Below are positions 1 through 63,616 of a stretch of DNA of 63,616 nucleotides, in pieces. The number at the start of each line of letters is the position of its first letter. Position 1 is the first letter of the stretch. The translations under genes and the position numbers were made by a program. Source of the stretch: Oscillospiraceae bacterium (GTDB lineage Bacteria > Bacillota > Clostridia > Oscillospirales > Oscillospiraceae); NCBI GenBank assembly GCA_902798545.1, contig CADBWQ010000017.1:1-63616 (forward strand), written 5' to 3'. The notes beneath the pieces were generated by a model. That model was not told the DNA's origin. It was given only the letters and a program-made list of their open reading frames with translations, and searched no databases.

Positions 1-1
1 C

Positions 2-691
2 TGTGACGGCACAGATTCTGAAAAGCTGGACTGGTTCCGGATCATCAATATCGCCGGGGAACAGCTCACCGATCAGGAACTGAGGAATGCTGTGTATGCG
101 GGCTCCTGGACTTCCGATGCGAAACGGTACTTCTCAAAGACCGGCTGTGCCGCCGGAACACTGGCGGATGATTATCTGAAGGGCGCTTCGATCCGACAGG
201 AGTATCTCGAAACGGCGATCTATTGGGCGGCCAGTGCTGAGGGAAAGACAATCGAAGCCTATATGGCAGAGCACCAGAATGATCCCAGCGCCGTGCAGCT
301 CTGGAATTACTTCCGTTCAGTAATTGACTGGGTTCAGGCGATCTTCCCGAAAAAGCGCCGCGAGATGAAGGGCCTGCCGTGGGGATTGTTTTATAACACA
401 CACGGAAAGCGGACAGACCTTGACCCGAAGAAGCTGGAACTTGAAATCCAGCGTCTGATGGGTGATGAGGATGGCGATGAACGCAAGCTGTCAATCAGGC
501 AGTTCGATATGCGTGACCGGCTGGCGGCGTATGCTGCGCAGTTAAATAAATGTGCGATCTGCGGGAAGAAATTTGAATTTGAGCAGATGCAGGCGGATCA
601 CATTATCCCATGGAGCAGAGGCGGAAAGAGTACGCCGGATAACTGCCAGATGCTGTGCACGAAATGTAATCTGGCAAAGAGTAACCACTGA
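2..691 (+). CDS. DUF262/HNH endonuclease, C-terminal part (5' end outside window)
   Basis: The reading frame is open from the first base of the window, so only the last 229 residues are seen. The visible N-terminal part (WFRIINIAGEQLTDQELRNA) has the pattern found in DUF262 (GmrSD/ParB-like) proteins. The end is a classic HNH nuclease: CAICGKKF, then ADHIIPWSRGG, then NCQMLCTKCNLAKSNH, with the zinc cysteine pairs and the catalytic His present. Family knowledge suggests a type IV restriction-like nuclease that acts on modified phage DNA, but the specificity here is unknown. The stop is 31 bp before the next gene on the same strand, so the two may be co-transcribed. The family call is fairly secure; the biological role is inference. 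Confidence 0.8.
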   Translation, partial: CDGTDSEKLDWFRIINIAGEQLTDQELRNAVYAGSWTSDAKRYFSKTGCAAGTLADDYLKGASIRQEYLETAIYWAASAEGKTIEAYMAEHQNDPSAVQLWNYFRSVIDWVQAIFPKKRREMKGLPWGLFYNTHGKRTDLDPKKLELEIQRLMGDEDGDERKLSIRQFDMRDRLAAYAAQLNKCAICGKKFEFEQMQADHIIPWSRGGKSTPDNCQMLCTKCNLAKSNH

Positions 692-722
692 TCGGTGGAC
701 TTGAAAAGAGGGACGGTGAGCA

Positions 723-1664
723 ATGAGCAGAAAAATACCAAGCGGAAACGGCAGGAAAAAGCCACGTTCACTTCCTTCGAATCCAAGGGAAAAGCCGGTT
801 CCCGGAAGGCATAAAGTTAGAAGACCGGGCGTTGAAATACCTGAGGTTGAAGTGGTTAAGGGCATCGTCCCTGAAAAAACGAATCCCCTCAGTGTTCGAA
901 TCCTCGGGTCAAAAGGCCGTGCAGGAATTGTAAAAGTCAATGCAAAGGGAACGCGGATCAAACAACGCCCCGGCGTTTTAAGATCGGGGATAAGGTTTAC
1001 TCCACAGGAAATTCTAACGAGATATGCTCATTCAGCTGATTTCCGGAGGATGGTTGATAGTGACCGGTATGTTTTTGCGGAAGGTACACTTGTTCTTAAT
1101 TCACCGGATTATGTAAAGATATCTGACGGAAGAGTCAGGCTAACCGATGCTGCAAAATCAGATCTTGATTCGGTCTGTGTCCGTAAAGTCCTTAAATCGA
1201 GCGGGATTCGTGGCAAAGCCCGGACAAGGAAAAGTATCGGTTTCCATGAGGCGAAGAAATCCAATTTAATCATAACAGTGTCTGTGGGTGACGCTGTAAT
1301 TGATGGCGGCGGGCCACTGCCCCCAGAGTTTCCGGACGCCCTATCTTATCTGATGGAAGAAAGGCATATGACGGACGAGGGATTGGCAGCCTTGACGTGC
1401 CTCTCTTCTAAGACAATCTGGAGATTGAGGAATGGTAAAAATGAGCCAAAATGTCCGACAGTAATTGCTTTGTGCATTGGCCTTTCGCTTGATCCATATA
1501 CTGGGAAATCCTTAGTGGAAATAGCACGCATCCATCTTGGCGGAGGAAGGGTAGACCGGCTATATCAGGTTTTGCTTGGTGTTGCATATGGCATTACAAT
1601 CTATGAGGCGAACGCATTCATGAAAGAAAGTGGATGTCCACCACTTACAGCTAATGAGGATTAG
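723..1664 (+). CDS. HTH protein, protease-less paralog of the downstream metallopeptidase
   Basis: A 313-aa protein starting at ATG with GAGGGACGGTGAG just upstream. The first 90 residues are very basic (many K, R and P) and look disordered or nucleic-acid binding. From about residue 90, RFTPQEILTRYAHSADFRRMV...RYVFAEGTLVLNSPDYVKISDGRVRLTDAA aligns by eye with residues 383-450 of the next protein. An XRE-like helix-turn-helix (about residues 205-260, ending SSKTIWRLRNGKNEPKC) likewise matches that protein's C-terminus. It therefore appears to be the sensor/DNA-binding half of the neighbour without the peptidase. The 3' end overlaps the upstream edge of the next gene's ribosome site. No named family was recognised; a regulator or protease partner is an inference. 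Confidence 0.75.
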   Translation: MSRKIPSGNGRKKPRSLPSNPREKPVPGRHKVRRPGVEIPEVEVVKGIVPEKTNPLSVRILGSKGRAGIVKVNAKGTRIKQRPGVLRSGIRFTPQEILTRYAHSADFRRMVDSDRYVFAEGTLVLNSPDYVKISDGRVRLTDAAKSDLDSVCVRKVLKSSGIRGKARTRKSIGFHEAKKSNLIITVSVGDAVIDGGGPLPPEFPDALSYLMEERHMTDEGLAALTCLSSKTIWRLRNGKNEPKCPTVIALCIGLSLDPYTGKSLVEIARIHLGGGRVDRLYQVLLGVAYGITIYEANAFMKESGCPPLTANED

Positions 1665-1680
1665 GGGAGGAACACGTATA

Positions 1681-3570
1681 TTGCCAAATCCAAGATCGTT
1701 TACCGAGTATGTCGGAGGTCGTTTTTACAATGAGTTATGTGATGCTGTTACTGACGTGATCGAGGAAAAGCAGGACGCTCTGGATCTGAATCTCCGGAAT
1801 GTACATATGATTGACTCTATCGAAGTAACAGAGGTTGAAGTGAAGCATGTATGGGTAAATGATCTTCCGGGGATGGAGATTGAATTTGATGTAGCTGTCT
1901 GCGCCGAACTGTACGTGCATGAGCGGGATTATCACTATGATGAATCTGAAACAGCGTACAAATGGTTCATGGTCAGCTTCCGGGGAGACCTGGAGAAGGA
2001 GCTTGATGATGTCACTGTTACCGGGAAGGATATCTATAACGGAAAGGGTAGATATCAGAATCCCTTGGACGACGCCCTTGTTCCTGTGATAAAACCGGAG
2101 CAGCTGGAGAAAGTGGCGGAGCAGTTCCTCCGGGATCATTACCCGAAAGCTCTTCTTCAGCCTATGTGGCTGGAACCGACAGAACTGGCCGGGGGACTTG
2201 GGCTTAAGGTGATCAGAAAAAGGATCACCAAAGACGGAGATATATTTGGCCGAATCTTCTTTTATGACGCGGTGACTGAGATATACGACCCCGACCAAGA
2301 CAAAATGGTGAAGAAGAAGGCCCGGGCAAAGATGATCCTTGTTGATCCGGAAGCAGCGTACCAGAACAATATTGGAGCTCTCAATAACACCATTGTCCAT
2401 GAATGTGTACACTGGGGACTGCATCGTAAGGCATTCATGCTGGAGCACCTTTATAACAAGGAATTGACACAGATTGGGTGCGTGGTGCGCGGCGGGATCG
2501 CTGGGAATAAAAAAGATTCTACGGACTGGATGGAATGGCAGGCAAATGCGCTGGCCCCGAGAATCCAGATGCCGAAGGAAATGTTCAAGAAACGGGTTGA
2601 TACCGTGATCAGCAAGTTCCGCAGGGAGCTTGGCGAATATGACATTGTCGATATCATCCAGCCGATTATTGAGCAGCTGACCATTGATTTCGGCGTTTCC
2701 CGGACGGCAGCAAAACTCCGCCTGATTGATATCGGATACGATGAGGCAATCGGTGCGTTTAACTATGTGGACGGCAGATATGTTCAGCCACATAAAGCAA
2801 CACCGGGGTTTCTGCAGAAGAACCAGACGTTCTCTATATCTGCACGGGATGCGGCTATCCTGGCATGGACGAACCCCTTCCTGAAAAGTGTGCTTGAGGA
2901 AGGCCGCTATGTCTATGTTGATTCCCACTATGTAGTTGACCATCCGAGGTATCTGGAAGCGGATGCATCCGGCAAGCTGGTACTTACTCACTATGCCCGC
3001 AATCATATGGATGAATGCGCTCTCGTTTTTGACCTGTCTGTTCAGTCAGGGGAAGGAGAGCGGTATCATACAGAATGCTTTCTTAATCGGGATAAAGCAT
3101 CAACGGTTGTATTTAACGTCGGGTTCTCAAACGGCCTTCAAAACTCAACAAACATTGAAAAGCAGAAGAAGGCAGTGGCAGCACAGCTAATGTCGGAGAA
3201 TCAGCTGATCGCTACACTTACGGATGATTATATTGACTCCCTTGAAAAAGCTGTCAAATGGAGATCCGAAGTTGAAGGGGAAAGGATTACTGCTGTAGAA
3301 ATCGGTAAGCGTGCGGGAATTAATGAGGCGACAGTCCGCAGAGCTCTGAATGGAGACAAAAACAGTAAGACGGAGACACTTGTGCTGATTTGTCTCGCAT
3401 TGCATCTGCCGTATAAGGCCAGCCATAAGATCATTGATAATTCCCCATCGCCTCTTGTTTTGCGTGACACCAACCATCAATGGTATGATTTTGCACTCCA
3501 GCACCTCTACGCAAAGACAGTGGAAGAGGTAAAAGATGAGCTTGCCTCGTACGGCGCAGATCCGCTGTAA
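1681..3570 (+). CDS. ImmA/IrrE-like zinc metallopeptidase with C-terminal HTH
   Basis: A 629-aa protein. Start chosen at TTG 1681 because GGGGAGG (1664-1670) lies 10 bp upstream; GTG 1630 and ATG 1654 are in-frame alternatives. The zinc motif HECVH is at residues 240-244, and a later glutamate in WMEWQANALAPRIQMP (E285) fits the third ligand of ImmA/IrrE peptidases. After the peptidase comes a module of about 65 residues (383-450; FSISARDAAILAW...YVVDHPRYLEAD) and then an XRE-type HTH (about 519-590; GINEATVRRALNGDKNSK). Both modules recur in the preceding gene. Family members typically cleave a partner repressor in response to DNA damage or phage signals; that role here is inferred. The N-terminal 200 residues were not recognised. 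Confidence 0.75.
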   Translation: MPNPRSFTEYVGGRFYNELCDAVTDVIEEKQDALDLNLRNVHMIDSIEVTEVEVKHVWVNDLPGMEIEFDVAVCAELYVHERDYHYDESETAYKWFMVSFRGDLEKELDDVTVTGKDIYNGKGRYQNPLDDALVPVIKPEQLEKVAEQFLRDHYPKALLQPMWLEPTELAGGLGLKVIRKRITKDGDIFGRIFFYDAVTEIYDPDQDKMVKKKARAKMILVDPEAAYQNNIGALNNTIVHECVHWGLHRKAFMLEHLYNKELTQIGCVVRGGIAGNKKDSTDWMEWQANALAPRIQMPKEMFKKRVDTVISKFRRELGEYDIVDIIQPIIEQLTIDFGVSRTAAKLRLIDIGYDEAIGAFNYVDGRYVQPHKATPGFLQKNQTFSISARDAAILAWTNPFLKSVLEEGRYVYVDSHYVVDHPRYLEADASGKLVLTHYARNHMDECALVFDLSVQSGEGERYHTECFLNRDKASTVVFNVGFSNGLQNSTNIEKQKKAVAAQLMSENQLIATLTDDYIDSLEKAVKWRSEVEGERITAVEIGKRAGINEATVRRALNGDKNSKTETLVLICLALHLPYKASHKIIDNSPSPLVLRDTNHQWYDFALQHLYAKTVEEVKDELASYGADPL

Positions 3571-3630
3571 AAATATTTCATATAAAAACGGACATGGTAT
3601 GTACGTTTTCTTACAGGCCAAAATAAGCGT

Positions 3631-3676
3631 AGCCCTGTGTGATTCGTGAATAACGAGTCATGCAGGGCTTTTTTTT
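3631..3676 (+). terminator. Rho-independent terminator
   Basis: AGCCCTG pairs with CAGGGCT around an inner hairpin and is followed by a run of eight T. It lies 60 bp after the metallopeptidase stop and closes that transcription unit. Confidence 0.85.
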
Positions 3677-4029
3677 ATGCTTTTTTGGTCAGAAAGCGCC
3701 GATTTTCAGCCTTCCAAACCGGACATGTAGTGTCCGTGTTTCATTGATTTATTGGCGGTATAGTGGTGATGCCAGGGGAGAACACGGGAGTTTTACCGTA
3801 AAGCTCCCCGGCCATAAAACCAGTATTACAAATAATCTCAATGTCCGAATAGCGCTATAAGGACGGCGGGAGCACAGAAGTTTAGAGATGGCACAGTTTA
3901 TGACTGGCCGCTTTGAACGAAGATGCACCTACCGTTACTTTGTGCGCTCTTTTTTGCGCCAGAGAAGCACATCTTCTTTCCATGTCTCTGACTCTTTGTC
4001 CCGCCGTCTACGGACGGAAAGGAACAAAG
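3677..4029 (+). other. Non-coding stretch with several small hairpins
   Basis: No convincing gene. It holds small inverted repeats such as GGACA-N5-TGTCC near 3719 and GCGC-N8-GCGC near 3947. This is the 5' region of the next gene; a frame open from TTG 3913 lacks a ribosome site there. No known RNA family was recognised. Confidence 0.4.
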
Positions 4030-4668
4030 ATGAACAGAAACAACGATTCCCTGAATTTTGATCACAAGAGTCACTACAACGATGACCGCGACAGTTACAT
4101 CGATAAGAACGGCAACTATGTCTACACGCAGTGGGTGAAAGTCGGAAAAAGCTATGAGCGCCGCGTCGTCGACATCATTCCCCTGACAGAAGAGAACCGG
4201 GACATCATCATCCTGCTCGACGGCAGCGATCATGACATGGATCTGCAGGATCGGTATGCAGCAGAAAATGCTGATTACGGAATGGAGAACCGGAAGCAGA
4301 GGCAGGCTGACGGAAGCCAGACAGATGGAGATGATGACCAGACTTTCGATTCTGATCCGATGGAAAGTATCGCCGATCCTCAGGCCGATGTTATGAAGAC
4401 GCTTTTTCCGGACGATACGCAGGGAAACCCTCTTGTGATGCAGGTAGAGGAGTTTATCGAAACGCACCTGAAACCAGCCCAACAGGATATGATCTACGGC
4501 CACCTTGGAGAAGGAAAGTATCTGGAGGATCTCCGCCGGGAGGAGAACGAGCGTACAGGAAAGGAAGTTAAGAAAGCAGCTTACCATGATCGGTGGGATC
4601 GCATTATCCAAAAGGGCTGCAGGTACTTCGGAGTCGAGAAACCGAAACAGCAGAAAAAGCGGAAATGA
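4030..4668 (+). CDS. Phage/ICE-type protein with sigma-70 region-4-like C-terminus
   Basis: A 212-aa protein starting at ATG 4030 with GGAAAGGAAC upstream. The first half is polar and acidic with a short QWVKVGKSYERRVVDIIPLT segment. The C-terminal 65 residues (LKPAQQDMIYGHLGEGKYLEDLRREENERTG..., then RWDRIIQKGCRYFGV) have the two-helix layout of sigma-70 region 4 proteins that sit in integrative elements and phages, where they act as late or replication-region transcription activators. The product ends in a lysine-rich tail. It heads a same-strand group with the 68-aa gene, the DUF7768-like gene and the helicase. Function is inferred from fold-like similarity only. Confidence 0.6.
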   Translation: MNRNNDSLNFDHKSHYNDDRDSYIDKNGNYVYTQWVKVGKSYERRVVDIIPLTEENRDIIILLDGSDHDMDLQDRYAAENADYGMENRKQRQADGSQTDGDDDQTFDSDPMESIADPQADVMKTLFPDDTQGNPLVMQVEEFIETHLKPAQQDMIYGHLGEGKYLEDLRREENERTGKEVKKAAYHDRWDRIIQKGCRYFGVEKPKQQKKRK

Positions 4669-4672
4669 AAAA

Positions 4673-4687
4673 CACGTACTTTTTCGG
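4673..4687 (+). repeat. 15-bp intergenic repeat, copy 1
   Basis: CACGTACTTTTTCGG, an exact copy of the sequence at 7097-7111. It lies a few bases after the sigma-like gene and about 50 bp before the RBS of the 68-aa gene. Confidence 0.8.
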
Positions 4688-4744
4688 CTGGTAGTGGGAG
4701 AAGGAATAGTTCCTCCCCGGATTTTAAGACAAGGAGGTATCGCC

Positions 4745-4951
4745 ATGCAGATAAAACATCGAGTACGGATCAATGTTGCTGACCGGAACGGAAATCAGCA
4801 GAACGTGCTGGAGAGCAGGAAGCTGAGAGTGCCGCAACGGATTTTGAGGCTCCTGTTCGGGGATTTCTGCGAGGTTCTCGTTCTGACACCGGGCAAAAGC
4901 GTCCAAGGCGTCGAGATCGAGCAGTTGCGAGGTGAAGCCCATGAAAGCTGA
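4745..4951 (+). CDS. Small conserved element protein (68 aa)
   Basis: Starts at ATG 4745, 6 bp after a perfect AAGGAGG. The product starts MQIKHRVRINVADRNGNQQ and continues through basic helices to a beta-rich end (CEVLVLTPGKSVQGVEIEQL). The frame is open upstream, but the ribosome site fixes this start. I recall similar short proteins in Firmicutes integrative elements, without a known function. It is preceded by the 15-bp intergenic repeat. Confidence 0.7.
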   Translation: MQIKHRVRINVADRNGNQQNVLESRKLRVPQRILRLLFGDFCEVLVLTPGKSVQGVEIEQLRGEAHES

Positions 4952-5048
4952 TACCCACAACTGGCCCCGCGATGGATAGGGAGCAGATTCGTAGACACAG
5001 CAATGAAAACAAAGAACACAGAGGCACTGCCTCAGAAAGGACAGAAAT

Positions 5049-5618
5049 ATGGAATTCAAATATGTAATGACTCCAGCAGGGAAGGGATCAAAGAACGATG
5101 TCGAAGCAGCCACAAAAGCGTGCAGGTATTTCCGGATGGATGATGTGCCGGTCAGCCCGGTTCTCGCGTTCAGCTTTCTGGACGATGAAGACTGGCTGAA
5201 AAGATTTCTCTCCAAAGCACTCCTGAAGAACAGCAAATCGGTTGTGGTATGTGCCGACGAAGTGACAGAGCAGATGATCACGGAAATCAAATACGCACAG
5301 GAGCTGAAGCTTCCGATCCGGTTTTATGACGCATCGCTTCATGAGATCAATGTCGATGCTCTGGTGATCAACAAGCGCATCGGCCCGGGCCTGCGGACGA
5401 TGATCATGGATGTCAACGGAATCAGCTGCGCAAGTGGCGGCTGTCCCTACGGCGCAGTAACCGGGGAACCGGAAAAAGAAAAGGTTACTCCGGAGCGGGA
5501 AAAAGTTACCGCAGCAGGCGAGGCTTCTGTAAAAGCGCCTGTGAATGCACCGCTGAAGGCAGCAGAGAGTACCCCGGAAAAGAGATCCATCTTCAAGAGA
5601 CTCTTTGGCAGGAAGTAA
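5049..5618 (+). CDS. DUF7768/DUF4406-like (deoxyribosyltransferase-fold) protein
   Basis: A 189-aa protein. Residues 1-115 show the alternating strand-helix layout of the nucleoside 2-deoxyribosyltransferase-like group common in phages: an early helix with an ACRYF segment, PVSPVLAFSFLDDEDW in the middle, then VVVCADEVTEQMITEIKYAQELKLPIRFYD. The C-terminal 60 residues are low-complexity (E, K, P and A rich, with repeats of the type KAPVNAPLKA) and end KRSIFKRLFGRK, a basic tip. It stops 11 bp before the helicase, with AAAGGAGG lying between the genes. Enzymatic activity has not been shown for most relatives, so the function is open. Confidence 0.55.
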   Translation: MEFKYVMTPAGKGSKNDVEAATKACRYFRMDDVPVSPVLAFSFLDDEDWLKRFLSKALLKNSKSVVVCADEVTEQMITEIKYAQELKLPIRFYDASLHEINVDALVINKRIGPGLRTMIMDVNGISCASGGCPYGAVTGEPEKEKVTPEREKVTAAGEASVKAPVNAPLKAAESTPEKRSIFKRLFGRK

Positions 5619-5629
5619 AGGAGGCAGCG

Positions 5630-7066
5630 ATGACTGGAAATGAAATAAAGATGCCGGTGAAGGTGACACCCTTTGATCACCAGCGTCGGGCCTTCCAGTT
5701 TGTGCTCTGGCTCTTCGGCATGACCGACGGGAGGGTGCGCTCCACAGGGGCAGCCCTCCTGATGCAGATGGGGACAGGGAAGAGCCTGGTGGGTATTGCA
5801 ATCTGCGGCTATCTCTACCTTATGAAAAAGATCCGCCGTGTGCTGGTTGTCTGCCCGTTATCAATCTGTGGCGTATGGCAGGAGGAGTTTGCCAAGTTCG
5901 CAAACTTCCCGGTGCAGCTGGTGATACTGAACGGCACGGCAGCCAAGAAGCGCCAGCAGATTGAATCCTTACAGGATGACGGGACGCTGCAGGTGATTGT
6001 AGTGAACTACGAATCCTCATGGCGATTGCTCCCGGAGCTGCAGAAGTATGACGCGGATGTGATCATCGCCGACGAGGGGCACAAGCTGAAAGAGGGCAGA
6101 ACGTCGCAATCCAAGGGAATGCACAAGCTGGGAGATAAGGCCCGCTACCGCCTACTTCTTACGGGAACGCCGGTGGCAAACAGGGAGCTGGATATCTTCA
6201 GCCAGTACCGCTTTGTGAATCCGGATATTTTCGGGAAGAGTTTCATCCCGTTTCGGAACCGGTATTTCTACATGGGCGGCTATGAACAACATGAAGCGAT
6301 CTTCAAAAAGAGCATGACCGGGGAGTTTCTGGAAAAGCTCCATTCGATCGCCTTCCGCGTAACGAAGGATGAATGTCTCGATCTGCCGGAAGTCACAGAG
6401 GAAATACGGACGGTTGATCTGGAGCTTGCGGCGGCAAAGCTCTACGCACAGATCGAAGAGGAATCATGGGCGGAAATGAAGGAATCGGAAGTGACGGCGG
6501 CAAATGTGCTGACACGGATCTTACGGCTTTCGCAGATTACGGGCGGTTTCTTAAATGACGATGACGGCAACGTCAATGCTGTCAGCAAGGCAAAGCTGGA
6601 GGCCCTGTCCGATATCATCGATGGCGCTGTGGCTGCAGGTGAGAAACTCGTGATCATGGCCCGCTTCCGGGCGGAGCTCGATGCCATCCAGCAGATGGTG
6701 GAGAAAAAGAGACTGTCCTACGGCGTTGTCCGGGGTGGCATCAGTGACCGTGCCGAACAGGTATCCCGGTTCCAGAATGACCCGGACTGCATGATCTTTA
6801 TCGGCCAGATACAGGCTGCAGGCATGGGCCTGACGCTGACGGCGGCAAACACGATGGTTTTTTACTCCTGTGATTACAGCATGAGCAATTTCGATCAGGC
6901 CAAAAGCCGGATTCACCGTGCGGGACAGAAGAATAACTGCCTGTATATCTACCTGGTTGTCAGGAACAGCATCGACGGAAAGGTGCTCAAGGCGCTGCGT
7001 GACAAACAGAACCTGGCCAAGATGCTGGTGGATGATTACCGCGCCGGACGGCAGCCGTTCAAATGA
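5630..7066 (+). CDS. SNF2-family DEAD/DEAH helicase, phage type
   Basis: A 478-aa superfamily 2 ATPase of the short SNF2 kind carried by phages and ICEs. Motif I is LLMQMGTGKSLVGIA (Walker A), motif Ia RVLVVCPLSICGVWQEEF, motif II IIADEGHKL (DEGH), motif III LLLTGTPVANR. In the second RecA domain, IQAAGMGLTLTAANTMVF corresponds to motif V and QAKSRIHRAGQKNNCLYIYLV to motif VI, with the arginine fingers present. It probably remodels DNA during element replication or recombination. The ribosome site AAAGGAGGCAGCG sits just before ATG 5630. It is full length with no visible damage. Confidence 0.9.
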   Translation: MTGNEIKMPVKVTPFDHQRRAFQFVLWLFGMTDGRVRSTGAALLMQMGTGKSLVGIAICGYLYLMKKIRRVLVVCPLSICGVWQEEFAKFANFPVQLVILNGTAAKKRQQIESLQDDGTLQVIVVNYESSWRLLPELQKYDADVIIADEGHKLKEGRTSQSKGMHKLGDKARYRLLLTGTPVANRELDIFSQYRFVNPDIFGKSFIPFRNRYFYMGGYEQHEAIFKKSMTGEFLEKLHSIAFRVTKDECLDLPEVTEEIRTVDLELAAAKLYAQIEEESWAEMKESEVTAANVLTRILRLSQITGGFLNDDDGNVNAVSKAKLEALSDIIDGAVAAGEKLVIMARFRAELDAIQQMVEKKRLSYGVVRGGISDRAEQVSRFQNDPDCMIFIGQIQAAGMGLTLTAANTMVFYSCDYSMSNFDQAKSRIHRAGQKNNCLYIYLVVRNSIDGKVLKALRDKQNLAKMLVDDYRAGRQPFK

Positions 7067-7096
7067 TTCACCTGTATAGAAACCACAAACAGAAAC

Positions 7097-7111
7097 CACG
7101 TACTTTTTCGG
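7097..7111 (+). repeat. 15-bp intergenic repeat, copy 2
   Basis: CACGTACTTTTTCGG, identical to 4673-4687, again between the end of one gene and the ribosome site (AGGAAGGAG) of a small gene. Confidence 0.8.
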
Positions 7112-7138
7112 ATTGTACCAGGAAGGAGAAATAAATCC

Positions 7139-7606
7139 ATGGATAACAAACAGATTTTTGAGATGGCGGATGAGCTGAAATCCGCAAAGGAATACAAGAA
7201 GGATCTGGAGGCGCAGGTCAAGGAAGTGAATGCCCGGATCGAGGAACTGGACAGAGCCCTGTCTGACGCCATGGCGGAATCAGAACTTGAGAAGTTCACA
7301 AGAAACGGCAGCACCTTCTATCTGAACAGCCGCCTGTTCGCATCCCCGAGAGCAGAGAGGAAGGAGGAGATGTTTGCAGCCCTGATTGCTCATGGCTACG
7401 GCGACCTGATCACCCGGACGGTGAATGCCAACACGCTGGCATCCTTCTGCAAGGAGCAGCGGGAGGCAAACAAAGATGAGATCCCTGACTGGCTGGCCGA
7501 GGTTGTGAATACCCACGACAAAGTGACGGTCGGCATCCGTAAGGGATCAGCGAGACCAAGATACCTGCTGGATATGTACTGGTGGACAATGGCAAGTTCT
7601 ATGTGA
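7139..7606 (+). CDS. Phage-like coiled-coil protein with a chimeric 3' end
   Basis: A 155-aa product. Residues 1-55 form a charged coiled coil (ELKSAKEYKKDLEAQVKEV..., as in phage Gp157-like or DUF7173-type proteins). A compact domain follows, with FYLNSRLFASPRAERK and LASFCKEQREANKDEIPDW. The native tail probably ends near VGIRKGSARP. The last dozen residues (LLDMYWWTMASSM) are read from another gene: the same bases in frame 1 encode the pilin segment SETKIPAGYVLVDNG. The breakpoint therefore lies at about 7541-7550 and this protein has lost or altered its natural C-terminus. It was probably part of the replication block of the left element. Confidence 0.6.
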   Translation: MDNKQIFEMADELKSAKEYKKDLEAQVKEVNARIEELDRALSDAMAESELEKFTRNGSTFYLNSRLFASPRAERKEEMFAALIAHGYGDLITRTVNANTLASFCKEQREANKDEIPDWLAEVVNTHDKVTVGIRKGSARPRYLLDMYWWTMASSM

Positions 7607-7911
7607 AGGTCGTGGATGGAGTGGCTATGCGCATCAGAGTCACAGAAAATGACTCAGGCACAGAGGACATTGATGAGAGTCTTGTAAAGAACTGGGCTGA
7701 GGACACATCTTCGAATGGGTTAATTACGTTTACAGCTGCAAGCGTAAACTCAAATGCCAAGTTTACAGTTGGCAATTCTTCCGGCACCCAGCTTCCCCAG
7801 ACCGGCGGTATTGGTACTGGACTATTCACAGCGCTTGGCGGTCTCATGACTGCCACGGCAGGGGCGATTCTGACGATGAAGACCAATCGCCGCAGAAGGC
7901 AAAACGCATAA
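7541..7911 (+). pseudogene. 3' remnant of an LPXTG-anchored SpaA-type pilin
   Basis: The frame opens right after a TAA at 7540 and reads SETKIPAGYVLVDNGKFYVKV, the end of a SpaA/prealbumin-like repeat. It continues to the sortase signal LPQTG, a hydrophobic helix and the basic tail KTNRRRRQNA. The gene has no ribosome site, no signal peptide and no N-terminal domains, so only about the last 120 codons survive, joined to the end of the phage-like gene. No sortase gene is present in the window. It may be untranslated. GTG 7582 is the only nearby start and lacks a Shine-Dalgarno. Confidence 0.8.
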
Positions 7912-7920
7912 CATAAAAAG

Positions 7921-7946
7921 CAGGAGCAGGGTAACACCTGCTCCTG
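7921..7946. terminator. Hairpin after the pilin remnant
   Basis: Perfect 10-bp stem CAGGAGCAGG/CCTGCTCCTG with a 6-base loop. The plus side has no T run. Read on the minus strand the stem is followed by a short CTTTTT, so it may terminate either way only weakly. Confidence 0.5.
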
Positions 7947-7989
7947 TGCGCATAGTGGTGGGTAGTGATAACAAACCGACGAAATTATC

Positions 7990-8018
7990 TTGAATTGTTC
8001 CCGCATGCTGAGTATAAT
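7990..8018 (+). promoter_or_regulatory. Sigma-A promoter with flanking inverted repeat
   Basis: TTGAAT-17 bp-TATAAT, 52 bp before the nitroreductase start. GTTCCC (7997-8002) and GGGAAC (8019-8024) form an inverted repeat spanning the spacer and the -10, a likely operator. Confidence 0.75.
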
Positions 8019-8070
8019 GGGAACACAAAATGGCAGAAAAATCACAGACTGAAGGAAGGAGAACGGTAAA

Positions 8071-8583
8071 ATGGAATTTAAAGAAGTTGTTCAGGCGCGG
8101 TATTCCTGCAAGAAGTACAGCGATAAACAGGTGGAGAAGGAGAAGCTGGAGGCAATTCTGAACGCCGGACGGCTGGCCCCCACGGCCAAGAACCTGCAGG
8201 AACAGCGGATCTATGTCGTACAGAGCCCGGAGGCCCTGGCCAGGGTGGACGGCGTGACTCCCTGCCGCTACGGGGCGCCGACGGTGCTGGTCGTGGCGTT
8301 TGACAGCGGGAATGTCTTCACCTATCCCGGTGATAAGCGTGACTCCGGCGTCGAGGACGCCACCATTGTCGCGACGCACATGATCCTGGCCGCGGCCGAT
8401 GCGGGCGTGGACAGCTGCTGGGTCAACTTCTTTGATCCGGAGAAGATGGCTGAGGCGCTGGGCCTGCCGGAGAACGAAGAAGTGCTGATGATCATGGACC
8501 TGGGCTATGCCGCCGAGGGTGTCGGCCCGCTGCCGAACCACGGAAACCGGAAGGAACTGGACAAGACGGTCTGCTATCTGTAA
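8071..8583 (+). CDS. Nitroreductase-family flavoprotein
   Basis: A 170-aa protein with the short nitroreductase fold. The FMN-binding start is QARYSCKKYSDKQVEKEKLEAIL, followed by GRLAPTAKNLQEQRIYVV, then VEDATIVATHMILAAADAGVDSCWVNFF and a final LGYAAEGVGPLPNHGNRK. It would reduce nitro compounds or quinones with NAD(P)H and FMN as a dimer. It is at the low end of family length. It has its own promoter and is followed after 4 bp by a PfkB kinase, so the two are probably one transcript. The true substrate is unknown. Confidence 0.9.
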   Translation: MEFKEVVQARYSCKKYSDKQVEKEKLEAILNAGRLAPTAKNLQEQRIYVVQSPEALARVDGVTPCRYGAPTVLVVAFDSGNVFTYPGDKRDSGVEDATIVATHMILAAADAGVDSCWVNFFDPEKMAEALGLPENEEVLMIMDLGYAAEGVGPLPNHGNRKELDKTVCYL

Positions 8584-8587
8584 TTCG

Positions 8588-9529
8588 ATGAATCCGGAGT
8601 TTGACATCATATGCATCGGTGTGGCGCTGGTCGACTCGATCATCAGGGGCTTTGACCCGGAGCCGATTTCCGCCTCGGGGTATCGCGCCGCCTCCGGCAG
8701 CCTGAACGTGGGCGGGGAAGCGGTGAACGAGGCCATGTCCGCGGCCAAGCTGGGGATGAGGACCGCGATCCTCTGCCCGCTCGGAGAGGATGGGGCCGGG
8801 GACATGGTGACGGACGCGCTCCGCCGCTGCGGGGTGGATACCTCGCTGATTGTACGGTCGGCGGAGCATCCCACACCGGTGACGACCATGTTTGTGCGGG
8901 ACGACGGAACGCGAAAGTCCATCACGAACGGATCGCACCGCTATAACTTCCACCCGGAGAATTACACGGCGTGTTTCGGGAACGCCCGCACGCTGATCCT
9001 CGGATCGCTGTTCCGCGCACCCTTTGACGACGCTTCGGTGGTCCGGTCGGTGGTGACCGCGGCGAAGGAACAGGGCCTCACCGTGATCGCGGATACGAAG
9101 CTTCCAAACTTCAACTTCCTGACGCTGAGGGATATCGCGGAGTCCCTGCCGCTGATCGACGTTATCACGCCAAATGAGGATGAGGCGCGATATTACACCG
9201 GAAAGGACACACCGGAAGAGATAGCCCGGGTCTTCCTGAACTACGGTGTCAGGAATGTGATCATCAAGCTGGGGGCAAAGGGCTGCTTCTTCCGGAACGC
9301 GGAGGAGAGCATCCTGCTGCCGGCCTGCAGGATCCATGCGGTGGACGCCACCGGGGCGGGGGACAACTTTGTGGCGGGCTTCGCGTCCGAGCTGCTGCGC
9401 GGCAGCGGGTATTCCGAAGCGCTGCGCTTTGCCAACGCCTGCGGCGCCATCTGCACCACGGCCGTCGGGGCCGCGACGGCACTGAAAAGCCGGGAACAGG
9501 TGCTGACATTTCTGGAAAACAACGCATGA
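8588..9529 (+). CDS. PfkB-family carbohydrate kinase
   Basis: A 313-aa ribokinase-fold kinase starting at ATG 8588, 4 bp after the nitroreductase stop. Signature 1 is seen as LNVGGEAVNEAMSAAKLG. Signature 2 is DATGAGDNFVAGF, with the catalytic Asp in GAGD. The middle contains DVITPNEDEARYYTG (the usual NEXE site) and VIIKLGAKGCF. Family members phosphorylate sugars or nucleosides such as fructose, ribose or 2-keto-3-deoxygluconate. Substrate cannot be assigned here, and no sugar transporter is adjacent. Confidence 0.9.
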   Translation: MNPEFDIICIGVALVDSIIRGFDPEPISASGYRAASGSLNVGGEAVNEAMSAAKLGMRTAILCPLGEDGAGDMVTDALRRCGVDTSLIVRSAEHPTPVTTMFVRDDGTRKSITNGSHRYNFHPENYTACFGNARTLILGSLFRAPFDDASVVRSVVTAAKEQGLTVIADTKLPNFNFLTLRDIAESLPLIDVITPNEDEARYYTGKDTPEEIARVFLNYGVRNVIIKLGAKGCFFRNAEESILLPACRIHAVDATGAGDNFVAGFASELLRGSGYSEALRFANACGAICTTAVGAATALKSREQVLTFLENNA

Positions 9530-9541
9530 CGGATAAGAAAA

Positions 9542-9567
9542 CGAGGAGGGGCAGATGCCTCTCCTCG
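9542..9567. terminator. Convergent terminator hairpin
   Basis: CGAGGAG pairs with CTCCTCG around GGCA-GA-TGCC. It sits between the PfkB kinase and thrH, which converge on it. T tracts are poor, so strength is uncertain. Confidence 0.6.
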
Positions 9568-9586
9568 AAGTTGTTCTATGCGGTTT

Positions 9587-10186
9587 TCAGAGGCCGGCGA
9601 CGATCTCTTTCATCAGATCGTCATAGGTCTCGCAGTGGGGGAGCTCCGGATTGTCCCGGATGATCGACTCGGTACTGCGGAAGAGAATGCCCTTCTTGCT
9701 GGCCTTCAGCATGTCCAGGTCGTTGAAGCTGTCGCCGATGGCGATGGTCTCGTAGCCGATGGACTGGAAGGCGCGGACGGTGGAGAGCTTGGTGTTTTTG
9801 ATCCGCAGCTTAAAGCCGTCGATCATGCCGTCGTTGCCCACGGTCAGCTCGTTGCAGAACAGCGTGGGCCAGCCCAGCTTCTTCATCAGGGGGCCGGCAA
9901 ACTGTGAGAAGGTGTCGCTGATGATGACGGCCTGGGTGAAGCTGCGCAGCTCGTCCAGGAATTCCTTTGCGCCCGGCAGCGGGTCGATCTTGGAGATGGT
10001 CTCCTGGATCTCCTTCAGGCCGAGGCCGTGCTCACGCAGAATGCCGAGGCGCCAGTTCATGAGCTTGGTGTAATCCGGCTCGTCCCGGGTGGTGCGGCGG
10101 AGCTCGGGGATGCCGCTGACCTCCGAAAACGCGATCCAGATTTCAGGGACAAGGACGCCCTCCAGGTCAAAGCAGATCATATTCAT
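9587..10186 (-). CDS. thrH: ThrH: phosphoserine phosphatase / homoserine phosphotransferase
   Basis: A 199-aa HAD-superfamily enzyme. Motif I is reshaped to FDLEGVLVPEIW as in ThrH (rather than DxDGT). Motif II is VIISDTFSQF, the motif III lysine lies in RIKNTK, and motif IV is IAIGDSFNDLDML. Length and sequence layout match ThrH, which dephosphorylates phosphoserine and can transfer the phosphate to homoserine, feeding serine and threonine synthesis. The AGGAG ribosome site precedes ATG 10186. It lies downstream of the dipeptidase gene on the same strand, 22 bp away, and may share its transcript. Confidence 0.88.
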   Translation of the reverse strand: MNMICFDLEGVLVPEIWIAFSEVSGIPELRRTTRDEPDYTKLMNWRLGILREHGLGLKEIQETISKIDPLPGAKEFLDELRSFTQAVIISDTFSQFAGPLMKKLGWPTLFCNELTVGNDGMIDGFKLRIKNTKLSTVRAFQSIGYETIAIGDSFNDLDMLKASKKGILFRSTESIIRDNPELPHCETYDDLMKEIVAGL

Positions 10187-10208
10187 AACACGTTTCTCCT
10201 TATTCTTC

Positions 10209-10868
10209 TTATCGTTTCAGAACATCCACGGAAACGGGAAACTCGAAAAAGGTATCGGGGAAGGGCTCGTCCTCCAGGGTGAAGTGCCACCATTCACAGT
10301 CGATGCCCCGGAAGCCGTTCTTCGTCATAAGCTCCCGCAGAAGCATGCGGTTGGCGTACTGTTCCTCGGTGACGCCGGGGTAATCCGGATGGGAGATCTC
10401 ATGGAAGAAGTCAAAGGGGCTGCCCATGTCCACTTCCTTCCCGGTGCTCATGTCCAGCAGGGTCAGATCCAGGGTGCTGCCGCGGCTGTGGGTGGAGCGG
10501 CTTGCGATATAGCCCTTCTGAAAGAGCTCCTGCTTTTCCAGATCCGGATAGAAGAAGGTCTTCATCCTCTGGTCCAGATCCTCCAGACCCCACATGACGA
10601 AGTGACGGACGGCGCAGGCCGGGCGGTAGGCGTCGAAGACCTTCAGGCGGTAGCCCATCACCATGGCCCTGCTGCTGACCGCCTTCAGGGCTCTGGCGGC
10701 ATCCCTGGTCACGAGGGCGACCGGTTCCTCATATCCGTCGATGCGGTCGCCGATGAAGTTATAGGTCGAAAAATAGCGGATCTCCTGGATGATGCCGGGG
10801 ACATAGTCCGACAGCATGACAAACCGGGAGGCGTCCATGAGGGCTTCCCGCTCGTAATCCACAGACAT
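10209..10868 (-). CDS. D-alanyl-D-alanine dipeptidase (VanX/DdpX family)
   Basis: A 219-aa zinc peptidase of the M15D type. The motif STHSRGSTLDLTL supplies the SxHxxGxxxD zinc ligands and EWWHF supplies the catalytic Glu and third His. YRLKVFDAYRPACAVRHF is the conserved YRP segment. The usual role is hydrolysis of the D-Ala-D-Ala dipeptide, either for recycling or, in van clusters, for glycopeptide resistance. No VanA/VanH relatives are next to it; ddl is 4.4 kb away. There is no signal peptide, so it is cytoplasmic. Start ATG 10868 is set by the GAGAGAGG site upstream, 13 bp after potCD. A second, membrane-anchored relative is at 50593-51621. Confidence 0.88.
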   Translation of the reverse strand: MSVDYEREALMDASRFVMLSDYVPGIIQEIRYFSTYNFIGDRIDGYEEPVALVTRDAARALKAVSSRAMVMGYRLKVFDAYRPACAVRHFVMWGLEDLDQRMKTFFYPDLEKQELFQKGYIASRSTHSRGSTLDLTLLDMSTGKEVDMGSPFDFFHEISHPDYPGVTEEQYANRMLLRELMTKNGFRGIDCEWWHFTLEDEPFPDTFFEFPVSVDVLKR

Positions 10869-10881
10869 AGGGGAACCTCTC

Positions 10882-12822
10882 TCAGTTGATCTTGAGCTCT
10901 TCCCAGAGGCTGTTGACCAGGCTGAGCGTCGCGGCGTCGAGGTTGCGGTAGGCGAAGCGGTTGAAGTTCTCGGCGAAGACGTCGAGGTTCGGGTACAGGA
11001 TCTCCATGGCCTCTTCGCCCATGTCCTCGGCGTACTCCTCGGACTCATAGACCACGCGGTTGGGGCAGCCGTAGCAGATGTACTCGGCGTTGGCGATGGC
11101 GGGCTCTTCTTCCAGCATGTAGTTGATGAAGGCCTCGGCCAGCTCCTTCTGCTGGCAGCAGGAGGGGATGCACATGGCGTCGATGAAGTAGTTGGTGCGC
11201 TCCGGCACATAGAAGCGCAGATCCACGTTGTCGGCCTCGGCGTCGAGCATGGTGAAGTAGTCGCCCGCATAGTAGGAGGCGACCGCGGCCTCGCCGGACT
11301 CCATCATGTTATAGATCTCGTCCATGACATAGCTCTTGACCAGTGGCTGCTGTCTCTTGAGTTCCTCCAGGGCCCTGCGCCAGCTCTCCGGATCCGTGTC
11401 GTTCACATCCAGACCCAGCTTGTACTGGGCCGTGGCGAAGGCGTCGCGTGAGTTGTTAAACTGCAGAATGTCGCCCTTGTACTTCTCGTTCCACATCAGG
11501 TCCCAGTCGCCGGTATCCTCCTCGTCCACGCGCTCGGCATCCCAGATCACGCCGACGAAGCTGTAGGTATAGGGCACCGTGTACTCGTCATCCGGGTCGT
11601 AGTACAGACCGCGGAAGTTCTCCCCGATGTTTTCGTAGTTCGGGATGTTGTCAAAGTTCAGCGGCAGCAGCATGCCCTCCTCGCGCATGCGGGCGATCAT
11701 GTAGTCCGACGGAATGATCACGTCGTAGCTGACCGCGCCGCTGGAGATCTTGGAGTACATGTCCTCGTTGGAGGCAAAGGTGGTGTAATTGACCTCAACC
11801 TCGCTGCCGTAGTTCTCCTTGTACCACTGCTCAAAGCCCCGGATGGTGTTGAAGCTGTCCTCGGAACCGTCGGAGATATACTCGCCCCAGTTGTACACAT
11901 TCAGAACAGGGTGATCCGGCGCGCCGATGATCATGACCGCGATCATTCCGGCGGCCAGAACGCCGCCGATGGCGCCGGCGACGCGCAGGCGCTTCTTCTG
12001 ACTGGCGGTGCGTTCGCGCCTCAGGGGCTTTTCCACACCGGGGGCCGAGGTGTCGATGAGGTTGGACATGATGAGCAGGGCCAGGATCGTGAAGAAGATG
12101 ATCGTCGACAGGGCGTACATCTTCGGCGTGACGGTCTTCTTCGTCATGTTGTAGATGCGGATCGGAAGGGTCTCAAAGCCGTTGCCCGAGGTGAAGTAGC
12201 TGATGACGAAGTCGTCAAGGCTCAGCGTGAAGGCCATGATCAGTCCGGTCACGACGCCGGGCATGATCTCCGGAATCTCCACCCGGAAGAACGCCTGCAT
12301 CGGTGTGCAGCCCAGATCCATCGCCGCCTCGGACAGGCTGTTGTCCATCTGCTGCAGCTTCGGAAGAACCTGGAGAATCACATAGGGCAGGCAGAAGGTG
12401 ATATGCGCGATCAGCATGGTCCAGAAGTTCAGACTGGTGGACGCGCCGAACAGTCTTCCCACGAACACGAACATCAGCATCAGCGAGATGCCCGTGATGA
12501 TGTCGGGGTTTGTCATCGGAATGTTCGTCACCTGTTCATAACCCAGACGCACAGCCTTGCTCCGCAGCCGGTGGATTCCCACCGCCGCGGCCGTCCCCAT
12601 CACCGTGGAGATCAGTGCCGCCGAGATTGCGAGAACCAGGGTGTTGCGCACCGCGCCCAGCGTCTCGGCATCGCGGAACAGCTCACGGTACCAGTACAGC
12701 GAGCCGCCGGACATGACGCTCAGACTCTTGGACGCGTTGAAGGAGAAGACCAGCAGGATGACGATCGGCGCAAACAGGAAGATCAGGATCAGCGCCGTGA
12801 AAATCTTCGAACTTGTTTTCAT
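10882..12822 (-). CDS. potCD: PotC-PotD fusion: spermidine/putrescine permease plus binding protein
   Basis: A 646-aa polypeptide joining two normally separate subunits. Residues 1-265 are a PotC permease with six predicted membrane helices and the EAA loop AAMDLGCTPMQAFFRVEIPEIMPG. A linker with a further membrane helix (about 285-305) leads into a PotD-type binding protein (about 310-646) starting VLNVYNWGEYISDGS, with YDVIIPSDYMIARM and VASYYAGDYFTML. The binding domain is thus tethered outside the membrane to its permease. Such fusions are known in Clostridia. The start directly abuts the potB stop. Confidence 0.93.
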   Translation of the reverse strand: MKTSSKIFTALILIFLFAPIVILLVFSFNASKSLSVMSGGSLYWYRELFRDAETLGAVRNTLVLAISAALISTVMGTAAAVGIHRLRSKAVRLGYEQVTNIPMTNPDIITGISLMLMFVFVGRLFGASTSLNFWTMLIAHITFCLPYVILQVLPKLQQMDNSLSEAAMDLGCTPMQAFFRVEIPEIMPGVVTGLIMAFTLSLDDFVISYFTSGNGFETLPIRIYNMTKKTVTPKMYALSTIIFFTILALLIMSNLIDTSAPGVEKPLRRERTASQKKRLRVAGAIGGVLAAGMIAVMIIGAPDHPVLNVYNWGEYISDGSEDSFNTIRGFEQWYKENYGSEVEVNYTTFASNEDMYSKISSGAVSYDVIIPSDYMIARMREEGMLLPLNFDNIPNYENIGENFRGLYYDPDDEYTVPYTYSFVGVIWDAERVDEEDTGDWDLMWNEKYKGDILQFNNSRDAFATAQYKLGLDVNDTDPESWRRALEELKRQQPLVKSYVMDEIYNMMESGEAAVASYYAGDYFTMLDAEADNVDLRFYVPERTNYFIDAMCIPSCCQQKELAEAFINYMLEEEPAIANAEYICYGCPNRVVYESEEYAEDMGEEAMEILYPNLDVFAENFNRFAYRNLDAATLSLVNSLWEELKIN

Positions 12823-13698
12823 TTACGCCACCGCCTTTCTGTTGGCATACCGCTGCATCAGCGCCATGCACACCAGCAGCACGATCATCAGGATAAACGC
12901 GATCGCCGCGGCAAAGTGCAGGTTGTTGGCCACGTACTGGCCCTCGATGGCATCGCCGATCAGGTAGAACTTGCCGTTGCCGAGCTTCTGGGAGATATAG
13001 AAGGTGCTGATGGAGGGGATCAGGACCATCGTGACCCCGGAGATCACGCCGGGCAGGCTCAGCGGGAAGATTACCCGCCGCATGACGTTCCAGCCGTTGC
13101 AGCCCAGGTCCTTCGCCGCTTCCACAAGCTTCATGTCGAGCTTTGCCATCACGGAATAGATGGGCAGGATCATGTACGGGAAATAGTCATAGACCATACC
13201 GATGACAACGGCGGTCTCCGTACCGATGACGTGCACCGGACCGAGGCCCACCGCGGCCAGAAGCCGGTTGAGGATGCCGGTGTCCTGCAGGATCGTCATC
13301 CAGGCGTAGGTGCGGATCAGGAAGTTCATCCACATCGGGATCATGATCAGGGTGATCAGGATCTTCTGAACCCGCTCCGATGCACGGGAGAGAATGTAGG
13401 CGGTGGGATAGCCCATCAGCAGGCAGATCACCGTCGAGATGATCGCAAGCTTCAGGCTTCTCCAGAAGATCAGAAGGTAGGTGTAGACCTCTCTGGTGCC
13501 GCCGGCGTCCGTGGACACCTGGCTCTTCGCTGTGAAGAAGCGGGTGATGTTATCCGTAGTGAAGGCGAAGTTTGAATCCGTGAACGCGTAATACGCCACA
13601 AACAGCAGCGGCACCACGATGAACAGCAGCGCCCAGACACCATAGGGCGCCAGAACCGCCCGCTGCACGGCCCTCAGTGCATTGTGTTCCTTCTTCAT
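12823..13698 (-). CDS. potB: Spermidine/putrescine ABC permease PotB
   Basis: A 291-aa inner-membrane protein with about six helices, the first at residues 15-40 ([20 protein letters not shown]). The EAA motif for docking the ATPase is [25 protein letters not shown]. It pairs with the PotC half of the fusion protein to form the channel. The start ATGA overlaps the potA stop. There is an extra hydrophilic insert ([25 protein letters not shown]) after the first helix, as in other PotB proteins. Confidence 0.93.
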
Positions 13699-14816
13699 TC
13701 TTCTTCAACCTCTGCCGCGGCGTCAGAGAGCTCGTCAAACTCGTTGGAGAAGCTGCTGTAGTCGCCGAACATGCCGGAATATTTGGACTTGTGCATGATC
13801 TGAATCGCATCCGGCTCGATGAAAAGGCCGATGTGCGAGTCCACGGCGCAGAAGTCGGTGGTCTGGATCATCCACTTGAAGCCCTGCACATCCACGATGA
13901 TCTCGTAGTGCACGCCGAGGAAGGTCACGCTGGTGACAACGCCGCGGAGCATTCCTTTCTCCTCGGGGACGATGTCCACGTCCTCGGGGCGGACCACAAC
14001 ATCCACAGGTTCGTTCTTTTCAAAGCCGGAGTCGACGCATTCGAAGACGTGACCGTGGAACTTCACCTTCCGATCCTCAAGCATGATGCCGTTGAGGATA
14101 TTGGACTCGCCGATGAAGTCGGCGACGAAGGCGTTCTGCGGCTCGTTGTAGATGTCGGTGGGTGTGCCGATCTGCTGGATCAGCCCCTCGGACATGACAA
14201 CCACGGTGTCGGACATGGAGAGGGCCTCCTCCTGGTCGTGGGTGACGAAGATGAAAGTGATCCCGGAGGCGCGCTGGATCTTGTGGAGCTCAGCCTGCAT
14301 GTCCTTGCGGAGCTTCGCATCCAGGGCGGACAGCGGCTCGTCCAGGAGCAGGACTTTCGGCTGGGAAACCAGGGCACGGGCGATGGCGACGCGCTGCTGC
14401 TGGCCGCCGGAGAGGGAGGTGACTGAGCGCTTCTCAAAGCCCTGCAGGCCGACAAGGCGGAGCATCTCCCGGACCTTGGTGTCGATCTCATCGCCGTGGG
14501 CCTTCTTTACACGCAGAGGGAAGGCAATGTTTTCATAGACATTGAGGTGCGGGAAGAGCGCGTAGCGCTGGAAGACGGTGTTCACATTGCGTTTGTGAGG
14601 CGGCAGGGCGGCGATGTCCTCGCCCATGAAAAAGACCTGCCCCTCATCGGGCTGCTCGAAACCGGCGATGATGCGCAGTGTGGTGGTCTTGCCGCAGCCG
14701 CTGGGACCGAGCAGGGTGACAAATTCATTGTCATAGATGTCCAGATTGATGTGATCCAGGACGACCTGCCCGTCATAGGCCTTGGAGACCCCTTTCAGCT
14801 CAATGATTTTTCTCAT
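13695..14816 (-). CDS. potA: Spermidine/putrescine ABC ATPase PotA
   Basis: A 373-aa ATPase starting at ATG 14816 after GGAGGG. Walker A is [12 protein letters not shown], the signature is [15 protein letters not shown], Walker B is [16 protein letters not shown], and the H loop is FVTHDQEEA. The C-terminal 130 residues are the TOBE regulatory domain ([14 protein letters not shown]). It is first in the operon potA-potB-potCD and energises polyamine import. A long leader with a hairpin just before the ribosome site suggests control by premature termination. Confidence 0.95.
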
Positions 14817-15143
14817 CTTTCCCTCCTGTAAATAATAAAGACTGCATGCCGGAGCATACAGTCTTGCAATCATATGGGTATGAAAAAACCCAATCGGTTA
14901 TAGAGCCTCTTATCAGGGAAGACAGACCTACTCTTATTGACCATTTCACAAGTTTGTATGCCAAAAGGCACTGGTTTATAGTTACCAACTTATAAAACTT
15001 GAGCTTTTAACTCAATCAATAAGGCAACGCGTGGTTGCCGCCGCATCACAGCGGTATTCGGCGTTCGACCCGGCTGTCCGTGTGGCCTCGGCTGCAAAAA
15101 GCAGCGGTCGTATCTGGCTTCGGATAACTCTATCCAATTGAGA
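14817..15143 (-). promoter_or_regulatory. Long structured 5' leader of the pot operon (candidate cis-regulatory RNA)
   Basis: About 325 nt between the predicted start site and potA contain no supported gene but many hairpins: GGATA-GAGT-TATCC, GCTGC-T5-GCAGC, CCGC-N6-GCGG, GGCAAC-N5-GTTGCC, TGCC-TTTT-GGCA, and finally the terminator-like stem before potA. A short second T-rich stop (AACC-N5-GGTT plus TTTTC) precedes it. I could not match it to the FMN, TPP, SAM, lysine, ykkC, c-di-GMP or T-box consensus. A polyamine- or metabolite-sensing role is inference from the operon. Confidence 0.55.
14831..14865 (-). terminator. Terminator-like hairpin immediately before potA
   Basis: An 11-bp stem (AAGACTGTATG/CATGCAGTCTT, one G-U) with loop CTCCGG is followed by TATTATT and then the potA ribosome site. 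Its position makes it an attenuator rather than an end of a gene. Confidence 0.75.
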
Positions 15144-15149
15144 CAACTC

Positions 15150-15178
15150 ATATTAACAGGAATCGAATCCTCTGTCAA
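15150..15178 (-). promoter_or_regulatory. Promoter of the pot operon
   Basis: TTGACA (15173-15178) and TAATAT (15150-15155) are separated by 17 bp, close to perfect sigma-A consensus, and read leftward. Confidence 0.85.
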
Positions 15179-15225
15179 GAAAAAAATCGGCATACGGCCG
15201 CTGTTTTTTCTGTACGAATTTGCTA

Positions 15226-15254
15226 TTGAGACTTTTCGGCAATCGTGGTATCTT
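15226..15254 (+). promoter_or_regulatory. Promoter of ddl
   Basis: TTGAGA-17 bp-TATCTT, about 40 bp before the ddl start, divergent from the pot promoter. Confidence 0.6.
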
Positions 15255-15291
15255 ATAAAAGCAAACTGAAGAGGAAGAAGGCAAACTGTCT

Positions 15292-16353
15292 ATGAAAATC
15301 GTTGTTCTCGGCGGAGGCATCAGCACGGAACGCCACGTCGCCCAGGTCACGGCCACGTCCGTGTGTCAGGCGCTGCGGCGCCGCGGCCACCAGGCGATCT
15401 ATGTGGATCTCTTTCTGGGAATGGAGAATTATCACAGACCGCTGGAGGAAGCGTTTCTGGAGCCGGACGGACTCTGCGGCAACGTGGCCATCGAGGTGCA
15501 GGAACCGGACCTGAAGGCGGTGTGGGAGAGCCGGGCCTATCAGAGCCCCGGCCACCTCGGGAAGAACGTTGCGGAGATCTGCGCCCTGGCGGACTGTGTT
15601 TTCGTGGGTCTGCACGGGAAGGACGGAGAGGACGGGAAGATCCAGGCCCTGCTCGAGCTGATCGGCGTTCCGTATACCGGGTCCGGCCCGCTTGCCAGCG
15701 CCATCGCGATGAACAAGGCCATGGCAAAGCGCGTTCTGGCCAACAGCACCATCTGCACGCCGGCCTGGCGCGAGCTGGATTACACGGAAGCGGATATCCC
15801 GAGACTGACGGAGGAACTGCCGGTGCCCTGCGCGGTGAAGGTTATCGACGGCGGAAGCTCCATCGGGGTGGAACTGCCGGACACCAGGGAAGAGCTTGCC
15901 GCAGCGCTGAAGCGGATTCTCAGATACGGCAACCATGTGATCGTGGAGAACAAGATCTTCGGCAGGGAGCTCACGGTCCCGGTTCTGGACGGACACGCGC
16001 TCAATCCGATCGAGGTGATCCCGCCGGAGGGGACAGAGTTCGACTACGTGGCCAAGTATCAGAGCGGCGCGCTCGGCGCCCGGGAAATCTGCCCGGCGAA
16101 TCTGACGCCGGAGGAGGACCGGCGCCTTCGTGAAGCGGCGGAGACCGTACAGAAGGAACTTGACCTGCGGGTCTATTCCAGGTCGGACTTTATCCTGGAC
16201 CGGGAGGGACAGCCGTGGTTCCTGGAGGTGAACACGCTGCCGGGAATGACCCCGAACAGCCTGATCCCGCGTTCTGCCAGAGTTGACGGAATCAGCTATG
16301 ATGAACTATGTGAAAAGATCGTGATGCTCTCTCTCAGGGAATCAAGAAGATAA
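15292..16353 (+). CDS. ddl: D-alanine--D-alanine ligase
   Basis: A 353-aa ATP-grasp enzyme making the D-Ala-D-Ala dipeptide for peptidoglycan. Seen: the N-terminal glycine loop VVLGGGISTERHVAQVTA, then FVGLHGKDGEDGKIQALLELIGVPYTGSG, VKVIDGGSSIGVELP, and RSDFILDREGQPWFLEVNTLPGMTPNSLIP with the Mg-binding Glu and Asn. HGKDGED differs slightly from the common HGxxGED spacing but is intact. A VanX-like dipeptidase that would degrade the same product lies 4.4 kb away. It has its own promoter. Confidence 0.93.
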   Translation: MKIVVLGGGISTERHVAQVTATSVCQALRRRGHQAIYVDLFLGMENYHRPLEEAFLEPDGLCGNVAIEVQEPDLKAVWESRAYQSPGHLGKNVAEICALADCVFVGLHGKDGEDGKIQALLELIGVPYTGSGPLASAIAMNKAMAKRVLANSTICTPAWRELDYTEADIPRLTEELPVPCAVKVIDGGSSIGVELPDTREELAAALKRILRYGNHVIVENKIFGRELTVPVLDGHALNPIEVIPPEGTEFDYVAKYQSGALGAREICPANLTPEEDRRLREAAETVQKELDLRVYSRSDFILDREGQPWFLEVNTLPGMTPNSLIPRSARVDGISYDELCEKIVMLSLRESRR

Positions 16354-16458
16354 CGGGAACAAGCTTGTTAACAAATTCTTGATGTATTACCGGGGCAATG
16401 TGAGTAAAATATTTATCAGATTGTAACGGTAACGTAAGAGACTTGAAGGTGAGCATCG

Positions 16459-16863
16459 ATGAAAGAAAAAGTGATGCAGTTTATGATCGGGCGCAACGGG
16501 AACGATGACCTGAACCGCTTCCTGCTGGGCGCGGATCTGGTCCTGATTCTGCTTTCGATCGTGCTTGGCAGGACGGTCGGACGCGTGTTCTCCGCGCTGG
16601 TCATTGTGCTGCTTGCAATTACATATTATCGTATGTTTTCCAGAGATCTGATGCGCCGCGGTGATGAGAACGCGAAATACCTGCGTATGAGGGAACGGGT
16701 GCTCTCTTCCTTTCGCGTCCGGAAAGAACAGTGGGCCCAGCGCAAGGATTTCAAGTTCTTTGTCTGTCCGGCATGCAAGGCAACCCTGCGCGTGCCGAAA
16801 GGCCGCGGAAAGATCAAGATCGTCTGCCGGAAGTGCGGACACTCTTTCATGGGCAAGTCCTGA
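16459..16863 (+). CDS. Small membrane protein with C-terminal zinc ribbon
   Basis: A 134-aa protein. Two adjacent hydrophobic helices (about residues 21-58; FLLGADLVLILLSIVL and FSALVIVLLAITYY) place it in the membrane. A basic stretch follows, then a zinc ribbon FVCPACKATLRVPKGRGKIKIVCRKCGHSF with two CxxC knuckles. It begins a three-gene run with the DUF5685 and DnaJ-domain genes, which are spaced 17 bp apart or overlap. A role in protein quality control is a guess from this context. Confidence 0.75.
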   Translation: MKEKVMQFMIGRNGNDDLNRFLLGADLVLILLSIVLGRTVGRVFSALVIVLLAITYYRMFSRDLMRRGDENAKYLRMRERVLSSFRVRKEQWAQRKDFKFFVCPACKATLRVPKGRGKIKIVCRKCGHSFMGKS

Positions 16864-16880
16864 GTGCTCCGGTGTTCTGA

Positions 16881-17729
16881 ATGTTCGGATATCTGACTGC
16901 CGAGCGCGGCCATCTGACGCCGGAGGAGGACGCGCGTTACCGCGCCGCCTACTGCGGGCTGTGCCGCTCGCTGCGCGGACGATGGGGAACGCTTTCCGGT
17001 TTCACGCTGAATTATGACCAGTGCTTCCTGATCCTGCTGCTGCAGTCGTTGTATGAGGCGGATGAGACGAACGGCGAAGATCCCTGTATCGCCCATCCCA
17101 GAAAGGCGCGTGTCTGGTGGCAGAGCCGGTACACGGATTACGCCGCGGACATGAACATCGCCCTGAGCTTCCTGAAGATGCAGGATGACTGGGAGGACGA
17201 CGGGAGTCTCGGCGCGCTGGCCGCGTCCGGAATCATGAAAGGCGCCTATCGAAAAATCGCGGAGAAATATCCGCGACAGTGTGAGGCCATGGAGCGCTCA
17301 ATCCGTGAGCTGCACAGAATTGAGAGAGCAAAAACAGAGGACCCGGATGCCGCGGCGGAGACCTTCGCTGGAATGATGGCGGAGGTTTTTGTTTATCAGG
17401 AGGACCGGTGGAGCGGCTCGCTCCGCGGCCTGGGCGCCGCGCTCGGGCGGTTTCTTTATATCATGGACGCCTGCATGGATCTGGACCGGGATGCTGCCCG
17501 CGATCGGTATAACCCATTCCGCCGGTACTATGGCGCACAGGGGAACGCGAAACGGTTTCGCGATATTCTGCAGATGCTGCTGGGGGAGTGCCTGTTCTAT
17601 TTTGACAGGCTGCCGCTGGTGACGGATGCGGGCATTCTGAAGAACATCCTCTGTTTCGGCCTTTGGGACCAGTTTGAGAAAAAATATGACTCAGTGAAGG
17701 ACAATTCGTATGGTATCGAATCCGTATAA
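16881..17729 (+). CDS. DUF5685 family protein
   Basis: A 282-aa protein with the family's Cys-rich start [36 protein letters not shown], followed by a mostly helical body with [14 protein letters not shown] and [22 protein letters not shown]. The latter acidic/aromatic helix resembles polyprenyl-binding helical folds. [26 protein letters not shown] is near the end. Function of DUF5685 is not established. The 3' end overlaps the DnaJ-domain gene by 20 bp, which suggests coupled translation. Confidence 0.8.
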
Positions 17730-18393
17730 AGTCCTCGGCGTATCACCGGATGCCAGCGACGAAGAGATCAAAAAGGCATACCGGGAGCTGACAAAGAAGT
17801 ACCATCCGGACCTGAATCCCGGCGATGAACATGCCGCCCAGATGATGAACGACATCAACACCGCCTACGATCAGATCAAGAACGGTACTGCAGCGCAGCA
17901 GACCGCCGGGAGCGGACCGTATCAATCTCAATACCAGTATCAGCAGTATGCCGATCCCTTCGGCGGATACCGCGACCCGTGGGGGAGCGCCTGGTACAGC
18001 TGGCAGAATGCGCAGCAGCAGACCGAGCGCAGTGAGTATACTGCGGCGAAGAACTATATCCGCAACGGCATGTACAACGAGGCCCTGAACGCTCTCTCCT
18101 CGGTCCCGCTGTCGGAACGGGACGGAAAGTGGTACTACCTCTGCGCCGGCGCGAACATGTACCTGGGGAAGAAGATCGCCGCACTTGACGCGGCGAAACG
18201 GGCCGTGGAGATCGAGCCGGACAACGAGGAATACAGAAGCCTGCTTGAGCAGCTGCAGAGCGGGGGAGATTTCTATGACAACTATCGGGTGAACTATTCC
18301 CGCGGACTCAGCACGGACCGCCTGTGCATGACGCTCTGCGCGGCAAACCTGCTGCTCGGTCCCATCTGCAGGACCGGCGTCATCTGCTGCTGA
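17710..18393 (+). CDS. J-domain (DnaJ-like) protein with TPR-like C-terminus
   Basis: A 227-aa protein. Residues 4-58 are a J domain with the HPD motif ([28 protein letters not shown]), which stimulates a DnaK ATPase. A Q/Y-rich linker follows ([19 protein letters not shown]), then two helical repeats (ARNYIRNG-type helix pair, residues 110-175). The C-terminus is short and Cys-containing ([11 protein letters not shown]). It lacks the G/F and zinc domains of true DnaJ, so it is a specialised co-chaperone, probably for a membrane or Cys-rich client. Confidence 0.85.
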
Positions 18394-18411
18394 ACGCAGC
18401 GGGCAGAATAC

Positions 18412-18468
18412 GGAAAACAAAAAGAAGGACCCGCCGAGATCGTCGATCTGATCTGTGCGGATCCTTCT
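18412..18468 (-). terminator. Terminator of the SLOG gene
   Basis: On the minus strand AGAAGGATCCGC pairs with the GCGG...TCCTTCT arm and is followed by TTTTTGTTTT. It overlaps the SLOG stop and also lies after the DnaJ-like gene. Confidence 0.75.
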
Positions 18469-18971
18469 CAGTCTATATCCAGGATGATGGTGCGTACGCC
18501 GCTGCGCTCGGCATAGAGAATGGTATTCATCGTTCCGCTGCTGCGGCCGTTGAAACAGGCGAGGAGCAGCGACGAGGCATCAATCATGTACTCGTTCCGT
18601 TTCATCATACAGCCGGGGCTGTAGGTGTGTGAGACGTGCGTCACCACGTCACAGCGGGAGAGCAGCTCCTCATAATGCTCCCGCTGACTGCGGGTCCACC
18701 GGTCCGCCTGACTGTCACAGGGGACGGCGGCCTCCAGTGTCACATCCCCGTGCTGCTGTTTCAGGGCGAGGACCGCTTCGGCAAAAAAGGTATCGCAGCC
18801 GATGGCCATTCCGCAGATAAAGTGGCGGTATCCGGATTCATAGATCCCGTCCAGGGTGGCGGAAATCCGGGCTTTCAGCGCGATACAGCGCGGGTCCGTT
18901 TCCCGCATGCCCCAGGGCAGCTTTACCGGCCGGTGCCCGGTAAAGCAGCAGGTGATTTCTCTCTCAGCCAT
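18468..18971 (-). CDS. SLOG-family (YpsA/DUF1273-like) protein
   Basis: A 167-aa Rossmann-like protein. It starts CCFTGHRPVKLPWG (TGHRP is the hallmark of the YpsA group), then FICGMAIGCDTFFAEAVLALKQ, VPCDSQADRW and NEYMIDASSLLLACFNGRSSGTMNTILYA. The SLOG fold binds nucleotide-derived ligands. YpsA relatives affect cell division in Gram-positives, but the biochemical role is unclear. It stands alone with GGAGGG before ATG 18971 and a terminator after. Confidence 0.85.
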   Translation of the reverse strand: MAEREITCCFTGHRPVKLPWGMRETDPRCIALKARISATLDGIYESGYRHFICGMAIGCDTFFAEAVLALKQQHGDVTLEAAVPCDSQADRWTRSQREHYEELLSRCDVVTHVSHTYSPGCMMKRNEYMIDASSLLLACFNGRSSGTMNTILYAERSGVRTIILDID

Positions 18972-19023
18972 TCGGCCCTCCTGATGATTTTCTTGCTTTT
19001 CAGTATAAACTGCAAATCGGGGC

Positions 19024-19052
19024 TTGTCAAATCCAATATGACCTGCTATAAT
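19024..19052 (+). promoter_or_regulatory. Promoter of the FMN riboswitch-ribU unit
   Basis: TTGTCA-17 bp-TATAAT, with the riboswitch starting about 5 bp after the -10, so the aptamer is at the very 5' end of the RNA. Confidence 0.85.
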
Positions 19053-19056
19053 ACAG

Positions 19057-19166
19057 CCGTCTTCAGGGCAGGGTGTGATTCCCGACCGGCGGTAAAGTCC
19101 GCGAGCCTCACGGCATGATCCGGTGTGATTCCGGAACCGACAGTACAGTCTGGATGGAAGAAGATG
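19057..19166 (+). promoter_or_regulatory. FMN riboswitch (RFN element)
   Basis: The conserved blocks are all present in order: CTTCAGGGCAGGGTG, ATTCCCGACCGGCGGTAAAG, CCGCGAGCC, GATCCGGTGTGATTCCGGA, CCGACAGTACAGTCTGGAT, and the closing GAAGAAGAT. It binds flavin mononucleotide. With the terminator at 19203-19236 it should switch off ribU when FMN is plentiful. Confidence 0.97.
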
Positions 19167-19202
19167 GTGAATTCCATATTTTCCATGCCCTCTTTCCGCG
19201 CG

Positions 19203-19236
19203 CCTGAAGATTTGTCTTCAGGTATTTTTGTTTTTT
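19203..19236 (+). terminator. Riboswitch terminator
   Basis: Perfect stem CCTGAAGA/TCTTCAGG followed by TATTTTTGTTTTTT, ending at the ribU ribosome site. It is the expression platform of the FMN element. Confidence 0.93.
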
Positions 19237-19248
19237 GGAGGGAAACAC

Positions 19249-19911
19249 ATGAAAACAAGCAAAATGTCCACACGCTACATGGCGGCTGTCGCCATGTTTG
19301 CGGCCGTCTCCTTTGTCGCCGTACTGGTGAGCAAGGTGATTCCCAATGTCGCGGGCTTTTTGAGCTATGAGCCGAAGGACGCGGTGATCGTGATTGCGGG
19401 CCTGCTGTACGGTCCGCTGACCAGCGTCCTGATCTCGGTGATTGTCTCGTTTATCGAGATGATCAGCATCAGCTCCACCGGGCCTTACGGTTTTCTGATG
19501 AATGTGGTGTCGACCTGCGCATTCGCCGTACCGGCAGCGTGGTACTATCAGAAGCACCGCACACAGAAGGACGCGGTGGTTGGTCTCGCCTTTGGCGTCG
19601 TGACCATGGCGGTGGCGATGATGCTTTGGAACTACATCATTACGCCGTATTATATGGGTGTTCCCAGGGCCACAGTGGCGGGCATGATGATGACGGTGTT
19701 CCTGCCGTTCAATCTGGTCAAGGGCGGCATCAACGCGGGCCTCACACTGCTGCTTTATAAACCGATTGTCGGCGCGCTGCGGAAAGCCCACCTCGCCGAA
19801 CCCAGCAAGAGCGCGCAGAAGGGGAGCTTCAGTGCGGGATTTACGCTCTTCGCGCTGGCGGTCCTTGTGACTTTTGTTCTGCTGTTCCTTGTGATGATCG
19901 GCGTGCTTTGA
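19249..19911 (+). CDS. ribU: Riboflavin ECF transporter S component RibU
   Basis: A 220-aa membrane protein with six predicted helices, starting at ATG 19249 after GGAGGG. The RibU pattern is seen: the first helix with YMAAVAMFAAVSFVAVLVSKVIP, then FLSYEPKDAVIVIAGLLYGPLTSVLISVIVSFIEM, SSTGPYGFLMNVVSTCAFAVPAAW, and NLVKGGINAGLTLLLYKPI near the end. It binds riboflavin outside and works with shared EcfA/EcfT subunits encoded elsewhere. The upstream FMN riboswitch makes the substrate assignment firm. Confidence 0.96.
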   Translation: MKTSKMSTRYMAAVAMFAAVSFVAVLVSKVIPNVAGFLSYEPKDAVIVIAGLLYGPLTSVLISVIVSFIEMISISSTGPYGFLMNVVSTCAFAVPAAWYYQKHRTQKDAVVGLAFGVVTMAVAMMLWNYIITPYYMGVPRATVAGMMMTVFLPFNLVKGGINAGLTLLLYKPIVGALRKAHLAEPSKSAQKGSFSAGFTLFALAVLVTFVLLFLVMIGVL

Positions 19912-19919
19912 AATAATTC

Positions 19920-19948
19920 TTGACAATCTTTGCAGTTTGGACTATATT
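19920..19948 (+). promoter_or_regulatory. Promoter of the shikimate operon
   Basis: TTGACA-17 bp-TATATT immediately after ribU. It drives the leader peptide, attenuator and aro genes. Confidence 0.88.
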
Positions 19949-19978
19949 ACTAGCAGTTCCGATCATGGAGGAATACTG

Positions 19979-20035
19979 ATGAAGGCTTTTCGTTTTGCAT
20001 CCTATTATTATTACTTTACTGACTCGCTTCGGTAA
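19979..20035 (+). CDS. Phe/Tyr-rich leader peptide of the shikimate operon
   Basis: An 18-residue peptide, MKAFRFASYYYYFTDSLR, with GGAGG 7 bp before its ATG and a TAA stop. Seven of the 18 residues are Phe or Tyr, including four Tyr in a row (TAT TAT TAT TAC). It sits between the promoter and a strong terminator upstream of aroF. Bases 19985-19991 (GCTTTTC, inside the early codons) can pair with GAAAAGC at 20053-20059. Ribosome stalling on scarce Tyr/Phe-tRNA would block that pairing and favour read-through, as in classical amino acid attenuation. The mechanism is inferred; the peptide, RBS and terminator are visible. Confidence 0.85.
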   Translation: MKAFRFASYYYYFTDSLR

Positions 20036-20077
20036 GGATAATTTGTGGTGCAGAAAAGCTCGAATTCATGAGAAATG

Positions 20078-20108
20078 CCGCACAGGTTATCCTGTGCGGT
20101 TTTTGTTT
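20078..20108 (+). terminator. Attenuator terminator before aroF
   Basis: Perfect 9-bp stem CCGCACAGG/CCTGTGCGG with loop TTAT, then TTTTTGTTTT and the aroF ribosome site. The upstream segment 20042-20051 (TTTGTGGTGC) can partly pair with the 5' arm as an anti-terminator. Confidence 0.93.
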
Positions 20109-20120
20109 TGGAGGTACAAG

Positions 20121-21122
20121 ATGATCGTTGTTTTAAAGCACGGAGTTTCGGATGAAAAAAAGGCGCAGCTGATCGCGTGGCTGGAAGCACTCGGACTTCG
20201 GATTCATATTTCCGACGGAGAGTTTCAGACGGTCCTCGGCCTGATCGGCGACACCAGCCGGGTTGATATCGACCTTGTGGAGAGCCTGGAGATCGTGGAT
20301 TCGGTGAAGCGCGTGACAGAGCCGTTCAAGTGCTGCAACCGCAAGTTCCACCCGGAGGATATGGTTGTTGAGATCGGTGATGTTAAAGTCGGCGGCGGCA
20401 ACTTCGTCATGATCGCAGGACCCTGCTCGGTCGAATCGGAAGAACAGATCGTCACCGTGGCGAAAGCGGTCAAGGCGGCCGGGGCGCAGCTCATGCGCGG
20501 CGGCGCATTCAAACCGCGCACTTCTCCTTATGATTTCGCCGGGCTGAAGGCAACGGGTCTAGAGTTTCTGAAGATCGCACGGCAGGAGACCGGTCTCCCC
20601 ATCGTGACAGAGCTGATGAACATCATGGATCTTCCGCTCTTCGAGGATGTGGATGTGATTCAGGTTGGGGCCAGAAACATGCAGAATTTTGACCTGCTTC
20701 GGGAGCTTGGGCGGCTGGACAAACCGATCCTTCTCAAGCGCGGCCTGGCCAACACCCTGAAGGAGCTGCTGATGAGCGCTGAATACATCATGGCCAACGG
20801 CAACGAGCGTGTCATGCTCTGCGAGCGAGGGATCCGCACCTTCTCCGACTATACCAGAAACACGCTGGATCTCGCTGCGGTACCGATGCTTCATCAGCTG
20901 ACCCATCTGCCGATCATCGTGGATCCGAGCCATGCCACGGGAATTGCAAAGCTGGTGCCGCCCATGGCGCTTGCCGCCACGGCCGGCGGCGCGGACGGAC
21001 TGATCATCGAGGTCCATAATGACCCGATCCATGCGCTGTGCGACGGAGCCCAGTCCCTGCGGCCGGAGGAGTTTGCGGAACTCGCGGAAAAGATCCGCGC
21101 CATCAGGGGGATTGTGGCATGA
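20121..21122 (+). CDS. aroF: 3-deoxy-7-phosphoheptulonate (DAHP) synthase
   Basis: A 333-aa type I-beta DAHP synthase, the first step of aromatic synthesis (phosphoenolpyruvate plus erythrose 4-phosphate). Residues 1-70 are the ferredoxin-like regulatory domain typical of this class (MIVVLKHGVSDEKKAQLIAWL). The barrel has IAGPCSVESEEQ, LMRGGAFKPRTSPYDFAG, ARNMQNFDLLRELG, KPILLKRGLANTLKE, CERGIRTF, and IVDPSHATG. The start is set by GGAGG before ATG 20121. Besides feedback through the N-terminal domain, transcription is probably attenuated by the leader peptide. It overlaps tyrA by ATGA. Confidence 0.96.
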   Translation: MIVVLKHGVSDEKKAQLIAWLEALGLRIHISDGEFQTVLGLIGDTSRVDIDLVESLEIVDSVKRVTEPFKCCNRKFHPEDMVVEIGDVKVGGGNFVMIAGPCSVESEEQIVTVAKAVKAAGAQLMRGGAFKPRTSPYDFAGLKATGLEFLKIARQETGLPIVTELMNIMDLPLFEDVDVIQVGARNMQNFDLLRELGRLDKPILLKRGLANTLKELLMSAEYIMANGNERVMLCERGIRTFSDYTRNTLDLAAVPMLHQLTHLPIIVDPSHATGIAKLVPPMALAATAGGADGLIIEVHNDPIHALCDGAQSLRPEEFAELAEKIRAIRGIVA

Positions 21123-21955
21123 GTACGGTCGGAGTCGTCGGCCTGGGCCTCATTGGCGGCAGCTTTGCAAAAGCCTATCATGCCGCGGGATGGGAGGTTC
21201 TTGCCTCCAACCGCACCAAGAGCGTTTTGGACTTTGCGATGCTCTCCGGGGATGTGAACGGGGAACTGACCAACGAGAACGTGGGCAGCTGTGACCTTGT
21301 GCTGGTTACCATATATCCGGAGGCGGCCATCCGGGCCATCCGGGAATTCGCCCCCTATTTCGGGAAAAAACCGCTGGTGATGGATTGCTGCGGGACCAAG
21401 CGGGACGTCTGCGAGGCGGTCTTCCCGATCGCCGAGGAATACGGATTTCTGTATGTCGGGGGACATCCGATGGCCGGTACCCAGTATTCCGGATACAAAT
21501 ACGCCAAGGCAAACATGTACCACAATGCGCCGATGGTGATTGTCCCGCCGAAATATGACGACATCTTCCTGCTGGAACATGTCAAGGAGCTGCTTGCACC
21601 GGCCGGGTTCAACCGGATTTCCGTCACAACGGCGGAAAAACATGACGAGATGATCGCCTTCACCTCGCAGCTGGCGCACGTGGTCTCCAATGCCTACGTC
21701 AAAAGCCCGACGTCCCGCATACACCACGGGTTCTCTGCAGGAAGCTATAAGGATCTGACTCGTGTGGCCTGGCTCAACGCGCCGATGTGGGCGGAGCTGT
21801 TCCTGGAAAACAAGGATCATCTTCTGGCCGAGGTGAACGGACTGATCGAGCATCTGGACGCCTATCGCAGAGCAATGGAAGCGGACGACCGGGAGGAGCT
21901 GACCCGGCTGCTTGAAGAGGGCAAGCGGATCAAGGAGGAGGTTGACGGCCGATGA
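21119..21955 (+). CDS. tyrA: Prephenate dehydrogenase
   Basis: A 278-aa enzyme of the tyrosine branch, converting prephenate to 4-hydroxyphenylpyruvate with NAD(P). The Rossmann start is VGVVGLGLIGGSFAKAYH. The dehydrogenase core contains DCCGTKRDVCEAV, VGGHPMAGTQYSGY, and the catalytic-helix region HDEMIAFTSQLAHVVSNAY, then GFSAGSYKDLTRVA. No ACT or chorismate mutase domain is attached; the mutase is on pheA in this operon. It overlaps aroF by 4 bp and aroB by 4 bp. Confidence 0.95.
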   Translation: MSTVGVVGLGLIGGSFAKAYHAAGWEVLASNRTKSVLDFAMLSGDVNGELTNENVGSCDLVLVTIYPEAAIRAIREFAPYFGKKPLVMDCCGTKRDVCEAVFPIAEEYGFLYVGGHPMAGTQYSGYKYAKANMYHNAPMVIVPPKYDDIFLLEHVKELLAPAGFNRISVTTAEKHDEMIAFTSQLAHVVSNAYVKSPTSRIHHGFSAGSYKDLTRVAWLNAPMWAELFLENKDHLLAEVNGLIEHLDAYRRAMEADDREELTRLLEEGKRIKEEVDGR

Positions 21956-23004
21956 GGTGCGTCCATGTCAAAACCGATTCCGCGTCCTATGACGTGAAGA
22001 TCGGCGCCGGCCTGCTGGACACGATCGGTCGGGAACTCAGAGTCTGCACCGATGCGAAGACGGTCGTCGTGGTCTCCGGAGAGAATGTCTTCCCGATTTA
22101 CGGGGAACGCGTGCTCAACAGCCTGCGTTCGGCCGGGTTTCGGGCCGAGGCCAAAGTCTTTCCTTCGGGAGAGGAGACGAAAAGCCTCGCCTCATATGGA
22201 GAATTGCTGAATCTGCTGACAGAATGCAGGCTGACCAGATCCGACTGCCTTGTGGCGCTCGGTGGGGGCGTGACGGGAGATCTGACGGGCTTTGCCGCGG
22301 CGACGTATCAGCGCGGCATTCGGTATGTCCAGGTACCGACGACGCTTCTCGCGGCAGTGGATTCCTCCGTCGGCGGAAAGACCGCGGTGAATCTTCCGGC
22401 GGCCAAGAACCAGGTCGGCGCATTTCACCAGCCGTCTCTTGTCCTGTGTGATACCGGGACGCTTGATACGCTTCCGGAGCGTGAGCTGAACGCGGGCTTC
22501 GCAGAGGTCATCAAGGACAGTGTCATTGCCGATCCCGATCTGTTCGACCTGCTGCAGCAGGGGAACTTCGACAGAGAGAGCATCATCGAAGCCTGCGTAA
22601 ACATGAAGGCCGACATTGTCGCCGAGGATGAACACGATTTCGGCAGAAGGCGGCTTCTGAATCTGGGGCATACCTTCGGACATGCGATTGAGGCCAGAAG
22701 CCGGTATGAACTGCTCCATGGCGAGGCGGTCGCCATCGGGACGGCGATGATCGTCCGGGCGGCCGTTCGGATGGGAATTCTGGATACAGGGTCCAGAGAC
22801 GCTGTGATTGAGCTTCTGAAGCAGTTTAGGCTGCCGGTTGAACCGCCTTATTCCGCGGATGAGCTGTTCGACATCCTGCTTTTGGACAAGAAGATCGCTT
22901 CCGGCCGGCTTCATCTTATCGTTCCGCGCTCCGTCGGATGGTGTGAAGCGATCCCGGTGGACAGAGAAGCGCTGAGAAGATGGCTGGAGGCCGCATATGA
23001 ATAG
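21952..23004 (+). CDS. aroB: 3-dehydroquinate synthase
   Basis: A 350-aa NAD- and metal-dependent enzyme making 3-dehydroquinate from DAHP. Visible landmarks are FPSGEETKSLASYGELL, LVALGGGVTGDLTGFAAATYQRGI, QVPTTLLAAVDSSVGGKTAVNLPAAKNQVGAFHQP, and NLGHTFGHAIEARS with metal-binding His. Length is normal. It overlaps both neighbours, consistent with tight translational coupling. Confidence 0.96.
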   Translation: MRCVHVKTDSASYDVKIGAGLLDTIGRELRVCTDAKTVVVVSGENVFPIYGERVLNSLRSAGFRAEAKVFPSGEETKSLASYGELLNLLTECRLTRSDCLVALGGGVTGDLTGFAAATYQRGIRYVQVPTTLLAAVDSSVGGKTAVNLPAAKNQVGAFHQPSLVLCDTGTLDTLPERELNAGFAEVIKDSVIADPDLFDLLQQGNFDRESIIEACVNMKADIVAEDEHDFGRRRLLNLGHTFGHAIEARSRYELLHGEAVAIGTAMIVRAAVRMGILDTGSRDAVIELLKQFRLPVEPPYSADELFDILLLDKKIASGRLHLIVPRSVGWCEAIPVDREALRRWLEAAYE

Positions 23005-24298
23005 ATGCATTCCTCCGGGCACCTGTTCCGGTGAGCTGCGAATCCCGTCCTCCAAATCGGTGGTGCACAGGCTCCTGATCTGCGCGGCACTCGGGGAGAA
23101 GAATGTCCGAATCCGGCTGAACGGGCTGTCCAAAGACATCCGTGCCACGGCAGACTGTCTCGCCGCGCTGGGCGCGGAGATTCAGATGAGCGAGAGCGAG
23201 CTTTTCGTCCGCCCGTCGGTCAGAAAGGAATCGGGCAACACCGTTCGAATCCTGCCCGCCGGGGAGAGCGGGTCAACCCTCCGGTTTCTGGTGCCGATCG
23301 TTGGAGCGCTCAAACAAAGCGCCGACTTTATCATGGAAGGACGGCTGTCAAAGCGGCCGATGGCTCCGTTTGACCGTATCCTCCGGGAGCATGGAATGAA
23401 TATCCGGCAGGATGGCGACATCCTGCACTGCAACGGGGACCTGCAGGGCGGTATGTTTCGGCTTCCCGGAAATGTCTCCTCCCAGTATTTCACCGGTCTT
23501 CTGCTGGCGCTTCCGCTGCTGCCGGAGGACAGCAGCCTGCTCGTCGACGGAGAGCTGGAGTCCGCGGCGTATGTGGCTCTGACGGAAGACGTACTGTCCC
23601 TTGCGGGGATTCGTTTTGATCGTGTGGACAGCCTCCGGTGGCATGTGTACGGCGGCCAGACCCCGAAACTCCCGGATCACGTATCCGCAGAAGGAGACTG
23701 GTCCAATGCCGCATTCTTCCTGTGTGCAGGCGCACTTTCAGAGCGCGGCGTGTGTGTCTCCGGGCTGAACCGGGACTCTGCACAGGGAGACCGCGCGATT
23801 CTGGAAGTGCTCAGAGATTTTGGCGCCGAAGTGGAAGAAGACGGCGACCGTGTCCGGGTTAAACGCCGTGCGGCGCGTCCGCTCTGCGTGGAAGCGGGTG
23901 AGATTCCGGATCTGGTACCGGTCCTGGCGGTGCTGTGCTGCGGCGCCGAAGGCGTCTCGGAGATTCGGGGCGCCGCCCGGCTGCGCCTGAAGGAATCCGA
24001 CCGCCTGCATACGACCGCGGCGCTGATCAACAGCCTCGGAGGCCGCGCAGAGGAGCTGCCGGACGGCATCAGAATCTTTGGCTGCGGTACACTGCGCGGC
24101 GGTGAGGCGGATGCATTCAATGATCATAGAATTGCGATGAGCGCCGCTGTGGCATCTCTGCTCTGCGATACACCCGTCACCGTATGCGGTGCAGAGTGCG
24201 TGGAGAAGTCCTATCCCGCTTTCTGGCGCGATTTTGAGTCTGTCCAAGAAACCGGAGTGAAGGCTTCCAAAGGAGAAGACGGGAGGTCTCAGAGATGA
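22997..24298 (+). CDS. aroA: 3-phosphoshikimate 1-carboxyvinyltransferase (EPSP synthase)
   Basis: A 433-aa enzyme joining phosphoenolpyruvate to shikimate 3-phosphate. The start region is ELRIPSSKSVVHRLLICAAL. The PEP loop is ILPAGESGSTLRFLVPI, with a Glu where most bacterial enzymes have NAGTAMR, as in class II-like proteins. VSSQYFTGLLLALP, GDWSNAAFFLCAGAL, RLKESDRLHTTAALI and FNDHRIAMSAAVA follow. Two alpha/beta lobes are complete. The altered PEP loop would be relevant to inhibitor sensitivity but this cannot be judged here. Confidence 0.95.
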   Translation: MNRCIPPGTCSGELRIPSSKSVVHRLLICAALGEKNVRIRLNGLSKDIRATADCLAALGAEIQMSESELFVRPSVRKESGNTVRILPAGESGSTLRFLVPIVGALKQSADFIMEGRLSKRPMAPFDRILREHGMNIRQDGDILHCNGDLQGGMFRLPGNVSSQYFTGLLLALPLLPEDSSLLVDGELESAAYVALTEDVLSLAGIRFDRVDSLRWHVYGGQTPKLPDHVSAEGDWSNAAFFLCAGALSERGVCVSGLNRDSAQGDRAILEVLRDFGAEVEEDGDRVRVKRRAARPLCVEAGEIPDLVPVLAVLCCGAEGVSEIRGAARLRLKESDRLHTTAALINSLGGRAEELPDGIRIFGCGTLRGGEADAFNDHRIAMSAAVASLLCDTPVTVCGAECVEKSYPAFWRDFESVQETGVKASKGEDGRSQR

Positions 24299-25377
24299 GC
24301 AGTATATTTACCGGTTCAAGCCTGCGGCTGTCCGTATTCGGCCAGAGCCACAGCGAAGCCATCGGCATGACGCTGGATGGGCTCCCGGCCGGTCTGCCTG
24401 TCGATTTGGATTGTCTGCAGCGGTTTCTGAATCGACGCGCGCCGGGCCGGAACGACTGGTCCACACCGCGGCGGGAGAGTGACAGACCGGAATTCCTTTC
24501 CGGACTGAAAGACGGAAAGACCTGCGGCGCACCGCTCACAGCGATCATCCGCAATACCAATACGCGCGGAAAAGATTATGACGCGCTCCGGGTTGTGCCA
24601 AGGCCCGGCCACGCCGACTATACCGCACATGTCCGCTACGGCGGAAACCAGGACTATTTTGGGGGAGGGCACTTCTCCGGGCGGCTGACCGCGGCGCTCT
24701 GCATTGCGGGTGGGGTCCTGCTGCAGTTGCTTGAAAATGCAGACATTGCAGTTTGCGCCAGAATTCTGAGCATTGCAGGGATTGAGGACACTTCGCCCTT
24801 TGAAGTGCCGGTGGATGAAAAAATCTTCCCGACGGTTTCTGATGAGAAGGGAAGAGAGATGCAGGCTGCCATTGCCGCTGCCAGGGCGGACGGAGACTCT
24901 GTCGGCGGCGTGATCGAGTGCTTTATCCGGGGCGTGCCTGCCGGGATCGGCGCACCGATGTTTGACGGAATTGAAAACCGGATCGCGCAGCTTGTATTTG
25001 CCATTCCCGCCGTGAAGGGCATCGAATTCGGCGCCGGCTTCCGCTCCGCGTCCATGCGCGGCAGCGAGCACAACGACGGATACCTTGTGTCCGAAGGAAG
25101 AGTCCGGACCAGAACCAATCACGCGGGGGGCATATTGGGCGGTATCAGCAGTGGGGAGGATATCCTCTTCCGCGCCGCGGTCAAACCGACGCCCTCCATC
25201 GCAAAGGAACAGGAGAGCGTGAATCTCGAGACCATGCAGGCGGAGACGCTGCATGTCTCCGGACGGCATGACCCCTGCATCGTACCCCGCGCAGTGCCGG
25301 TCATTGAGGCTGCAGCAGCCATTGCAATCACAGACTTGTACCTGGGAGGAAGACAGGATGGATTTATCAGACTATAG
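24295..25377 (+). CDS. aroC: Chorismate synthase
   Basis: A 360-aa FMN-dependent enzyme converting EPSP to chorismate. Signatures: GQSHSEAIGMTLDGLPAGLPVD, then RPGHADYTAHVRYGGNQDYFGGGHFSGRLTAALCIAGG, VGGVIECFIRGVPAGIG and GIEFGAGFRSASMRGSEHND. It is full length. It overlaps aroA by 4 bp and pheA by 20 bp. It needs reduced FMN, which ties in loosely with the adjacent riboflavin uptake unit. Confidence 0.97.
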   Translation: MSSIFTGSSLRLSVFGQSHSEAIGMTLDGLPAGLPVDLDCLQRFLNRRAPGRNDWSTPRRESDRPEFLSGLKDGKTCGAPLTAIIRNTNTRGKDYDALRVVPRPGHADYTAHVRYGGNQDYFGGGHFSGRLTAALCIAGGVLLQLLENADIAVCARILSIAGIEDTSPFEVPVDEKIFPTVSDEKGREMQAAIAAARADGDSVGGVIECFIRGVPAGIGAPMFDGIENRIAQLVFAIPAVKGIEFGAGFRSASMRGSEHNDGYLVSEGRVRTRTNHAGGILGGISSGEDILFRAAVKPTPSIAKEQESVNLETMQAETLHVSGRHDPCIVPRAVPVIEAAAAIAITDLYLGGRQDGFIRL

Positions 25378-26500
25378 ACAGAAACTGGACCAAATCGATG
25401 ATCAGATCCTGAGTCTCTTTACAGAGCGCATGGACATCGCGGCAGAGATTGCAGCCTGGAAGCGGGAGAACAGCCTCCCGGTGCTGGATGTAAAAAGAGA
25501 AAAGGAAAAACTCGCGCATATTGACGAGAAGAGCCCGCCCGAGCTTTCCGATTACACCTTCACGCTGTTTTCCGTCCTGCTGGAGCTGTCGCGCAGTCGT
25601 CAGAACCGTATTCTGCACCGGGAGAGTGCGGAAAAGGCAGCAATCGAGACCGCGCTGCGCGAGACACCGCCGCTGTTTCCGGAGAAAGCAGTTGTCGCCT
25701 GTCAGGGGGTAGAGGGAGCGTATTCAGGGATCGCCTGTGAGAAACTCTTTGCCAGACCCAGCATCTTTTATTTTTCCACCTTCGACGCGGTGTTCACCGC
25801 AGTGGAGAAGGGACTCTGCCGATACGGCGTGATCCCGGTGGAAAACTCCACCGCCGGCACAGTGAACGCGGTTTACGACCTGATGGTCAGGCATGATTTC
25901 CGTATTGTGCGTTCCGTACGGATCAAAGTCGACCACAATCTCCTCGTGAAACCGGGGACAAAGGCAGAGGATATCTGTGAAATCTACTCCCACGGTCAGG
26001 CGCTGGCCCAGTGCGCCAACTTCCTGCAGCGTTTCCCGAACGCGAAAGTAATCCCGTGCGAGAATACGGCAGTCGCGGCCAAAATGGTCGCGGAGTCCTC
26101 CGAACCGGGCGTCGCCGCGCTTTCTTCCCGCAGCTGCGCGCGCCTCTACGGTCTGGAAAACCTGATGAGCTCCGTACAGGACTCCGCAGATAACTATACC
26201 CGGTTTATCTGTATTTCCAAGAATCTGGAGATCTATCCCGGCGCGGATCATACAAGCCTGATGATGGTGATTCGGGATGAGCCGGGCACGCTTTATAATG
26301 TGCTGGCGAGATTCTATGCGCTGGGCATCAACATGCACAAGCTGGAAAGCCGCCCCATTCCGGGAAGAAACTGGGAGTATCGGTTCTATTTTGATCTGGA
26401 TACTTCGGTGTATTCGCCGCGCTTTATCCAGCTGATGGGAGAACTCGGAGATGTCTGTGAGGAACATGAGTATCTCGGCAGCTACAGTGAGGTGGTTTGA
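25358..26500 (+). CDS. pheA: Bifunctional chorismate mutase / prephenate dehydratase
   Basis: A 380-aa phenylalanine-branch enzyme. Residues 1-85 are an AroQ-class chorismate mutase (YRQKLDQIDDQILSLFTERMDIAAEIAAWKRE). Residues 110-285 are the dehydratase (VACQGVEGAYSGIACEKLF, GVIPVENSTAGTVNAVYDLM, and DNYTRFICIS). Residues 295-375 are an ACT domain (TSLMMVIRDEPGTLYNVLARF, then KLESRPIPGRNWEYRFYFD) for Phe feedback. The start is chosen at ATG 25358 because GGGAGGA lies 7 bp upstream. It has PheA length and architecture with all three parts intact. Confidence 0.96.
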   Translation: MDLSDYRQKLDQIDDQILSLFTERMDIAAEIAAWKRENSLPVLDVKREKEKLAHIDEKSPPELSDYTFTLFSVLLELSRSRQNRILHRESAEKAAIETALRETPPLFPEKAVVACQGVEGAYSGIACEKLFARPSIFYFSTFDAVFTAVEKGLCRYGVIPVENSTAGTVNAVYDLMVRHDFRIVRSVRIKVDHNLLVKPGTKAEDICEIYSHGQALAQCANFLQRFPNAKVIPCENTAVAAKMVAESSEPGVAALSSRSCARLYGLENLMSSVQDSADNYTRFICISKNLEIYPGADHTSLMMVIRDEPGTLYNVLARFYALGINMHKLESRPIPGRNWEYRFYFDLDTSVYSPRFIQLMGELGDVCEEHEYLGSYSEVV

Positions 26501-27718
26501 ATGAAATGCGGCCTGCTCGGCGAAAAGCTCGGTCACAGCTATTCGCCGCAGATTCATGCGGCGCTGGCGGACTACGAATACCTTCTCTACGAAAAAACAC
26601 CGGAGGAGGTAGGGGACTTTGTCCGAAACGGAGACTGGCACGGGCTGAACGTCACGATCCCGTATAAGAAAACCGTCATCCCGTTCTGTGACGAGCGCAC
26701 AGAACTGGCAGAAGCGATTGGAAGCGTGAACACGCTGCTCCGGCGTCCGGACGGCAGCATCCTCGGAGACAACACCGACGCATTCGGATTCGAGGCTCTG
26801 CTCTCCGCCGCCTCATTTGCGCCGGCAGGGAAGAAAGCCCTCGTCCTCGGCAGCGGTGGCGCTTCGGCAACGGTCTGTGCCTGCCTTCGAAGAAGGGGCG
26901 CTGACGTCGTCGTGGTCTCGCGCAGCGGTGAGACCAACTATGAAAACGTCACAAAGCACAGGAATGCCGCACTGGTCGTAAACACAACCCCGCTTGGCAT
27001 GTATCCCGGAAACGGAAAGAAGGCGCTGGATTTAACCGCATTTCCAAATCTTGAAGCCGTTCTGGATGTGGTCTATAACCCGGCGAGAACCGCACTTCTT
27101 CTTCAGGCCGAGGAACTCGGAATTCCATGTGCGGGCGGGCTTCGGATGCTGGTGGCGCAGGGGGTCAGAGCCTCTGAAATCTTCCTTGGACACAAGCATC
27201 CGCAGGACGCGCTGGAGAATATCCTGCACCGGCTCAGCACGGAGATGCAGAATGTCATCCTCATCGGGATGCCCGGCTCCGGCAAGTCCACGATCGCCTC
27301 TCTTCTGGCTGAGAAACTCGGGAGAGTGTCCGTGGAAGCGGATGCGGAACTTGAGAAAGCAGCCGGCATGACTATTCCTGAAATCTTTTCTGCAGAGGGA
27401 GAGGCCGGCTTCCGCAGGCGCGAAACTGCGATTCTCGAAGAGCTTGGAAAGCGTTCCGGACTTGTGATCTCCACCGGCGGCGGCTGCGTAACCCGTAAAG
27501 AAAACTACCCGCTTCTGCACCAGAATGGAAAGATCATACGGATTACCAGGGACATTAAAAAACTCTCAAGAGAGGGGAGACCGCTCTCTTTAAACGCAGA
27601 CCTGTCTGAAATGGCGGAAGTGAGAAACCCGATGTATGAACGCTTCGCCGACGTGACCGTATCCAATGACGGAACACCCGAAGAAGCGGTACAGGCAATC
27701 ATGGAGGTGCTGAAATGA
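26501..27718 (+). CDS. aroEK: Shikimate dehydrogenase-shikimate kinase fusion
   Basis: A 405-aa two-domain protein. Residues 1-245 are shikimate dehydrogenase: GEKLGHSYSPQIHAAL, LNVTIPYKKTVIPFCDE with the catalytic Lys, GSVNTLLR, GDNTDAFGF, ALVLGSGGASATVCACL for NADP, NTTPLGMYP, and GGLRMLVAQ. Residues 250-405 are shikimate kinase: VILIGMPGSGKSTIASLLAEKLG (Walker A), then a DAELEKAAG segment, GEAGFRRRETAILEEL, and STGGGCVTRKENYPLL. It carries out consecutive-but-one pathway steps on one chain. The start is next to the pheA stop without a gap. Confidence 0.96.
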   Translation: MKCGLLGEKLGHSYSPQIHAALADYEYLLYEKTPEEVGDFVRNGDWHGLNVTIPYKKTVIPFCDERTELAEAIGSVNTLLRRPDGSILGDNTDAFGFEALLSAASFAPAGKKALVLGSGGASATVCACLRRRGADVVVVSRSGETNYENVTKHRNAALVVNTTPLGMYPGNGKKALDLTAFPNLEAVLDVVYNPARTALLLQAEELGIPCAGGLRMLVAQGVRASEIFLGHKHPQDALENILHRLSTEMQNVILIGMPGSGKSTIASLLAEKLGRVSVEADAELEKAAGMTIPEIFSAEGEAGFRRRETAILEELGKRSGLVISTGGGCVTRKENYPLLHQNGKIIRITRDIKKLSREGRPLSLNADLSEMAEVRNPMYERFADVTVSNDGTPEEAVQAIMEVLK

Positions 27719-28164
27719 AGTTCCTGATCATCAACGGTCCGAATCTCAACATGCTGGGGATTCGGGAGCCGGACATCTACGGTACGCAGAACTTCCGGGC
27801 TCTGCAGCGGTATATCTATGACTGCTGTCTTGACGAGGGGATCGAGCCGGTCCTGTTCCAATCCAACCATGAGGGGGCAATCGTGGACCGGATTCAGGCG
27901 GCTTACAGGGACGCGGACGGTATCATTATCAACCCGGCAGCGTATACGCACACCAGTGTTGCCATCCTGGACGCGCTGAAGGCGGTCGCCATTCCCGCGG
28001 TGGAAGTTCACCTGTCGGAAGTCAGCGCGCGGGAGAGCTTCCGTCAGATCTCCTATCCGGGCATGGCATGTATCAGGACCTATGCCGGAATGGGCTTCGA
28101 AGGCTACCGCCAGGCAATCCTCTTCCTGAAAGAATGGCTTCAGAACAAACAGCCACCCATCTGA
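27715..28164 (+). CDS. aroQ: 3-dehydroquinate dehydratase, type II
   Basis: A 149-aa dodecamer-type dehydroquinase removing water from 3-dehydroquinate. IINGPNLNMLGIREPDIYG carries the catalytic Arg and the Tyr is in its usual place. QSNHEGAIVDRIQAAY, IINPAAYTHTSVAILDAL and EVHLSEVSARESFRQ are intact. It completes the seven-step set in this operon and is the last gene, followed by a terminator. Confidence 0.97.
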   Translation: MKFLIINGPNLNMLGIREPDIYGTQNFRALQRYIYDCCLDEGIEPVLFQSNHEGAIVDRIQAAYRDADGIIINPAAYTHTSVAILDALKAVAIPAVEVHLSEVSARESFRQISYPGMACIRTYAGMGFEGYRQAILFLKEWLQNKQPPI

Positions 28165-28185
28165 AATGATGATGGGTGGCTGTTT
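28149..28185 (+). terminator. Terminator of the shikimate operon
   Basis: A 13-bp perfect stem ACAGCCACCCATC/GATGGGTGGCTGT followed by TTT. The stem overlaps the aroQ stop. Confidence 0.88.
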
Positions 28186-28202
28186 TGCGTGTCGGCTGCC
28201 TG

Positions 28203-28673
28203 TTATTCAGGAAGCTTGCAGACGTCGATCCATTCCAAAGCTTTGGAATACTCGAAAAGTTCATCCAGATTCAGCTCGATGGCGCTGTTGCCGCTGCCGA
28301 CTGCCGGAAAGACAGTATCAAAACGCTTCATGCTGACATCGAGATAGACAGGGATTCCTGGCTTGATTCCGAAGGGGCAGACGCCGCCTACCGGGTGCCC
28401 GACCATCTCAAGGACTTCGTCCGCAGACAGCATCTTGGCTTTGAAATGAAATTTCTCCTTAAACTTATGATTGTCGATTCTGGCATCGCCTGCTGCAAGA
28501 ATCAGCATGCAGCCGTCACCATTCTTGAAAGACAGGGTCTTTGCAATCCGGGCGCCTTCCACACCGACGGCGGCAGCCGCCAGATCGACCGTTGCAGATG
28601 AGACGTCAAATTCCAGTACACGGTCTTCGAGGCCGAGTGCGCGAAAATAAGCTCTTCCTTCAGCGATAGACAT
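28203..28673 (-). CDS. YbaK/EbsC-family aminoacyl-tRNA deacylase
   Basis: A 156-aa editing-domain protein. ARIAKTLSFKNGDGCMLILAAGDARIDNHKFKEKF contains the conserved Lys of the YbaK fold, and GGVCPFGIKPGIPVYLDVSM the conserved GxxPxG loop. The family removes mischarged amino acids, for example Cys from tRNA-Pro. It stands between convergent transcription from aroQ and the LemA-like gene. Confidence 0.88.
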   Translation of the reverse strand: MSIAEGRAYFRALGLEDRVLEFDVSSATVDLAAAAVGVEGARIAKTLSFKNGDGCMLILAAGDARIDNHKFKEKFHFKAKMLSADEVLEMVGHPVGGVCPFGIKPGIPVYLDVSMKRFDTVFPAVGSGNSAIELNLDELFEYSKALEWIDVCKLPE

Positions 28674-28724
28674 GACTTGACATTACTCCTTGCTTGATTT
28701 GAGAAAAGATTCAGAAGCAGCGCT

Positions 28725-29279
28725 TCAGGCAAAAGCCTCCGGCAGCGATACGCCGCTCAGCGCAGCAATCTGAGGGGTAGGGAAGCGGTGATTCACTTTG
28801 AGAAAAGCACGGACCACATCGTTATAGGTCGACGCATCGATCCGGGCTTTGGCATCGGACGCGGCATGCTGCGCTTCGGCGTAGTTAATCTCATCCGTTT
28901 CGCTGAGCTGCATGCGTGCAAGCGTACTCTCAAGCGCGAAGGTGGATTTTAACAGATCCTGATAATCCGAATACATGGAAGCGGCGTGGACGCTCCTTCC
29001 CCCGAGAGCGTCCCGGATCTGTTCAATCGTTCCGACGGTGTCGCCATCATCTTCAACGTCATATTTCATCCCGAGCAGCAGGATATCTTCGGAAGCGCTG
29101 CATAGAGAACGCAGAGAATCGGCAATGGCGGTTTCAGAATCACGGCCGGAATAAAACCGCTCCGAAATCACTTCACACTGTCTGCCAAGCCGCACGCGCG
29201 TGTTGACCGCGGTAGATCCGAAGACAACAATAAGGGTAAGAATCAGGGCGACAATTGGATTGGATAATATCTTTTTCAT
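28725..29279 (-). CDS. LemA-like membrane-anchored protein
   Basis: A 184-aa protein with one N-terminal helix (IVALILTLIVVFGSTAVNTRV) and an otherwise helical extracytoplasmic body. The end TYNDVVRAFLKVNHRFPTPQIAALSGV matches the LemA C-terminal pattern (YN..V..FN....FP..lIA..FG). It overlaps the TelA stop by 4 bp, so it is third in the operon xpaC-telA-lemA. LemA proteins are of unknown function and are sometimes linked to cell-envelope stress. Confidence 0.65.
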   Translation of the reverse strand: MKKILSNPIVALILTLIVVFGSTAVNTRVRLGRQCEVISERFYSGRDSETAIADSLRSLCSASEDILLLGMKYDVEDDGDTVGTIEQIRDALGGRSVHAASMYSDYQDLLKSTFALESTLARMQLSETDEINYAEAQHAASDAKARIDASTYNDVVRAFLKVNHRFPTPQIAALSGVSLPEAFA

Positions 29280-30442
29280 CCCTGCATATCCAGAAGCTTC
29301 TGCTTCAGCTCGCCTTCAATACGGGCGAGCTCTTCCTCGGCCTGTGCGCGGCGTGCACGCCCGTCATCCTGAATCTGGCGGACTTCGTCGAGCGTCTTGA
29401 TCAGTTCTTCGTTGGTCTTCATCAGGGTTTCCATATCGACAATGCCGCGCTCGGACTCGCGGGCCACTTCCACACTGCCCTGATGCAGAGCTTTTGCATT
29501 TGCTTCCAGAAGCTGATTGGTCACATCCGTCACCTCACGCTGGGCTTTCATCGCCTGATCGGAATGGAACAGACTCATGGCAAGAACCATCTGGTTCTTC
29601 CAGAGAGGAATGGTGTTGTTGATGGAAGAACGAATCTTCTCCATCATAAGCGTATCATTGTTCTGGACCATACGGATCTGCGGCGCCATCTGCACAGAAA
29701 TGGTGCGAGTGAGCTCCAGGTCGTGGAGCTTCTTCTCAAAGCGACCAATCATATTGGCAAAGTCATTCGCAGCCTGAGCGTCTTCCGGCAGCCCGGTCTC
29801 CAGAGCTTTCTGCTTGTACTTGGGAAGTTCTTCTTCACGCAGCTGCTCAATGCGGAGCTTGCCGGCGAGAATATACATGGTCAGTTCTTTCAGGTATTCC
29901 TCATTCCGCTCATACATCTTGTCCATCAGGGCAATGTCCTTCATGAGCGTGACTTCATGACCCTCCAGGGATTCAACAATTTTGTCGACGTTGACCTCGG
30001 CCTTGTCATACTGTGCTTTCAGGGAAGCAATGTTGCTGGTGGACTTTTTAAAGAGACCTTTCAGACCCTTTTTCTCCTCCGGAGAGAAATTCATTCCCTT
30101 CAGCTCCACAACCAGATCGCCAAGCATATCGCCGACTTCACCGAGATCCTTCGTGCGCACGCTGTTCAGGGCGGCATCCGAGAATTCGGAGATGTTTTTC
30201 TGAGCCGCAGAACCGTAGTTCATAACCTGTTCGGTGTTGAGGATGTCGATCTGCTGAGAGAATTCTTTTACCGCAGCCTGCTCGGCAGGAGAGAGGGAAG
30301 ACAGATCAAGCTTTTCGGGCTTGACCTCCGGTTTTGCCTCTTCGGTCTTTTCCTCCTCGACAGGCGCTTCTTCCACAGCGGCCTGAGCGGCAGCATTGGG
30401 CTCCAGAGTCAGTTTCGGGACAAAAGAATTGTTTTCATCCAT
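29276..30442 (-). CDS. telA: Toxic-anion resistance protein TelA family
   Basis: A 388-aa cytoplasmic, almost fully helical protein. After a low-complexity E/A/P-rich tail (residues 20-50) come ALMDKMYERNEEYLKELTMYILAGKL, QMAPQIRMVQNNDTLMMEKIRSSINNTIPLWKNQMVLAM and TNEELIKTLDEVRQIQ, the TelA core. The family is named for tellurite resistance, but in Firmicutes it more often relates to envelope stress. Start ATG 30442 is preceded by AAAGGA; the frame extends further upstream without an RBS. The upstream neighbour is XpaC, the usual partner. Confidence 0.9.
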   Translation of the reverse strand: MDENNSFVPKLTLEPNAAAQAAVEEAPVEEEKTEEAKPEVKPEKLDLSSLSPAEQAAVKEFSQQIDILNTEQVMNYGSAAQKNISEFSDAALNSVRTKDLGEVGDMLGDLVVELKGMNFSPEEKKGLKGLFKKSTSNIASLKAQYDKAEVNVDKIVESLEGHEVTLMKDIALMDKMYERNEEYLKELTMYILAGKLRIEQLREEELPKYKQKALETGLPEDAQAANDFANMIGRFEKKLHDLELTRTISVQMAPQIRMVQNNDTLMMEKIRSSINNTIPLWKNQMVLAMSLFHSDQAMKAQREVTDVTNQLLEANAKALHQGSVEVARESERGIVDMETLMKTNEELIKTLDEVRQIQDDGRARRAQAEEELARIEGELKQKLLDMQG

Positions 30443-30538
30443 TTTGAAAAAGTCCTTTCTGATGTTATTTAAATACAGAAACAAGATAGCGGAATTGAAC
30501 GGAACAGAAGCGGAACAGAGATTCCACAGGGCAATAGA

Positions 30539-31312
30539 TTACTGCGTCGCTACCGTACCCTGCGAATCCTCCCTGATATTGAAATCCTTTTTATCGCTCA
30601 GCCCCTCGCGGGCCAGCATCGCATTCATCACGGCAATGTCGGTCTCAATATCCAGTGCCTGGTTGGCAAAGAGGTAATCAAGCTGCTTCTTGTAAGCGGC
30701 AATCGCCGCATCCAGCATCTCCGTGATGCTTTTCATGCTGCGGTCAATGTTCTCTCCCTGGATTCCCTGTGAATCCATGCGGTCATAGGCGTTGAGAAGT
30801 TTGATTGTTGTGGGAAGATAATAGTTCATGAACTTTCTGATCTTGGGGATGTCAGAGGGGTCGGCGATCGCATCCTGAACAATCTTATCGGTGATCCGCA
30901 TGATTTCGTTGATTTTCACGCGAATTTCCGGATCCTTGATCGACATATACAAGCGCCCCATCTCACTGAGGGCTTTGTTGCCTTCTTCTATGATCGGGTC
31001 AACTTCAGGGCCATAGCTCTTTTTTTTCGCAGGATTTGCTGCAGGCTTTTCTACCCGGGCCTGCTCTTCACCAACTTTACGGACGGTGGTGTCGACAGTT
31101 TTGCGAGCTGTTTTTTCTTCCGTCTTTTTATCAGACTTGCGGCTCTGTTTTCCGACTGCGAGGCCAAACAGATAGGCGACCAGAAGCCCGATCCCAAGTG
31201 TCAGAATCAGACTTCCAAGCTTATACATCGGAAAAAACAGGGATAAGATCAGCCAGGTAATGGCAAAACTGTATATCGACCCGGACCTGGGCCTTCTGCC
31301 TCGTCCAAACAT
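30539..31312 (-). CDS. XpaC-family (5-bromo-4-chloroindolyl phosphate hydrolysis) membrane protein
   Basis: A 257-aa protein with two hydrophobic helices near the N-terminus (SFAITWLILSLFFPMY and GSLILTLGIGLLVAYLF). A basic K/R/T linker (residues 55-105) and a helical C-terminal domain follow (IMRITDKIVQDAIADPSDIPKIRKFMNYYLPTTIKLLNAYDRM, the most conserved part of XpaC). Start ATG 31312 follows GGAGG. It is first in the xpaC-telA-lemA operon, with its own promoter at 31412-31440. Confidence 0.85.
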   Translation of the reverse strand: MFGRGRRPRSGSIYSFAITWLILSLFFPMYKLGSLILTLGIGLLVAYLFGLAVGKQSRKSDKKTEEKTARKTVDTTVRKVGEEQARVEKPAANPAKKKSYGPEVDPIIEEGNKALSEMGRLYMSIKDPEIRVKINEIMRITDKIVQDAIADPSDIPKIRKFMNYYLPTTIKLLNAYDRMDSQGIQGENIDRSMKSITEMLDAAIAAYKKQLDYLFANQALDIETDIAVMNAMLAREGLSDKKDFNIREDSQGTVATQ

Positions 31313-31411
31313 AATGCCTCCGTCAATCATTAAAAATCATAATGATGCGTGAATATCGATACGGTTCATCACTGGGGAAAAGAATCCAGTGTGTCTGAAA
31401 ATCATCAAATT

Positions 31412-31440
31412 ATTATACATTAGGAAGAAACATTCGTCAA
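31412..31440 (-). promoter_or_regulatory. Promoter of the xpaC-telA operon
   Basis: TTGACG-17 bp-TATAAT reading leftward, about 100 bp before xpaC. Confidence 0.85.
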
Positions 31441-31473
31441 GAATTCCTATGAGGGATTTAAGAGAATTCTGTA

Positions 31474-31503
31474 TTGCAAACACAACAGAACATGATGTAT
31501 AAT
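31474..31503 (+). promoter_or_regulatory. Promoter of rpe-recR
   Basis: TTGCAA-18 bp-TATAAT reading rightward, 47 bp before rpe and back to back with the xpaC promoter. Confidence 0.75.
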
Positions 31504-31550
31504 AAATCATTAAGCAATGAGACAATAATAGTAATACGGAGGACAGGCAG

Positions 31551-32210
31551 ATGATTACGATCGCACCATCTCTGCTGTCGGCGGATTTCGGAAAACTGTC
31601 CGAAGAGCTCGCCGAGGTTGCGGACGCCGGGGCAGAGTGGCTTCATTTCGATGTCATGGACGGACATTTCGTACCCAATATTTCCATGGGAATTCCGGTT
31701 TTGAAATCCGTGAGAAAGGCGACAGACCTGTTCCTTGACGCGCATCTGATGATCACGGAACCCATACGCTATGTCAGGCAGTTCTGTGAGGCCGGTGCGG
31801 ATCTTGTCAACGTCCATGTTGAAGCGGATTCACAGGAACGGATCCTGCAAGCGCTGAAGATGATCCGTCAGGAAGGAAAGCGCAGCGGCGTAACGATCAA
31901 GCCGGCTACCCCATGGGAAGCGGTTGTGCCCTTTTTGGACGAGATTGATCTGGTGCTGGTTATGACCGTTGAGCCTGGCTTCGGCGGGCAGCATTTTATG
32001 GCAGAACAGCTGGCGAAGGTGCGGTCGCTGCACGGCCTGATTTCCGAACAGAAGCGGGAGATCCGGCTTGAAGTTGACGGCGGCGTGGACAAGGACACCG
32101 CACCGCTCTGCATCGAAGCCGGCGCGGATGTGCTTGTCGCAGGAAGCGCGGTCTTCGGCAGAAAAGATCGTATGGAGGCAGTTCGCCTGATTCGCGGAGA
32201 ATCCGTTTGA
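31551..32210 (+). CDS. rpe: Ribulose-phosphate 3-epimerase
   Basis: A 219-aa TIM barrel of the pentose phosphate pathway interconverting ribulose 5-phosphate and xylulose 5-phosphate. IAPSLLSADFGKL, LHFDVMDGHFVPNISMG, DAHLMITEP, MTVEPGFGGQHFM and LEVDGGVDKDT are the metal- and phosphate-binding landmarks. RBS ACGGAGGACAGGCAG. It is followed by recR after 24 bp. Confidence 0.95.
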   Translation: MITIAPSLLSADFGKLSEELAEVADAGAEWLHFDVMDGHFVPNISMGIPVLKSVRKATDLFLDAHLMITEPIRYVRQFCEAGADLVNVHVEADSQERILQALKMIRQEGKRSGVTIKPATPWEAVVPFLDEIDLVLVMTVEPGFGGQHFMAEQLAKVRSLHGLISEQKREIRLEVDGGVDKDTAPLCIEAGADVLVAGSAVFGRKDRMEAVRLIRGESV

Positions 32211-32234
32211 CACTGCAGAGGAGTTTCAAGTTTT

Positions 32235-32834
32235 ATGGCTTTTTTTCCGGCATCTCTGGACAACCTGATCGACCGCTTTGCATCTCTGCCCGGCATCGGC
32301 AGAAAGAGCGCGCAGCGACTGGCTTTTCATATACTCTCTCTTTCGGATGCCGAGGCAATGGCATTTGCCGACGCGATCCGCACAGCAAAGAAGGAAGTGA
32401 AACGCTGCCGCGTGTGCCGCAACTATACGGACAGTGACATCTGCCCGATCTGTTCGAGTGATCGGAGAGACCGCAGCGTGATCTGTGTCGTCTCGGATCC
32501 GAAGGATGTGCTCAGCATTGAGCGCGCCAGGGAGTATAACGGCCTATATCATGTCCTCCATGGCGTGATCTCACCCATGAACCATGTCGGACCGGATGAT
32601 ATCGGAGTCAAGGAGCTTCTGATCCGGGCCGCAGAGGATGAGGTTCAGGAAGTGATCATGGCGACAAATCCCGATACGGAAGGAGAGGCTACCGCTATTT
32701 ATATCTCCCGGCTTTTGAAACCGTTTGGGCTGAAGGTTACGAGACTGGCATACGGGATCCCCGTCGGATCCAATCTGGAATTTGCGGATGATGCGACATT
32801 GACAAGAGCGCTTGAGGGCAGGACAGAGATTTAG
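32235..32834 (+). CDS. recR: Recombination mediator RecR
   Basis: A 199-aa protein. Helix-hairpin-helix at residues 10-30 (LASLPGIGRKSAQRLAF); zinc finger C-R-V-C...C-P-I-C (residues 57-72); Toprim domain with VVSDPKDVLSIER and MATNPDTEGEATAIYISRLLKP; and Walker-B-like tail VTRLAYGIPVGSNLEFADDATLTRAL. It loads RecA with RecO and RecF. All zinc cysteines are present. Confidence 0.96.
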   Translation: MAFFPASLDNLIDRFASLPGIGRKSAQRLAFHILSLSDAEAMAFADAIRTAKKEVKRCRVCRNYTDSDICPICSSDRRDRSVICVVSDPKDVLSIERAREYNGLYHVLHGVISPMNHVGPDDIGVKELLIRAAEDEVQEVIMATNPDTEGEATAIYISRLLKPFGLKVTRLAYGIPVGSNLEFADDATLTRALEGRTEI

Positions 32835-32848
32835 TATTCAGCGACAGT

Positions 32849-32876
32849 TTGGTGCTTTATTGGTCATTATTATAAT
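32849..32876 (+). promoter_or_regulatory. Promoter of the RNase J gene
   Basis: TTGGTG-16 bp-TATAAT, directly followed by AAAGGAG and the start codon at 32891, so the untranslated leader is very short. Confidence 0.6.
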
Positions 32877-32890
32877 GGAAAGGAGATCGA

Positions 32891-34552
32891 ATGACATCTA
32901 AATTAAGAATAATTCCGCTGGGCGGACTGGGTGAAATCGGTAAAAACATGACGGTCATTGAATTCGGCAATGACCTGCTTCTGATAGATTGCGGCATGGG
33001 ATTCCCGGATGAGGATATGTATGGCATCGATGTGGTGCTTCCTGATATTACCTATCTGCGGAACAACGCCAGCAGAATCCGCGGCCTGATCATCACGCAC
33101 GGGCACGAGGATCATATCGGTGCGGTTCCTTATGTTCTGAAAGAACTGGACATTCCCATCTATACGACACCGCTGACAGCTGCGCTGATCGAGCTGAAGC
33201 TGGAAGAACACGATCTTCTGTATAATACACAGATATTTACAAAGAAAGCCGGATCGGTGTTTCGCATCGGATGTTTTTCCATTGAGTTTATCCGCGTGAA
33301 TCACAGCATCCCCGATGCAGTGGCGCTGGCGATCAGGACGCCGGTCGGAACAATCGTGCACACCGGTGACTTTAAGATTGACCTTACACCGATTTCAGGC
33401 GGAATGATCGATCTGGTCCGTTTCGGCGAACTGGGGAACGAGGGCGTTCTCGCGCTGCTCAGTGATTCGACCAATGTGGAGACGCCGGGCCATTCGGCTT
33501 CGGAACGGAAAGTGGGAGAGAGCTTCGACAAGCTTTTTCAGGGCTGTGACAAGCGGATCATCATCACAACCTTTGCTTCGAATGTCCATCGTTTGCAGCA
33601 GATTATCAATGTTGCGGCGAAATATCACCGAAAAGTAGCAGTTACCGGGCGCAGCATGGAAAATGTCCTGCGGACGGCCATGGTTCTCGGATACATGGAA
33701 GTGCCCGAAGGGGTGCTGGTGGAGCTGGAACAGATCGTTTCACTTCCCAAAAACCGCACGGTGATTATCTCCACAGGCAGTCAGGGGGAGGCAATGTCTG
33801 CGTTGTATCGCATGGCTTTTGCCGAACATAAACAGATTCAGATCGACAGCGGCGACCGCGTGATCATCTCCGCATCTGCGATACCGGGCAATGAGAATAC
33901 CATCAGCCGGGTCATCGACGAACTGTTCCACAAGGGCGCGGAAGTGATCTATGATCGGCATACGGATCTTCATGTCTCCGGACATGCCTGTCAGGAAGAG
34001 CAGAAGATGATGCTCGCGCTGGTGAAGCCAAAGTATTTCATCCCTGTCCACGGCGAGCACCGCATGCTTGTCAAGCATGCGGAACTGGGACGCCTGATGG
34101 GGGTTGCCCCGAAGAACATTGTGATTGCTGAAAACGGCAAGGTTATCGAGTTTACCAAGAAAGGTGTTATCTGTGAGGACAGCGTACCGGCCGGCGCGGT
34201 TCTGGTCAGCGGCAGCGGCGGAATCGGAGAGATCGGGAGCGTTGTTATGCGTGACCGGCACAGACTTGCCGAAGACGGCATGGTTGTCATTGTTATGACT
34301 TATTCCTCCTATGATCATAAGCTCCTGGCAACACCGGAGATACTGACACGAGGCTTTATCTATGTGAAAGATTCAGAAGATCTGATCGAAGAGATGTCCA
34401 GAGTTGTTATGGAGACCGTAGAGAGCTGTGAGGAGCAGAATGTTGAGGACTGGAACACCATCAAAACAAAGGTCAAGTCCAGCCTGTCCGGTTATCTGTA
34501 CAAAAGCACCCGCCGCAGCCCCATGATTCTGCCGGTCATCACTGAGATATAA
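32891..34552 (+). CDS. rnj: Ribonuclease J
   Basis: A 553-aa beta-CASP metallo-beta-lactamase nuclease with 5'-3' exo- and endonuclease activity on RNA. GGLGEIGKNMTVIEFGNDLLLIDCGMGFPD; the metal motif ITHGHEDHIGAVPYV; VNHSIPDAVALAI; VHTGDFKIDLTPI; LLSDSTNVETPGHSASE; the beta-CASP region ISTGSQGEAMSALYRMA; HVSGHACQEEQKMMLALVKPKYFIPVHGEHRML. Full length with the C-terminal domain. RBS AAAGGAG. Confidence 0.95.
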   Translation: MTSKLRIIPLGGLGEIGKNMTVIEFGNDLLLIDCGMGFPDEDMYGIDVVLPDITYLRNNASRIRGLIITHGHEDHIGAVPYVLKELDIPIYTTPLTAALIELKLEEHDLLYNTQIFTKKAGSVFRIGCFSIEFIRVNHSIPDAVALAIRTPVGTIVHTGDFKIDLTPISGGMIDLVRFGELGNEGVLALLSDSTNVETPGHSASERKVGESFDKLFQGCDKRIIITTFASNVHRLQQIINVAAKYHRKVAVTGRSMENVLRTAMVLGYMEVPEGVLVELEQIVSLPKNRTVIISTGSQGEAMSALYRMAFAEHKQIQIDSGDRVIISASAIPGNENTISRVIDELFHKGAEVIYDRHTDLHVSGHACQEEQKMMLALVKPKYFIPVHGEHRMLVKHAELGRLMGVAPKNIVIAENGKVIEFTKKGVICEDSVPAGAVLVSGSGGIGEIGSVVMRDRHRLAEDGMVVIVMTYSSYDHKLLATPEILTRGFIYVKDSEDLIEEMSRVVMETVESCEEQNVEDWNTIKTKVKSSLSGYLYKSTRRSPMILPVITEI

Positions 34553-34566
34553 GTTTTCATATGAAT

Positions 34567-34602
34567 AAAAGGGGACTGCCGCTTTCGGGACAGTCCTTTT
34601 TG
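34567..34602 (+). terminator. Terminator after RNase J
   Basis: AAAAGGGGACTG pairs with CAGTCC-TTTTT around a GC-rich loop, 14 bp after the stop. Confidence 0.8.
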
Positions 34603-34646
34603 CATTCTGTATCCGATGAATCTGTGACAGCAGGGAAGGTGAGAAC

Positions 34647-35111
34647 ATGAAAGATAAAAGAATCAAGAGAATCTGGAAAAAGCCGGATCCGGAGCTGTCT
34701 GACAGGGAGTTTTTTCTGCGATCCTTTACCTGGGGCCTGCCGGTCAATATCGGCGGAGCAATCGTTGCAGCAGGATTGCTGCTTACAGGGCACAGGCCGG
34801 AACGCTTTGGCAACTGTATCAACTTCACAGTAGGGAAGAACTGGGGCGGCGGCAGTATGGGCGTGTTCATGCTCACCTGCAGGAACGCTACCACGCGGCT
34901 GAAAGAGCATGAACATGGGCACAGCATACAAAACTGCTTCTATGGGCCGCTGATGCCGCTGATCAATCTTCAGTCTTCAACAAGGTATCTGGTCCGAAAG
35001 GGCATTGAAATCATCGCCCCCAACCGTAAACTGCCGCCTTATGACAGCGCCTGGTTTGAAGGGGAGGCGACAAGGCTCGGCAGCGCGTATATGAATAAAC
35101 GGAAGGATTGA
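34647..35111 (+). CDS. Small HEHGH-motif protein, possible metalloprotease
   Basis: A 154-aa protein. A single hydrophobic segment lies at residues 33-48 (LPVNIGGAIVAAGLLL). The later stretch TRLKEHEHGHSIQNCFYGPLMPLI contains HEHGH, an HExxH zinc motif within an amphipathic helix, which hints at a minimal membrane-associated zinc peptidase. A third ligand could be the Glu in FEGEATRLGS. I do not recognise a named family. It is separated from the TPR gene by 6 bp, so the HEHGH, TPR and DUF4037 genes are probably one operon. Confidence 0.6.
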   Translation: MKDKRIKRIWKKPDPELSDREFFLRSFTWGLPVNIGGAIVAAGLLLTGHRPERFGNCINFTVGKNWGGGSMGVFMLTCRNATTRLKEHEHGHSIQNCFYGPLMPLINLQSSTRYLVRKGIEIIAPNRKLPPYDSAWFEGEATRLGSAYMNKRKD

Positions 35112-35117
35112 GAAAAA

Positions 35118-35957
35118 ATGCGTCAGTTCCTGGAACCGGAAGACTATCTGGAACCGGTATGCGTCCTGTGCGACCCGACCGGGGAAAGCGGGAAGAGAAC
35201 GAATATTCAGCCGATTCCCCTGCAGCGGGTAATCGACCGGCTTGACAGCTACATGAGCCGACGCGATTATGAGGGTGCGGAAAAACACCTGCTATACTGG
35301 CTGCAGGAAGCGGTGCGGGGACATGATCAGCGAGGCCAGCTCATGGTCTGCAATGAGCTGATCGGTTACTGCAGAAAAACCAATCAGAGGGATAAAGCAT
35401 TTCAGTATGCAGATCAGGCGCTTCGGCTGCTGGATGAAATGGATTTTGACGGCACGATTTCTTCCGGAACCACCTGTGTGAACATTGCCACGGCTTATCA
35501 GGCATTCGGAGAATATGAGCGATCTCTGGAACTGTTTGAGAAGGCAGAAGCCATTTACGAGTCAAGCCAGGCCATCAGGCCTCACCAGCTTGGCGGACTG
35601 TACAACAACATGGCATTGACGTTCAAAGCACTGGCGCGGTATCCGGAGGCGTTCAACTATTTTGAAAAAGCCATGGATGAGATGGGAAAGGCCCCGGGTG
35701 GTGTACTGGAACAGGCCATTACATGCCTGAATATGGCTGACGCAGTGGCAGAGAGAGACGGGCTGGAGGCAGGGGAAGAAAAAATCTTTTCCCTGTTGGA
35801 CAAAGCCTATGATCTGCTGCGCGACGAATCCGCTCCGCACAATGGATACTATGCATTTGTATGTGAAAAGTGTGCGCCTGCATTTTCCTATTACGGATAT
35901 TTTGCGGCGGCAGAGGAGCTGCAGAAAACTGCAGAGAGAATCTATGAAAGGGCTTGA
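35118..35957 (+). CDS. Tetratricopeptide-repeat protein
   Basis: A 279-aa protein built of helical repeats from about residue 35. Units such as AFQYADQALRLLDEMDF, NIATAYQAFGEYERSLELFEKAEAIYE, NMALTFKALARYPEAFNYFEKAM and NMADAVAERDGLEAGEEKIFSLLDKAYDLL carry the TPR consensus. It overlaps the DUF4037 gene by 14 bp, a pairing that suggests the TPR serves as its partner or regulator. No signal peptide. Confidence 0.85.
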   Translation: MRQFLEPEDYLEPVCVLCDPTGESGKRTNIQPIPLQRVIDRLDSYMSRRDYEGAEKHLLYWLQEAVRGHDQRGQLMVCNELIGYCRKTNQRDKAFQYADQALRLLDEMDFDGTISSGTTCVNIATAYQAFGEYERSLELFEKAEAIYESSQAIRPHQLGGLYNNMALTFKALARYPEAFNYFEKAMDEMGKAPGGVLEQAITCLNMADAVAERDGLEAGEEKIFSLLDKAYDLLRDESAPHNGYYAFVCEKCAPAFSYYGYFAAAEELQKTAERIYERA

Positions 35958-36885
35958 ACTATCAGAAGCGTTTTATGAAGAATATGGCAGGCCGATGCTG
36001 ATCAGTCAGTTCCCGGACCTACTTCCGTACCTGGCTGTCGGGCTGTTTGGCAGCGGTTCCGAATGCTTTGGCTTCGACGATGAAATTTCCCGGGATCATG
36101 ATTTTGAACCAGGCTTTTGTCTCTTCCTGCCGGACGAGGAGACGGTAGACCGACGCAGCGCGTTCCTGCTGGAAAGAGCCTATGCAAAACTGCCTCGCAG
36201 CTTTCGCGGATTTCAGAGGCCGGTGATCCTCCCGGTCGGCGGAGCTCGACATGGCGTCCTTCGTACCAGTGAATTCTTTATGAAAACAGCAGGGACTTCA
36301 GATGGCGAGCTGAGCCTGGAACAGTGGCTGACGATCCCGGAGGAAGCGTTGGCGGAAGCAACCAACGGAAAAGTCTTTTTTGATAACTACGGAGAAGTAA
36401 CGGCAATACGACGATCTCTCGCAGCTTTTCCGGAGGACATCAGACTGAAACGCCTGGCCGGCAATCTTCTGCTGATGGCGCAGGCGGGACAGTATAATTA
36501 CCCGCGCTGTCTCGGCCACGGTGAGCCTGCGGCAGCTCAGATGGCGGTATATGAATTCGTTAAGAGCACGTTGACCACAGTGTTTCTGCTGAATGGACGG
36601 TATCAGCCCTATTATAAATGGGTATTTCGCGCGATGAGAGTACTGCCGGCACTGTCTGAGCTTGCAGATCCGCTGGAATCTCTGCTTACAACAGATAATC
36701 GTGCGGAAACAATTCCGGCCAAAACGCAGAGCATAGAAGATATTTCCGCTTCTATCGCACAGAGACTGAAAGAAATGGAGCTGAGCAGAGTCGGGGGCCG
36801 GGAGCTGGAGCGCCATGCATATTCCGTTAATGACCGTATTCAAAATGCGGAACTGAGAAATATGCACATTCTTTCGGCGGTATGA
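35944..36885 (+). CDS. DUF4037 nucleotidyltransferase-like protein
   Basis: A 313-aa protein. The N-terminal part has the nucleotidyltransferase pattern: GLFGSGSECFGFDDEISRDHDFEPGFCLFLPDEE, with acidic residues spaced as metal ligands. The DUF4037 helical C-terminal half has LGHGEPAAAQMAVYEFVKSTLTTVFLLNGRYQPYYKWVFRAMR. Start ATG 35944 lies inside the TPR gene's end. Activity is unknown; related minimal nucleotidyltransferases modify antibiotics or proteins. The C-terminal SxNDRIQNAELR segment is typical of the family. Confidence 0.85.
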   Translation: MKGLELSEAFYEEYGRPMLISQFPDLLPYLAVGLFGSGSECFGFDDEISRDHDFEPGFCLFLPDEETVDRRSAFLLERAYAKLPRSFRGFQRPVILPVGGARHGVLRTSEFFMKTAGTSDGELSLEQWLTIPEEALAEATNGKVFFDNYGEVTAIRRSLAAFPEDIRLKRLAGNLLLMAQAGQYNYPRCLGHGEPAAAQMAVYEFVKSTLTTVFLLNGRYQPYYKWVFRAMRVLPALSELADPLESLLTTDNRAETIPAKTQSIEDISASIAQRLKEMELSRVGGRELERHAYSVNDRIQNAELRNMHILSAV

Positions 36886-36910
36886 AAAAACATATACGCT
36901 TTCAGCGAAA

Positions 36911-36953
36911 GAACAAGGCTGACAGAAAAATGATCTGCCCGCCTTGTTCTTTT
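36911..36953. terminator. Bidirectional terminator
   Basis: GAACAAGGC/GCCTTGTTC stem with TTTT on the plus side and a short T run on the minus side, between the DUF4037 and DUF523 genes that converge. Confidence 0.8.
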
Positions 36954-37380
36954 ATGTCTCCTGCGCCAGATATTCCTGCTCGGTCATAACCCGGATTCCG
37001 TGATCAAGAAACAGTTGGGCCGTAATACCGTTTCCGGGTACAAGACCGCCATCAAATTTACCGTTATGAATCAAGCCAAAGCCGCAGGAGGGGCTTTTCG
37101 ACTTCAGCACCGCATATTCACAGGCATTTTCACAGTAGATCTGAAGAGCGGCTTCCGCACCCCTGCAGAAATATTCCGTAACATCTTCCGAATTGCTGTT
37201 TACAACACGGCCTTCAAAACACTCACTTGGTTTCCTTGGCGTAGACATTCCGCCCAGGACTTCAGGACAGACAGCCACGGCAAGACCGCGGTCGACCAGG
37301 GCCTTGATTTCAGGGATCAGATTGGTCCCGCCGTCCCATCTGCAGTGATCACCGGAAAGACATTGAGACACAAGAATCAC
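36952..37380 (-). CDS. DUF523 family protein
   Basis: A 142-aa protein with the conserved Cys pattern of DUF523: VSQCLSGDHCRWDGG at the start, AVCPEVLGGMSTPRKPSE, and LKSKSPSCGFGLIHNG. The four Cys suggest an iron-sulphur or zinc site. Family members have been linked to small-molecule sulphur or nucleoside metabolism but the function is not firm. Start is GTG 37380, overlapping the upstream nitroreductase stop by 4 bp, so the two genes are coupled. Confidence 0.88.
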   Translation of the reverse strand: MILVSQCLSGDHCRWDGGTNLIPEIKALVDRGLAVAVCPEVLGGMSTPRKPSECFEGRVVNSNSEDVTEYFCRGAEAALQIYCENACEYAVLKSKSPSCGFGLIHNGKFDGGLVPGNGITAQLFLDHGIRVMTEQEYLAQET

Positions 37381-37871
37381 AGCCAGTGTATCCTCGTATC
37401 GTCAAAACGGTTCTGCTGCTCTTTTTCCTGTGCGGGATAGCCAAACGGAAATACAGCGAAAGCCCTTTGATCACCCGGGAGCTTTAGAATCCTTTCTACG
37501 GATTCCATGACTTCTTCATTCGGCGCAGTACCGATCCAGACGCCCCCAAGCCCCTGGCTGGTTGCCTCAAGCCATAGATTTTCCATGGCAATACTCATGT
37601 CAACCTGAGCAAAGGAAGGAGAGGGGAGTTCTTCCGTTCTATATGCTGACACAATTGCGACCGGTGCATTCTTGATGCACATGGAATACTTGCTGATAAG
37701 CGACAGCTCTTCCAGCAGATCTCTATCACGGATGACATAGAATTCCCATGGCTGCTGGTTATGTGCGGACGGAGCCTGCATTGCGGCACGGAGTATGGCA
37801 GTGATTTTTTCCACTTCTACAGGCTGATCTTTGAACTTGCGAATACTCACTCGGGTGAAAATCTCATTCAT
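37377..37871 (-). CDS. Nitroreductase-family protein
   Basis: A 164-aa FMN flavoprotein. The start is IFTRVSIRKFKDQPVEVEKITAILRAAMQAPSAHNQQPWEFYVI, the classic RxSxRxF and APSAxNxQPW pattern. Later IAMENLWLEATSQGLGGVWIG and a final FPFGYPAQEKEQQNRFD are seen. It reduces nitro- or quinone-like compounds. Its promoter at 37918-37947 is flanked by an inverted repeat that suggests a repressor. Confidence 0.9.
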   Translation of the reverse strand: MNEIFTRVSIRKFKDQPVEVEKITAILRAAMQAPSAHNQQPWEFYVIRDRDLLEELSLISKYSMCIKNAPVAIVSAYRTEELPSPSFAQVDMSIAMENLWLEATSQGLGGVWIGTAPNEEVMESVERILKLPGDQRAFAVFPFGYPAQEKEQQNRFDDTRIHWL

Positions 37872-37917
37872 ATGACATCACGCTCCTATCAATATCTGTT
37901 TTTTAACTGATAGATTC

Positions 37918-37947
37918 AGTATATCAAAACTTTCTGGAACCCGTCAA
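37918..37947 (-). promoter_or_regulatory. Promoter and operator of the nitroreductase-DUF523 pair
   Basis: TTGACG-18 bp-TATACT reading leftward. Just downstream, CTATCA (37886-37891) and TGATAG (37908-37913) form an inverted repeat placed where a repressor would act. Confidence 0.7.
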
Positions 37948-37988
37948 GATTTGACAGCGGAAATCAATGACTGCCGATTTTCGTTTCC

Positions 37989-38008
37989 TGTGTGACAGTT
38001 GTGTGACA
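37989..38008 (+). repeat. Tandem 9-bp direct repeats, 11-bp period
   Basis: TGTGTGACA occurs at 37989-37997 and again at 38000-38008. The one-helical-turn spacing is typical of OmpR/PhoB-class response-regulator boxes. It lies 80 bp before the LysM gene. Confidence 0.5.
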
Positions 38009-38086
38009 TTGGCTGTGTTATTATTTACCCGTAAGCAAGAGACCCGTCCTATATGAAACTAATTCAGAAACAAAGGAGATTAAACA

Positions 38087-38332
38087 ATGGCTAATCAGAT
38101 CAATGAAAAGGACCTCGAGAATGTGAGCGGCGGCTGGCAGTATGCAAACGGCAGTTTCGTCAACTACGGAAACTACATCATCTACACTGTGGCACCCGGT
38201 GATGTCCTGAGCGGCATTGCGCAGCGTTTTGGCGTAAACTATATGCAGATCGCCCAGTGGAACAACATCAAGAACCCAGATCTTATCAGCATCGGTCAGA
38301 AGCTGACCATCTATCCGGCAGTCATTCGCTGA
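38087..38332 (+). CDS. Secreted LysM protein with double-glycine leader
   Basis: An 81-aa protein. The start MANQINEKDLENVSGG is a bacteriocin-type leader (ELxxVxGG-like: D-L-E-N-V-S-G-G), cut after Gly-Gly by peptidase-containing ABC transporters. The remaining 65 residues are WQYANGSFVNYGNY followed by a complete LysM domain (YTVAPGDVLSGIAQRFGVNYMQIAQWNNI...GQKLTIYP) that binds peptidoglycan or chitin. RBS AAAGGAG. The exporter is not in the window. It is a small stand-alone unit with its own terminator; role in cell-wall binding is inferred from the domain. Confidence 0.85.
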   Translation: MANQINEKDLENVSGGWQYANGSFVNYGNYIIYTVAPGDVLSGIAQRFGVNYMQIAQWNNIKNPDLISIGQKLTIYPAVIR

Positions 38333-38343
38333 TATTAAACATG

Positions 38344-38383
38344 AATAGATAAATCCCCGTCTCCGGACGGGGATTTATCTATT
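38344..38383. terminator. Bidirectional terminator
   Basis: An 18-bp near-perfect palindrome (AATAGATAAATCCCCGTC on one side) between the LysM gene and the Xer gene, which converge. Confidence 0.88.
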
Positions 38384-38432
38384 CCGAACGAATCAGGGCT
38401 TTAACCTGCAGCGGGTGATATGCCACCAGCAT

Positions 38433-39422
38433 TCAATTCTGACTGTGTTTATGGCCGATGGGATTCGCCATGGCAGCTTCCCGCAGCGCTGCGTTGTCGA
38501 GATGTGTATAAATCTGTGTTGTATTGAGGTTGCTGTGACCAAGAACCTCCTGCAGTGCACGTGTATCGACCCCGTTTTTCAACATCAGAGTAGCGGCTGT
38601 ATGACGAAGCTTGTGCGGAGAATATCTGCTGGCGTCAAGACCGGCCATTTTCAGCTTTTTCTCCAGCATCTTCTGGACACCGCGCACGCTGATCCTGCGG
38701 TTGTCACGACTGATAAACAATGCATTTCGGTCCTCTGATACGATTTTTTCCGGATTTCGGATGGAGAGGTAGTCATCTATCGCTTCCCGGCAGCCTTCCG
38801 CAAAGAAAACAACGCGTTCCTTATTGCCTTTGCCGACTACGCGCAGGTGATCTTCAAACACATCTGTCACATTCAGCGAAACGAGCTCTGATACTCGCAG
38901 ACCACAGCACAGCAGGATCATCAGCATACAGTAGTCTCTGAGGCCATAGATACCGTCACAGACGTTCAGGAGCGCTTCACATTCAGATTCTTCCAGATAC
39001 CGTGGAAGCGAGGCCTGACGCTTCGGCATGTCAAGTTCTTGACAAACATTGTGATCAAGAAGATGTCTCTTTACGGTGAGGTACTGGAAGAATGATTTCA
39101 CAGATGAGGTACGTCGGCAGCGGCTTGCAGCGGAGAGTGCGTTGGAAGAGTTTATCATCTCATGTGAAAAGGACTGATAACGATACAGCTCTTCAATTTT
39201 AATCTTTTTGATAAAATCAATATCTACATCAGTAATATCAATTTCATTAAAAGGAACCGTCGGATCAACAAGTTTGCGGCGGCGTTTTAAAAAACGGAAC
39301 AGAATTTTCAGATCCAGGTAATACGCAGCGACAGTCTGATCAGAGTGCCCGCGGACTGTAGAATGATATTCCAGGAATTCCATCAGGATATCCGGAGCAT
39401 CGTTGATTTGATCCAGGTTCAT
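38433..39422 (-). CDS. xerD: XerC/XerD-like tyrosine recombinase
   Basis: A 329-aa recombinase, start ATG 39422 with GAGGAGAAATC upstream. A SAM-like core-binding domain (residues 10-110; STVRGHSDQTVAAYYLDLKILFRFLKRRRK) precedes the catalytic domain. Active-site residues are in LMILLCCGLRVSELVSLNVTDV (Arg), HKLRHTAATLM (His-x-x-Arg), LGHSNLNTTQIYTHL (His and nucleophile Tyr). It sits alone in core DNA without visible element genes, so chromosome dimer resolution is more likely than integration. XerC versus XerD is not decided. Confidence 0.85.
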   Translation of the reverse strand: MNLDQINDAPDILMEFLEYHSTVRGHSDQTVAAYYLDLKILFRFLKRRRKLVDPTVPFNEIDITDVDIDFIKKIKIEELYRYQSFSHEMINSSNALSAASRCRRTSSVKSFFQYLTVKRHLLDHNVCQELDMPKRQASLPRYLEESECEALLNVCDGIYGLRDYCMLMILLCCGLRVSELVSLNVTDVFEDHLRVVGKGNKERVVFFAEGCREAIDDYLSIRNPEKIVSEDRNALFISRDNRRISVRGVQKMLEKKLKMAGLDASRYSPHKLRHTAATLMLKNGVDTRALQEVLGHSNLNTTQIYTHLDNAALREAAMANPIGHKHSQN

Positions 39423-39511
39423 GATTTCTCCTCTCACAAGTTCGTTTAATTTATATTATGCGAACCAAAGCATGAATTGACTATAATATATTCCCTTTCT
39501 GAATGTTTGTC

Positions 39512-39551
39512 AATAAAAAAAGAATCCGAATGTTCGGATTCTTTTTTTATT
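39512..39551. terminator. Bidirectional terminator
   Basis: A perfect palindrome: A7-GAATCCGAA, two-base centre, TTCGGATTC-T7. It ends the degenerate P-type ATPase transcript on the minus strand and is just upstream of the Xer gene. Confidence 0.92.
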
Positions 39552-39561
39552 GTGATTTGAT

Positions 39562-41208
39562 TCAATCTTCAGAAGTATTTGCTTTCTTCAATATGGAAGG
39601 CGTTGTCACACGGATTGCATTCAACAGTGTTGCAAGAGCCGCCACCATATCAATGAAAACAACAAACCAGAGATTGCTGTAGCCAATGATACTCAGAAAG
39701 ATCAGAATGGCCTTGATCACAAATACAAAAATCGCATTCTCAGAAATCAGTTCTTTTGTCCTGTGCGCGATCTGTATTCCCATGGGGATATTCAGATAAG
39801 CTTCCGGAAGTACAATCGCGTCAGCATACTTCCCTTTTCTGCTGATCCGGATATCCAGGTCTGCCGCACTGTGTCCCTCAATACCATTCGCGTAAATAAA
39901 AGCGGTCTGATTTTTGCCAGCCTGACTGATGTCACTGATGAGGCGCAGTTTCTTATCCATGTCGCATTCTCCGACAACTTCGGAGAAATGCAGCGCATCT
40001 GCCGTAGCCTGACTCTGCTCATTCCCGTCTTCAGTCAGAAGAATGTTCCGAGAGACTCCGGCGGCGATCATATCTTCTACCAGCCGTTCCGCCTCCTGAT
40101 TGATTTCGGAAGAAACCACAACGCGTCCGACATAGCGCCCGGCAACTGTCATATAATAGGCAATTCCATCCGAAAGGCCGCGTTCCGGAACCGAGACGTC
40201 AATAGAGTCAAAATAGCTCTTTGTAGCCAGAACGACCGGCGCATGCCCGATTTCCAGCGAAACGCCGCTTCCGGGTATCTCACTGAAATCATTAATCAGT
40301 TCCAGCCGATACTCCTGATCATAATAATCAGAGATTGCCTTGGCAAAGGGCTGATCAGAATAGTACACGGCATGTGCGAGAAAGTTCAGAAAAGTCTTTT
40401 TATCCAGTACATCTGACTGCAGTCCGATCACATGAGGCGTCTCTTCCGAAAAAACACCTGCTTTATCAAAGAGCGCGACATTCAAATCCGTTGTCTGTTC
40501 CATGATTTCCGCGCTGTTAAAGATCACTCCGTTCCTTGCGCTGAAACACAATCCACTGACACCGACAATCGGGAACGAAACACAGACAGAAAGCGGAGAT
40601 GAGACCAGCAAAATCATAAGAGCCCTGTGAATGGACACTCTGTAGCTGATTCCCGAAATAAAAGGACCGAGCAAAGCATAGAGGAGACCTAATACCAGAA
40701 CAAAGTGTAAAACAAATACGGCACTGCTCTCCAACGTCTGCTGCAGTTTCATCTTCCCTGCATCGTCCTGTGAGAGAATCTCAGACAATCTGGTTCTGAT
40801 ATCTTCATCCTGGTATTCCACCAGACTCTGTGCAGAACGAAGAGCTCTCTTTTTTGTGTAATCGATCGCGTATCCGGAAGCCTGATATATAATCACCATA
40901 ATTGCTGATTCCATCGGGTATCCGACGACAAAACCCAGCACCGCGGAGAAAAGAACAACAAGCCCGGGAGAGAAAAACTGTTTTTCGGCAATCAAATCAA
41001 CTGCCGAAAGGAAAATATCGTATCCGGCTATGACAGCGGAAACAATTAACAGGATCGTGCGAACAAGAACAGGCATTTTGAACAGCGCAGAAATGAGCAC
41101 CAGAACCAAAGCTATTCCAATACGGATCGGTAATGCGATCTCAAAGCTGCCCTGCTTACTTTCGGGTTTCTCCGCGCTATGCTTCGCGCGTTTTCTTTCA
41201 GGGCTCAC
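39562..41208 (-). CDS. Degenerate heavy-metal-type P-type ATPase
   Basis: A 548-aa membrane protein with the layout of a P1B ATPase: paired helices (29-90), a pair around 160-240, a cytoplasmic loop and two C-terminal helices (490-535). The key motifs are altered: NVALFDKAGVFSEE replaces DKTGT; LLVSSPLSVCVSFP replaces the CPC helix; YANGIEGHSAADLDI replaces GDGINDAPAL. The aspartate is kept but the pump chemistry is probably impaired, so it may be a non-transporting relative. The reading frame is intact, arguing for a retained role. Start is GTG 41208 after GGAGGAGG, 31 bp after fba. Confidence 0.75.
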   Translation of the reverse strand: MSPERKRAKHSAEKPESKQGSFEIALPIRIGIALVLVLISALFKMPVLVRTILLIVSAVIAGYDIFLSAVDLIAEKQFFSPGLVVLFSAVLGFVVGYPMESAIMVIIYQASGYAIDYTKKRALRSAQSLVEYQDEDIRTRLSEILSQDDAGKMKLQQTLESSAVFVLHFVLVLGLLYALLGPFISGISYRVSIHRALMILLVSSPLSVCVSFPIVGVSGLCFSARNGVIFNSAEIMEQTTDLNVALFDKAGVFSEETPHVIGLQSDVLDKKTFLNFLAHAVYYSDQPFAKAISDYYDQEYRLELINDFSEIPGSGVSLEIGHAPVVLATKSYFDSIDVSVPERGLSDGIAYYMTVAGRYVGRVVVSSEINQEAERLVEDMIAAGVSRNILLTEDGNEQSQATADALHFSEVVGECDMDKKLRLISDISQAGKNQTAFIYANGIEGHSAADLDIRISRKGKYADAIVLPEAYLNIPMGIQIAHRTKELISENAIFVFVIKAILIFLSIIGYSNLWFVVFIDMVAALATLLNAIRVTTPSILKKANTSED

Positions 41209-41239
41209 TTGATGCCTCCTCCTTTCGGCCTACCTACCG

Positions 41240-42175
41240 TTATGCTTTTCCGTCGCAGCCAAGAACATCAACGATCTTATGCTTCACCATTTCACGAATT
41301 GCATCTCTGGCCGGTCCAAGATACTGACGAGGATCGAAATGATCAGGATGCTCATTGAAGTACTTGCGGATGCACGCTGTCATCGCAAGGCGCAGGTCAG
41401 AGTCAATATTAATCTTGCAGACAGCCATCTTGGCAGCCTTTCTGAGTTCAGATTCAGGAATACCGATTGCACCGGGCATATTTCCGCCGTTTTCGTTGAT
41501 CATTTTCACAAATTCCTGAGGAACGGAAGAAGAGCCATGCAGAACAATCGGGAATTCGGGCAGACGCTTTTCAACTTCTTCAAGAATGTCCAGTCTGAGC
41601 TTCGGATCCGTGCCGGGCTTAAACTTATAAGCGCCATGAGAAGTGCCGATAGCGATCGCGAGAGAGTCACAACCGGTGCGCTCAACAAACTCCTGAACAT
41701 CTTCGGGACGGGTGTAGGAACTGTCCTCAGCAGAGACATTAACCTCATCCTCAATTCCCGCAAGAGTACCGAGCTCCGCTTCAACCACGACGCCGTGATC
41801 GTGCGCATACTCTACAACCTGTCTGGTGAGGGCGATATTCTCCTCAAACGGCTTGGAGGAAGCATCGATCATAACAGAAGTAAAGCCGCCGTCAATGCAG
41901 GATTTGCAAAGTTCAAAAGAATCGCCGTGATCCAGGTGAAGTGCGATCGGAAGACCGGTGTTGATGACGGCAGCTTCAACAAGCTTCATCAGATAGGTGT
42001 GGTTGGCATACTTGCGGGCACCCTTGGAAACCTGAAGAATCAAAGGCGCATTCAGTTCCTGCGCCGCTTCCGTAATACCCTGCACGATCTCCATATTATT
42101 GACGTTGAATGCGCCAATTGCATATCCACCGTGATAGGCTTTCTTGAACATTTCAGTCGTAGTTACCAGAGGCAT
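41240..42175 (-). CDS. fba: Fructose-bisphosphate aldolase, class II
   Basis: A 311-aa zinc aldolase of glycolysis. GAFNVNNMEIVQGITEAAQELNAPLILQ, LHLDHGDSFELCKSCIDGGFTSVMIDAS (zinc His), VEAELGTLAGIEDEV (Glu), AIAIGTSHGAYKF, VLHGSSSVPQEFV and KINIDSDLRLAMTACIRK are all intact. It is divergent from the phosphofructokinase gene, so the two enzymes of the same section of glycolysis share one control region. Confidence 0.96.
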   Translation of the reverse strand: MPLVTTTEMFKKAYHGGYAIGAFNVNNMEIVQGITEAAQELNAPLILQVSKGARKYANHTYLMKLVEAAVINTGLPIALHLDHGDSFELCKSCIDGGFTSVMIDASSKPFEENIALTRQVVEYAHDHGVVVEAELGTLAGIEDEVNVSAEDSSYTRPEDVQEFVERTGCDSLAIAIGTSHGAYKFKPGTDPKLRLDILEEVEKRLPEFPIVLHGSSSVPQEFVKMINENGGNMPGAIGIPESELRKAAKMAVCKINIDSDLRLAMTACIRKYFNEHPDHFDPRQYLGPARDAIREMVKHKIVDVLGCDGKA

Positions 42176-42243
42176 ATTTTCAACTCTCCCTTAAAAAAAT
42201 TTCAAAATTTGTACAAAAAGCATATTTACAAATTTGTGTTTAT

Positions 42244-42272
42244 ATTATATCCTCAAATCATCCCATAATCAA
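42244..42272 (-). promoter_or_regulatory. Promoter of fba in the fba-pfp intergenic region
   Basis: TTGATT-17 bp-TATAAT reading leftward. The 5' UTR contains the 10-bp palindrome ACAAATTTGT and two AAATTTGT direct repeats (near 42209 and 42231), possible operator sites. Confidence 0.8.
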
Positions 42273-42317
42273 TAAGGATATTTAAAAATTTAGAAAAAAT
42301 TTGTGAGGAGATCTGTT

Positions 42318-43559
42318 ATGTCTGAGAAGCTAGTTGGTTCCTGTATTTTCGGTCAGTCCGGCGGTCCTACTTCGGTTATCAACGCCAGTGCGTACGGCGT
42401 TATCAAGACCGCTCTTGAAGCGGAGGAAATCACCAAGGTATACGGTGCATCTCACGGTATTGTCGGTGTGCTGAATGACGAGCTGTTTGTGATGGATGAA
42501 GAAGATCCTGATGAACTCCGTTACCTGCTCCACACGCCTTCTTCTGAGCTCGGCTCCTGCCGCTATAAGATCAAAGACCCCGAAGTTGATGATACCGATT
42601 ACAAGCGGATTCTTGAAATATTCAAAAAATATAATGTACGCTACTTCTTCTATAACGGCGGAAATGATTCGATGGATACCTGCAACAAGATCAGCCGCTA
42701 TATGAAGTCTGTCGGGTATGAATGCCGTGTCATGGGCGTGCCAAAGACCATTGACAACGACCTCTTCGGCACCGACCATTGCCCTGGCTTTGCAAGCGCA
42801 GCCAAGTACATCGCCACGTCCTGCATGGAGATCAATAAGGATGCCCGCGTCTATGATAACAAGATGGTTGTTATTGTGGAAATCATGGGCCGTCATGCCG
42901 GCTGGCTGGCAGCCAGCGCCGCACTTGCTACCGCCTACGGTTCAGGTCCTGATCTGATTTATCTCCCCGAATGCGATTTTGACATGGATCGTTTCCTGGC
43001 AGATGTAGACGAGCTTTATAAGAAGAACGGAAAAGTGTTCGTTGCGGTCTCCGAGGGCATCCATTATGCCGACGGCAGCTTTGTCTCCGAAGCAAAGACT
43101 TCCGCCACGGACGGATTCGGCCATGCACAGCTTGGCGGTCTTGCAGCCATGCTTGCTGAAATCGTCAAGAACCATACCGGCGCCAAAGTACGTGGAATCG
43201 AACTGAGCCTGCTCCAGCGCTGCGGAGCCCATCTCGCCTCTGCCACGGATATAGAGGAAGCACGCATGGCGGGTCAGGTAGCCGTAGAAAAGGCAATCGC
43301 CGGTGAAACCGGGTATATGGTTGCTTTTGAACGCCAGATGGAAGATGGAAAGTATTCCTGCGCATATCGCCTGCTCCCGCTGGAATCTGTTGCAAACTAC
43401 GAGAAGAAAGTTCCTCTGGAGTGGATTAATGAACAGCATAACGGACTCAAAGAGGAGTTTATTTCTTATGTACTGCCACTGATTCAGGGTGAAGCGAATG
43501 TTCCAAAAGAGGACTCTCTTCCCCGCTATGCAAGACTGAAGAAGGTTCTCGCGCATTAA
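42318..43559 (+). CDS. pfp: 6-phosphofructokinase, probably pyrophosphate-dependent
   Basis: A 413-aa phosphofructokinase starting at ATG 42318 with GAGGAG upstream. FGQSGGPTSVINASAYG is the phosphate-donor loop, FFYNGGNDSMDT has Asp where ATP enzymes have Gly, and GVPKTIDNDLFGTDHCPGF has the Lys before TIDND typical of pyrophosphate enzymes. MGRHAGWLAASAALA and ISYRLLPLE-type segments follow. The GGND and PKTIDND pair supports use of PPi, which would make the step reversible and save ATP. The donor has to be shown biochemically. Confidence 0.88.
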   Translation: MSEKLVGSCIFGQSGGPTSVINASAYGVIKTALEAEEITKVYGASHGIVGVLNDELFVMDEEDPDELRYLLHTPSSELGSCRYKIKDPEVDDTDYKRILEIFKKYNVRYFFYNGGNDSMDTCNKISRYMKSVGYECRVMGVPKTIDNDLFGTDHCPGFASAAKYIATSCMEINKDARVYDNKMVVIVEIMGRHAGWLAASAALATAYGSGPDLIYLPECDFDMDRFLADVDELYKKNGKVFVAVSEGIHYADGSFVSEAKTSATDGFGHAQLGGLAAMLAEIVKNHTGAKVRGIELSLLQRCGAHLASATDIEEARMAGQVAVEKAIAGETGYMVAFERQMEDGKYSCAYRLLPLESVANYEKKVPLEWINEQHNGLKEEFISYVLPLIQGEANVPKEDSLPRYARLKKVLAH

Positions 43560-43609
43560 GCTGTATCTGGATTCATCCAACCATCCAAGTTGGTTTGGCG
43601 AATGATCAT

Positions 43610-43648
43610 AATGAAAAAGCAGAGGATTGACTCCTCTGCTTTTTCATT
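43610..43648. terminator. Bidirectional terminator between pfp and trxA
   Basis: A 17-bp perfect stem (AATGAAAAAGCAGAGGA and its complement, 5-base loop) that overlaps the trxA stop; the pfp and trxA genes converge. Confidence 0.92.
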
Positions 43649-43958
43649 AGTCAAGCAATGCTTCAATGGCGGCTTTGGGCTGTACGCCGACGCTGCTTTT
43701 GACCACTTCCCCGTTTTTGAAAACCTTCAGGGTTGGGATGCTGGAAATACCGTATTTCGCGGCAATTTCCGGTTCTTCATCAACATCGAGTTTGCAGACC
43801 TTGACGGTTCCGGCCTTCTCCTCGGCGATCTTGGCAATCGTGGGGGCAAGCATTTTGCAGGGACCGCACCAGGTGGCCCAGAAGTCCACGAGGACAGGAA
43901 TCTTGGATTTCAGAACCTCTGCTTCAAAATTGTCTTCATTTAATACTACTTCGTACAT
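43647..43958 (-). CDS. trxA: Thioredoxin
   Basis: A 103-aa thioredoxin with the standard redox motif FWATWCGPCKMLAPTI, followed by VCKLDVDEEPEIAAKYGISSIPTLKVFKNGEVV with the cis-Pro. The start at 43958 is set by AAAGGGG; the frame runs further upstream without an RBS. It is last of the rnpB-murD-(Met gamma-lyase-like)-trxA group, about 70 bp after the lyase-like gene. Confidence 0.97.
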   Translation of the reverse strand: MYEVVLNEDNFEAEVLKSKIPVLVDFWATWCGPCKMLAPTIAKIAEEKAGTVKVCKLDVDEEPEIAAKYGISSIPTLKVFKNGEVVKSSVGVQPKAAIEALLD

Positions 43959-44031
43959 TTTTTTACCCCTTTCTTTTGTTGCTTGATACAGTGATACAGA
44001 CAGAGAGTAAATAATCTCTCGGAGAACAGCT

Positions 44032-45270
44032 CTAGCTCCTGAGGAGCTCCTCGGCGGCATACATGATTCCAAGCTTGCCGGACTCATAGGTTATTCCGCC
44101 CTGGACATAGACATTATATGGATCGCGGATCGGCCCGTCGGCAGACAACTCTATGGAAGAGCCCTGGATAAATGCGCCTGCAGCCATGATCACCGGATCA
44201 TCATACCCCGGCATGGCCCAGGGTTCCGGAGTGACGAAGGAATCTACAGGAGCACCTTTCTGTATTCCACGGCAAAATCGTTTCATTCTGTCCTCAGAGC
44301 CAAGCTGAACCGTTTGAATGATATCCGATCTCGGATCATGAATACCGGGAAAACTCGGAATACTGAGTTCTTCCATCATGGCCGCACAGAATACAGAGGT
44401 TTTCAGTGCCTGTGCGACAATGTGCGGCGCCATGAACAAACCTTGAAATAATAGTCTGTTGTTCCCGAGACTTGCCCCGCATTCTCCACCGATGCCCGGC
44501 GTGGTCAGGCGTACCGCACCACGCTGAACAAGCTCTTCCCTGCCGGCTATATAACCGCCGGCGGGCGCCAGACCGCCGCCGGGGTTTTTAATCAGGGAAC
44601 CTGCCATCAAATCCGCATCGACATGTCCGGGCTCAATCACATCGGTGAACTCTCCGTAACAGTTATCGACCATCACCTTGATCGAAGGCTTTACCTGGCG
44701 TACTGTACGGATGATTCTGCCAATCTCCCCTACGGTCAATGCTTTCCTGCTTGCATAACCTCGGGAACGCTGGATGATGGCAGCCGAAACATCCGGTTGC
44801 CTGCATGCTTCGGCGATGCCGGCATAATCAGGACCTCCATCGGGTGCAAGATCAATCTGACGATATTGAATCCCGTAAAACTTCAACGAACCGAAACCGT
44901 CTCCACGCAATCCGATTGCTTCCTGAAGTGTGTCATACGGCAGACCCGTAAGTGAAAGAATTGTTTCTCCTGGCTTTGCCAATGCAAACAGCGCTGCTGT
45001 CAGCGCATGAGTTCCGTTTACAAAACCGATTCTGACAAGAGCAGCATCGGTTCCGAGGAGTTCCGCATAAATCTTATCCAGGGTCTCGCGCCCGAGATCA
45101 TCGTAACCGTAGCCGGTTGTTCCTGCAAAACAGGCCTCGGAAACCCGGTGCTTCCTGAAAGACTCCAGCACTCTCTCGGTGTTTTTCTGTGCAACCTGGT
45201 CGATTTCCTGAAAACGTTCTTTGCAACGCTCTTCCGCTCTCTGTGCTATTTTGATGATCTCTTCTGTCAT
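44032..45270 (-). CDS. Methionine gamma-lyase-family PLP protein (aluminium-resistance type)
   Basis: A 412-aa PLP-dependent fold I protein of the YnbB/aluminium-resistance subgroup. RIGFVNGTHALTAALFALAKPGE contains the cofactor-phosphate loop, VDNCYGEFTDVIEPGHVDADLMAGSLIKNPGGG contains the Schiff-base Lys (SLIKNPGG), and GIGGECGASLGNNR follows. Activity in this subgroup is not well established. It lies 2 bp after murD and is probably co-transcribed. Confidence 0.88.
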   Translation of the reverse strand: MTEEIIKIAQRAEERCKERFQEIDQVAQKNTERVLESFRKHRVSEACFAGTTGYGYDDLGRETLDKIYAELLGTDAALVRIGFVNGTHALTAALFALAKPGETILSLTGLPYDTLQEAIGLRGDGFGSLKFYGIQYRQIDLAPDGGPDYAGIAEACRQPDVSAAIIQRSRGYASRKALTVGEIGRIIRTVRQVKPSIKVMVDNCYGEFTDVIEPGHVDADLMAGSLIKNPGGGLAPAGGYIAGREELVQRGAVRLTTPGIGGECGASLGNNRLLFQGLFMAPHIVAQALKTSVFCAAMMEELSIPSFPGIHDPRSDIIQTVQLGSEDRMKRFCRGIQKGAPVDSFVTPEPWAMPGYDDPVIMAAGAFIQGSSIELSADGPIRDPYNVYVQGGITYESGKLGIMYAAEELLRS

Positions 45271-45272
45271 GC

Positions 45273-46658
45273 CTACAACTCCATAACATATTGGCGAAAT
45301 AGATTGCCGCGCTCTTCAAAGTTGCGGAAGTGATCAAAGGATGCGCATGCCGGAGAAAGAATCACAATATCTCCGCTTTCCGCAATGGAACTGGCCTGAA
45401 TAACTGCTTCTTCCAAGCTGCCTGCACGATATACCGGAAATGTATCGCAATCTGGCCGGCGTGCAAGTGCGGCATGGATGGAGGCATATATTTTATCAGA
45501 AGTATCGCCTGTCAGCACAACGGCTTTTGCCAGTTCACAAAATGCCTCTCCCAGCTCATCAAACGGCAGATGCTTGTCATATCCGCCGGCAATCACAATC
45601 GGCTTTGCTTTCAGAGCGTGCAGTCCGGCGATTGTGCGTGTCGGACTGGAGGCAATCGAGTCGTTGATGTAGGTTACACCGTGTAATATGCGGATTTCTT
45701 CCAGTCTGTGAGGTACCCCGGCAAATTCTTTTGCTACTTTCCTGCATATTTCGGGCGCTGCATAATCTCGTACTGCCTCAAATGCAGCAAGCATATTCTG
45801 AACATTATGTTCGCCCGGGATTCGAATCTCATGCGATTTCATAATAAAAGTGCGCTTTTGATCTGAGATGAGATAGATCTCACCATCTTCACAGACACAT
45901 CCGTTTTGAATCGGCTTCGCGTCAGAAAAATAGCTGATCCTGCTGTGTGCCTTTGAGGCGTAATACGGTGTGTGGGGATCATTGGCGTTCAAAATCAGTC
46001 TGTCTTCCGCATGCTGATTTCGGAATATCCAGGATTTTGCATCGATGTAATCCTGAAAATCTTTATGCTTATCAAGATGATTGGGAGAGAGATTGGTAAT
46101 AACGGCTGTGTGCGGCCGGCAGGTCATGGAGTGCAGTTGGAAAGATGACAGTTCAAGAACAACCAGGTCTTCGGGAAGCATGTCGGGAAGTTTGCAAAGA
46201 AGAGGGGTTCCGATATTACCGCCGAGATGAACACGATATCCTGCTGCCTTCAGAATTTCGGAGATCAGTGTTGTGGTAGTCGTTTTTCCGTCGCTGCCGG
46301 TAACGGCAAATATGTGACAGGGGCAAAGAGAAAAAAAGACTTCCATCTCTGAAGTCACCATGCTTCCATTTTTCTGTGCGGCAACCAGATGACTGTCAAA
46401 AGGCATCAGTCCTGGTGTCCGAAATATAAGCTCTTCAGATAGACCTTCAAGATAATCTGCGCCGAGACGAAGTTTTGCTCCGATGGAGATAAGGTGTTCA
46501 CCGGTTTCACCGAGCTGATCCATTGTTCTCCGGTCACACGCGGTGACACTGCAGCCCTCCTGGCACAGTAATTCAATCAACGGCAGGTTGGAAATACCGA
46601 TTCCCAGGACGGCAATTGTTTTATCCCGGATAGAAGATATATATTCGTTCAGTGTCAT
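45273..46658 (-). CDS. murD: UDP-N-acetylmuramoyl-L-alanine--D-glutamate ligase
   Basis: A 461-aa Mur ligase adding D-Glu to the peptidoglycan precursor. The start at 46658 follows GAGGATC. ISSIRDKTIAVLGIGISNLPLIELL at the N-terminus; ATP loop FAVTGSDGKTTTTTLISEIL; ELSSFQLHSM; ITNLSPNHLDKHKDFQDYIDAK; GEHNVQNMLAAFEAV; NDSIASSPTRTIAGLHAL; VIAGGYDKHLPFDEL; LSPACASFDHFRNFEERGNLFR. All central motifs are intact. rnpB ends only about 20 nt upstream on the same strand. Confidence 0.96.
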   Translation of the reverse strand: MTLNEYISSIRDKTIAVLGIGISNLPLIELLCQEGCSVTACDRRTMDQLGETGEHLISIGAKLRLGADYLEGLSEELIFRTPGLMPFDSHLVAAQKNGSMVTSEMEVFFSLCPCHIFAVTGSDGKTTTTTLISEILKAAGYRVHLGGNIGTPLLCKLPDMLPEDLVVLELSSFQLHSMTCRPHTAVITNLSPNHLDKHKDFQDYIDAKSWIFRNQHAEDRLILNANDPHTPYYASKAHSRISYFSDAKPIQNGCVCEDGEIYLISDQKRTFIMKSHEIRIPGEHNVQNMLAAFEAVRDYAAPEICRKVAKEFAGVPHRLEEIRILHGVTYINDSIASSPTRTIAGLHALKAKPIVIAGGYDKHLPFDELGEAFCELAKAVVLTGDTSDKIYASIHAALARRPDCDTFPVYRAGSLEEAVIQASSIAESGDIVILSPACASFDHFRNFEERGNLFRQYVMEL

Positions 46659-46678
46659 AGTGATCCTCAAAAAAGAAA

Positions 46679-46977
46679 ATGAGCTGACCTGTAAGCCGGG
46701 TTCTGTCTGGAACGACCATCTATCTAGGCCTGATGTTGCCAACAGGCTCAAGCCACCTCCTAAGGACGGCCGGGCCGGCCATCTGTCCTACCACGGTGTT
46801 GCTCCGGATAGAGTTTACAGCATCAACATGTCTCCATGCGACGGGTGAGCTCTTACCTCACCTTTCCACCATCCCCCATGATCGGGTGTTACCCGTTATC
46901 CTTGCCCTGTGGAGCCCGGACTTTCCTCATGCACCAGCTTTCGCTCAGTGCCCGCGGTCGTTCGGTCAGCTCATTGT
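46679..46977 (-). ncRNA. rnpB: RNase P RNA (bacterial class A-like)
   Basis: On the minus strand the 5' end GAGCTGACCGAACGACCGC is followed by GAAAGCTGGTGCATGAGGAA and AGTCCGGGCTCCACAGGG, the universally conserved P4 5' half. The RNA ends ACAGAACCCGGCTTACAGG and GTCAGCTC; the latter pairs with the 5' GAGCTGAC to form P1. It is the catalytic RNA that matures tRNA 5' ends. It is directly upstream of murD with only a T-rich stretch between. Confidence 0.97.
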
Positions 46978-47023
46978 TCTTCAAAAATAATTAAAATATC
47001 AAACACTGCCAGACAGCAAAGCG

Positions 47024-47052
47024 ATTATAGTATAAATGACTGACTTTGTCAA
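47024..47052 (-). promoter_or_regulatory. Promoter of rnpB
   Basis: TTGACA-17 bp-TATAAT reading leftward, about 40 bp before the RNA's 5' end: a full consensus promoter fitting an abundant RNA. Confidence 0.9.
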
Positions 47053-47105
47053 ACTGAGAGTCCAAACGTAAAACAGGTATCATGACCGGGATGCAGAAAC
47101 CTTTA

Positions 47106-47444
47106 TCAGCCTTTTTCCCACTCTTTCCAGATATCAGGGCAGTAACCGACAGTTGCTTTTTTCCCGTTTCTCACGATCGGCGTCTTTATCAGCTCCGGAA
47201 TCTCATAGAGTTTTTCCATCTTCGCTTCATCAGAAGCCAGATACTGATACAGTGGATAGTCCTGGTCTTCTTTGTTGACAACAGCTTCCATGCCAAGAGA
47301 ACTGCAGACGCTTTTCAGCTCTCCCCTGCTCATTCCGTACTTGATGATATCGATATACTGATACTTGATTCGTCGTTCCTTAAAATATCGTTCTGCTTTT
47401 TTGGTGTCAAAACACTTTGCTTTGCCGAAAATCTGGATATTCAT
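47106..47444 (-). CDS. ArsC/Spx-family thioredoxin-fold protein
   Basis: A 112-aa protein starting at ATG 47444. IQIFGKAKCFDTKKAERYFKERRIKYQYIDI places a single Cys (FGKAKCFDT) where ArsC and Spx have their N-terminal active site; the second Cys of CxxC is absent, so it is like arsenate reductase-type proteins. PELIKTPIVRNGKKATVGYCPDIWKEW carries the RTPIVR-like loop. It could be a redox regulator rather than an arsenate reductase. It is the last core gene before the integrative element. Confidence 0.88.
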   Translation of the reverse strand: MNIQIFGKAKCFDTKKAERYFKERRIKYQYIDIIKYGMSRGELKSVCSSLGMEAVVNKEDQDYPLYQYLASDEAKMEKLYEIPELIKTPIVRNGKKATVGYCPDIWKEWEKG

Positions 47445-47548
47445 AATTATCAACCTCACAAATCGCGAAAAGCCCTTATTTTACTGCATTCTTGAGCTTG
47501 GACCATTTCACACAAATAGGTATAAAATGATAAATATTTGCATGATTT

Positions 47549-47802
47549 GGTCGTAAGTTGGTCGTAAGCTACAGGTCTGATTTGGTGGCCTGGTCGTAAA
47601 TTGGCTAAAAAACGGGGAAAAACTTACGACCGGGCCAAAAAACTTACGACCAGACATGATAAAGGCGGTTTTAAAATCCGAACATTTTGAGCATTAAAAA
47701 TCAGGATTTCTGAAAGAACTGGACAAAATAGAAATAAATAAGAGCGAAATAGATAACCCAAACTTACGACCGGCTGAAAAAGGGTGAGCATGAGATTACG
47801 AC
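47549..47802. repeat. Arm-type site cluster (GGTCGTAAGTT) at the element end
   Basis: The 11-mer GGTCGTAAGTT or near copies occurs at 47549-47559, 47560-47570 (directly abutting) and 47592-47602 on the plus strand, then inverted (AACTTACGACC) at 47621-47631, 47641-47651 and 47761-47771, with a shorter ATTACGAC at 47795-47802. They lie between the ArsC-like gene and the 3' end of the integrase gene. The arrangement is that of integrase arm-type and accessory sites, so the att core probably lies near 47.5 kb. Confidence 0.75.
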
Positions 47803-47804
47803 TA

Positions 47805-49088
47805 TCACGAGCTGGCTTTGACTTTAGATGCGGATTGATTCCTAGGCTGAAGCTTATCGAAATAATCGCTAAGGTAAATGAGTTCCTGCGACTTATATTT
47901 TTCTGTTGCCTCAACGTAGATATCCATGGTGGTTTCATAATCAGCATGTCCCAAAATACTCTGAATAGCCTTGGGATCCATCCTCGCCTCACAGCAGCGT
48001 GTCGCAAAAGTATGACGGAGCCAGTGACAGCTGAGTTCAGGAAGAGTAACCAGAAGCTCGTCTTTTGCCTTAGACTCCTCTTCCCACTCGGTCATCACCC
48101 GTTTATTACATGCTTTGACAATGTTCTTAAGTGCATTGTTTAGACCCCATACATGTTTCGGACCACCGTTTCGAGTGATGAAGATAAAGTTCGTATATCC
48201 GTCGATTGTGCTTGTACACTTCTCCCCTAATAGTTCCTGGATCTGCTTTTCCCGAAGAAAGGCTTCTTTAACTTTGGGAATCATAGGAATAATGCGGTTT
48301 CCGTTATCTGTTTTCGGGGTTGTGATCACGGAGCGGTTATTCTTGAGCTGCTCGTCACCGTAATATACAAGGTTGTGGTCGACTGTGATGATCCCTTTTT
48401 CTAAATCAATATCATCCCAGCGGAGGGCAGTCAATTCACCGGCACGGAGCCCGGTCCAAAGCAATACGGTAAACAAGGGTTGCCATCTGTTATACCTTGA
48501 AGACTCAAGAAACGATTCAAACAGTTCCTGTTCTTCAATCGTCATTGCCTTGCTGGTGGCAGGCTCGTCCTCGACTTCTGAGGAAAAGGCTTTAAAGGCC
48601 TTTTTTGCCGGGTTTTTATAGATCAGATCATCGTCTACTGCGAATTCGAGCAACTGGTTCAAAATGCGATGGATTGTGCCAATGGTCCCTACGGTAAAGC
48701 GCCTGACTTCATATAACGCAACGTAGAACGCCCTGACATCCGATGCCTTGAGATCTGCAATCTTTCGTCCTCCCAGACTGGGCTGGATATACTTGGCGTA
48801 ATCATGTTTGTACTTATTAAAGGTAACTTCCTTCAGACCGCGTTTTACCTGAACCCACCTGTAATAGATATCATCAAGGGTTAAAGAATCACCAATAGGC
48901 GTAATTCCATTTAGAATATCCCGCAGTATTTCGGCTTCTTTATCTCTCAACTCTTCCAGCGTTTTAGCATATTGGCTGTGACGTTTCCCATTAGCGTCTC
49001 TCCACTTAAACTCATAGGTTCCGTTGTCTCTTTGATATTCACCTTCCTTTAAGACTCGCTTACTTTCATCTTTGCGTCTCGGCGTCAT
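47805..49088 (-). CDS. int: Tn916-type tyrosine integrase
   Basis: A 427-aa site-specific recombinase. The N-terminal 60 residues (KEGEYQRDNGTYEFKWRDANGKRHSQYAKTLEELRDKE) are an AP2-like arm-binding domain. A core-binding helical domain (70-180) is followed by the catalytic part with LLWTGLRAGELTALRWDDID (Arg), TTPKTDNGNRIIPM (Lys), HWLRHTFATRCCEA (His-x-x-Arg) and LGHADYETTMDIYVEATEK (His, Tyr). It should catalyse integration and, with the excisionase, excision. Its stop is adjacent to the arm-site cluster. Confidence 0.95.
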   Translation of the reverse strand: MTPRRKDESKRVLKEGEYQRDNGTYEFKWRDANGKRHSQYAKTLEELRDKEAEILRDILNGITPIGDSLTLDDIYYRWVQVKRGLKEVTFNKYKHDYAKYIQPSLGGRKIADLKASDVRAFYVALYEVRRFTVGTIGTIHRILNQLLEFAVDDDLIYKNPAKKAFKAFSSEVEDEPATSKAMTIEEQELFESFLESSRYNRWQPLFTVLLWTGLRAGELTALRWDDIDLEKGIITVDHNLVYYGDEQLKNNRSVITTPKTDNGNRIIPMIPKVKEAFLREKQIQELLGEKCTSTIDGYTNFIFITRNGGPKHVWGLNNALKNIVKACNKRVMTEWEEESKAKDELLVTLPELSCHWLRHTFATRCCEARMDPKAIQSILGHADYETTMDIYVEATEKYKSQELIYLSDYFDKLQPRNQSASKVKASS

Positions 49089-49121
49089 AAGTACTCTCCT
49101 TTATAATAATAAGTATAAAAA

Positions 49122-49158
49122 GAGAGCTCGATAGCGAAATTATACCATCAGAGCTCTC
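49122..49158. promoter_or_regulatory. Inverted repeat between int and xis
   Basis: GAGAGCTC (49122-49129) and GAGCTCTC (49151-49158) flank a 21-bp AT-rich segment just upstream of int. It may form an RNA hairpin or a binding site that modulates int expression. Confidence 0.5.
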
Positions 49159-49204
49159 CTAATTCAACAGATTCCGTTTTGTCCGGTGACAGACAGGTCA
49201 GATT

Positions 49205-49441
49205 TTAGATCGAGAACTGCTTGTCCAGGTAGTTCTTGAACTGCTCCCGCTTAATCAACCTCTTGCTTCCACAGTACAGAACATACGGGCACCTGTCATC
49301 TCTCGTGAGTGCACGAAGCTTTGTCTGTCCGATATTGAAATATAAAGAAGCCTCGTGAATCGTCAAATAAACCTTCGAACTGATAGGCACTTCATCTTTG
49401 TGCCTTGCGGCAGAGGTGTTTTCCTGTAAATTATCCATCAT
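49205..49441 (-). CDS. xis: Excisionase (Tn916 Xis-like)
   Basis: A 78-aa small basic protein with a winged-HTH excisionase core: YLTIHEASLYFNIGQTKLRALTRDDRCPYVLYCGSKRLIKREQFKNYLDKQ, which parallels Tn916 Xis in length and in the EAS.YF.IG...LR pattern. RBS GGAGG just upstream. It lies directly upstream of int on the same strand, the usual xis-int order. Confidence 0.92.
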   Translation of the reverse strand: MMDNLQENTSAARHKDEVPISSKVYLTIHEASLYFNIGQTKLRALTRDDRCPYVLYCGSKRLIKREQFKNYLDKQFSI

Positions 49442-49468
49442 AATCCTCCAATTATTATGTAGTGTATT

Positions 49469-50326
49469 TCATGCTGTGATTTCATTATTGAGTGGATTCT
49501 TTTCTTTTGCCTTGCAATAATCAATCCAATCGTTTGCAGCATCCCTGTCATCATCCCTTGGCGGCATTCCCCAATAATTGGGACAAGCAGCTTTTGGATC
49601 AGAACAACAAACATGCCAGAATCTGTTCTGCATTCCTGTTCTGTACATCTTTGCTGCAGAACCACATAAGGGACAATTCGGAATCTCAGAAGTAAACTCA
49701 TGAAATGCGTCGTAGTATTTTTTGAAATCTTTTTTCTTCTGAGGTGGCATAGTTGTCCTGGGAGCAAGATATATGAGCTTCGGACTCCATGGTTCTCTGA
49801 TATACCCTTGGTGCATGGATCGTCTATAGTAAAATAAATGCTCTGAAGCCATGTACGCATCCAAATACAATGCACCAACGATGAAAGGCAGTCTCTTATC
49901 ATCACAGTATCTGGTTATGAGTTCCGCTTTGCATTGGTTGATATTGTCTGTAATACATTGAGACATGTGAGCCAGACCTACCTCGCGCATCGACAAGAAC
50001 ACTTCGTCAAAGATTTCCTGCTTCGATTTAGACAGGAGCCACGAATTTTCCTTGCCTGACAGGTATTCATGCTCTGAAACAATCAGTTTCTCCAAAGTAT
50101 CATTCGAAATATTGGGATCATCGCAGACAATTCTTTTCCCTTTAGCTGTCATAATGGGGCTTTTGTAAAACTTCCATTCTTCCAGCGGCTTCTCAGAAAC
50201 ATCATCTCCTTGATATAACGCAGTTGCTTTGGATGCATATGACCTCAAATAATCTTCTTTATACATCCTTTCTAATCTTACTTCTTCAGTATCCTGCCGG
50301 GCTGATACTCTCATTGGGTTGGGCAT
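49469..50326 (-). CDS. Element protein with C-terminal Lar-like zinc ribbon
   Basis: A 285-aa protein. The N-terminal 190 residues were not recognised but include SKSKQEIFDEVFLSMREVGLAHMSQC and ALYLDAYMASEHLFYYRRSM. The C-terminal 80 residues contain CPLCGSAAKMYR...HVCCSDPKAACPNYWGMPPRDDDRDAANDWIDYC, a Cys-rich ribbon ending in the DAANDW motif, as in restriction-alleviation (Lar) and related phage zinc ribbons. The ATG is 2 bp after the stop of the 82-aa ORF upstream. It may relate to nucleic-acid handling or anti-restriction; not sure. Confidence 0.6.
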   Translation of the reverse strand: MPNPMRVSARQDTEEVRLERMYKEDYLRSYASKATALYQGDDVSEKPLEEWKFYKSPIMTAKGKRIVCDDPNISNDTLEKLIVSEHEYLSGKENSWLLSKSKQEIFDEVFLSMREVGLAHMSQCITDNINQCKAELITRYCDDKRLPFIVGALYLDAYMASEHLFYYRRSMHQGYIREPWSPKLIYLAPRTTMPPQKKKDFKKYYDAFHEFTSEIPNCPLCGSAAKMYRTGMQNRFWHVCCSDPKAACPNYWGMPPRDDDRDAANDWIDYCKAKEKNPLNNEITA

Positions 50327-50328
50327 TT

Positions 50329-50577
50329 TTAAATCAATCTCTCCATATCATATATAATCTCTATAGCGGGCCGTATAAACAACCCGCTATAGAGTTCCGA
50401 ATTTACATCGGCGCAGCTTGCTTTCAACTTTGACAGCATCGTCTGCAGCTGCCGTGTATAGTCTCTGTATGGAAGGTTCCTCCTGGAGGAGCTGACATTC
50501 AACGGGGACGACGCATTGAGTGCCAGATCAAAATGAAAAAGTTCTTCACCAGTTTCTTCTGGATATATTTGAATCAA
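50329..50577 (-). CDS. Short ORF between vanX-like and zinc-ribbon genes
   Basis: An 82-codon frame ending 2 bp before the next ATG. It starts at TTG 50577 with no Shine-Dalgarno, and the same frame is closed upstream by the TAA that ends the VanX-like gene (50593-50595). Content such as ALNASSPLNVSSSRRNLPYRDYTRQLQTML resembles no family I know. An AGGAGG lies inside near 50480. The close spacing with the next start argues for some real product, but it may be a relic. Confidence 0.35.
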   Translation of the reverse strand: MIQIYPEETGEELFHFDLALNASSPLNVSSSRRNLPYRDYTRQLQTMLSKLKASCADVNSELYSGLFIRPAIEIIYDMERLI

Positions 50578-50592
50578 CTGGGGTCGGAAGCT

Positions 50593-51621
50593 TTAATTGG
50601 GGAATATGCAATCACCATATTCATCTGCCGGCAGCAGAGGCAGAGAAGAATAGTCCAGATAAGGATCCATATAGTCCCCTTCTTCCCCGTTCTCGAAATG
50701 CCACCATTCCGTTGATATTGTTCGAAATCCGCACTCTATCATGATATTTGTCATGTATTCTACATTCTTTCGCGCGGTTTCAGTCCATGTGTCACTGTTA
50801 AATCTCGATGCGCTTACGTTAAACGTGTGCATGGGCGTCGGCATCTCCAGCTCTTTCCCTGTTTTCAATTCGATCAGAGACATATCAACTGCCCGGCCGA
50901 CCTGATGAAAAGAATTGTTTTCATAAGGATTCGCAATAAACCTGGAGTCCTGAACAATATCATACAATTCAAACTGGGCTGACTTCGGCCGATATGTGTC
51001 ATACAGCTTTACTGCAAATCCGTCTTCTTTGAAAGCAGCATTTGCCTGCTGGAGCATATAAGCTGTTTTTCTCTCGAGCATTGGTATAGCTGGGTACATG
51101 GCATGACCTGTAATATTGCGCTCAGTAGCAAACAGAATATCATATTCCACGTCAAGCAGAAGAAATCTGAGATCCAAACCATTTTCAGGTAAAACATAGT
51201 AGAGGCCTTCTGCCACATTATTAAGTGAAACGCAGAATTGACCTTCATAATCCTCATATGAGCAGATCAGGAATTCATCTATACTCTCAATCCCCCCAAG
51301 AATCGTGCCAATCGGAAGAATCTTATATCCTCGCAATTCACCGTTTTTTTCCCGAAGTCTGTATAGCACAGTGTCAGGTTCAGTTACAGTGAAGTACTTC
51401 TCCTCTGGCTGATAGGTAACAGTTTCTCCTTTATAGCCAGTCTGATCTGAGAAAGACGAGCTCATAAGCTCTGCCGTGCTCCCAGGAAACACATTCCAGT
51501 CTGAATAAGCACTATTCCTGCAGATTATTCCAGCAGAAATAGATAATAGAGATGCGGCAATAATAGATCTGAGACATTTCTTGATTTCGGCTTTCAACGT
51601 CCTTTCGTAAAGTTCTATCAT
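50593..51621 (-). CDS. Membrane-anchored VanX-like D-Ala-D-Ala peptidase
   Basis: A 342-aa protein. A signal anchor (CLRSIIAASLLSISAGIIC) is followed by about 150 unrecognised residues and an M15 peptidase domain (about 185-340): VKLYDTYRPKSAQFELY, then SFHQVGRAVDMSLIEL for the zinc His and Asp, and STEWWHFENGEEGDYM with the catalytic Glu-His. As an outward-facing enzyme it could trim D-Ala-D-Ala termini or release cell-wall peptides. A cytoplasmic relative is encoded at 10209-10868. The promoter's -10 is only 10 bp from this start codon, so the mRNA may be almost leaderless or translation may start downstream. Confidence 0.8.
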   Translation of the reverse strand: MIELYERTLKAEIKKCLRSIIAASLLSISAGIICRNSAYSDWNVFPGSTAELMSSSFSDQTGYKGETVTYQPEEKYFTVTEPDTVLYRLREKNGELRGYKILPIGTILGGIESIDEFLICSYEDYEGQFCVSLNNVAEGLYYVLPENGLDLRFLLLDVEYDILFATERNITGHAMYPAIPMLERKTAYMLQQANAAFKEDGFAVKLYDTYRPKSAQFELYDIVQDSRFIANPYENNSFHQVGRAVDMSLIELKTGKELEMPTPMHTFNVSASRFNSDTWTETARKNVEYMTNIMIECGFRTISTEWWHFENGEEGDYMDPYLDYSSLPLLPADEYGDCIFPN

Positions 51622-51630
51622 GATGGTGAA

Positions 51631-51659
51631 ATTATATATAGATTTCTTGTAAATGTCAA
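51631..51659 (-). promoter_or_regulatory. Promoter of the membrane VanX-like gene
   Basis: TTGACA-17 bp-TATAAT reading leftward; the -10 ends 10 bp before the annotated ATG at 51621, giving a 5' UTR of only a few bases. Confidence 0.8.
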
Positions 51660-51735
51660 TTTTTGAGAGTTAATAAAAAGATATTGCTGTCTGATGCAGA
51701 GGGTAAAAGACATGAGCGGGTTAAACTCATTTTTC

Positions 51736-51764
51736 TTGCTCTCTTCATGCGTCTACAGTATAAT
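51736..51764 (+). promoter_or_regulatory. Promoter of the VOC-yaaA-YciI group
   Basis: TTGCTC-17 bp-TATAAT, about 80 bp upstream of the VOC gene. Confidence 0.78.
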
Positions 51765-51842
51765 AATATATAAGGAAGAGACCTCTGTTATCTGCCGGCA
51801 GGGATTATCTTCAAAGAACGATCACGTATAAAGGAGCGCAAT

Positions 51843-52226
51843 ATGGATCTTTCAGCTATTCATCACATAGCTATCATCGTCTCTGATTATCCGGTATCAA
51901 AGGATTTCTATGTGAACAGACTTGGGTTTCCTATTATTCGTGAAAACTATCGGGAGGATAAAAAAGACTGGAAACTTGATCTCAGAGTGAACTCTGACAC
52001 TGAACTAGAAATATTTGCACCTGAGAATCCGCCTAAAAGACCATCTTATCCTGAAGCATGTGGGCTCAGACATCTCGCTTTTCACACAGAAAACATTGAA
52101 CTAGCCGTGAAAGAACTGGCCGATAAGGGTATTACTTGCGAACCCATTCGTACAGATACATTCACTGGTAAACGGATGACTTTCTTTGCTGATCCTGACG
52201 GTCTTCCGCTCGAGCTGCATGAATAG
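51843..52226 (+). CDS. VOC-family (glyoxalase-like) protein
   Basis: A 127-aa metal-binding protein of the vicinal-oxygen-chelate fold. IHHIAIIVSDYPVSKDFYVNRLGFPI and TGKRMTFFADPDGLPLELHE give the paired beta-alpha-beta units, with His and Glu ligands at the start and end. YaeR-like proteins of this size are common in Firmicutes and uncharacterised. RBS AAAGGAG. It heads the small cargo operon with yaaA and YciI. Confidence 0.88.
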   Translation: MDLSAIHHIAIIVSDYPVSKDFYVNRLGFPIIRENYREDKKDWKLDLRVNSDTELEIFAPENPPKRPSYPEACGLRHLAFHTENIELAVKELADKGITCEPIRTDTFTGKRMTFFADPDGLPLELHE

Positions 52227-52248
52227 GCTCTGACAAAGGAACTCAAAT

Positions 52249-53025
52249 ATGAGAATCATTATCTCCCCTGCTAAAAAAATGCGGGAGGATACAGACTATT
52301 ACAGTTTTCACGATTATCCCGTATTTCTCCAGAAGACCGAGATCCTGCTGGACTGGATTAAGGAGCTTTCCTTATCCGAGCAGAAAAAGCTATGGGCCTG
52401 CAACGACATAATCGCCAGGCAAAACTCGGAACGATTTGCTGTAATGGATCTCAAACAAAACCTTTCTCCGGCTATTCTTGCCTATGACGGTATACAATAT
52501 TCCTATATGGCACCGTCTGTATTTGAGAAGTACCAGTTTGACTATGTGCAGAGAAATCTTCGAATTCTGTCCGGGTTCTATGGCGTATTGAAACCGATGG
52601 ATGGAGTTGTCCCCTATCGCCTGGAAATGCAGGCAAAAGCAACTGTAGCCGGATATAGCAATCTATATGACTTCTGGGGTGATTCCTTATATCATGAAGT
52701 CTTGGATTCCGGCAGGATTATAGTAAATCTTGCCTCTAAGGAGTATTCCAGGTGCATTGAAAGGTATCTGTCAACGGAAGATCGCTATATTTCTTGCGTT
52801 TTCGGTGAACTGGAGGATGGGAAGGTTGTCCAGAAAGGCGTATATGCTAAGATGGCCAGAGGCGATATGGTTCGTTACTTAGCTGAGAACGCCATAGAGA
52901 CTCCAGAGCAGATCAAGGCTTATAACAGGTGCTGCTATGTTTTTGATGAATCCAGATCCAGTGAGACGGAATACGTATTTATCCGTATGTCAGTGCCAGG
53001 CAAGTTGAAGCAGGCCGATTTTTAA
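52249..53025 (+). CDS. yaaA: Peroxide stress protein YaaA
   Basis: A 258-aa DUF328 protein. MRIIISPAKKMRED is the highly conserved start, and FAVMDLKQNLSPAILAYDGIQYSYMAPSVFEKYQFDYVQRNLRILSGFYGVLKPMDGVVPYRLEM and FWGDSLYHEVL follow. The family limits damage from peroxide by lowering intracellular free iron; the biochemical mechanism is linked to DNA binding. The AAGGAACTCAAAT site precedes the start, 23 bp after VOC. Confidence 0.95.
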   Translation: MRIIISPAKKMREDTDYYSFHDYPVFLQKTEILLDWIKELSLSEQKKLWACNDIIARQNSERFAVMDLKQNLSPAILAYDGIQYSYMAPSVFEKYQFDYVQRNLRILSGFYGVLKPMDGVVPYRLEMQAKATVAGYSNLYDFWGDSLYHEVLDSGRIIVNLASKEYSRCIERYLSTEDRYISCVFGELEDGKVVQKGVYAKMARGDMVRYLAENAIETPEQIKAYNRCCYVFDESRSSETEYVFIRMSVPGKLKQADF

Positions 53026-53061
53026 CGCATCAGAAAAGACTATTTTTTTAGGAGGTTTATC

Positions 53062-53358
53062 ATGCAGTTTGTAATCACGGCTTACGATGGGAAAATTGTT
53101 TTGGATAAGCGTATGGCAGTTCGCCCGCGCCATCTGAAAGGAATGCAGAAGCTGATAGATCATATCGTCTGTGCCGGAGGTATCCTGGATGATGAAGGAA
53201 AACCAAAGGGCTCGGTCCTGGTTATGAATTTTGAGTCACGAAACGACATTGATGCATATTTAGCAGAAGAACCTTATGTTGTGGAGGGCGTTTGGGATAA
53301 GATTGTTATTGAGCCTATGAACGTTGTGATTCTGGACGGCAAAATAGCAGGTAAATAA
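53062..53358 (+). CDS. YciI-family protein
   Basis: A 98-aa ferredoxin-fold protein. FVITAYDGKIVLDKRMAVRPRHLKGMQKL has the YciI start (His followed by Leu), and GSVLVMNFESRNDIDAYLAEEPYVVEGVWDKIVIEPMNVV is the most conserved part (DPY/EPY, with YciI-type acidic residues). Relatives act as small dehydrochlorinase-like enzymes or bind ligands. RBS AGGAGG. It is the third gene of the cargo group. Confidence 0.88.
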   Translation: MQFVITAYDGKIVLDKRMAVRPRHLKGMQKLIDHIVCAGGILDDEGKPKGSVLVMNFESRNDIDAYLAEEPYVVEGVWDKIVIEPMNVVILDGKIAGK

Positions 53359-53446
53359 TAATATCTGCTAATTCTGTTTCAAGTGCAGTTCATCAGTCAC
53401 GTAATCTTGTAGCATAAGCAAATAATTGTTGATAAAGTATCTTAAG

Positions 53447-53776
53447 ATGGAAAAGCTTTGTAATGACTGCGGCAGGACTTTCATTATTACGAAAGCAGAC
53501 CGAGCATATTTTTACAAGTTAAGGCAGCCGATCCCTTGCCGATGTAAAAACTGTCGGAACAAAAAGAGGCCTCAACTCTGGTATGTCAATAGGGAGACCG
53601 GGGATTTGGAGTCTGTCACGGTTATAAATGATGATAAAGGCAGTATCACTTTTCTCTATAGGGGAAGAGAACGAACAATTGATATTTCAGCTGTTGGCAG
53701 CAGACTGTATAGGTCACCTGGTGAAGCTTGGAAGAACTGCACACAACAGGTATCCCCTCAAATATCTTCGCATTAG
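53447..53776 (+). CDS. Zinc-ribbon protein (zf_Tbcl-like)
   Basis: A 109-aa protein. The N-terminal knuckle CNDCGRTFIITKADRAYFYKLRQPIPCRCKNCRNKK has the form C-x2-C-x15-17 aromatic-C-x-C-x2-C found in probable zinc-ribbon proteins. The C-terminal part is beta-rich (DLESVTVINDDKGSITFLYRGRERTIDIS) and uncharacterised. No strong ribosome site before ATG 53447; the frame extends to 53426. Its job is unknown. Confidence 0.6.
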   Translation: MEKLCNDCGRTFIITKADRAYFYKLRQPIPCRCKNCRNKKRPQLWYVNRETGDLESVTVINDDKGSITFLYRGRERTIDISAVGSRLYRSPGEAWKNCTQQVSPQISSH

Positions 53777-53792
53777 AAGAGAAAATCATAGC

Positions 53793-53834
53793 AAAAAAGG
53801 AAGGCTCTCCGTTAAGGGAAAGCATTCCTTTTTT
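53793..53834. terminator. Bidirectional terminator
   Basis: AAAAAAGGAA and TTCCTTTTTT flank a stem-loop with GC-rich inner pairing, between convergent genes. The right arm overlaps the stop of the 174-aa gene. Confidence 0.8.
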
Positions 53835-54357
53835 ATGCTTCTGATGCAACCGTAATTGCAATCATTTGTTCTCGCAATTTCTGTTCCAGATCTTTCCAGG
53901 TCAATCTCCCGCTGTCTACTTCAGCTTCGGTCAGATCGGCAGATAAGAAAACTCTTCGCAGTGTATCGTCAGAAAATCTTTTTTCCAATCCAAGACAGAT
54001 CACAGCCAAAGATGTGTGTAAAGCAACTTTCTCAACGTTCTTTTTAAACTTCTCAAGATCTGCTTTAGACTTAACACGAGACACAGATAATACTTTAGGC
54101 CGTTTTCTGCCCATCAGCTTTTCAGCGTGTACAAGTTTAGCTTCCTCTGCCCTGGCAGTGAGCGAAAACTGATTTACTTCTTCACATATGGCCGGAATAT
54201 CAGCTGAACTGACAAGTTCCTGCTCCAATAGCGCCGTGGCTACAAGGTACCATGCGTGAGCCATATCATCGTTCATAGCCGAATTAATGATCTCATCCTT
54301 ATTGATATCTTTTTTTGCCAACGGTATCCTACGAGGATTGAGCTTCTTGTTGCCCAT
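53833..54357 (-). CDS. Uncharacterised 174-aa helical protein
   Basis: A 174-aa protein, mostly helical and charged, starting with a basic patch (MGNKKLNPRRIPLAKKDINKDEI). A helix-rich middle includes AMNDDMAHAWYLVATALLEQE and a C-terminal section SRVKSKADLEKFKKNVEKVALHTSLAVICLGLEKRFSDD. RBS GGAGGGCAG. It shares no motif I know; in this element it lies next to the zf_Tbcl-like gene on the opposite strand. No signal peptide or membrane segment. Confidence 0.65.
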   Translation of the reverse strand: MGNKKLNPRRIPLAKKDINKDEIINSAMNDDMAHAWYLVATALLEQELVSSADIPAICEEVNQFSLTARAEEAKLVHAEKLMGRKRPKVLSVSRVKSKADLEKFKKNVEKVALHTSLAVICLGLEKRFSDDTLRRVFLSADLTEAEVDSGRLTWKDLEQKLREQMIAITVASEA

Positions 54358-54518
54358 CTGCCCTCCAGTCCTTTAAATCTAATTGAGCATATTATAACTT
54401 ATTAATTTACACTTGACAAATACAAATCAGATTATATTTCTGTTGTTTTATACGTTTACAAGTATAAAAATAAATAAGGGCATCGGCTTTAGACAGCCGA
54501 CCACAAGAAATAGTATTG

Positions 54519-54552
54519 TGTCCTTAATAAAGGACAGTAATAGTCGTATAAT
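54519..54552 (+). promoter_or_regulatory. Promoter with palindromic operator
   Basis: TTAATA-17 bp-TATAAT, 33 bp before a small ORF. The perfect palindrome TGTCCTTAATAAAGGACA (54519-54536) covers the -35, as expected for a repressor site. Confidence 0.65.
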
Positions 54553-54584
54553 AGAAGCATCAAAGAAAACGGAGATGCATCAAG

Positions 54585-54710
54585 ATGGCAATTGTAAAGC
54601 ACAAATCCATTGACAAGATCCATGTCACTGAAATCTGCAAAGTGACGGACTTCGAGCGTCCTACGTCGCTGCACAGGGGAGACAACTCTCAACGCAAATC
54701 TGCTCAGTGA
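54585..54710 (+). CDS. Short leader-like ORF (41 aa) upstream of folT-MATE
   Basis: An ATG frame of 41 codons with CGGAGATGCATCAAG upstream. The product is basic and hydrophilic (starts MAIVKHKSIDKIHVTEICK). The end of the ORF overlaps the 5' arm of a T-tailed hairpin (54671-54735), so translation of the ORF could control whether that hairpin forms. No family is recognised. It may be a regulatory leader peptide for the downstream ECF S component and MATE genes. Confidence 0.45.
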   Translation: MAIVKHKSIDKIHVTEICKVTDFERPTSLHRGDNSQRKSAQ

Positions 54711-54735
54711 ACCGCCTCTGTGCGCCCGCTTTTTT
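54671..54735 (+). terminator. Possible attenuator hairpin
   Basis: GCACAGGGG (54671-54679) pairs with CCTCTGTGC (54715-54723) around a 35-nt loop; a TTTTTT tract begins 7 nt later. The 41-aa ORF ends inside the loop. Confidence 0.45.
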
Positions 54736-54853
54736 CTGTTTCCAGTATTATTTTTGTTTTACAGGGCTGGGAGACTGTGGTAGAATTAAATCTATAAATC
54801 AGGATTTTGCTCCTGAAAACGGACCTACAACTGCCTGGAAAGAGCGTGTATCC

Positions 54854-55408
54854 ATGAACTCTTCAAAATCGAGCGTGTCTGTTCTTACAACAAGCGCATT
54901 GCTGATTGCTTTGGGGGTGGTCTTGTCCCTATTTCGCATTCCACTCTCAACGGTGACGGAGATAACCCTTACGGGTCTTCCAATTGCGGCAGGAGGATAC
55001 TTATTTGGCCCCTGGATCGGCATGCTCATCGGTGCTCTCATAGATATTTGCGGTTTTTTTGTTGCGCCGAAAGGGCCTTTCTTCCCAGGTTTTACAATCA
55101 GTACCGCCCTGATGGGGATGGTTTACGGCCTGCTTCTGTATCGGAAATGGTGGGATAATAAAACATGCCGGATGAGTCTGTTTCACGCGGGGGCAAAGGG
55201 GCTTGCGTTGCGCGTGGCCTTTTCACATCTCCTGAAAACCGTGTTCATCAGTCTTCTGCTCAACTGCTTTTGGTTGAGTGTTTTTTACGGCATGACCTTC
55301 AAAGTGGTGTTTTTAGCAAGCATTCCGAAAGAAGCCATAAACTATCCTATTGAAGTATTTCTCATCTATAGTGTTGTTCAAATTCTGAATCGCATCCGGC
55401 CTCTGTAA
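54854..55408 (+). CDS. folT: ECF transporter S component, folate-type
   Basis: A 184-aa membrane protein with about five or six helices. VLTTSALLIALGVVLSLFRIPLSTV, then TLTGLPIAAGGYLFGPWIGMLIGALIDICGFFVAPKGPFFPGFTISTALMGMVYGLLLY match the FolT pattern (LP..L.G..FGP..G...G...D..G....P.GPFFPGF). It needs shared EcfA/EcfT subunits. The start at 54854 has a weak RBS. It lies 5 bp before the MATE gene, so both are likely co-transcribed; folate uptake is the family assignment, not proven here. Confidence 0.82.
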   Translation: MNSSKSSVSVLTTSALLIALGVVLSLFRIPLSTVTEITLTGLPIAAGGYLFGPWIGMLIGALIDICGFFVAPKGPFFPGFTISTALMGMVYGLLLYRKWWDNKTCRMSLFHAGAKGLALRVAFSHLLKTVFISLLLNCFWLSVFYGMTFKVVFLASIPKEAINYPIEVFLIYSVVQILNRIRPL

Positions 55409-55413
55409 CAGCC

Positions 55414-57204
55414 ATGGAAATCAATTCTCAAAACAATGGAGAAGTAATCCTTCGCCGGATGTTTCACCGGTGTGTTCTCCAAAACTATCTTGGAGCAATG
55501 ACGCTCATGATCAATACAGCTGCAGACGGGATGATTATCAGTCACTTCTTGGGCGGCCAGGCCGCTGCTGCGTTTGGCCTTGTCTTCCCAATCTATTCCC
55601 TGCTGAACTTCTTCCCCGTCCTTCTGCGGACCTCTGCACAGGTAAATCTTGGAAAATATATCGGCAGAGGGGATTTGAACAGTGCTGACCGATGCATTTT
55701 TTATCTGCTCTCGTCCGGCTTGATTGCAGCGGTTCCGCTTGTTCTGCTGCTGACGGCTTTACGCAGTCCTGCACTTGTCATGTTAAGCGGTCATGCAGAT
55801 TATGCTGAAAGGACGCTCTCCCTTGCCTCAGATTACCTGTTATGGCTTGCGCCGGCCGTTTTCCCGATGATGCTTTGTCCGGTTCTTCATCCTGTTATGC
55901 AGATGGATGGAGATGTGAAGCGGTCTCCCTTTGCGATTCAAATTGCCACCCTTATCAATCTGAGCGGCGATATGATGAATGCGCTGCTGTTTCATGGCGG
56001 AATGGCAGGTATGGCACTGGCCACCACCTTGAGTTGCTATGGTGAGTTGTTTGTGCTTGTCCTGCATTTTCGCAATTCCAAGACCGTCCTGCGTCCAGCT
56101 GCAGGAGACTGGCGTTCAATGAAGCAACTCATGCAGCTTTCTGAAGGATTTCCCATGATGCTTCGTGAAATCTTTTCATTTCTCTGCGGTGTTCTCCTCA
56201 ACCGTCTTGCTTCCCGGCTTGGAGGGGAAAATGCCGTGGCCGTTCTTGCAATAGGCAGTTCCGTCTGGGTTTTTCTTCTTCCCGCTGTGATGGCCGTAAG
56301 CGGAACCTGCATGACACTAGGAAGCGTTTCTGCCGGGGAAGCAGATTCCCGCGCCCTCCAGACGGTTTTCCGGCTGGGTGTTTGGTATTCTTTCCTTCCG
56401 TGTGCAGCTTATGCATTCCTGTTTTTTGCCGCGTCCAAGCCCCTTACGATCTTCTGTTCGGGAGGAGACATGCAGCTTTTCCGCATGGCATTGCCCTATC
56501 TTCGAGCTCTTGCGATGTCGCTGCCGTTTGTGTGCTTTTGCCAGATGACAGAGGCTCAACTGATCGTCCACGGCAAAGCCCGGCGTTCATCGATATTTGG
56601 CATCCTGGACGGAGGAACAATTGCTCTGGCTTTCTCATGGATCCTTAGCCGTTTCATTGGGCAGAGCAGTTTGTGGTATGGACGTCTTGCTGGAACTATC
56701 TTACTCGGTCTGCTGGCGCTGCTTTTCTGCTTCCGCCTGACTTCTACAGGCAGCGAAAGAAGAGGCCTGTTTTCTCCTCGCCCCGAGGAAGACACGGATG
56801 ATTCTCTGGAAGCGACATTATATACGACAGAGGAGATCACAGCGTTTTCAGAAAAGCTGCGGACGTCCTTCCGTGTAAAAGGGCTTTCTTTCAGAACCAG
56901 TAACATTGCCGCACTTTGCGTGGAGGAATTGGCCTGCAATACGCTCCAATGGGGATATGCCTCAATGGTTAACAGCGGTATGGATGTTCGCGCGGTATAT
57001 CGGAACAGTGAAGTGATTCTGCGTTTTCGAGACGGCGGGAGGCCATTTAATCCGGAGCAATATGTCCGGCAGTTTCAGAGCTCATCTCAAGATCCTTCCA
57101 AAAATATCGGGTTAAGAATTGTCTCCGGAGCTGCCTCGGACATGCGTTACATCCCCCTGGTGGACCACAATATCGTTCTTCTTCGTATCCCCTCGGAATG
57201 TTGA
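55414..57204 (+). CDS. MATE efflux protein fused to an RsbW-like HATPase domain
   Basis: A 596-aa protein. Residues 1-450 are a MATE family transporter with about 12 helices in two repeats (ADGMIISHFLGGQAAAAFGLVFPIYSLLNFF and FSFLCGVLLNRLASRLGGENAVAVLAIGSSV). Residues 460-596 form a histidine-kinase-like ATPase: VEELACNTLQWGY (N box), FRDGGRPFNPEQY (G1) and KNIGLRIVSGAASDMRY (G2). The kinase-type phosphorylation and HAMP domains are lacking, so it resembles anti-sigma serine kinases. The fusion may couple transport to ATP binding or a partner switch; the role is inference. Confidence 0.88.
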   Translation: MEINSQNNGEVILRRMFHRCVLQNYLGAMTLMINTAADGMIISHFLGGQAAAAFGLVFPIYSLLNFFPVLLRTSAQVNLGKYIGRGDLNSADRCIFYLLSSGLIAAVPLVLLLTALRSPALVMLSGHADYAERTLSLASDYLLWLAPAVFPMMLCPVLHPVMQMDGDVKRSPFAIQIATLINLSGDMMNALLFHGGMAGMALATTLSCYGELFVLVLHFRNSKTVLRPAAGDWRSMKQLMQLSEGFPMMLREIFSFLCGVLLNRLASRLGGENAVAVLAIGSSVWVFLLPAVMAVSGTCMTLGSVSAGEADSRALQTVFRLGVWYSFLPCAAYAFLFFAASKPLTIFCSGGDMQLFRMALPYLRALAMSLPFVCFCQMTEAQLIVHGKARRSSIFGILDGGTIALAFSWILSRFIGQSSLWYGRLAGTILLGLLALLFCFRLTSTGSERRGLFSPRPEEDTDDSLEATLYTTEEITAFSEKLRTSFRVKGLSFRTSNIAALCVEELACNTLQWGYASMVNSGMDVRAVYRNSEVILRFRDGGRPFNPEQYVRQFQSSSQDPSKNIGLRIVSGAASDMRYIPLVDHNIVLLRIPSEC

Positions 57205-57384
57205 GTAACCCCCTGACTTAACCGGGGTGATAAGCTGCCGGGCAGAATGTCAATCATTCCAGCAGGCCTTTGAGGCAGCCCTTTTCCTCATTCAAGCGCA
57301 TCAGTGCCATCCTGCGACTCTGATGATATATAAAGAACAGAACACATTTTTTTAGGAAAGTTATGAAAGAGGAGGCTAAATATC

Positions 57385-57648
57385 ATGAAGATCACAAAGC
57401 GAAACGGCAACACGACAATGTATGACGATGAGAAGGTCGTAAACAGTATCCTCAAGGCGAATCAGGACATCAGTGGGGAAGAGATCACGAGGGCTGTAGC
57501 TGTCAACATCGCCGATGAAGTGTTCTCCAGACTGACGAAGGAGAATGAGATCATCGCGACGAAGGATGTCAGAGACTGTGTCTATGAGATACTGACAGAA
57601 CGCAACTACACGAAAACAGCGAAAGCTTACGCAGAATATAAGAAGTGA
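57385..57648 (+). CDS. Stand-alone ATP-cone protein
   Basis: An 87-aa protein that is one ATP-cone domain: KRNGNTTMYDDEKVVNSILKANQDISGEEITRAVAVNIADEVFSRL then TKDVRDCVYEILTERNYTKTAKAYAEYKK. In ribonucleotide reductases and NrdR this domain binds ATP or dATP. Here no reductase follows. GAGGAGG precedes the ATG. The stop overlaps the next gene's GTG start, so it is coupled to a C39-like peptidase. Confidence 0.88.
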   Translation: MKITKRNGNTTMYDDEKVVNSILKANQDISGEEITRAVAVNIADEVFSRLTKENEIIATKDVRDCVYEILTERNYTKTAKAYAEYKK

Positions 57649-58037
57649 TCCAATATATCCATGAGCCCACTGAACTGCAGTGCGGTCAGGCGGTACTCGC
57701 CATGGTTACAGGCCTGACCGTGGAGCAGGTGTGCAGTGAACTGGGCAACGATCGGGAGACGAATCTCAGGGATATGAAGAGCTTCCTCAGAAGCCACGGA
57801 GTCTGGGTTGCGGAAGAACGCATTCAGGTTATGCGCAAGGAGGAACTGCCGGCATTCTGCCTGCTCAGCCTGGAGACACCGCGCTGCTGGCATTGGTCAC
57901 TGTACCGGGAAGGTGAATTCTATGACCCTGAGCACGGGGTGATGGAGGACTTCCCCGAATCCGCCAGAAAGTACTACTGGGAGATCAGAAAGAAAAACGC
58001 AGCAGAGAAATCAATCACCGGCAAAGATCCGGAATAG
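57645..58037 (+). CDS. C39-like cysteine peptidase domain protein
   Basis: A 130-aa protein starting at GTG 57645 (GTGA overlap with the ATP-cone gene). It shows the papain-like C39 fold with LQCGQAVLAMVTGLTVEQVC (Cys), then PRCWHWSLYREGEFYDPEHGV (His and Asp). There is no transport domain or leader-binding part, so it is a stand-alone enzyme. Its pairing with an ATP-cone is unusual. Cytoplasmic as no signal peptide is visible. Confidence 0.72.
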   Translation: MIQYIHEPTELQCGQAVLAMVTGLTVEQVCSELGNDRETNLRDMKSFLRSHGVWVAEERIQVMRKEELPAFCLLSLETPRCWHWSLYREGEFYDPEHGVMEDFPESARKYYWEIRKKNAAEKSITGKDPE

Positions 58038-58051
58038 TGACGATTATATAG

Positions 58052-58082
58052 ATTGCGGAGGAGCCGGACACTCCTCCGCAAT
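58052..58082 (+). terminator. Hairpin after the C39-like gene
   Basis: A 12-bp perfect stem ATTGCGGAGGAG/CTCCTCCGCAAT with a 7-base loop, 14 bp after the stop. It lacks a T run, so termination may be weak. Confidence 0.6.
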
Positions 58083-58190
58083 TATGGATTATACAACTGT
58101 TCCTAGACGTTTTTCAGGACACGATACTTTTTCTTGTGGTCGACTGATTAAAGCTGATACCCATAAAAATAAAAAAAACTATACATCTAG

Positions 58191-58225
58191 AAAAAAGAAA
58201 ACAGCCCCCATCGCTGGGAGCTGTT
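58191..58225 (-). terminator. Terminator of the SSB-like gene
   Basis: On the minus strand AACAGC..GCTGTT with inner CCC/GGG pairs, followed by TTCTTTTTT. It closes the minus-strand recombination block. Confidence 0.8.
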
Positions 58226-58240
58226 AATAACAAATCAAGA

Positions 58241-58995
58241 TCAGAACGGAAGCTCTTCATCATCCATTTCTTCAAACCTGGATACTCCGGGAATCTGGGG
58301 CCCGGCAGGGTTCATGTTTTGAGGCGGCTGCGGATAACCTGCCGCGGAGTTCTGCATGTGCTGCCCTGCTGCAGCACCATTCGTGTTATCTTTTACACTG
58401 TATGGGGAACTGATGCTCAGGGTGCTATACTGCTTCAACTCCCCTGCTTTGTACTTTGAGCTGTAGTGATCCACCTGCATTCCCACACAGTTTGCCCTGA
58501 TCTGCATCCCCTGAGATCCATCTCTGCGGCTAAAGCTCTGAACGCTGAAGTTTTTCAGCTGAACAATAATGTTCTTGGTGCAATTCGGAATATGCTCCAA
58601 AAAGTTTTTGGCAGTATATCCAGCGAAGCTGAACTGCAGGCTGACAATATGATCCGGACGTACAACATGCTGGCCAAACATATCTGCCACGAACTGGTCG
58701 CTGAGTACAATATCTGTAGCAACCCCGACACAGACATTCCCGTTCTTTGACAGGAACTTATTGAAAAAGAGGTTCTGCGTTGTACTGATACCCAGAACCA
58801 GAGTCATGACGAGGTCTTCAGGCTTGCCGCTTTCTGGTTTCTCATATATTGCAGGAGTATACTTAAGCCTGTCCTGCTGACCACCGCTCTGAGCGGGATT
58901 TAAGGCTGAGGCGCTCCAAACGATTGCTGCGGGTAAACTCCTGCCTGAGGAGCAGATCCGTAAAACTGTTCATTCTGTGGATTTTGGTTATACAT
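58241..58995 (-). pseudogene. ssb: SSB-like protein gene with a frameshift
   Basis: The good ribosome site (GGAAAGGAATC) and ATG are at 58995, but this frame stops at 58900-58902 after 31 Q/P/G-rich residues. The rest continues in another frame from about 58900 and reads NPAQSGGQQDRLKYTPAIYEKP into TLVLGISTTQNLFFNKFL, an OB-fold-like body. It ends in a Q/P/N-rich linker and the acidic tip DDEELPF, the classic SSB C-terminal interaction motif. A one-base insertion in CAGCCTTAAATCC would restore the frame. The 188-codon piece from ATG 58807 lacks an RBS. Real mutation or base-call error cannot be told apart here. Confidence 0.75.
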
Positions 58996-59040
58996 TTTGA
59001 TTCCTTTCCGGGCTGAGCCCTGTATATAATAATTGCAAGA

Positions 59041-59450
59041 TGATTAGTTGTATTCTGGTATTTAGCTGTTAATCGCAGTGAGCCTGACCGGGATTGTTGT
59101 ATTGCTTTCTATACTGATAGATGCTATTAATCCCAGCTCGCTTTTTGAAGTTGCCCAGGTCTCAGCTTTCAAGCTGCCGGCATCAGACCTGTCAAAGGCC
59201 GTGATCCCAACTTCTTAGGAGATAGAATTCGGTATCTGATCGCATCCAATTTGACTCCTTCCTTACAAACAAGAAGACAGACCGGTACTTTTCTCGTACA
59301 GGTCTGCCTTTTTCTCTGTATTACATTTCCTGATTGAGAGTTTTGCGAATTACCTTATCGCATAACTTCTATCATTGATGAACCAATTATATTTTACCAT
59401 TTCAGATTTGTCAATTTTCAGAGGGATCACTGGAAAAAATCCCATGAGCG
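59041..59450. other. Non-coding gap between YhaM and SSB genes
   Basis: About 410 bp with no supported gene. It contains a small hairpin CAGCTT-TC-AAGCTG near 59167-59180 and a terminator-like stem (59276-59313). A minus-strand TTGACA at about 59195-59200 has no matched -10 at the right distance that I could see. Confidence 0.4.
59276..59313. terminator. Terminator-like hairpin downstream of YhaM
   Basis: CAGACC/GGTCTG with inner GTAC/GTAC pairing; CTTTTTCT follows on the plus strand and a short T-rich tail on the minus strand. It may end the YhaM-containing minus-strand transcript. Confidence 0.55.
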
Positions 59451-60401
59451 TCAGTTGTGAATGTAGACTTTCGTATCAAGAGGCCAGACACGGTCTGTCA
59501 TTCTGTTCGGTTCGGAGTTTTCAATCATCTCTCTGTATACTTCCATCTTTCCATCCAGATCATCTATCATATGTAGAATCAGCGCTTCCGCTGTCTTCGG
59601 CACAACACATGCACCGTACTCCGGCTTGCCATGATGGGACAAGAGCATATGCTGGAGAAGCATTGACTTTTCTTCTGAAATGCCGAGTGATTCGGCTATT
59701 TCAGATACCTCTTTGGCTCCCATATAGAGATGCCCAAGAAGCTGTCCGGGGATTGAATAGTCATTGACCAGTCCCATTTCTGAAAACTGGAATTCTTTGA
59801 TTTTCCCAATATCATGGCAGAAGGTTCCGGTGATCAGAAGATCCCTGTTCAGGAATGTATACATATGAGCCATATGATCAGCGTGGCAAAGCATATAGAA
59901 GCTATGCATCAACAGACCGTATCTGAAGGCATGGTGGACTTGCTTTGCAGCAGGAATGCAGCAATACACGTCCTTATACCGATCCAGCACAGCAAAGCAG
60001 ATCTTTTTGTATTCCTCATCCTGTACCGAATCGAGAATATCAACCATCTGCGACAGTGTCTGCTGAGGCTCGATAGGGGCAACCGGGACCAGCTTAGTCA
60101 GATCGATCTGGTCGTCTGACCTGCTCTCCCGGAGCAGAACCGCCGTAAGCTGCTTCTTTCCATTATACTCCGTGATGTTGCCCCGGACTTTTACAGGCTT
60201 TCCGTTGCATTTTGTATGGAGATCTCCGGCATAGTCCCAGAGTTTTGCTTCAATCTCACCGGTTGCATCTGCAAGATTAAAAACCAGATAGTCTTTTCCA
60301 CTCTGGGTGGTTTTGGGAGACGGATTTTTCATCAGATAGAAGCCTTCCACGGCATCGTCCAGCTTCATATCCCGAACAGGTATATTTTCATATTTCTGCA
60401 T
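59451..60401 (-). CDS. YhaM-like 3'-5' exoribonuclease
   Basis: A 316-aa protein. An N-terminal OB fold (residues 15-105; SGKDYLVFNLADATGEIEAKLWDYAG) binds nucleic acid. An HD phosphohydrolase domain (about 145-290) has VHHAFRYGLLMHSFYMLCHADHMA and TGTFCHDIGKIKEF, with metal His and Asp. It would trim RNA or DNA 3' ends. It lies in a minus-strand block with the RecD2-like helicase, 36 bp away. It is encoded here as a phage- or element-type copy, not next to chromosomal yhaM neighbours. Confidence 0.85.
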   Translation of the reverse strand: MQKYENIPVRDMKLDDAVEGFYLMKNPSPKTTQSGKDYLVFNLADATGEIEAKLWDYAGDLHTKCNGKPVKVRGNITEYNGKKQLTAVLLRESRSDDQIDLTKLVPVAPIEPQQTLSQMVDILDSVQDEEYKKICFAVLDRYKDVYCCIPAAKQVHHAFRYGLLMHSFYMLCHADHMAHMYTFLNRDLLITGTFCHDIGKIKEFQFSEMGLVNDYSIPGQLLGHLYMGAKEVSEIAESLGISEEKSMLLQHMLLSHHGKPEYGACVVPKTAEALILHMIDDLDGKMEVYREMIENSEPNRMTDRVWPLDTKVYIHN

Positions 60402-60437
60402 GTAATAATTTCCTTTCTGAATTCTATTGGTCGCAGG

Positions 60438-62642
60438 TCATTTTCTGTTAAGCGTCGCCATTCTGCTTGCCAGAAGAGTGTATCGCCCTTCTTCTGATGT
60501 GCTGTCCGTCTGAATACACATTTTGAGAGCATCCATTTCACCAATCAGGCAGCAGGCCGTCTTAGCCCGGGTAATACCCGTATACAGCAGGTTTCTCTTC
60601 AAGAGGCTGGGATGTGCTTTGGATACCACTTCTATTACATACGGGTATTCGCTGCCCTGACTTTTGTGAACTGTCGTGCAGAATGCCAGTGTGACATGCC
60701 GCATATCATCCTGACTATACTCAATCCAAGTGTTCTCGCCTGCCCATTCAATATTCGCAAAATAGTTGAAAACATCAGGATCCTCTGGTGATTTCCTGCG
60801 CGTGATTTCGCGGATATAACCGACATCTCCATTTTTGGGGCCGATATCGGTGTTTTTCAGTTCCATGACCTTATCCCCTTCTCGGAAAACAGTCTTCCCG
60901 ATTCTAATTTCCAAGGCATTTGCCTTTGGCGGGTTTACGCAGGCCTGGATCTGATTGTTAAACCTTTCAACGCTTACCGGTGTATTATAACGCTGCGGAT
61001 TGAGAAGGACAACATTATCTTTTCCATAGGCTTTTACGCATTTGATATACATCCTGCAGGCCGCGTTGAAAACTTCCTCTTCTGTTTTGCACTCAATAAA
61101 GCGAAAGGTTCTGGAAAAGTCCAGGTTTATATCACCATGATTAATTCTATAAGCGTTTTTTACGATAGGGTTATCCTCAGCCTGGCGAAAAATCACATCA
61201 AGCTTTGTAGCCGGAACTACTCCGGACCGTAATAAATCTCCAAGTACGTTTCCACAGCCAACGCTTGGAAGCTGATCGACATCACCTACAAGTACAAGGC
61301 GGCTGCCGGTTTTGATACATTCAAACAGAATGCTGGCAATTTGCTGATCCATCATCGATACTTCATCACAGATTATCAGGTTTCCATCTATCGCAGTCGA
61401 AGCAGCTCCGAATTCAAAATCTTCGCCTTTCCATCCAACTGCACTGTGGATTGTCTGCGACGGGTAGCCTGTGGCTTCAGACATTCTGCGTGCGGCTTTT
61501 CCGGTCGGAGCCAGCAGAATCGGATTTGATGAGGATCCGTATACTCCGTGATGAACCATCAGTATCGCTTTTATGACTGTTGTCTTTCCTACCCCCGGGC
61601 CACCAGTGATGATTGTAACAGGATGTTGAAACGCATTGATGATTGCATTTTTCTGACATTGTGCCAGTGTGAAATTTGACTGCTCATATTTCTCAATATA
61701 AGCATCGATCTGAGGGACGGGAGTCATGGTTGCACTGATCAGTCTCGTCAGATTATCCGCAATTGATGCCTCCTGATCATACCGTCTCGGCGAATACAGA
61801 TAATTATTTGCTCCTTTGATTCTTCTCTCCTTAAAAGCGCTCCTGATTGCGTCGACACAGCGTTCCCGGCTGCATTCTGTGAACCTGATCAACTCGTTTA
61901 GCAGCATTTCCTTCGGGAGACAGACATGGCCTCGTAATGCGGCATCGTCAAGGATCTTCCTGATTGCAGCAATCAACCTGTTCTCACTGTCCATAGGATA
62001 GCCGAGAGAAAATGCCAGTGCATCAGCCTTGTCGAACCCGAATCCGTGTACCTTACCATAAGGCGCATAAGGATTCCTCGTAAGCAGATCAACCGCTCCT
62101 GGCCCCAAATTGTCCACAATGGAGTGAAGAGTGTCTCCTCCTAATGCAACTCCGGCTATCGACATCATTTTCAGCAAATCCCGAAATACGTTGTCATTCT
62201 TTCTCGCCTCTTCAAATTTAGAAAGAATCCTCTCACTGATATGAGGAACTTCCAGAAGCCTCTCCGTTGAGGTTTCGATCACTTCCCAGGTGCTTTTTCC
62301 GAAGTGATTCCAAATAGCTTTCGCTTTCACTTTGCCGATATTGCATTTCAGAGCCACAAAGTATGCAATAATCTCATTCTCCCCTGTTGGGACGCTTTTT
62401 TCAGCAAAAGCAACTTTGAACTGCTTTCTGGCCGTCTTTCTGTTCAGTTCCCATTTCCCGGTCAGCTTGACTGAGAGATTCTTCTGATCCGGAAGCATGG
62501 CACCGACTGCGGTGAACTCCTTTCCTGTATCCTGGTTCCGATATTTGAAGACGCAGAAGGATCGGTCCTCGGATTCGTATGTTTTGAAGGTAAAAGAGGC
62601 TATGATTTCTTCATAGCCTGCATCAATTCCGTCATCTGCCAT
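60438..62642 (-). CDS. recD2: RecD2-like ATP-dependent DNA helicase
   Basis: A 734-aa superfamily 1B helicase. The N-terminal 300 residues include an OB-like start and helix-hairpin-helix units (NIGKVKAKAIWNHFG, LEVPHISERILSKFEEA). Motif I is ITGGPGVGKTTVIKAI, motif II IICDEVSMMDQQ, motif III VLVGDVDQLPSVGCGNVLGDLL, and motif V/VI VTLAFCTTVHKSQGSEYP and LLYTGITRAK. It moves 5'-3' on single-stranded DNA in repair or recombination. It fits with the SSB and YqaJ genes as a phage-like recombination module. Full length with intact motifs. Confidence 0.93.
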   Translation of the reverse strand: MADDGIDAGYEEIIASFTFKTYESEDRSFCVFKYRNQDTGKEFTAVGAMLPDQKNLSVKLTGKWELNRKTARKQFKVAFAEKSVPTGENEIIAYFVALKCNIGKVKAKAIWNHFGKSTWEVIETSTERLLEVPHISERILSKFEEARKNDNVFRDLLKMMSIAGVALGGDTLHSIVDNLGPGAVDLLTRNPYAPYGKVHGFGFDKADALAFSLGYPMDSENRLIAAIRKILDDAALRGHVCLPKEMLLNELIRFTECSRERCVDAIRSAFKERRIKGANNYLYSPRRYDQEASIADNLTRLISATMTPVPQIDAYIEKYEQSNFTLAQCQKNAIINAFQHPVTIITGGPGVGKTTVIKAILMVHHGVYGSSSNPILLAPTGKAARRMSEATGYPSQTIHSAVGWKGEDFEFGAASTAIDGNLIICDEVSMMDQQIASILFECIKTGSRLVLVGDVDQLPSVGCGNVLGDLLRSGVVPATKLDVIFRQAEDNPIVKNAYRINHGDINLDFSRTFRFIECKTEEEVFNAACRMYIKCVKAYGKDNVVLLNPQRYNTPVSVERFNNQIQACVNPPKANALEIRIGKTVFREGDKVMELKNTDIGPKNGDVGYIREITRRKSPEDPDVFNYFANIEWAGENTWIEYSQDDMRHVTLAFCTTVHKSQGSEYPYVIEVVSKAHPSLLKRNLLYTGITRAKTACCLIGEMDALKMCIQTDSTSEEGRYTLLASRMATLNRK

Positions 62643-62720
62643 ACGTCAAGCTCACCGCCTTTTTTCCCTGATACATTGATGGAATCCCGTTTGCCATATT
62701 GCACCCGCGGTACCTCTGCG

Positions 62721-63616
62721 TCAGCATAGTTTGAAAGAGAATCTGGTATAGGCGCTCTCTTTTTTTACTGCTTCCCAGGCTTCCGGATAGAATTCCTTGA
62801 GCTTTTTCGTATCTGCTGTTGTCTTATGAATAATCTTGTTCAGCACGGTAACAACCGTACTGCCTTTTTTATCTTTGAATAAGCCCTGCTGAGCTCCTTG
62901 AAGTGCATCAAGTACCTCCAGCTTTGCAGTTTCCTTTTCACCTTCAAGTCGGTCACAGATTTTTTTCTGCTCCGTATAGGCTTTATCCGCTTCTATCATT
63001 CGATCCAGCTTATCCTTCCAGGCTTCATATTCCAGCTCCCGGAGCCGGAATTGTCGGATCACTAATCGGAGACGGCGTATATTTCAGCGCGATTTGTTTA
63101 TCCAGCTCTATTCCCTTTGAGCGTTCCGGTTTAATTCCGTTTTCTATATATGCTTCCCAGAATTCCGATTCGCTCTCCAGTATTTCTTTTTCATAGATTT
63201 CATCCCGCTCAATTCTGTGGTGATAAAAATCATCATTATACGCACTGCCGATATAGGTACCGTCCAGTGTTATGTCGGCGACCGGGATCATCCCAATATA
63301 TGCGCATTCAATTCTGGGATCATCCAAAACCGCCATATACTGGTGGCACTGAGTGACATAGTTCGGTGGAATTTTCTTCCCCATCCACTCCCCTTTTTTC
63401 TCAACAACTGCCGTTTTTGCCTCAAAGATAGCCAGCTTTCCGTTTGGCATTCTGAGAATACCATCGATATTCGCTGTTGCAACCGGGTGTTTTTTCGAGC
63501 GGAACATTCGGGTTTCCGGAACGACATGTGCTCCGACCAGGTTTGCAAAAGTACGGATAACCACAGGCTCAATGAAATGTCCTCTGGCGAAAATCGCGTT
63601 CTTGTCTTCATCATAG
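62721..63616 (-). pseudogene. YqaJ-type nuclease gene, frameshifted (5' end outside window)
   Basis: The frame is open to the right edge of the window. The visible upstream part (FARGHFIEPVVIRTFANLVG, GILRMPNGKLAIFEAKTAVVEKK, PPNYVTQCHQYMAVL) is a YqaJ/lambda-exonuclease-like domain with the PD-(D/E)xK catalytic EAK. It ends at a stop at 63025-63027 (...TIPAPGAGI). The continuation, from ELEYEAWKDKLDRMIEADKAYTEQ to the C-terminus FSFKLC, is in another frame from about 63045. Deleting one G in CCGGCTCC would give TIPLRELEYEAW and restore one gene. It is an upstream partner of the RecD-like helicase, 78 bp away. Confidence 0.78.

Follow-up and report, generated by a model that had tools for sequence, protein, structure and literature searches.

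How a clostridial genome that also carries T-boxes senses its supply of aromatic amino acids is the question raised by a short leader region in the DNA analyzed here (the window, 63,616 nucleotides from an Oscillospiraceae bacterium). The leader sits between an ECF-transporter-like gene, which ends at 19911, and aroF, which starts at 20121. Leader-peptide attenuation is a textbook mechanism. For instance, the enterobacterial pheA and pheST attenuators combine a Phe-rich leader ORF with a competing antiterminator and intrinsic terminator. The first-pass annotation of this locus proposed an attenuator responding to both Phe and Tyr, a reading supported by conservation, covariation and a simulation of ribosome masking. 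The leader very probably works as a ribosome-mediated transcription attenuator with charged tRNA-Phe and tRNA-Tyr as its signals.

The elements of the leader and the genes behind it are collected in Table 1. The transcript would begin near 19955, and the peptide, MKAFRFASYYYYFTDSLR, carries its regulatory codons at positions 4, 6 and 13 (Phe) and 9 to 12 (Tyr). An 18-residue peptide with its own GGAGG, placed between a promoter and aroF together with a terminator, had been noticed in the first pass, and each of these elements is recovered. The eight genes from aroF to aroQ overlap or abut and are predicted to form a shikimate operon. Two are named tyrA-like and pheA-like because their models score below the curated cut-offs; the start of the former was set at the ATG at 21119, the stretch scanned being 21113-21952. 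Phe and Tyr are the products of this operon, and NCBIfam finds no trp gene among the eight; the peptide, with F and Y but no W, matches this. Terminator-like sites between 20050 and 28300 are as frequent as in shuffled sequence (8 on both strands vs 7.9); on the sense strand, the leader terminator is joined only by a weak site of six pairs at 23596.

Table 1. Features of the aroF leader and the genes downstream of it.
Feature	Position	Strand	Basis
Sigma-70-type promoter, TTGACA-17-TATATT	19920-19948	+	Consensus scan, 11/12 consensus bases
Shine-Dalgarno GGAGG of the leader ORF	19967-19971	+	Sequence; 7 nt 5′ of the ATG
Leader peptide ORF, MKAFRFASYYYYFTDSLR*, 18 codons	19979-20035	+	Translation, conservation
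Protector helix, 5′ arm, within the ORF, pairing with 20049-20059	19985-19999	+	MFE; arm-swap test
Protector helix, 3′ arm	20049-20059	+	Predicted fold; arm-swap test
ORF-end hairpin, 9 pairs, stop codon in 3′ arm	20014-20037	+	Covariation on one measure
Antiterminator strand, GGATAATTTGTG-GT-GCA	20036-20052	+	Pairing with 20076-20092, covariation
Antiterminator partner: terminator 5′ arm, loop and first two bases of 3′ arm	20076-20092	+	Folding, covariation, shuffles
Intrinsic terminator, stem 20077-20100 (10 pairs), T-rich tail TTTTGTTTTG	20077-20109	+	Sequence; covariation
aroF, 3-deoxy-7-phosphoheptulonate synthase (DAHP synthase), first operon gene	20121-21122	+	NCBIfam NF006421 and TIGR01361 over cut-off
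tyrA-like prephenate dehydrogenase	21119-21955	+	NCBIfam prephenate dehydrogenase models, below curated cut-offs
aroB	21952-23004	+	TIGR01357 over cut-off
aroA	22997-24298	+	TIGR01356 over cut-off
aroC	24295-25377	+	TIGR00033 over cut-off
pheA-like chorismate mutase / prephenate dehydratase	25358-26500	+	NF008865, NF007910, below cut-off
aroE-aroK-like fusion, one ORF	26501-27718	+	aroE model residues 3-236, shikimate kinase models from about 245; below cut-off
aroQ, type II 3-dehydroquinate dehydratase	27715-28164	+	NF003805 over cut-off

Two further features of the window lie upstream. An FMN riboswitch (117 bits, 19055-19169) stands ahead of the gene at 19228-19911, which resembles an ECF transporter S-component and has its best NCBIfam match, below cut-off, in the folate family. 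At 15058-15110 on the minus strand, this clostridial genome holds an over-cut-off match to the Streptococcus sRNA family SpF59 (RF02440).

A simple reading of the leader would be a constitutive or protein-controlled terminator behind an ORF that is aromatic by chance. Six genus relatives with short, peptide-less leaders, described below, are the observation that such a reading would draw on. It is exceedingly improbable, as the Phe/Tyr score of the leader ORF was reached in 0/200 dinucleotide shuffles of the 500-nt upstream region, and the aromatic ORF and its reading-frame bias are kept across the genus. The fold of the window leader is likewise unusual (z -5.3, with 1/200 shuffles equally stable).

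A search for DAHP synthase in 119 relatives, mostly draft genomes and many of them metagenome-assembled, gave a match in 90, of which 60 belong to the genus (own genome included). The upstream regions of 55 were read; G004, G008, G021 and G022 were left out because the match starts inside the gene, and G062 because it is weak. An aromatic leader ORF is found in 49/55, in line with the conserved Phe/Tyr codons that the first-pass annotation had proposed looking for. Among these 49 ORFs, 46 beat their own dinucleotide shuffles (at most 10/200), and the other three (L028, L029 and L046, with 62, 67 and 12 of 200) are recognized by alignment only. An SD-like motif accompanies 44/49 leaders, and a promoter-like site (at least 9/12) stands within 140 nt 5′ of the leader ATG in 47/49, a raw count without a shuffle baseline. 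Relatives that lack the peptide while keeping a terminator, named in the first pass as the finding that would speak against an attenuator, are confined to a minority. The peptide is absent from 6/55 regions (L049, L053, L072, L086, L087 and L095), whose aroF leaders are short and several of which show, by eye, a hairpin and T run near the gene.

Named genomes were also scanned by a second route, a pattern that describes the stop codon with the strand following it and makes no use of the peptide. The scan gave 50 places, 46 of which stand 91-363 nt 5′ of an aroF match, and at 45 of these 46 an in-frame aromatic ORF ends at that very stop; the 46th (L104) has its aromatic ORF, by eye, in another frame. 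Among the remaining four, L115 has the peptide, though its stretch stops short of aroF; peptide and aroF are both missing at L098, L108 and L132. Most of these places belong to the genus again and come partly from the same genomes, so the records overlap and the second route does not count as independent of the first.

Fifty genus leaders (40 from the genus search and 10 named records, with nine atypical ones left out) were aligned as A2, in which the conserved blocks are the ORF end, the strand behind the stop and the terminator. Phe and Tyr make up 327/895 residues in frame, against 53/845 and 144/845 in the other two frames. All 50 peptides contain both residues and none contains Trp (means of 3.0 Phe and 3.5 Tyr); a single Phe is found in L021, L031 and L136 and a single Tyr in L025.

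The same alignment carries evidence for the competing structures. At the terminator, 25 double-change cells were counted vs a shuffled mean of 4.1 (0/500), and 5/10 pairs changed on both sides (0/500 shuffles). The antiterminator strand is paired with 20076-20092 in 98.1% of 750 cells, with 16 double-change cells vs a shuffled mean of 3.4 (0/500) and three pairs with a double change, a number reached in 11/500 shuffles. The ORF-end hairpin shows 27 such cells vs 9.0 (0/500); it is weakly supported, because its three pairs with a double change were equaled in 108/500 shuffles and are no better than shuffled. If the partners are displaced by 1 to 3 columns, no more than 58% of cells remain paired, compared with 92-98% in register.

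The pairings proposed in the first pass stand in part. The pairing of 19985-19991 with 20053-20059 occurs in the predicted fold as part of the protector helix between the ORF start and 20049-20059, which column-wise covariation does not support (53.5% paired in A2). When its arms were swapped among leaders, own arms gave -14.58 vs -12.0 kcal/mol for swapped arms (0/2000 permutations; 1/5000 in a divergent subset of 21), and it is retained as a weaker, putatively compensating helix. The pairing of 20042-20051 with the terminator arm overlaps the antiterminator and misses half of it. The best pairing joins GGATAATTTGTG (20036-20047, directly behind the stop codon) to CACAGGTTATCC (20081-20092) through 12 contiguous complementary pairs, extended beyond a two-by-two internal loop by GCA (20050-20052) with TGC (20076-20078). 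The duplex has a predicted energy of -18.9 kcal/mol, and 0/300 shuffles of the strand bind as well.

The effect of a translating ribosome on this switch was simulated with an assumed footprint, in which the RNA is masked as far as 15 bases beyond the first base of the A-site codon, and with equilibrium folds of chosen lengths rather than kinetics. In nascent RNA ending at 20092, the 15-pair antiterminator forms with the ribosome at Phe4, Phe6, any of Tyr9-12, Phe13 or Thr14. A ribosome at Leu17 leaves the strand half of its 12 antiterminator pairs; one at Arg18 or the stop codon covers the strand, and the full-length fold then has the terminator. In full-length equilibrium folds, the antiterminator is favored only with the ribosome at Tyr10 to Phe13, and the terminator is more stable with it at Phe4, Phe6, Tyr9 or Thr14, so that the outcome at the early codons and at Thr14 would hang on the order of folding. 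The genus behaves alike. With a stall nine codons before the stop, a codon that is Tyr in 47 of the 50 leaders, the antiterminator (at least 8/12 pairs) forms in 50/50; with the ribosome at the stop it forms in 0/50 and the terminator (at least 7/10 pairs) in 49/50.

When no ribosome is present, the window leader folds back, its strand pairs within the ORF and the terminator forms. The terminator also forms in 48/50 leaders when the full untranslated RNA is folded. Default termination without translation is clear in these folds for the window and 28 others and may not be general, because the antiterminator forms in 21/50 leaders when the untranslated RNA is nascent (5′ UTR left out).

The order of events suggested by the anatomy, conservation and covariation is as follows. 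When charged tRNA-Phe or tRNA-Tyr runs short, a ribosome would stall in the leader ORF at codons 4-13 and leave the strand 20036-20052 free to pair with the emerging 5′ arm of the terminator. This antiterminator would block the terminator, and the operon would be transcribed. When both charged tRNAs are plentiful, a ribosome at the last codons or the stop would cover the strand and the terminator would form; a leader without a ribosome would fold back on itself, hide the strand and, in the window, terminate too. The hallmarks of leader-peptide attenuators that can be read from sequence are present: an ORF in the 5′ leader that can be translated from its own ribosome-binding site, codons for the amino acids that the pathway makes, a terminator between leader and first gene, and, as judged from sequence, covariation and folding, a mutually exclusive antiterminator that stalling would free and a ribosome at the stop would mask.

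Stalling could also have a different cause. In TnaC-type systems, a small molecule stalls the ribosome on the nascent chain, and the signal is not a lack of charged tRNA. An arrest peptide of this type, with free Tyr, Phe or a product bound by the ribosome and nascent chain, would account for the YYYYFT core, which is well conserved across the genus. However, it is mainly composition that is kept: counted from the stop, Phe and Tyr are both found at codons -6, -8, -9, -10, -12 and -13, the residue count differs among genus members, and quite different aromatic peptides occur in other families. The FT pair, moreover, belongs to the arm of the ORF-end hairpin opposite the stop codon. An arrest peptide is thus very unlikely, and attenuation through charged tRNA is preferred.

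A further alternative is a T-box or metabolite riboswitch in which the ORF is incidental. The genome does use T-boxes: six matches, only one of them over the family cut-off, precede valS, trpD, pheS, asnB, thrS and a TrpX-like gene (L005), and those at pheS, trpD and the TrpX-like gene lend this alternative some plausibility. The window also gives a weak full-length match to the Rfam trpB motif (RF04312; 22.8 bits against a cut-off of 59). The search that found the six T-boxes returned no T-box (RF00230) on the window's contig, however, and no Rfam family reaches its gathering score over the leader. The conserved blocks, too, are those of an attenuator, namely the ORF end, the strand behind it and the terminator, and a T-box or riboswitch at this place is scarcely credible.

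The leader has a counterpart in the same genome. R1, a covariance model built from A2, matches the genome in two places, the aroF leader and G000:C10:139699-139833 on the minus strand (53.1 bits, E 2.4e-9). This second copy (L246) has the ORF MKALSFAAAYYYRYYFRKTK and an antiterminator of GAAGTTTGTGCTGC with GCCGCACGGACTTC (-19.4 kcal/mol, 0/300 shuffles), and it precedes a gene for an ABC substrate-binding protein (PF04392) whose only NCBIfam model is TrpX (207.6 bits, cut-off 390). The TrpX-like gene behind the T-box also scores below cut-off (202.1 bits). One genome therefore seems, from these sequence matches, to use both sensing systems, with one of two TrpX-like paralogs under each.

TrpX-like proteins occur in 34/46 genus genomes. 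Thirty loci were taken, 28 of them with upstream sequence, and an ORF with a Phe/Tyr/Trp score of at least 4 precedes the gene in 24/28. In 100 base shuffles of each leader, the score was reached 19 times for L305, four times each for L306, L308 and L328, once for L329 and never for the rest. In the 22 peptides that remain without L331 and one duplicate, Tyr occurs 100 times and Phe 52 times, and Trp is absent. R1 matches from other genera of the order lie before TrpB-like genes (by NCBIfam for L247), where the peptides add Trp and the antiterminator layout is the same. Examples are ..FIWWRF.. (L247), ..YWYFYF.. (L250) and ..KYWRYFNF.. (L253 and L257, from one genus). For L248, the antiterminator duplex was not found in the stretches tried (216/300 shuffles as good).

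Aromatic leaders extend well beyond the genus. A strict ORF test, which asks for a score of 6 or more and no more than 2/200 shuffles, is passed by 16/33 upstream regions in other families of the order. A class-wide search covered 147 genomes, 109 of them with DAHP synthase, and 89 regions were read: 29 from the best-scoring loci (where L164 is the same place as L076) and 60 selected from a subset of the matches listed, mostly matches beginning at residue 1. The ORF test (at most 1/100 shuffles) is passed by 41/89, and the raw score of 6 is reached on the reverse strand of 7. Outside the genus as a whole, with the duplicate removed, 56/121 regions pass. In several other families the ORF, by eye, runs through the antiterminator-like strand and stops later, for instance ending GYFCCKK or GKACFG.

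These counts bear on the expectation, voiced in the first pass, that T-boxes would be more usual in Firmicutes. At aroF in the class sample the opposite holds: 24 of the 60 selected regions have an aromatic ORF, 7 others a T-box and 29 neither. T-boxes reach the gathering score in 5/60, where no other Rfam family does, and two more (L198 and L235) appear at E 0.001 among the 36 regions without an aromatic ORF. The gathering score is strict for T-boxes: of the six matches in the window's genome, a single one attains it.

The ancestry of these leaders can be approached through a short core. TTTGTGnTG[CT] occurs in 10/56 aromatic leaders outside the genus vs 2/65 regions without one (shuffled mean 0.27); a looser core is less telling (11/56 vs 5/65, shuffled mean 2.32). 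This enrichment makes a common origin with the genus leaders likely for some leaders outside the genus, and for the rest it is unproved; common ancestry of the aromatic leader family is, on these sequence grounds, partly supported. R1 itself matches 18/147 genomes in the order at E 0.01 and 8/196 in the class at E 0.001, own genome included in both. It reaches few other genera, so the class-wide spread rests on the ORF test and not on the model. No convincing leader with a target gene was seen at R1 matches L254, L256, L261, L262, L264 and L301, and L252 was left out for its short flank.

The trpB motif met above offers another case. RF04312 has been put forward in print as a strong riboswitch candidate by authors who do not rule out a classic attenuator (PMC11109978). 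The window was rejected as a member of the family at the score given above. RF04312 matches over cut-off occur in 35/148 genomes in the order of genome G624, and the Lactococcus lactis controls match below cut-off. Thirty loci were read (L265 and L268-L296), comprising 29 of the 37 over-cut-off matches among the 104 matches listed and one at 58.9 bits. All 30, which are related to each other and have 29 distinct peptides, show an ATG ORF with its stop beginning 12-24 nt before the match and at least one Trp in the last 12 residues. W..W is present in 27/30, mostly as WQ[NS]WRR or close to it. In shuffled upstream regions, W..W was found in 0/3000 and a Trp in 95/3000. The downstream proteins of L265 and L269 match TrpX over cut-off, and others resemble TrpX or TrpB by eye. 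The RF04312 trpB motif is, on this evidence, probably a Trp leader-peptide attenuator.

In Clostridia, RF04312 is over cut-off in 0/196 genomes, and nine weaker matches are present. Five of these (L177, L178, L179, L180 and L183) follow His-run peptides before genes that look hisZ-like by eye, consistent with published His attenuators. L182 lies between a Tyr-rich ORF and an NSS-type transporter gene (by eye), L181 has no convincing leader and L184 was left out as a short stretch. In a phylum sample, 1/299 genomes holds a match over cut-off, and the two other new, weaker matches (L266 and L267) lack a convincing leader.

It is likely, taken as a whole, that aromatic leader-peptide attenuators are widespread in Clostridia (Phe/Tyr before aroF operons, Tyr-rich before the TrpX-like transporter and Trp-containing before TrpB-like genes), that they share the core TTTGTG-nn-GC and run an aromatic regulon beside T-boxes, and that the trpB motif works by this mechanism too, as a Trp leader-peptide attenuator. 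Attenuation of this kind has long been known; no description of the aromatic leader family was met in the sources searched, and it extends further than first supposed. In the open-licence literature searched, no paper was recognized as describing aromatic leader peptides at clostridial aroF genes or a Trp leader ORF at the trpB motif. A 2013 survey suggests that amino acid attenuators likely originated in gamma-proteobacteria (PMC3766115). The occurrence of aromatic leaders before aroF in many Clostridia families suggests that ribosome-based sensing is older or arose more often. An attenuator is thereby found across a bacterial class better known for the T-box sensor, and ribosome-based sensing appears to coexist with T-boxes in one genome. 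A regulatory input is also proposed for the shikimate operon in gut bacteria, and an Rfam riboswitch candidate is made testable as something else.

Among known systems, the enterobacterial pheA and pheST leaders share with the window a Phe-rich ORF and an antiterminator set against a terminator. They respond mainly to Phe and serve pheA or pheST, whereas the window leader has Phe and Tyr codons and precedes aroF of an eight-gene operon in Clostridia; none of the Rfam leader families matches it at gathering score. A closer parallel by gene is the uORFC-13-1 motif, a uORF before Acholeplasma aroF for which attenuation has been proposed (PMC8632094). Like the window, it places an aroF uORF with one or more Phe codons beside a terminator, but it differs in its 24 representatives from Acholeplasma and environmental sequences with at least one Phe (PMC8632094). 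His leader-peptide attenuators have been described in Firmicutes (PMC9413887, PMC2965389) and likewise show ordinary leader-peptide attenuation outside Proteobacteria, with T-boxes occurring elsewhere; they differ in using histidine codons and in serving his operons or hisS/hisZ genes. The RF04312 trpB motif (PMC11109978) resembles the window leader in its hairpin, antiterminator region and terminator, and in all 30 loci read a Trp-codon ORF stops just short of it. The T-box, which controls a Tyr biosynthesis operon of the Bacillus cereus group (PMC2494555), senses tRNA charging and acts by antitermination on amino acid genes of Firmicutes, as the window leader would. It binds the tRNA directly and needs no ORF, whereas the aroF leader would read the same signal through a ribosome translating its aromatic codons.
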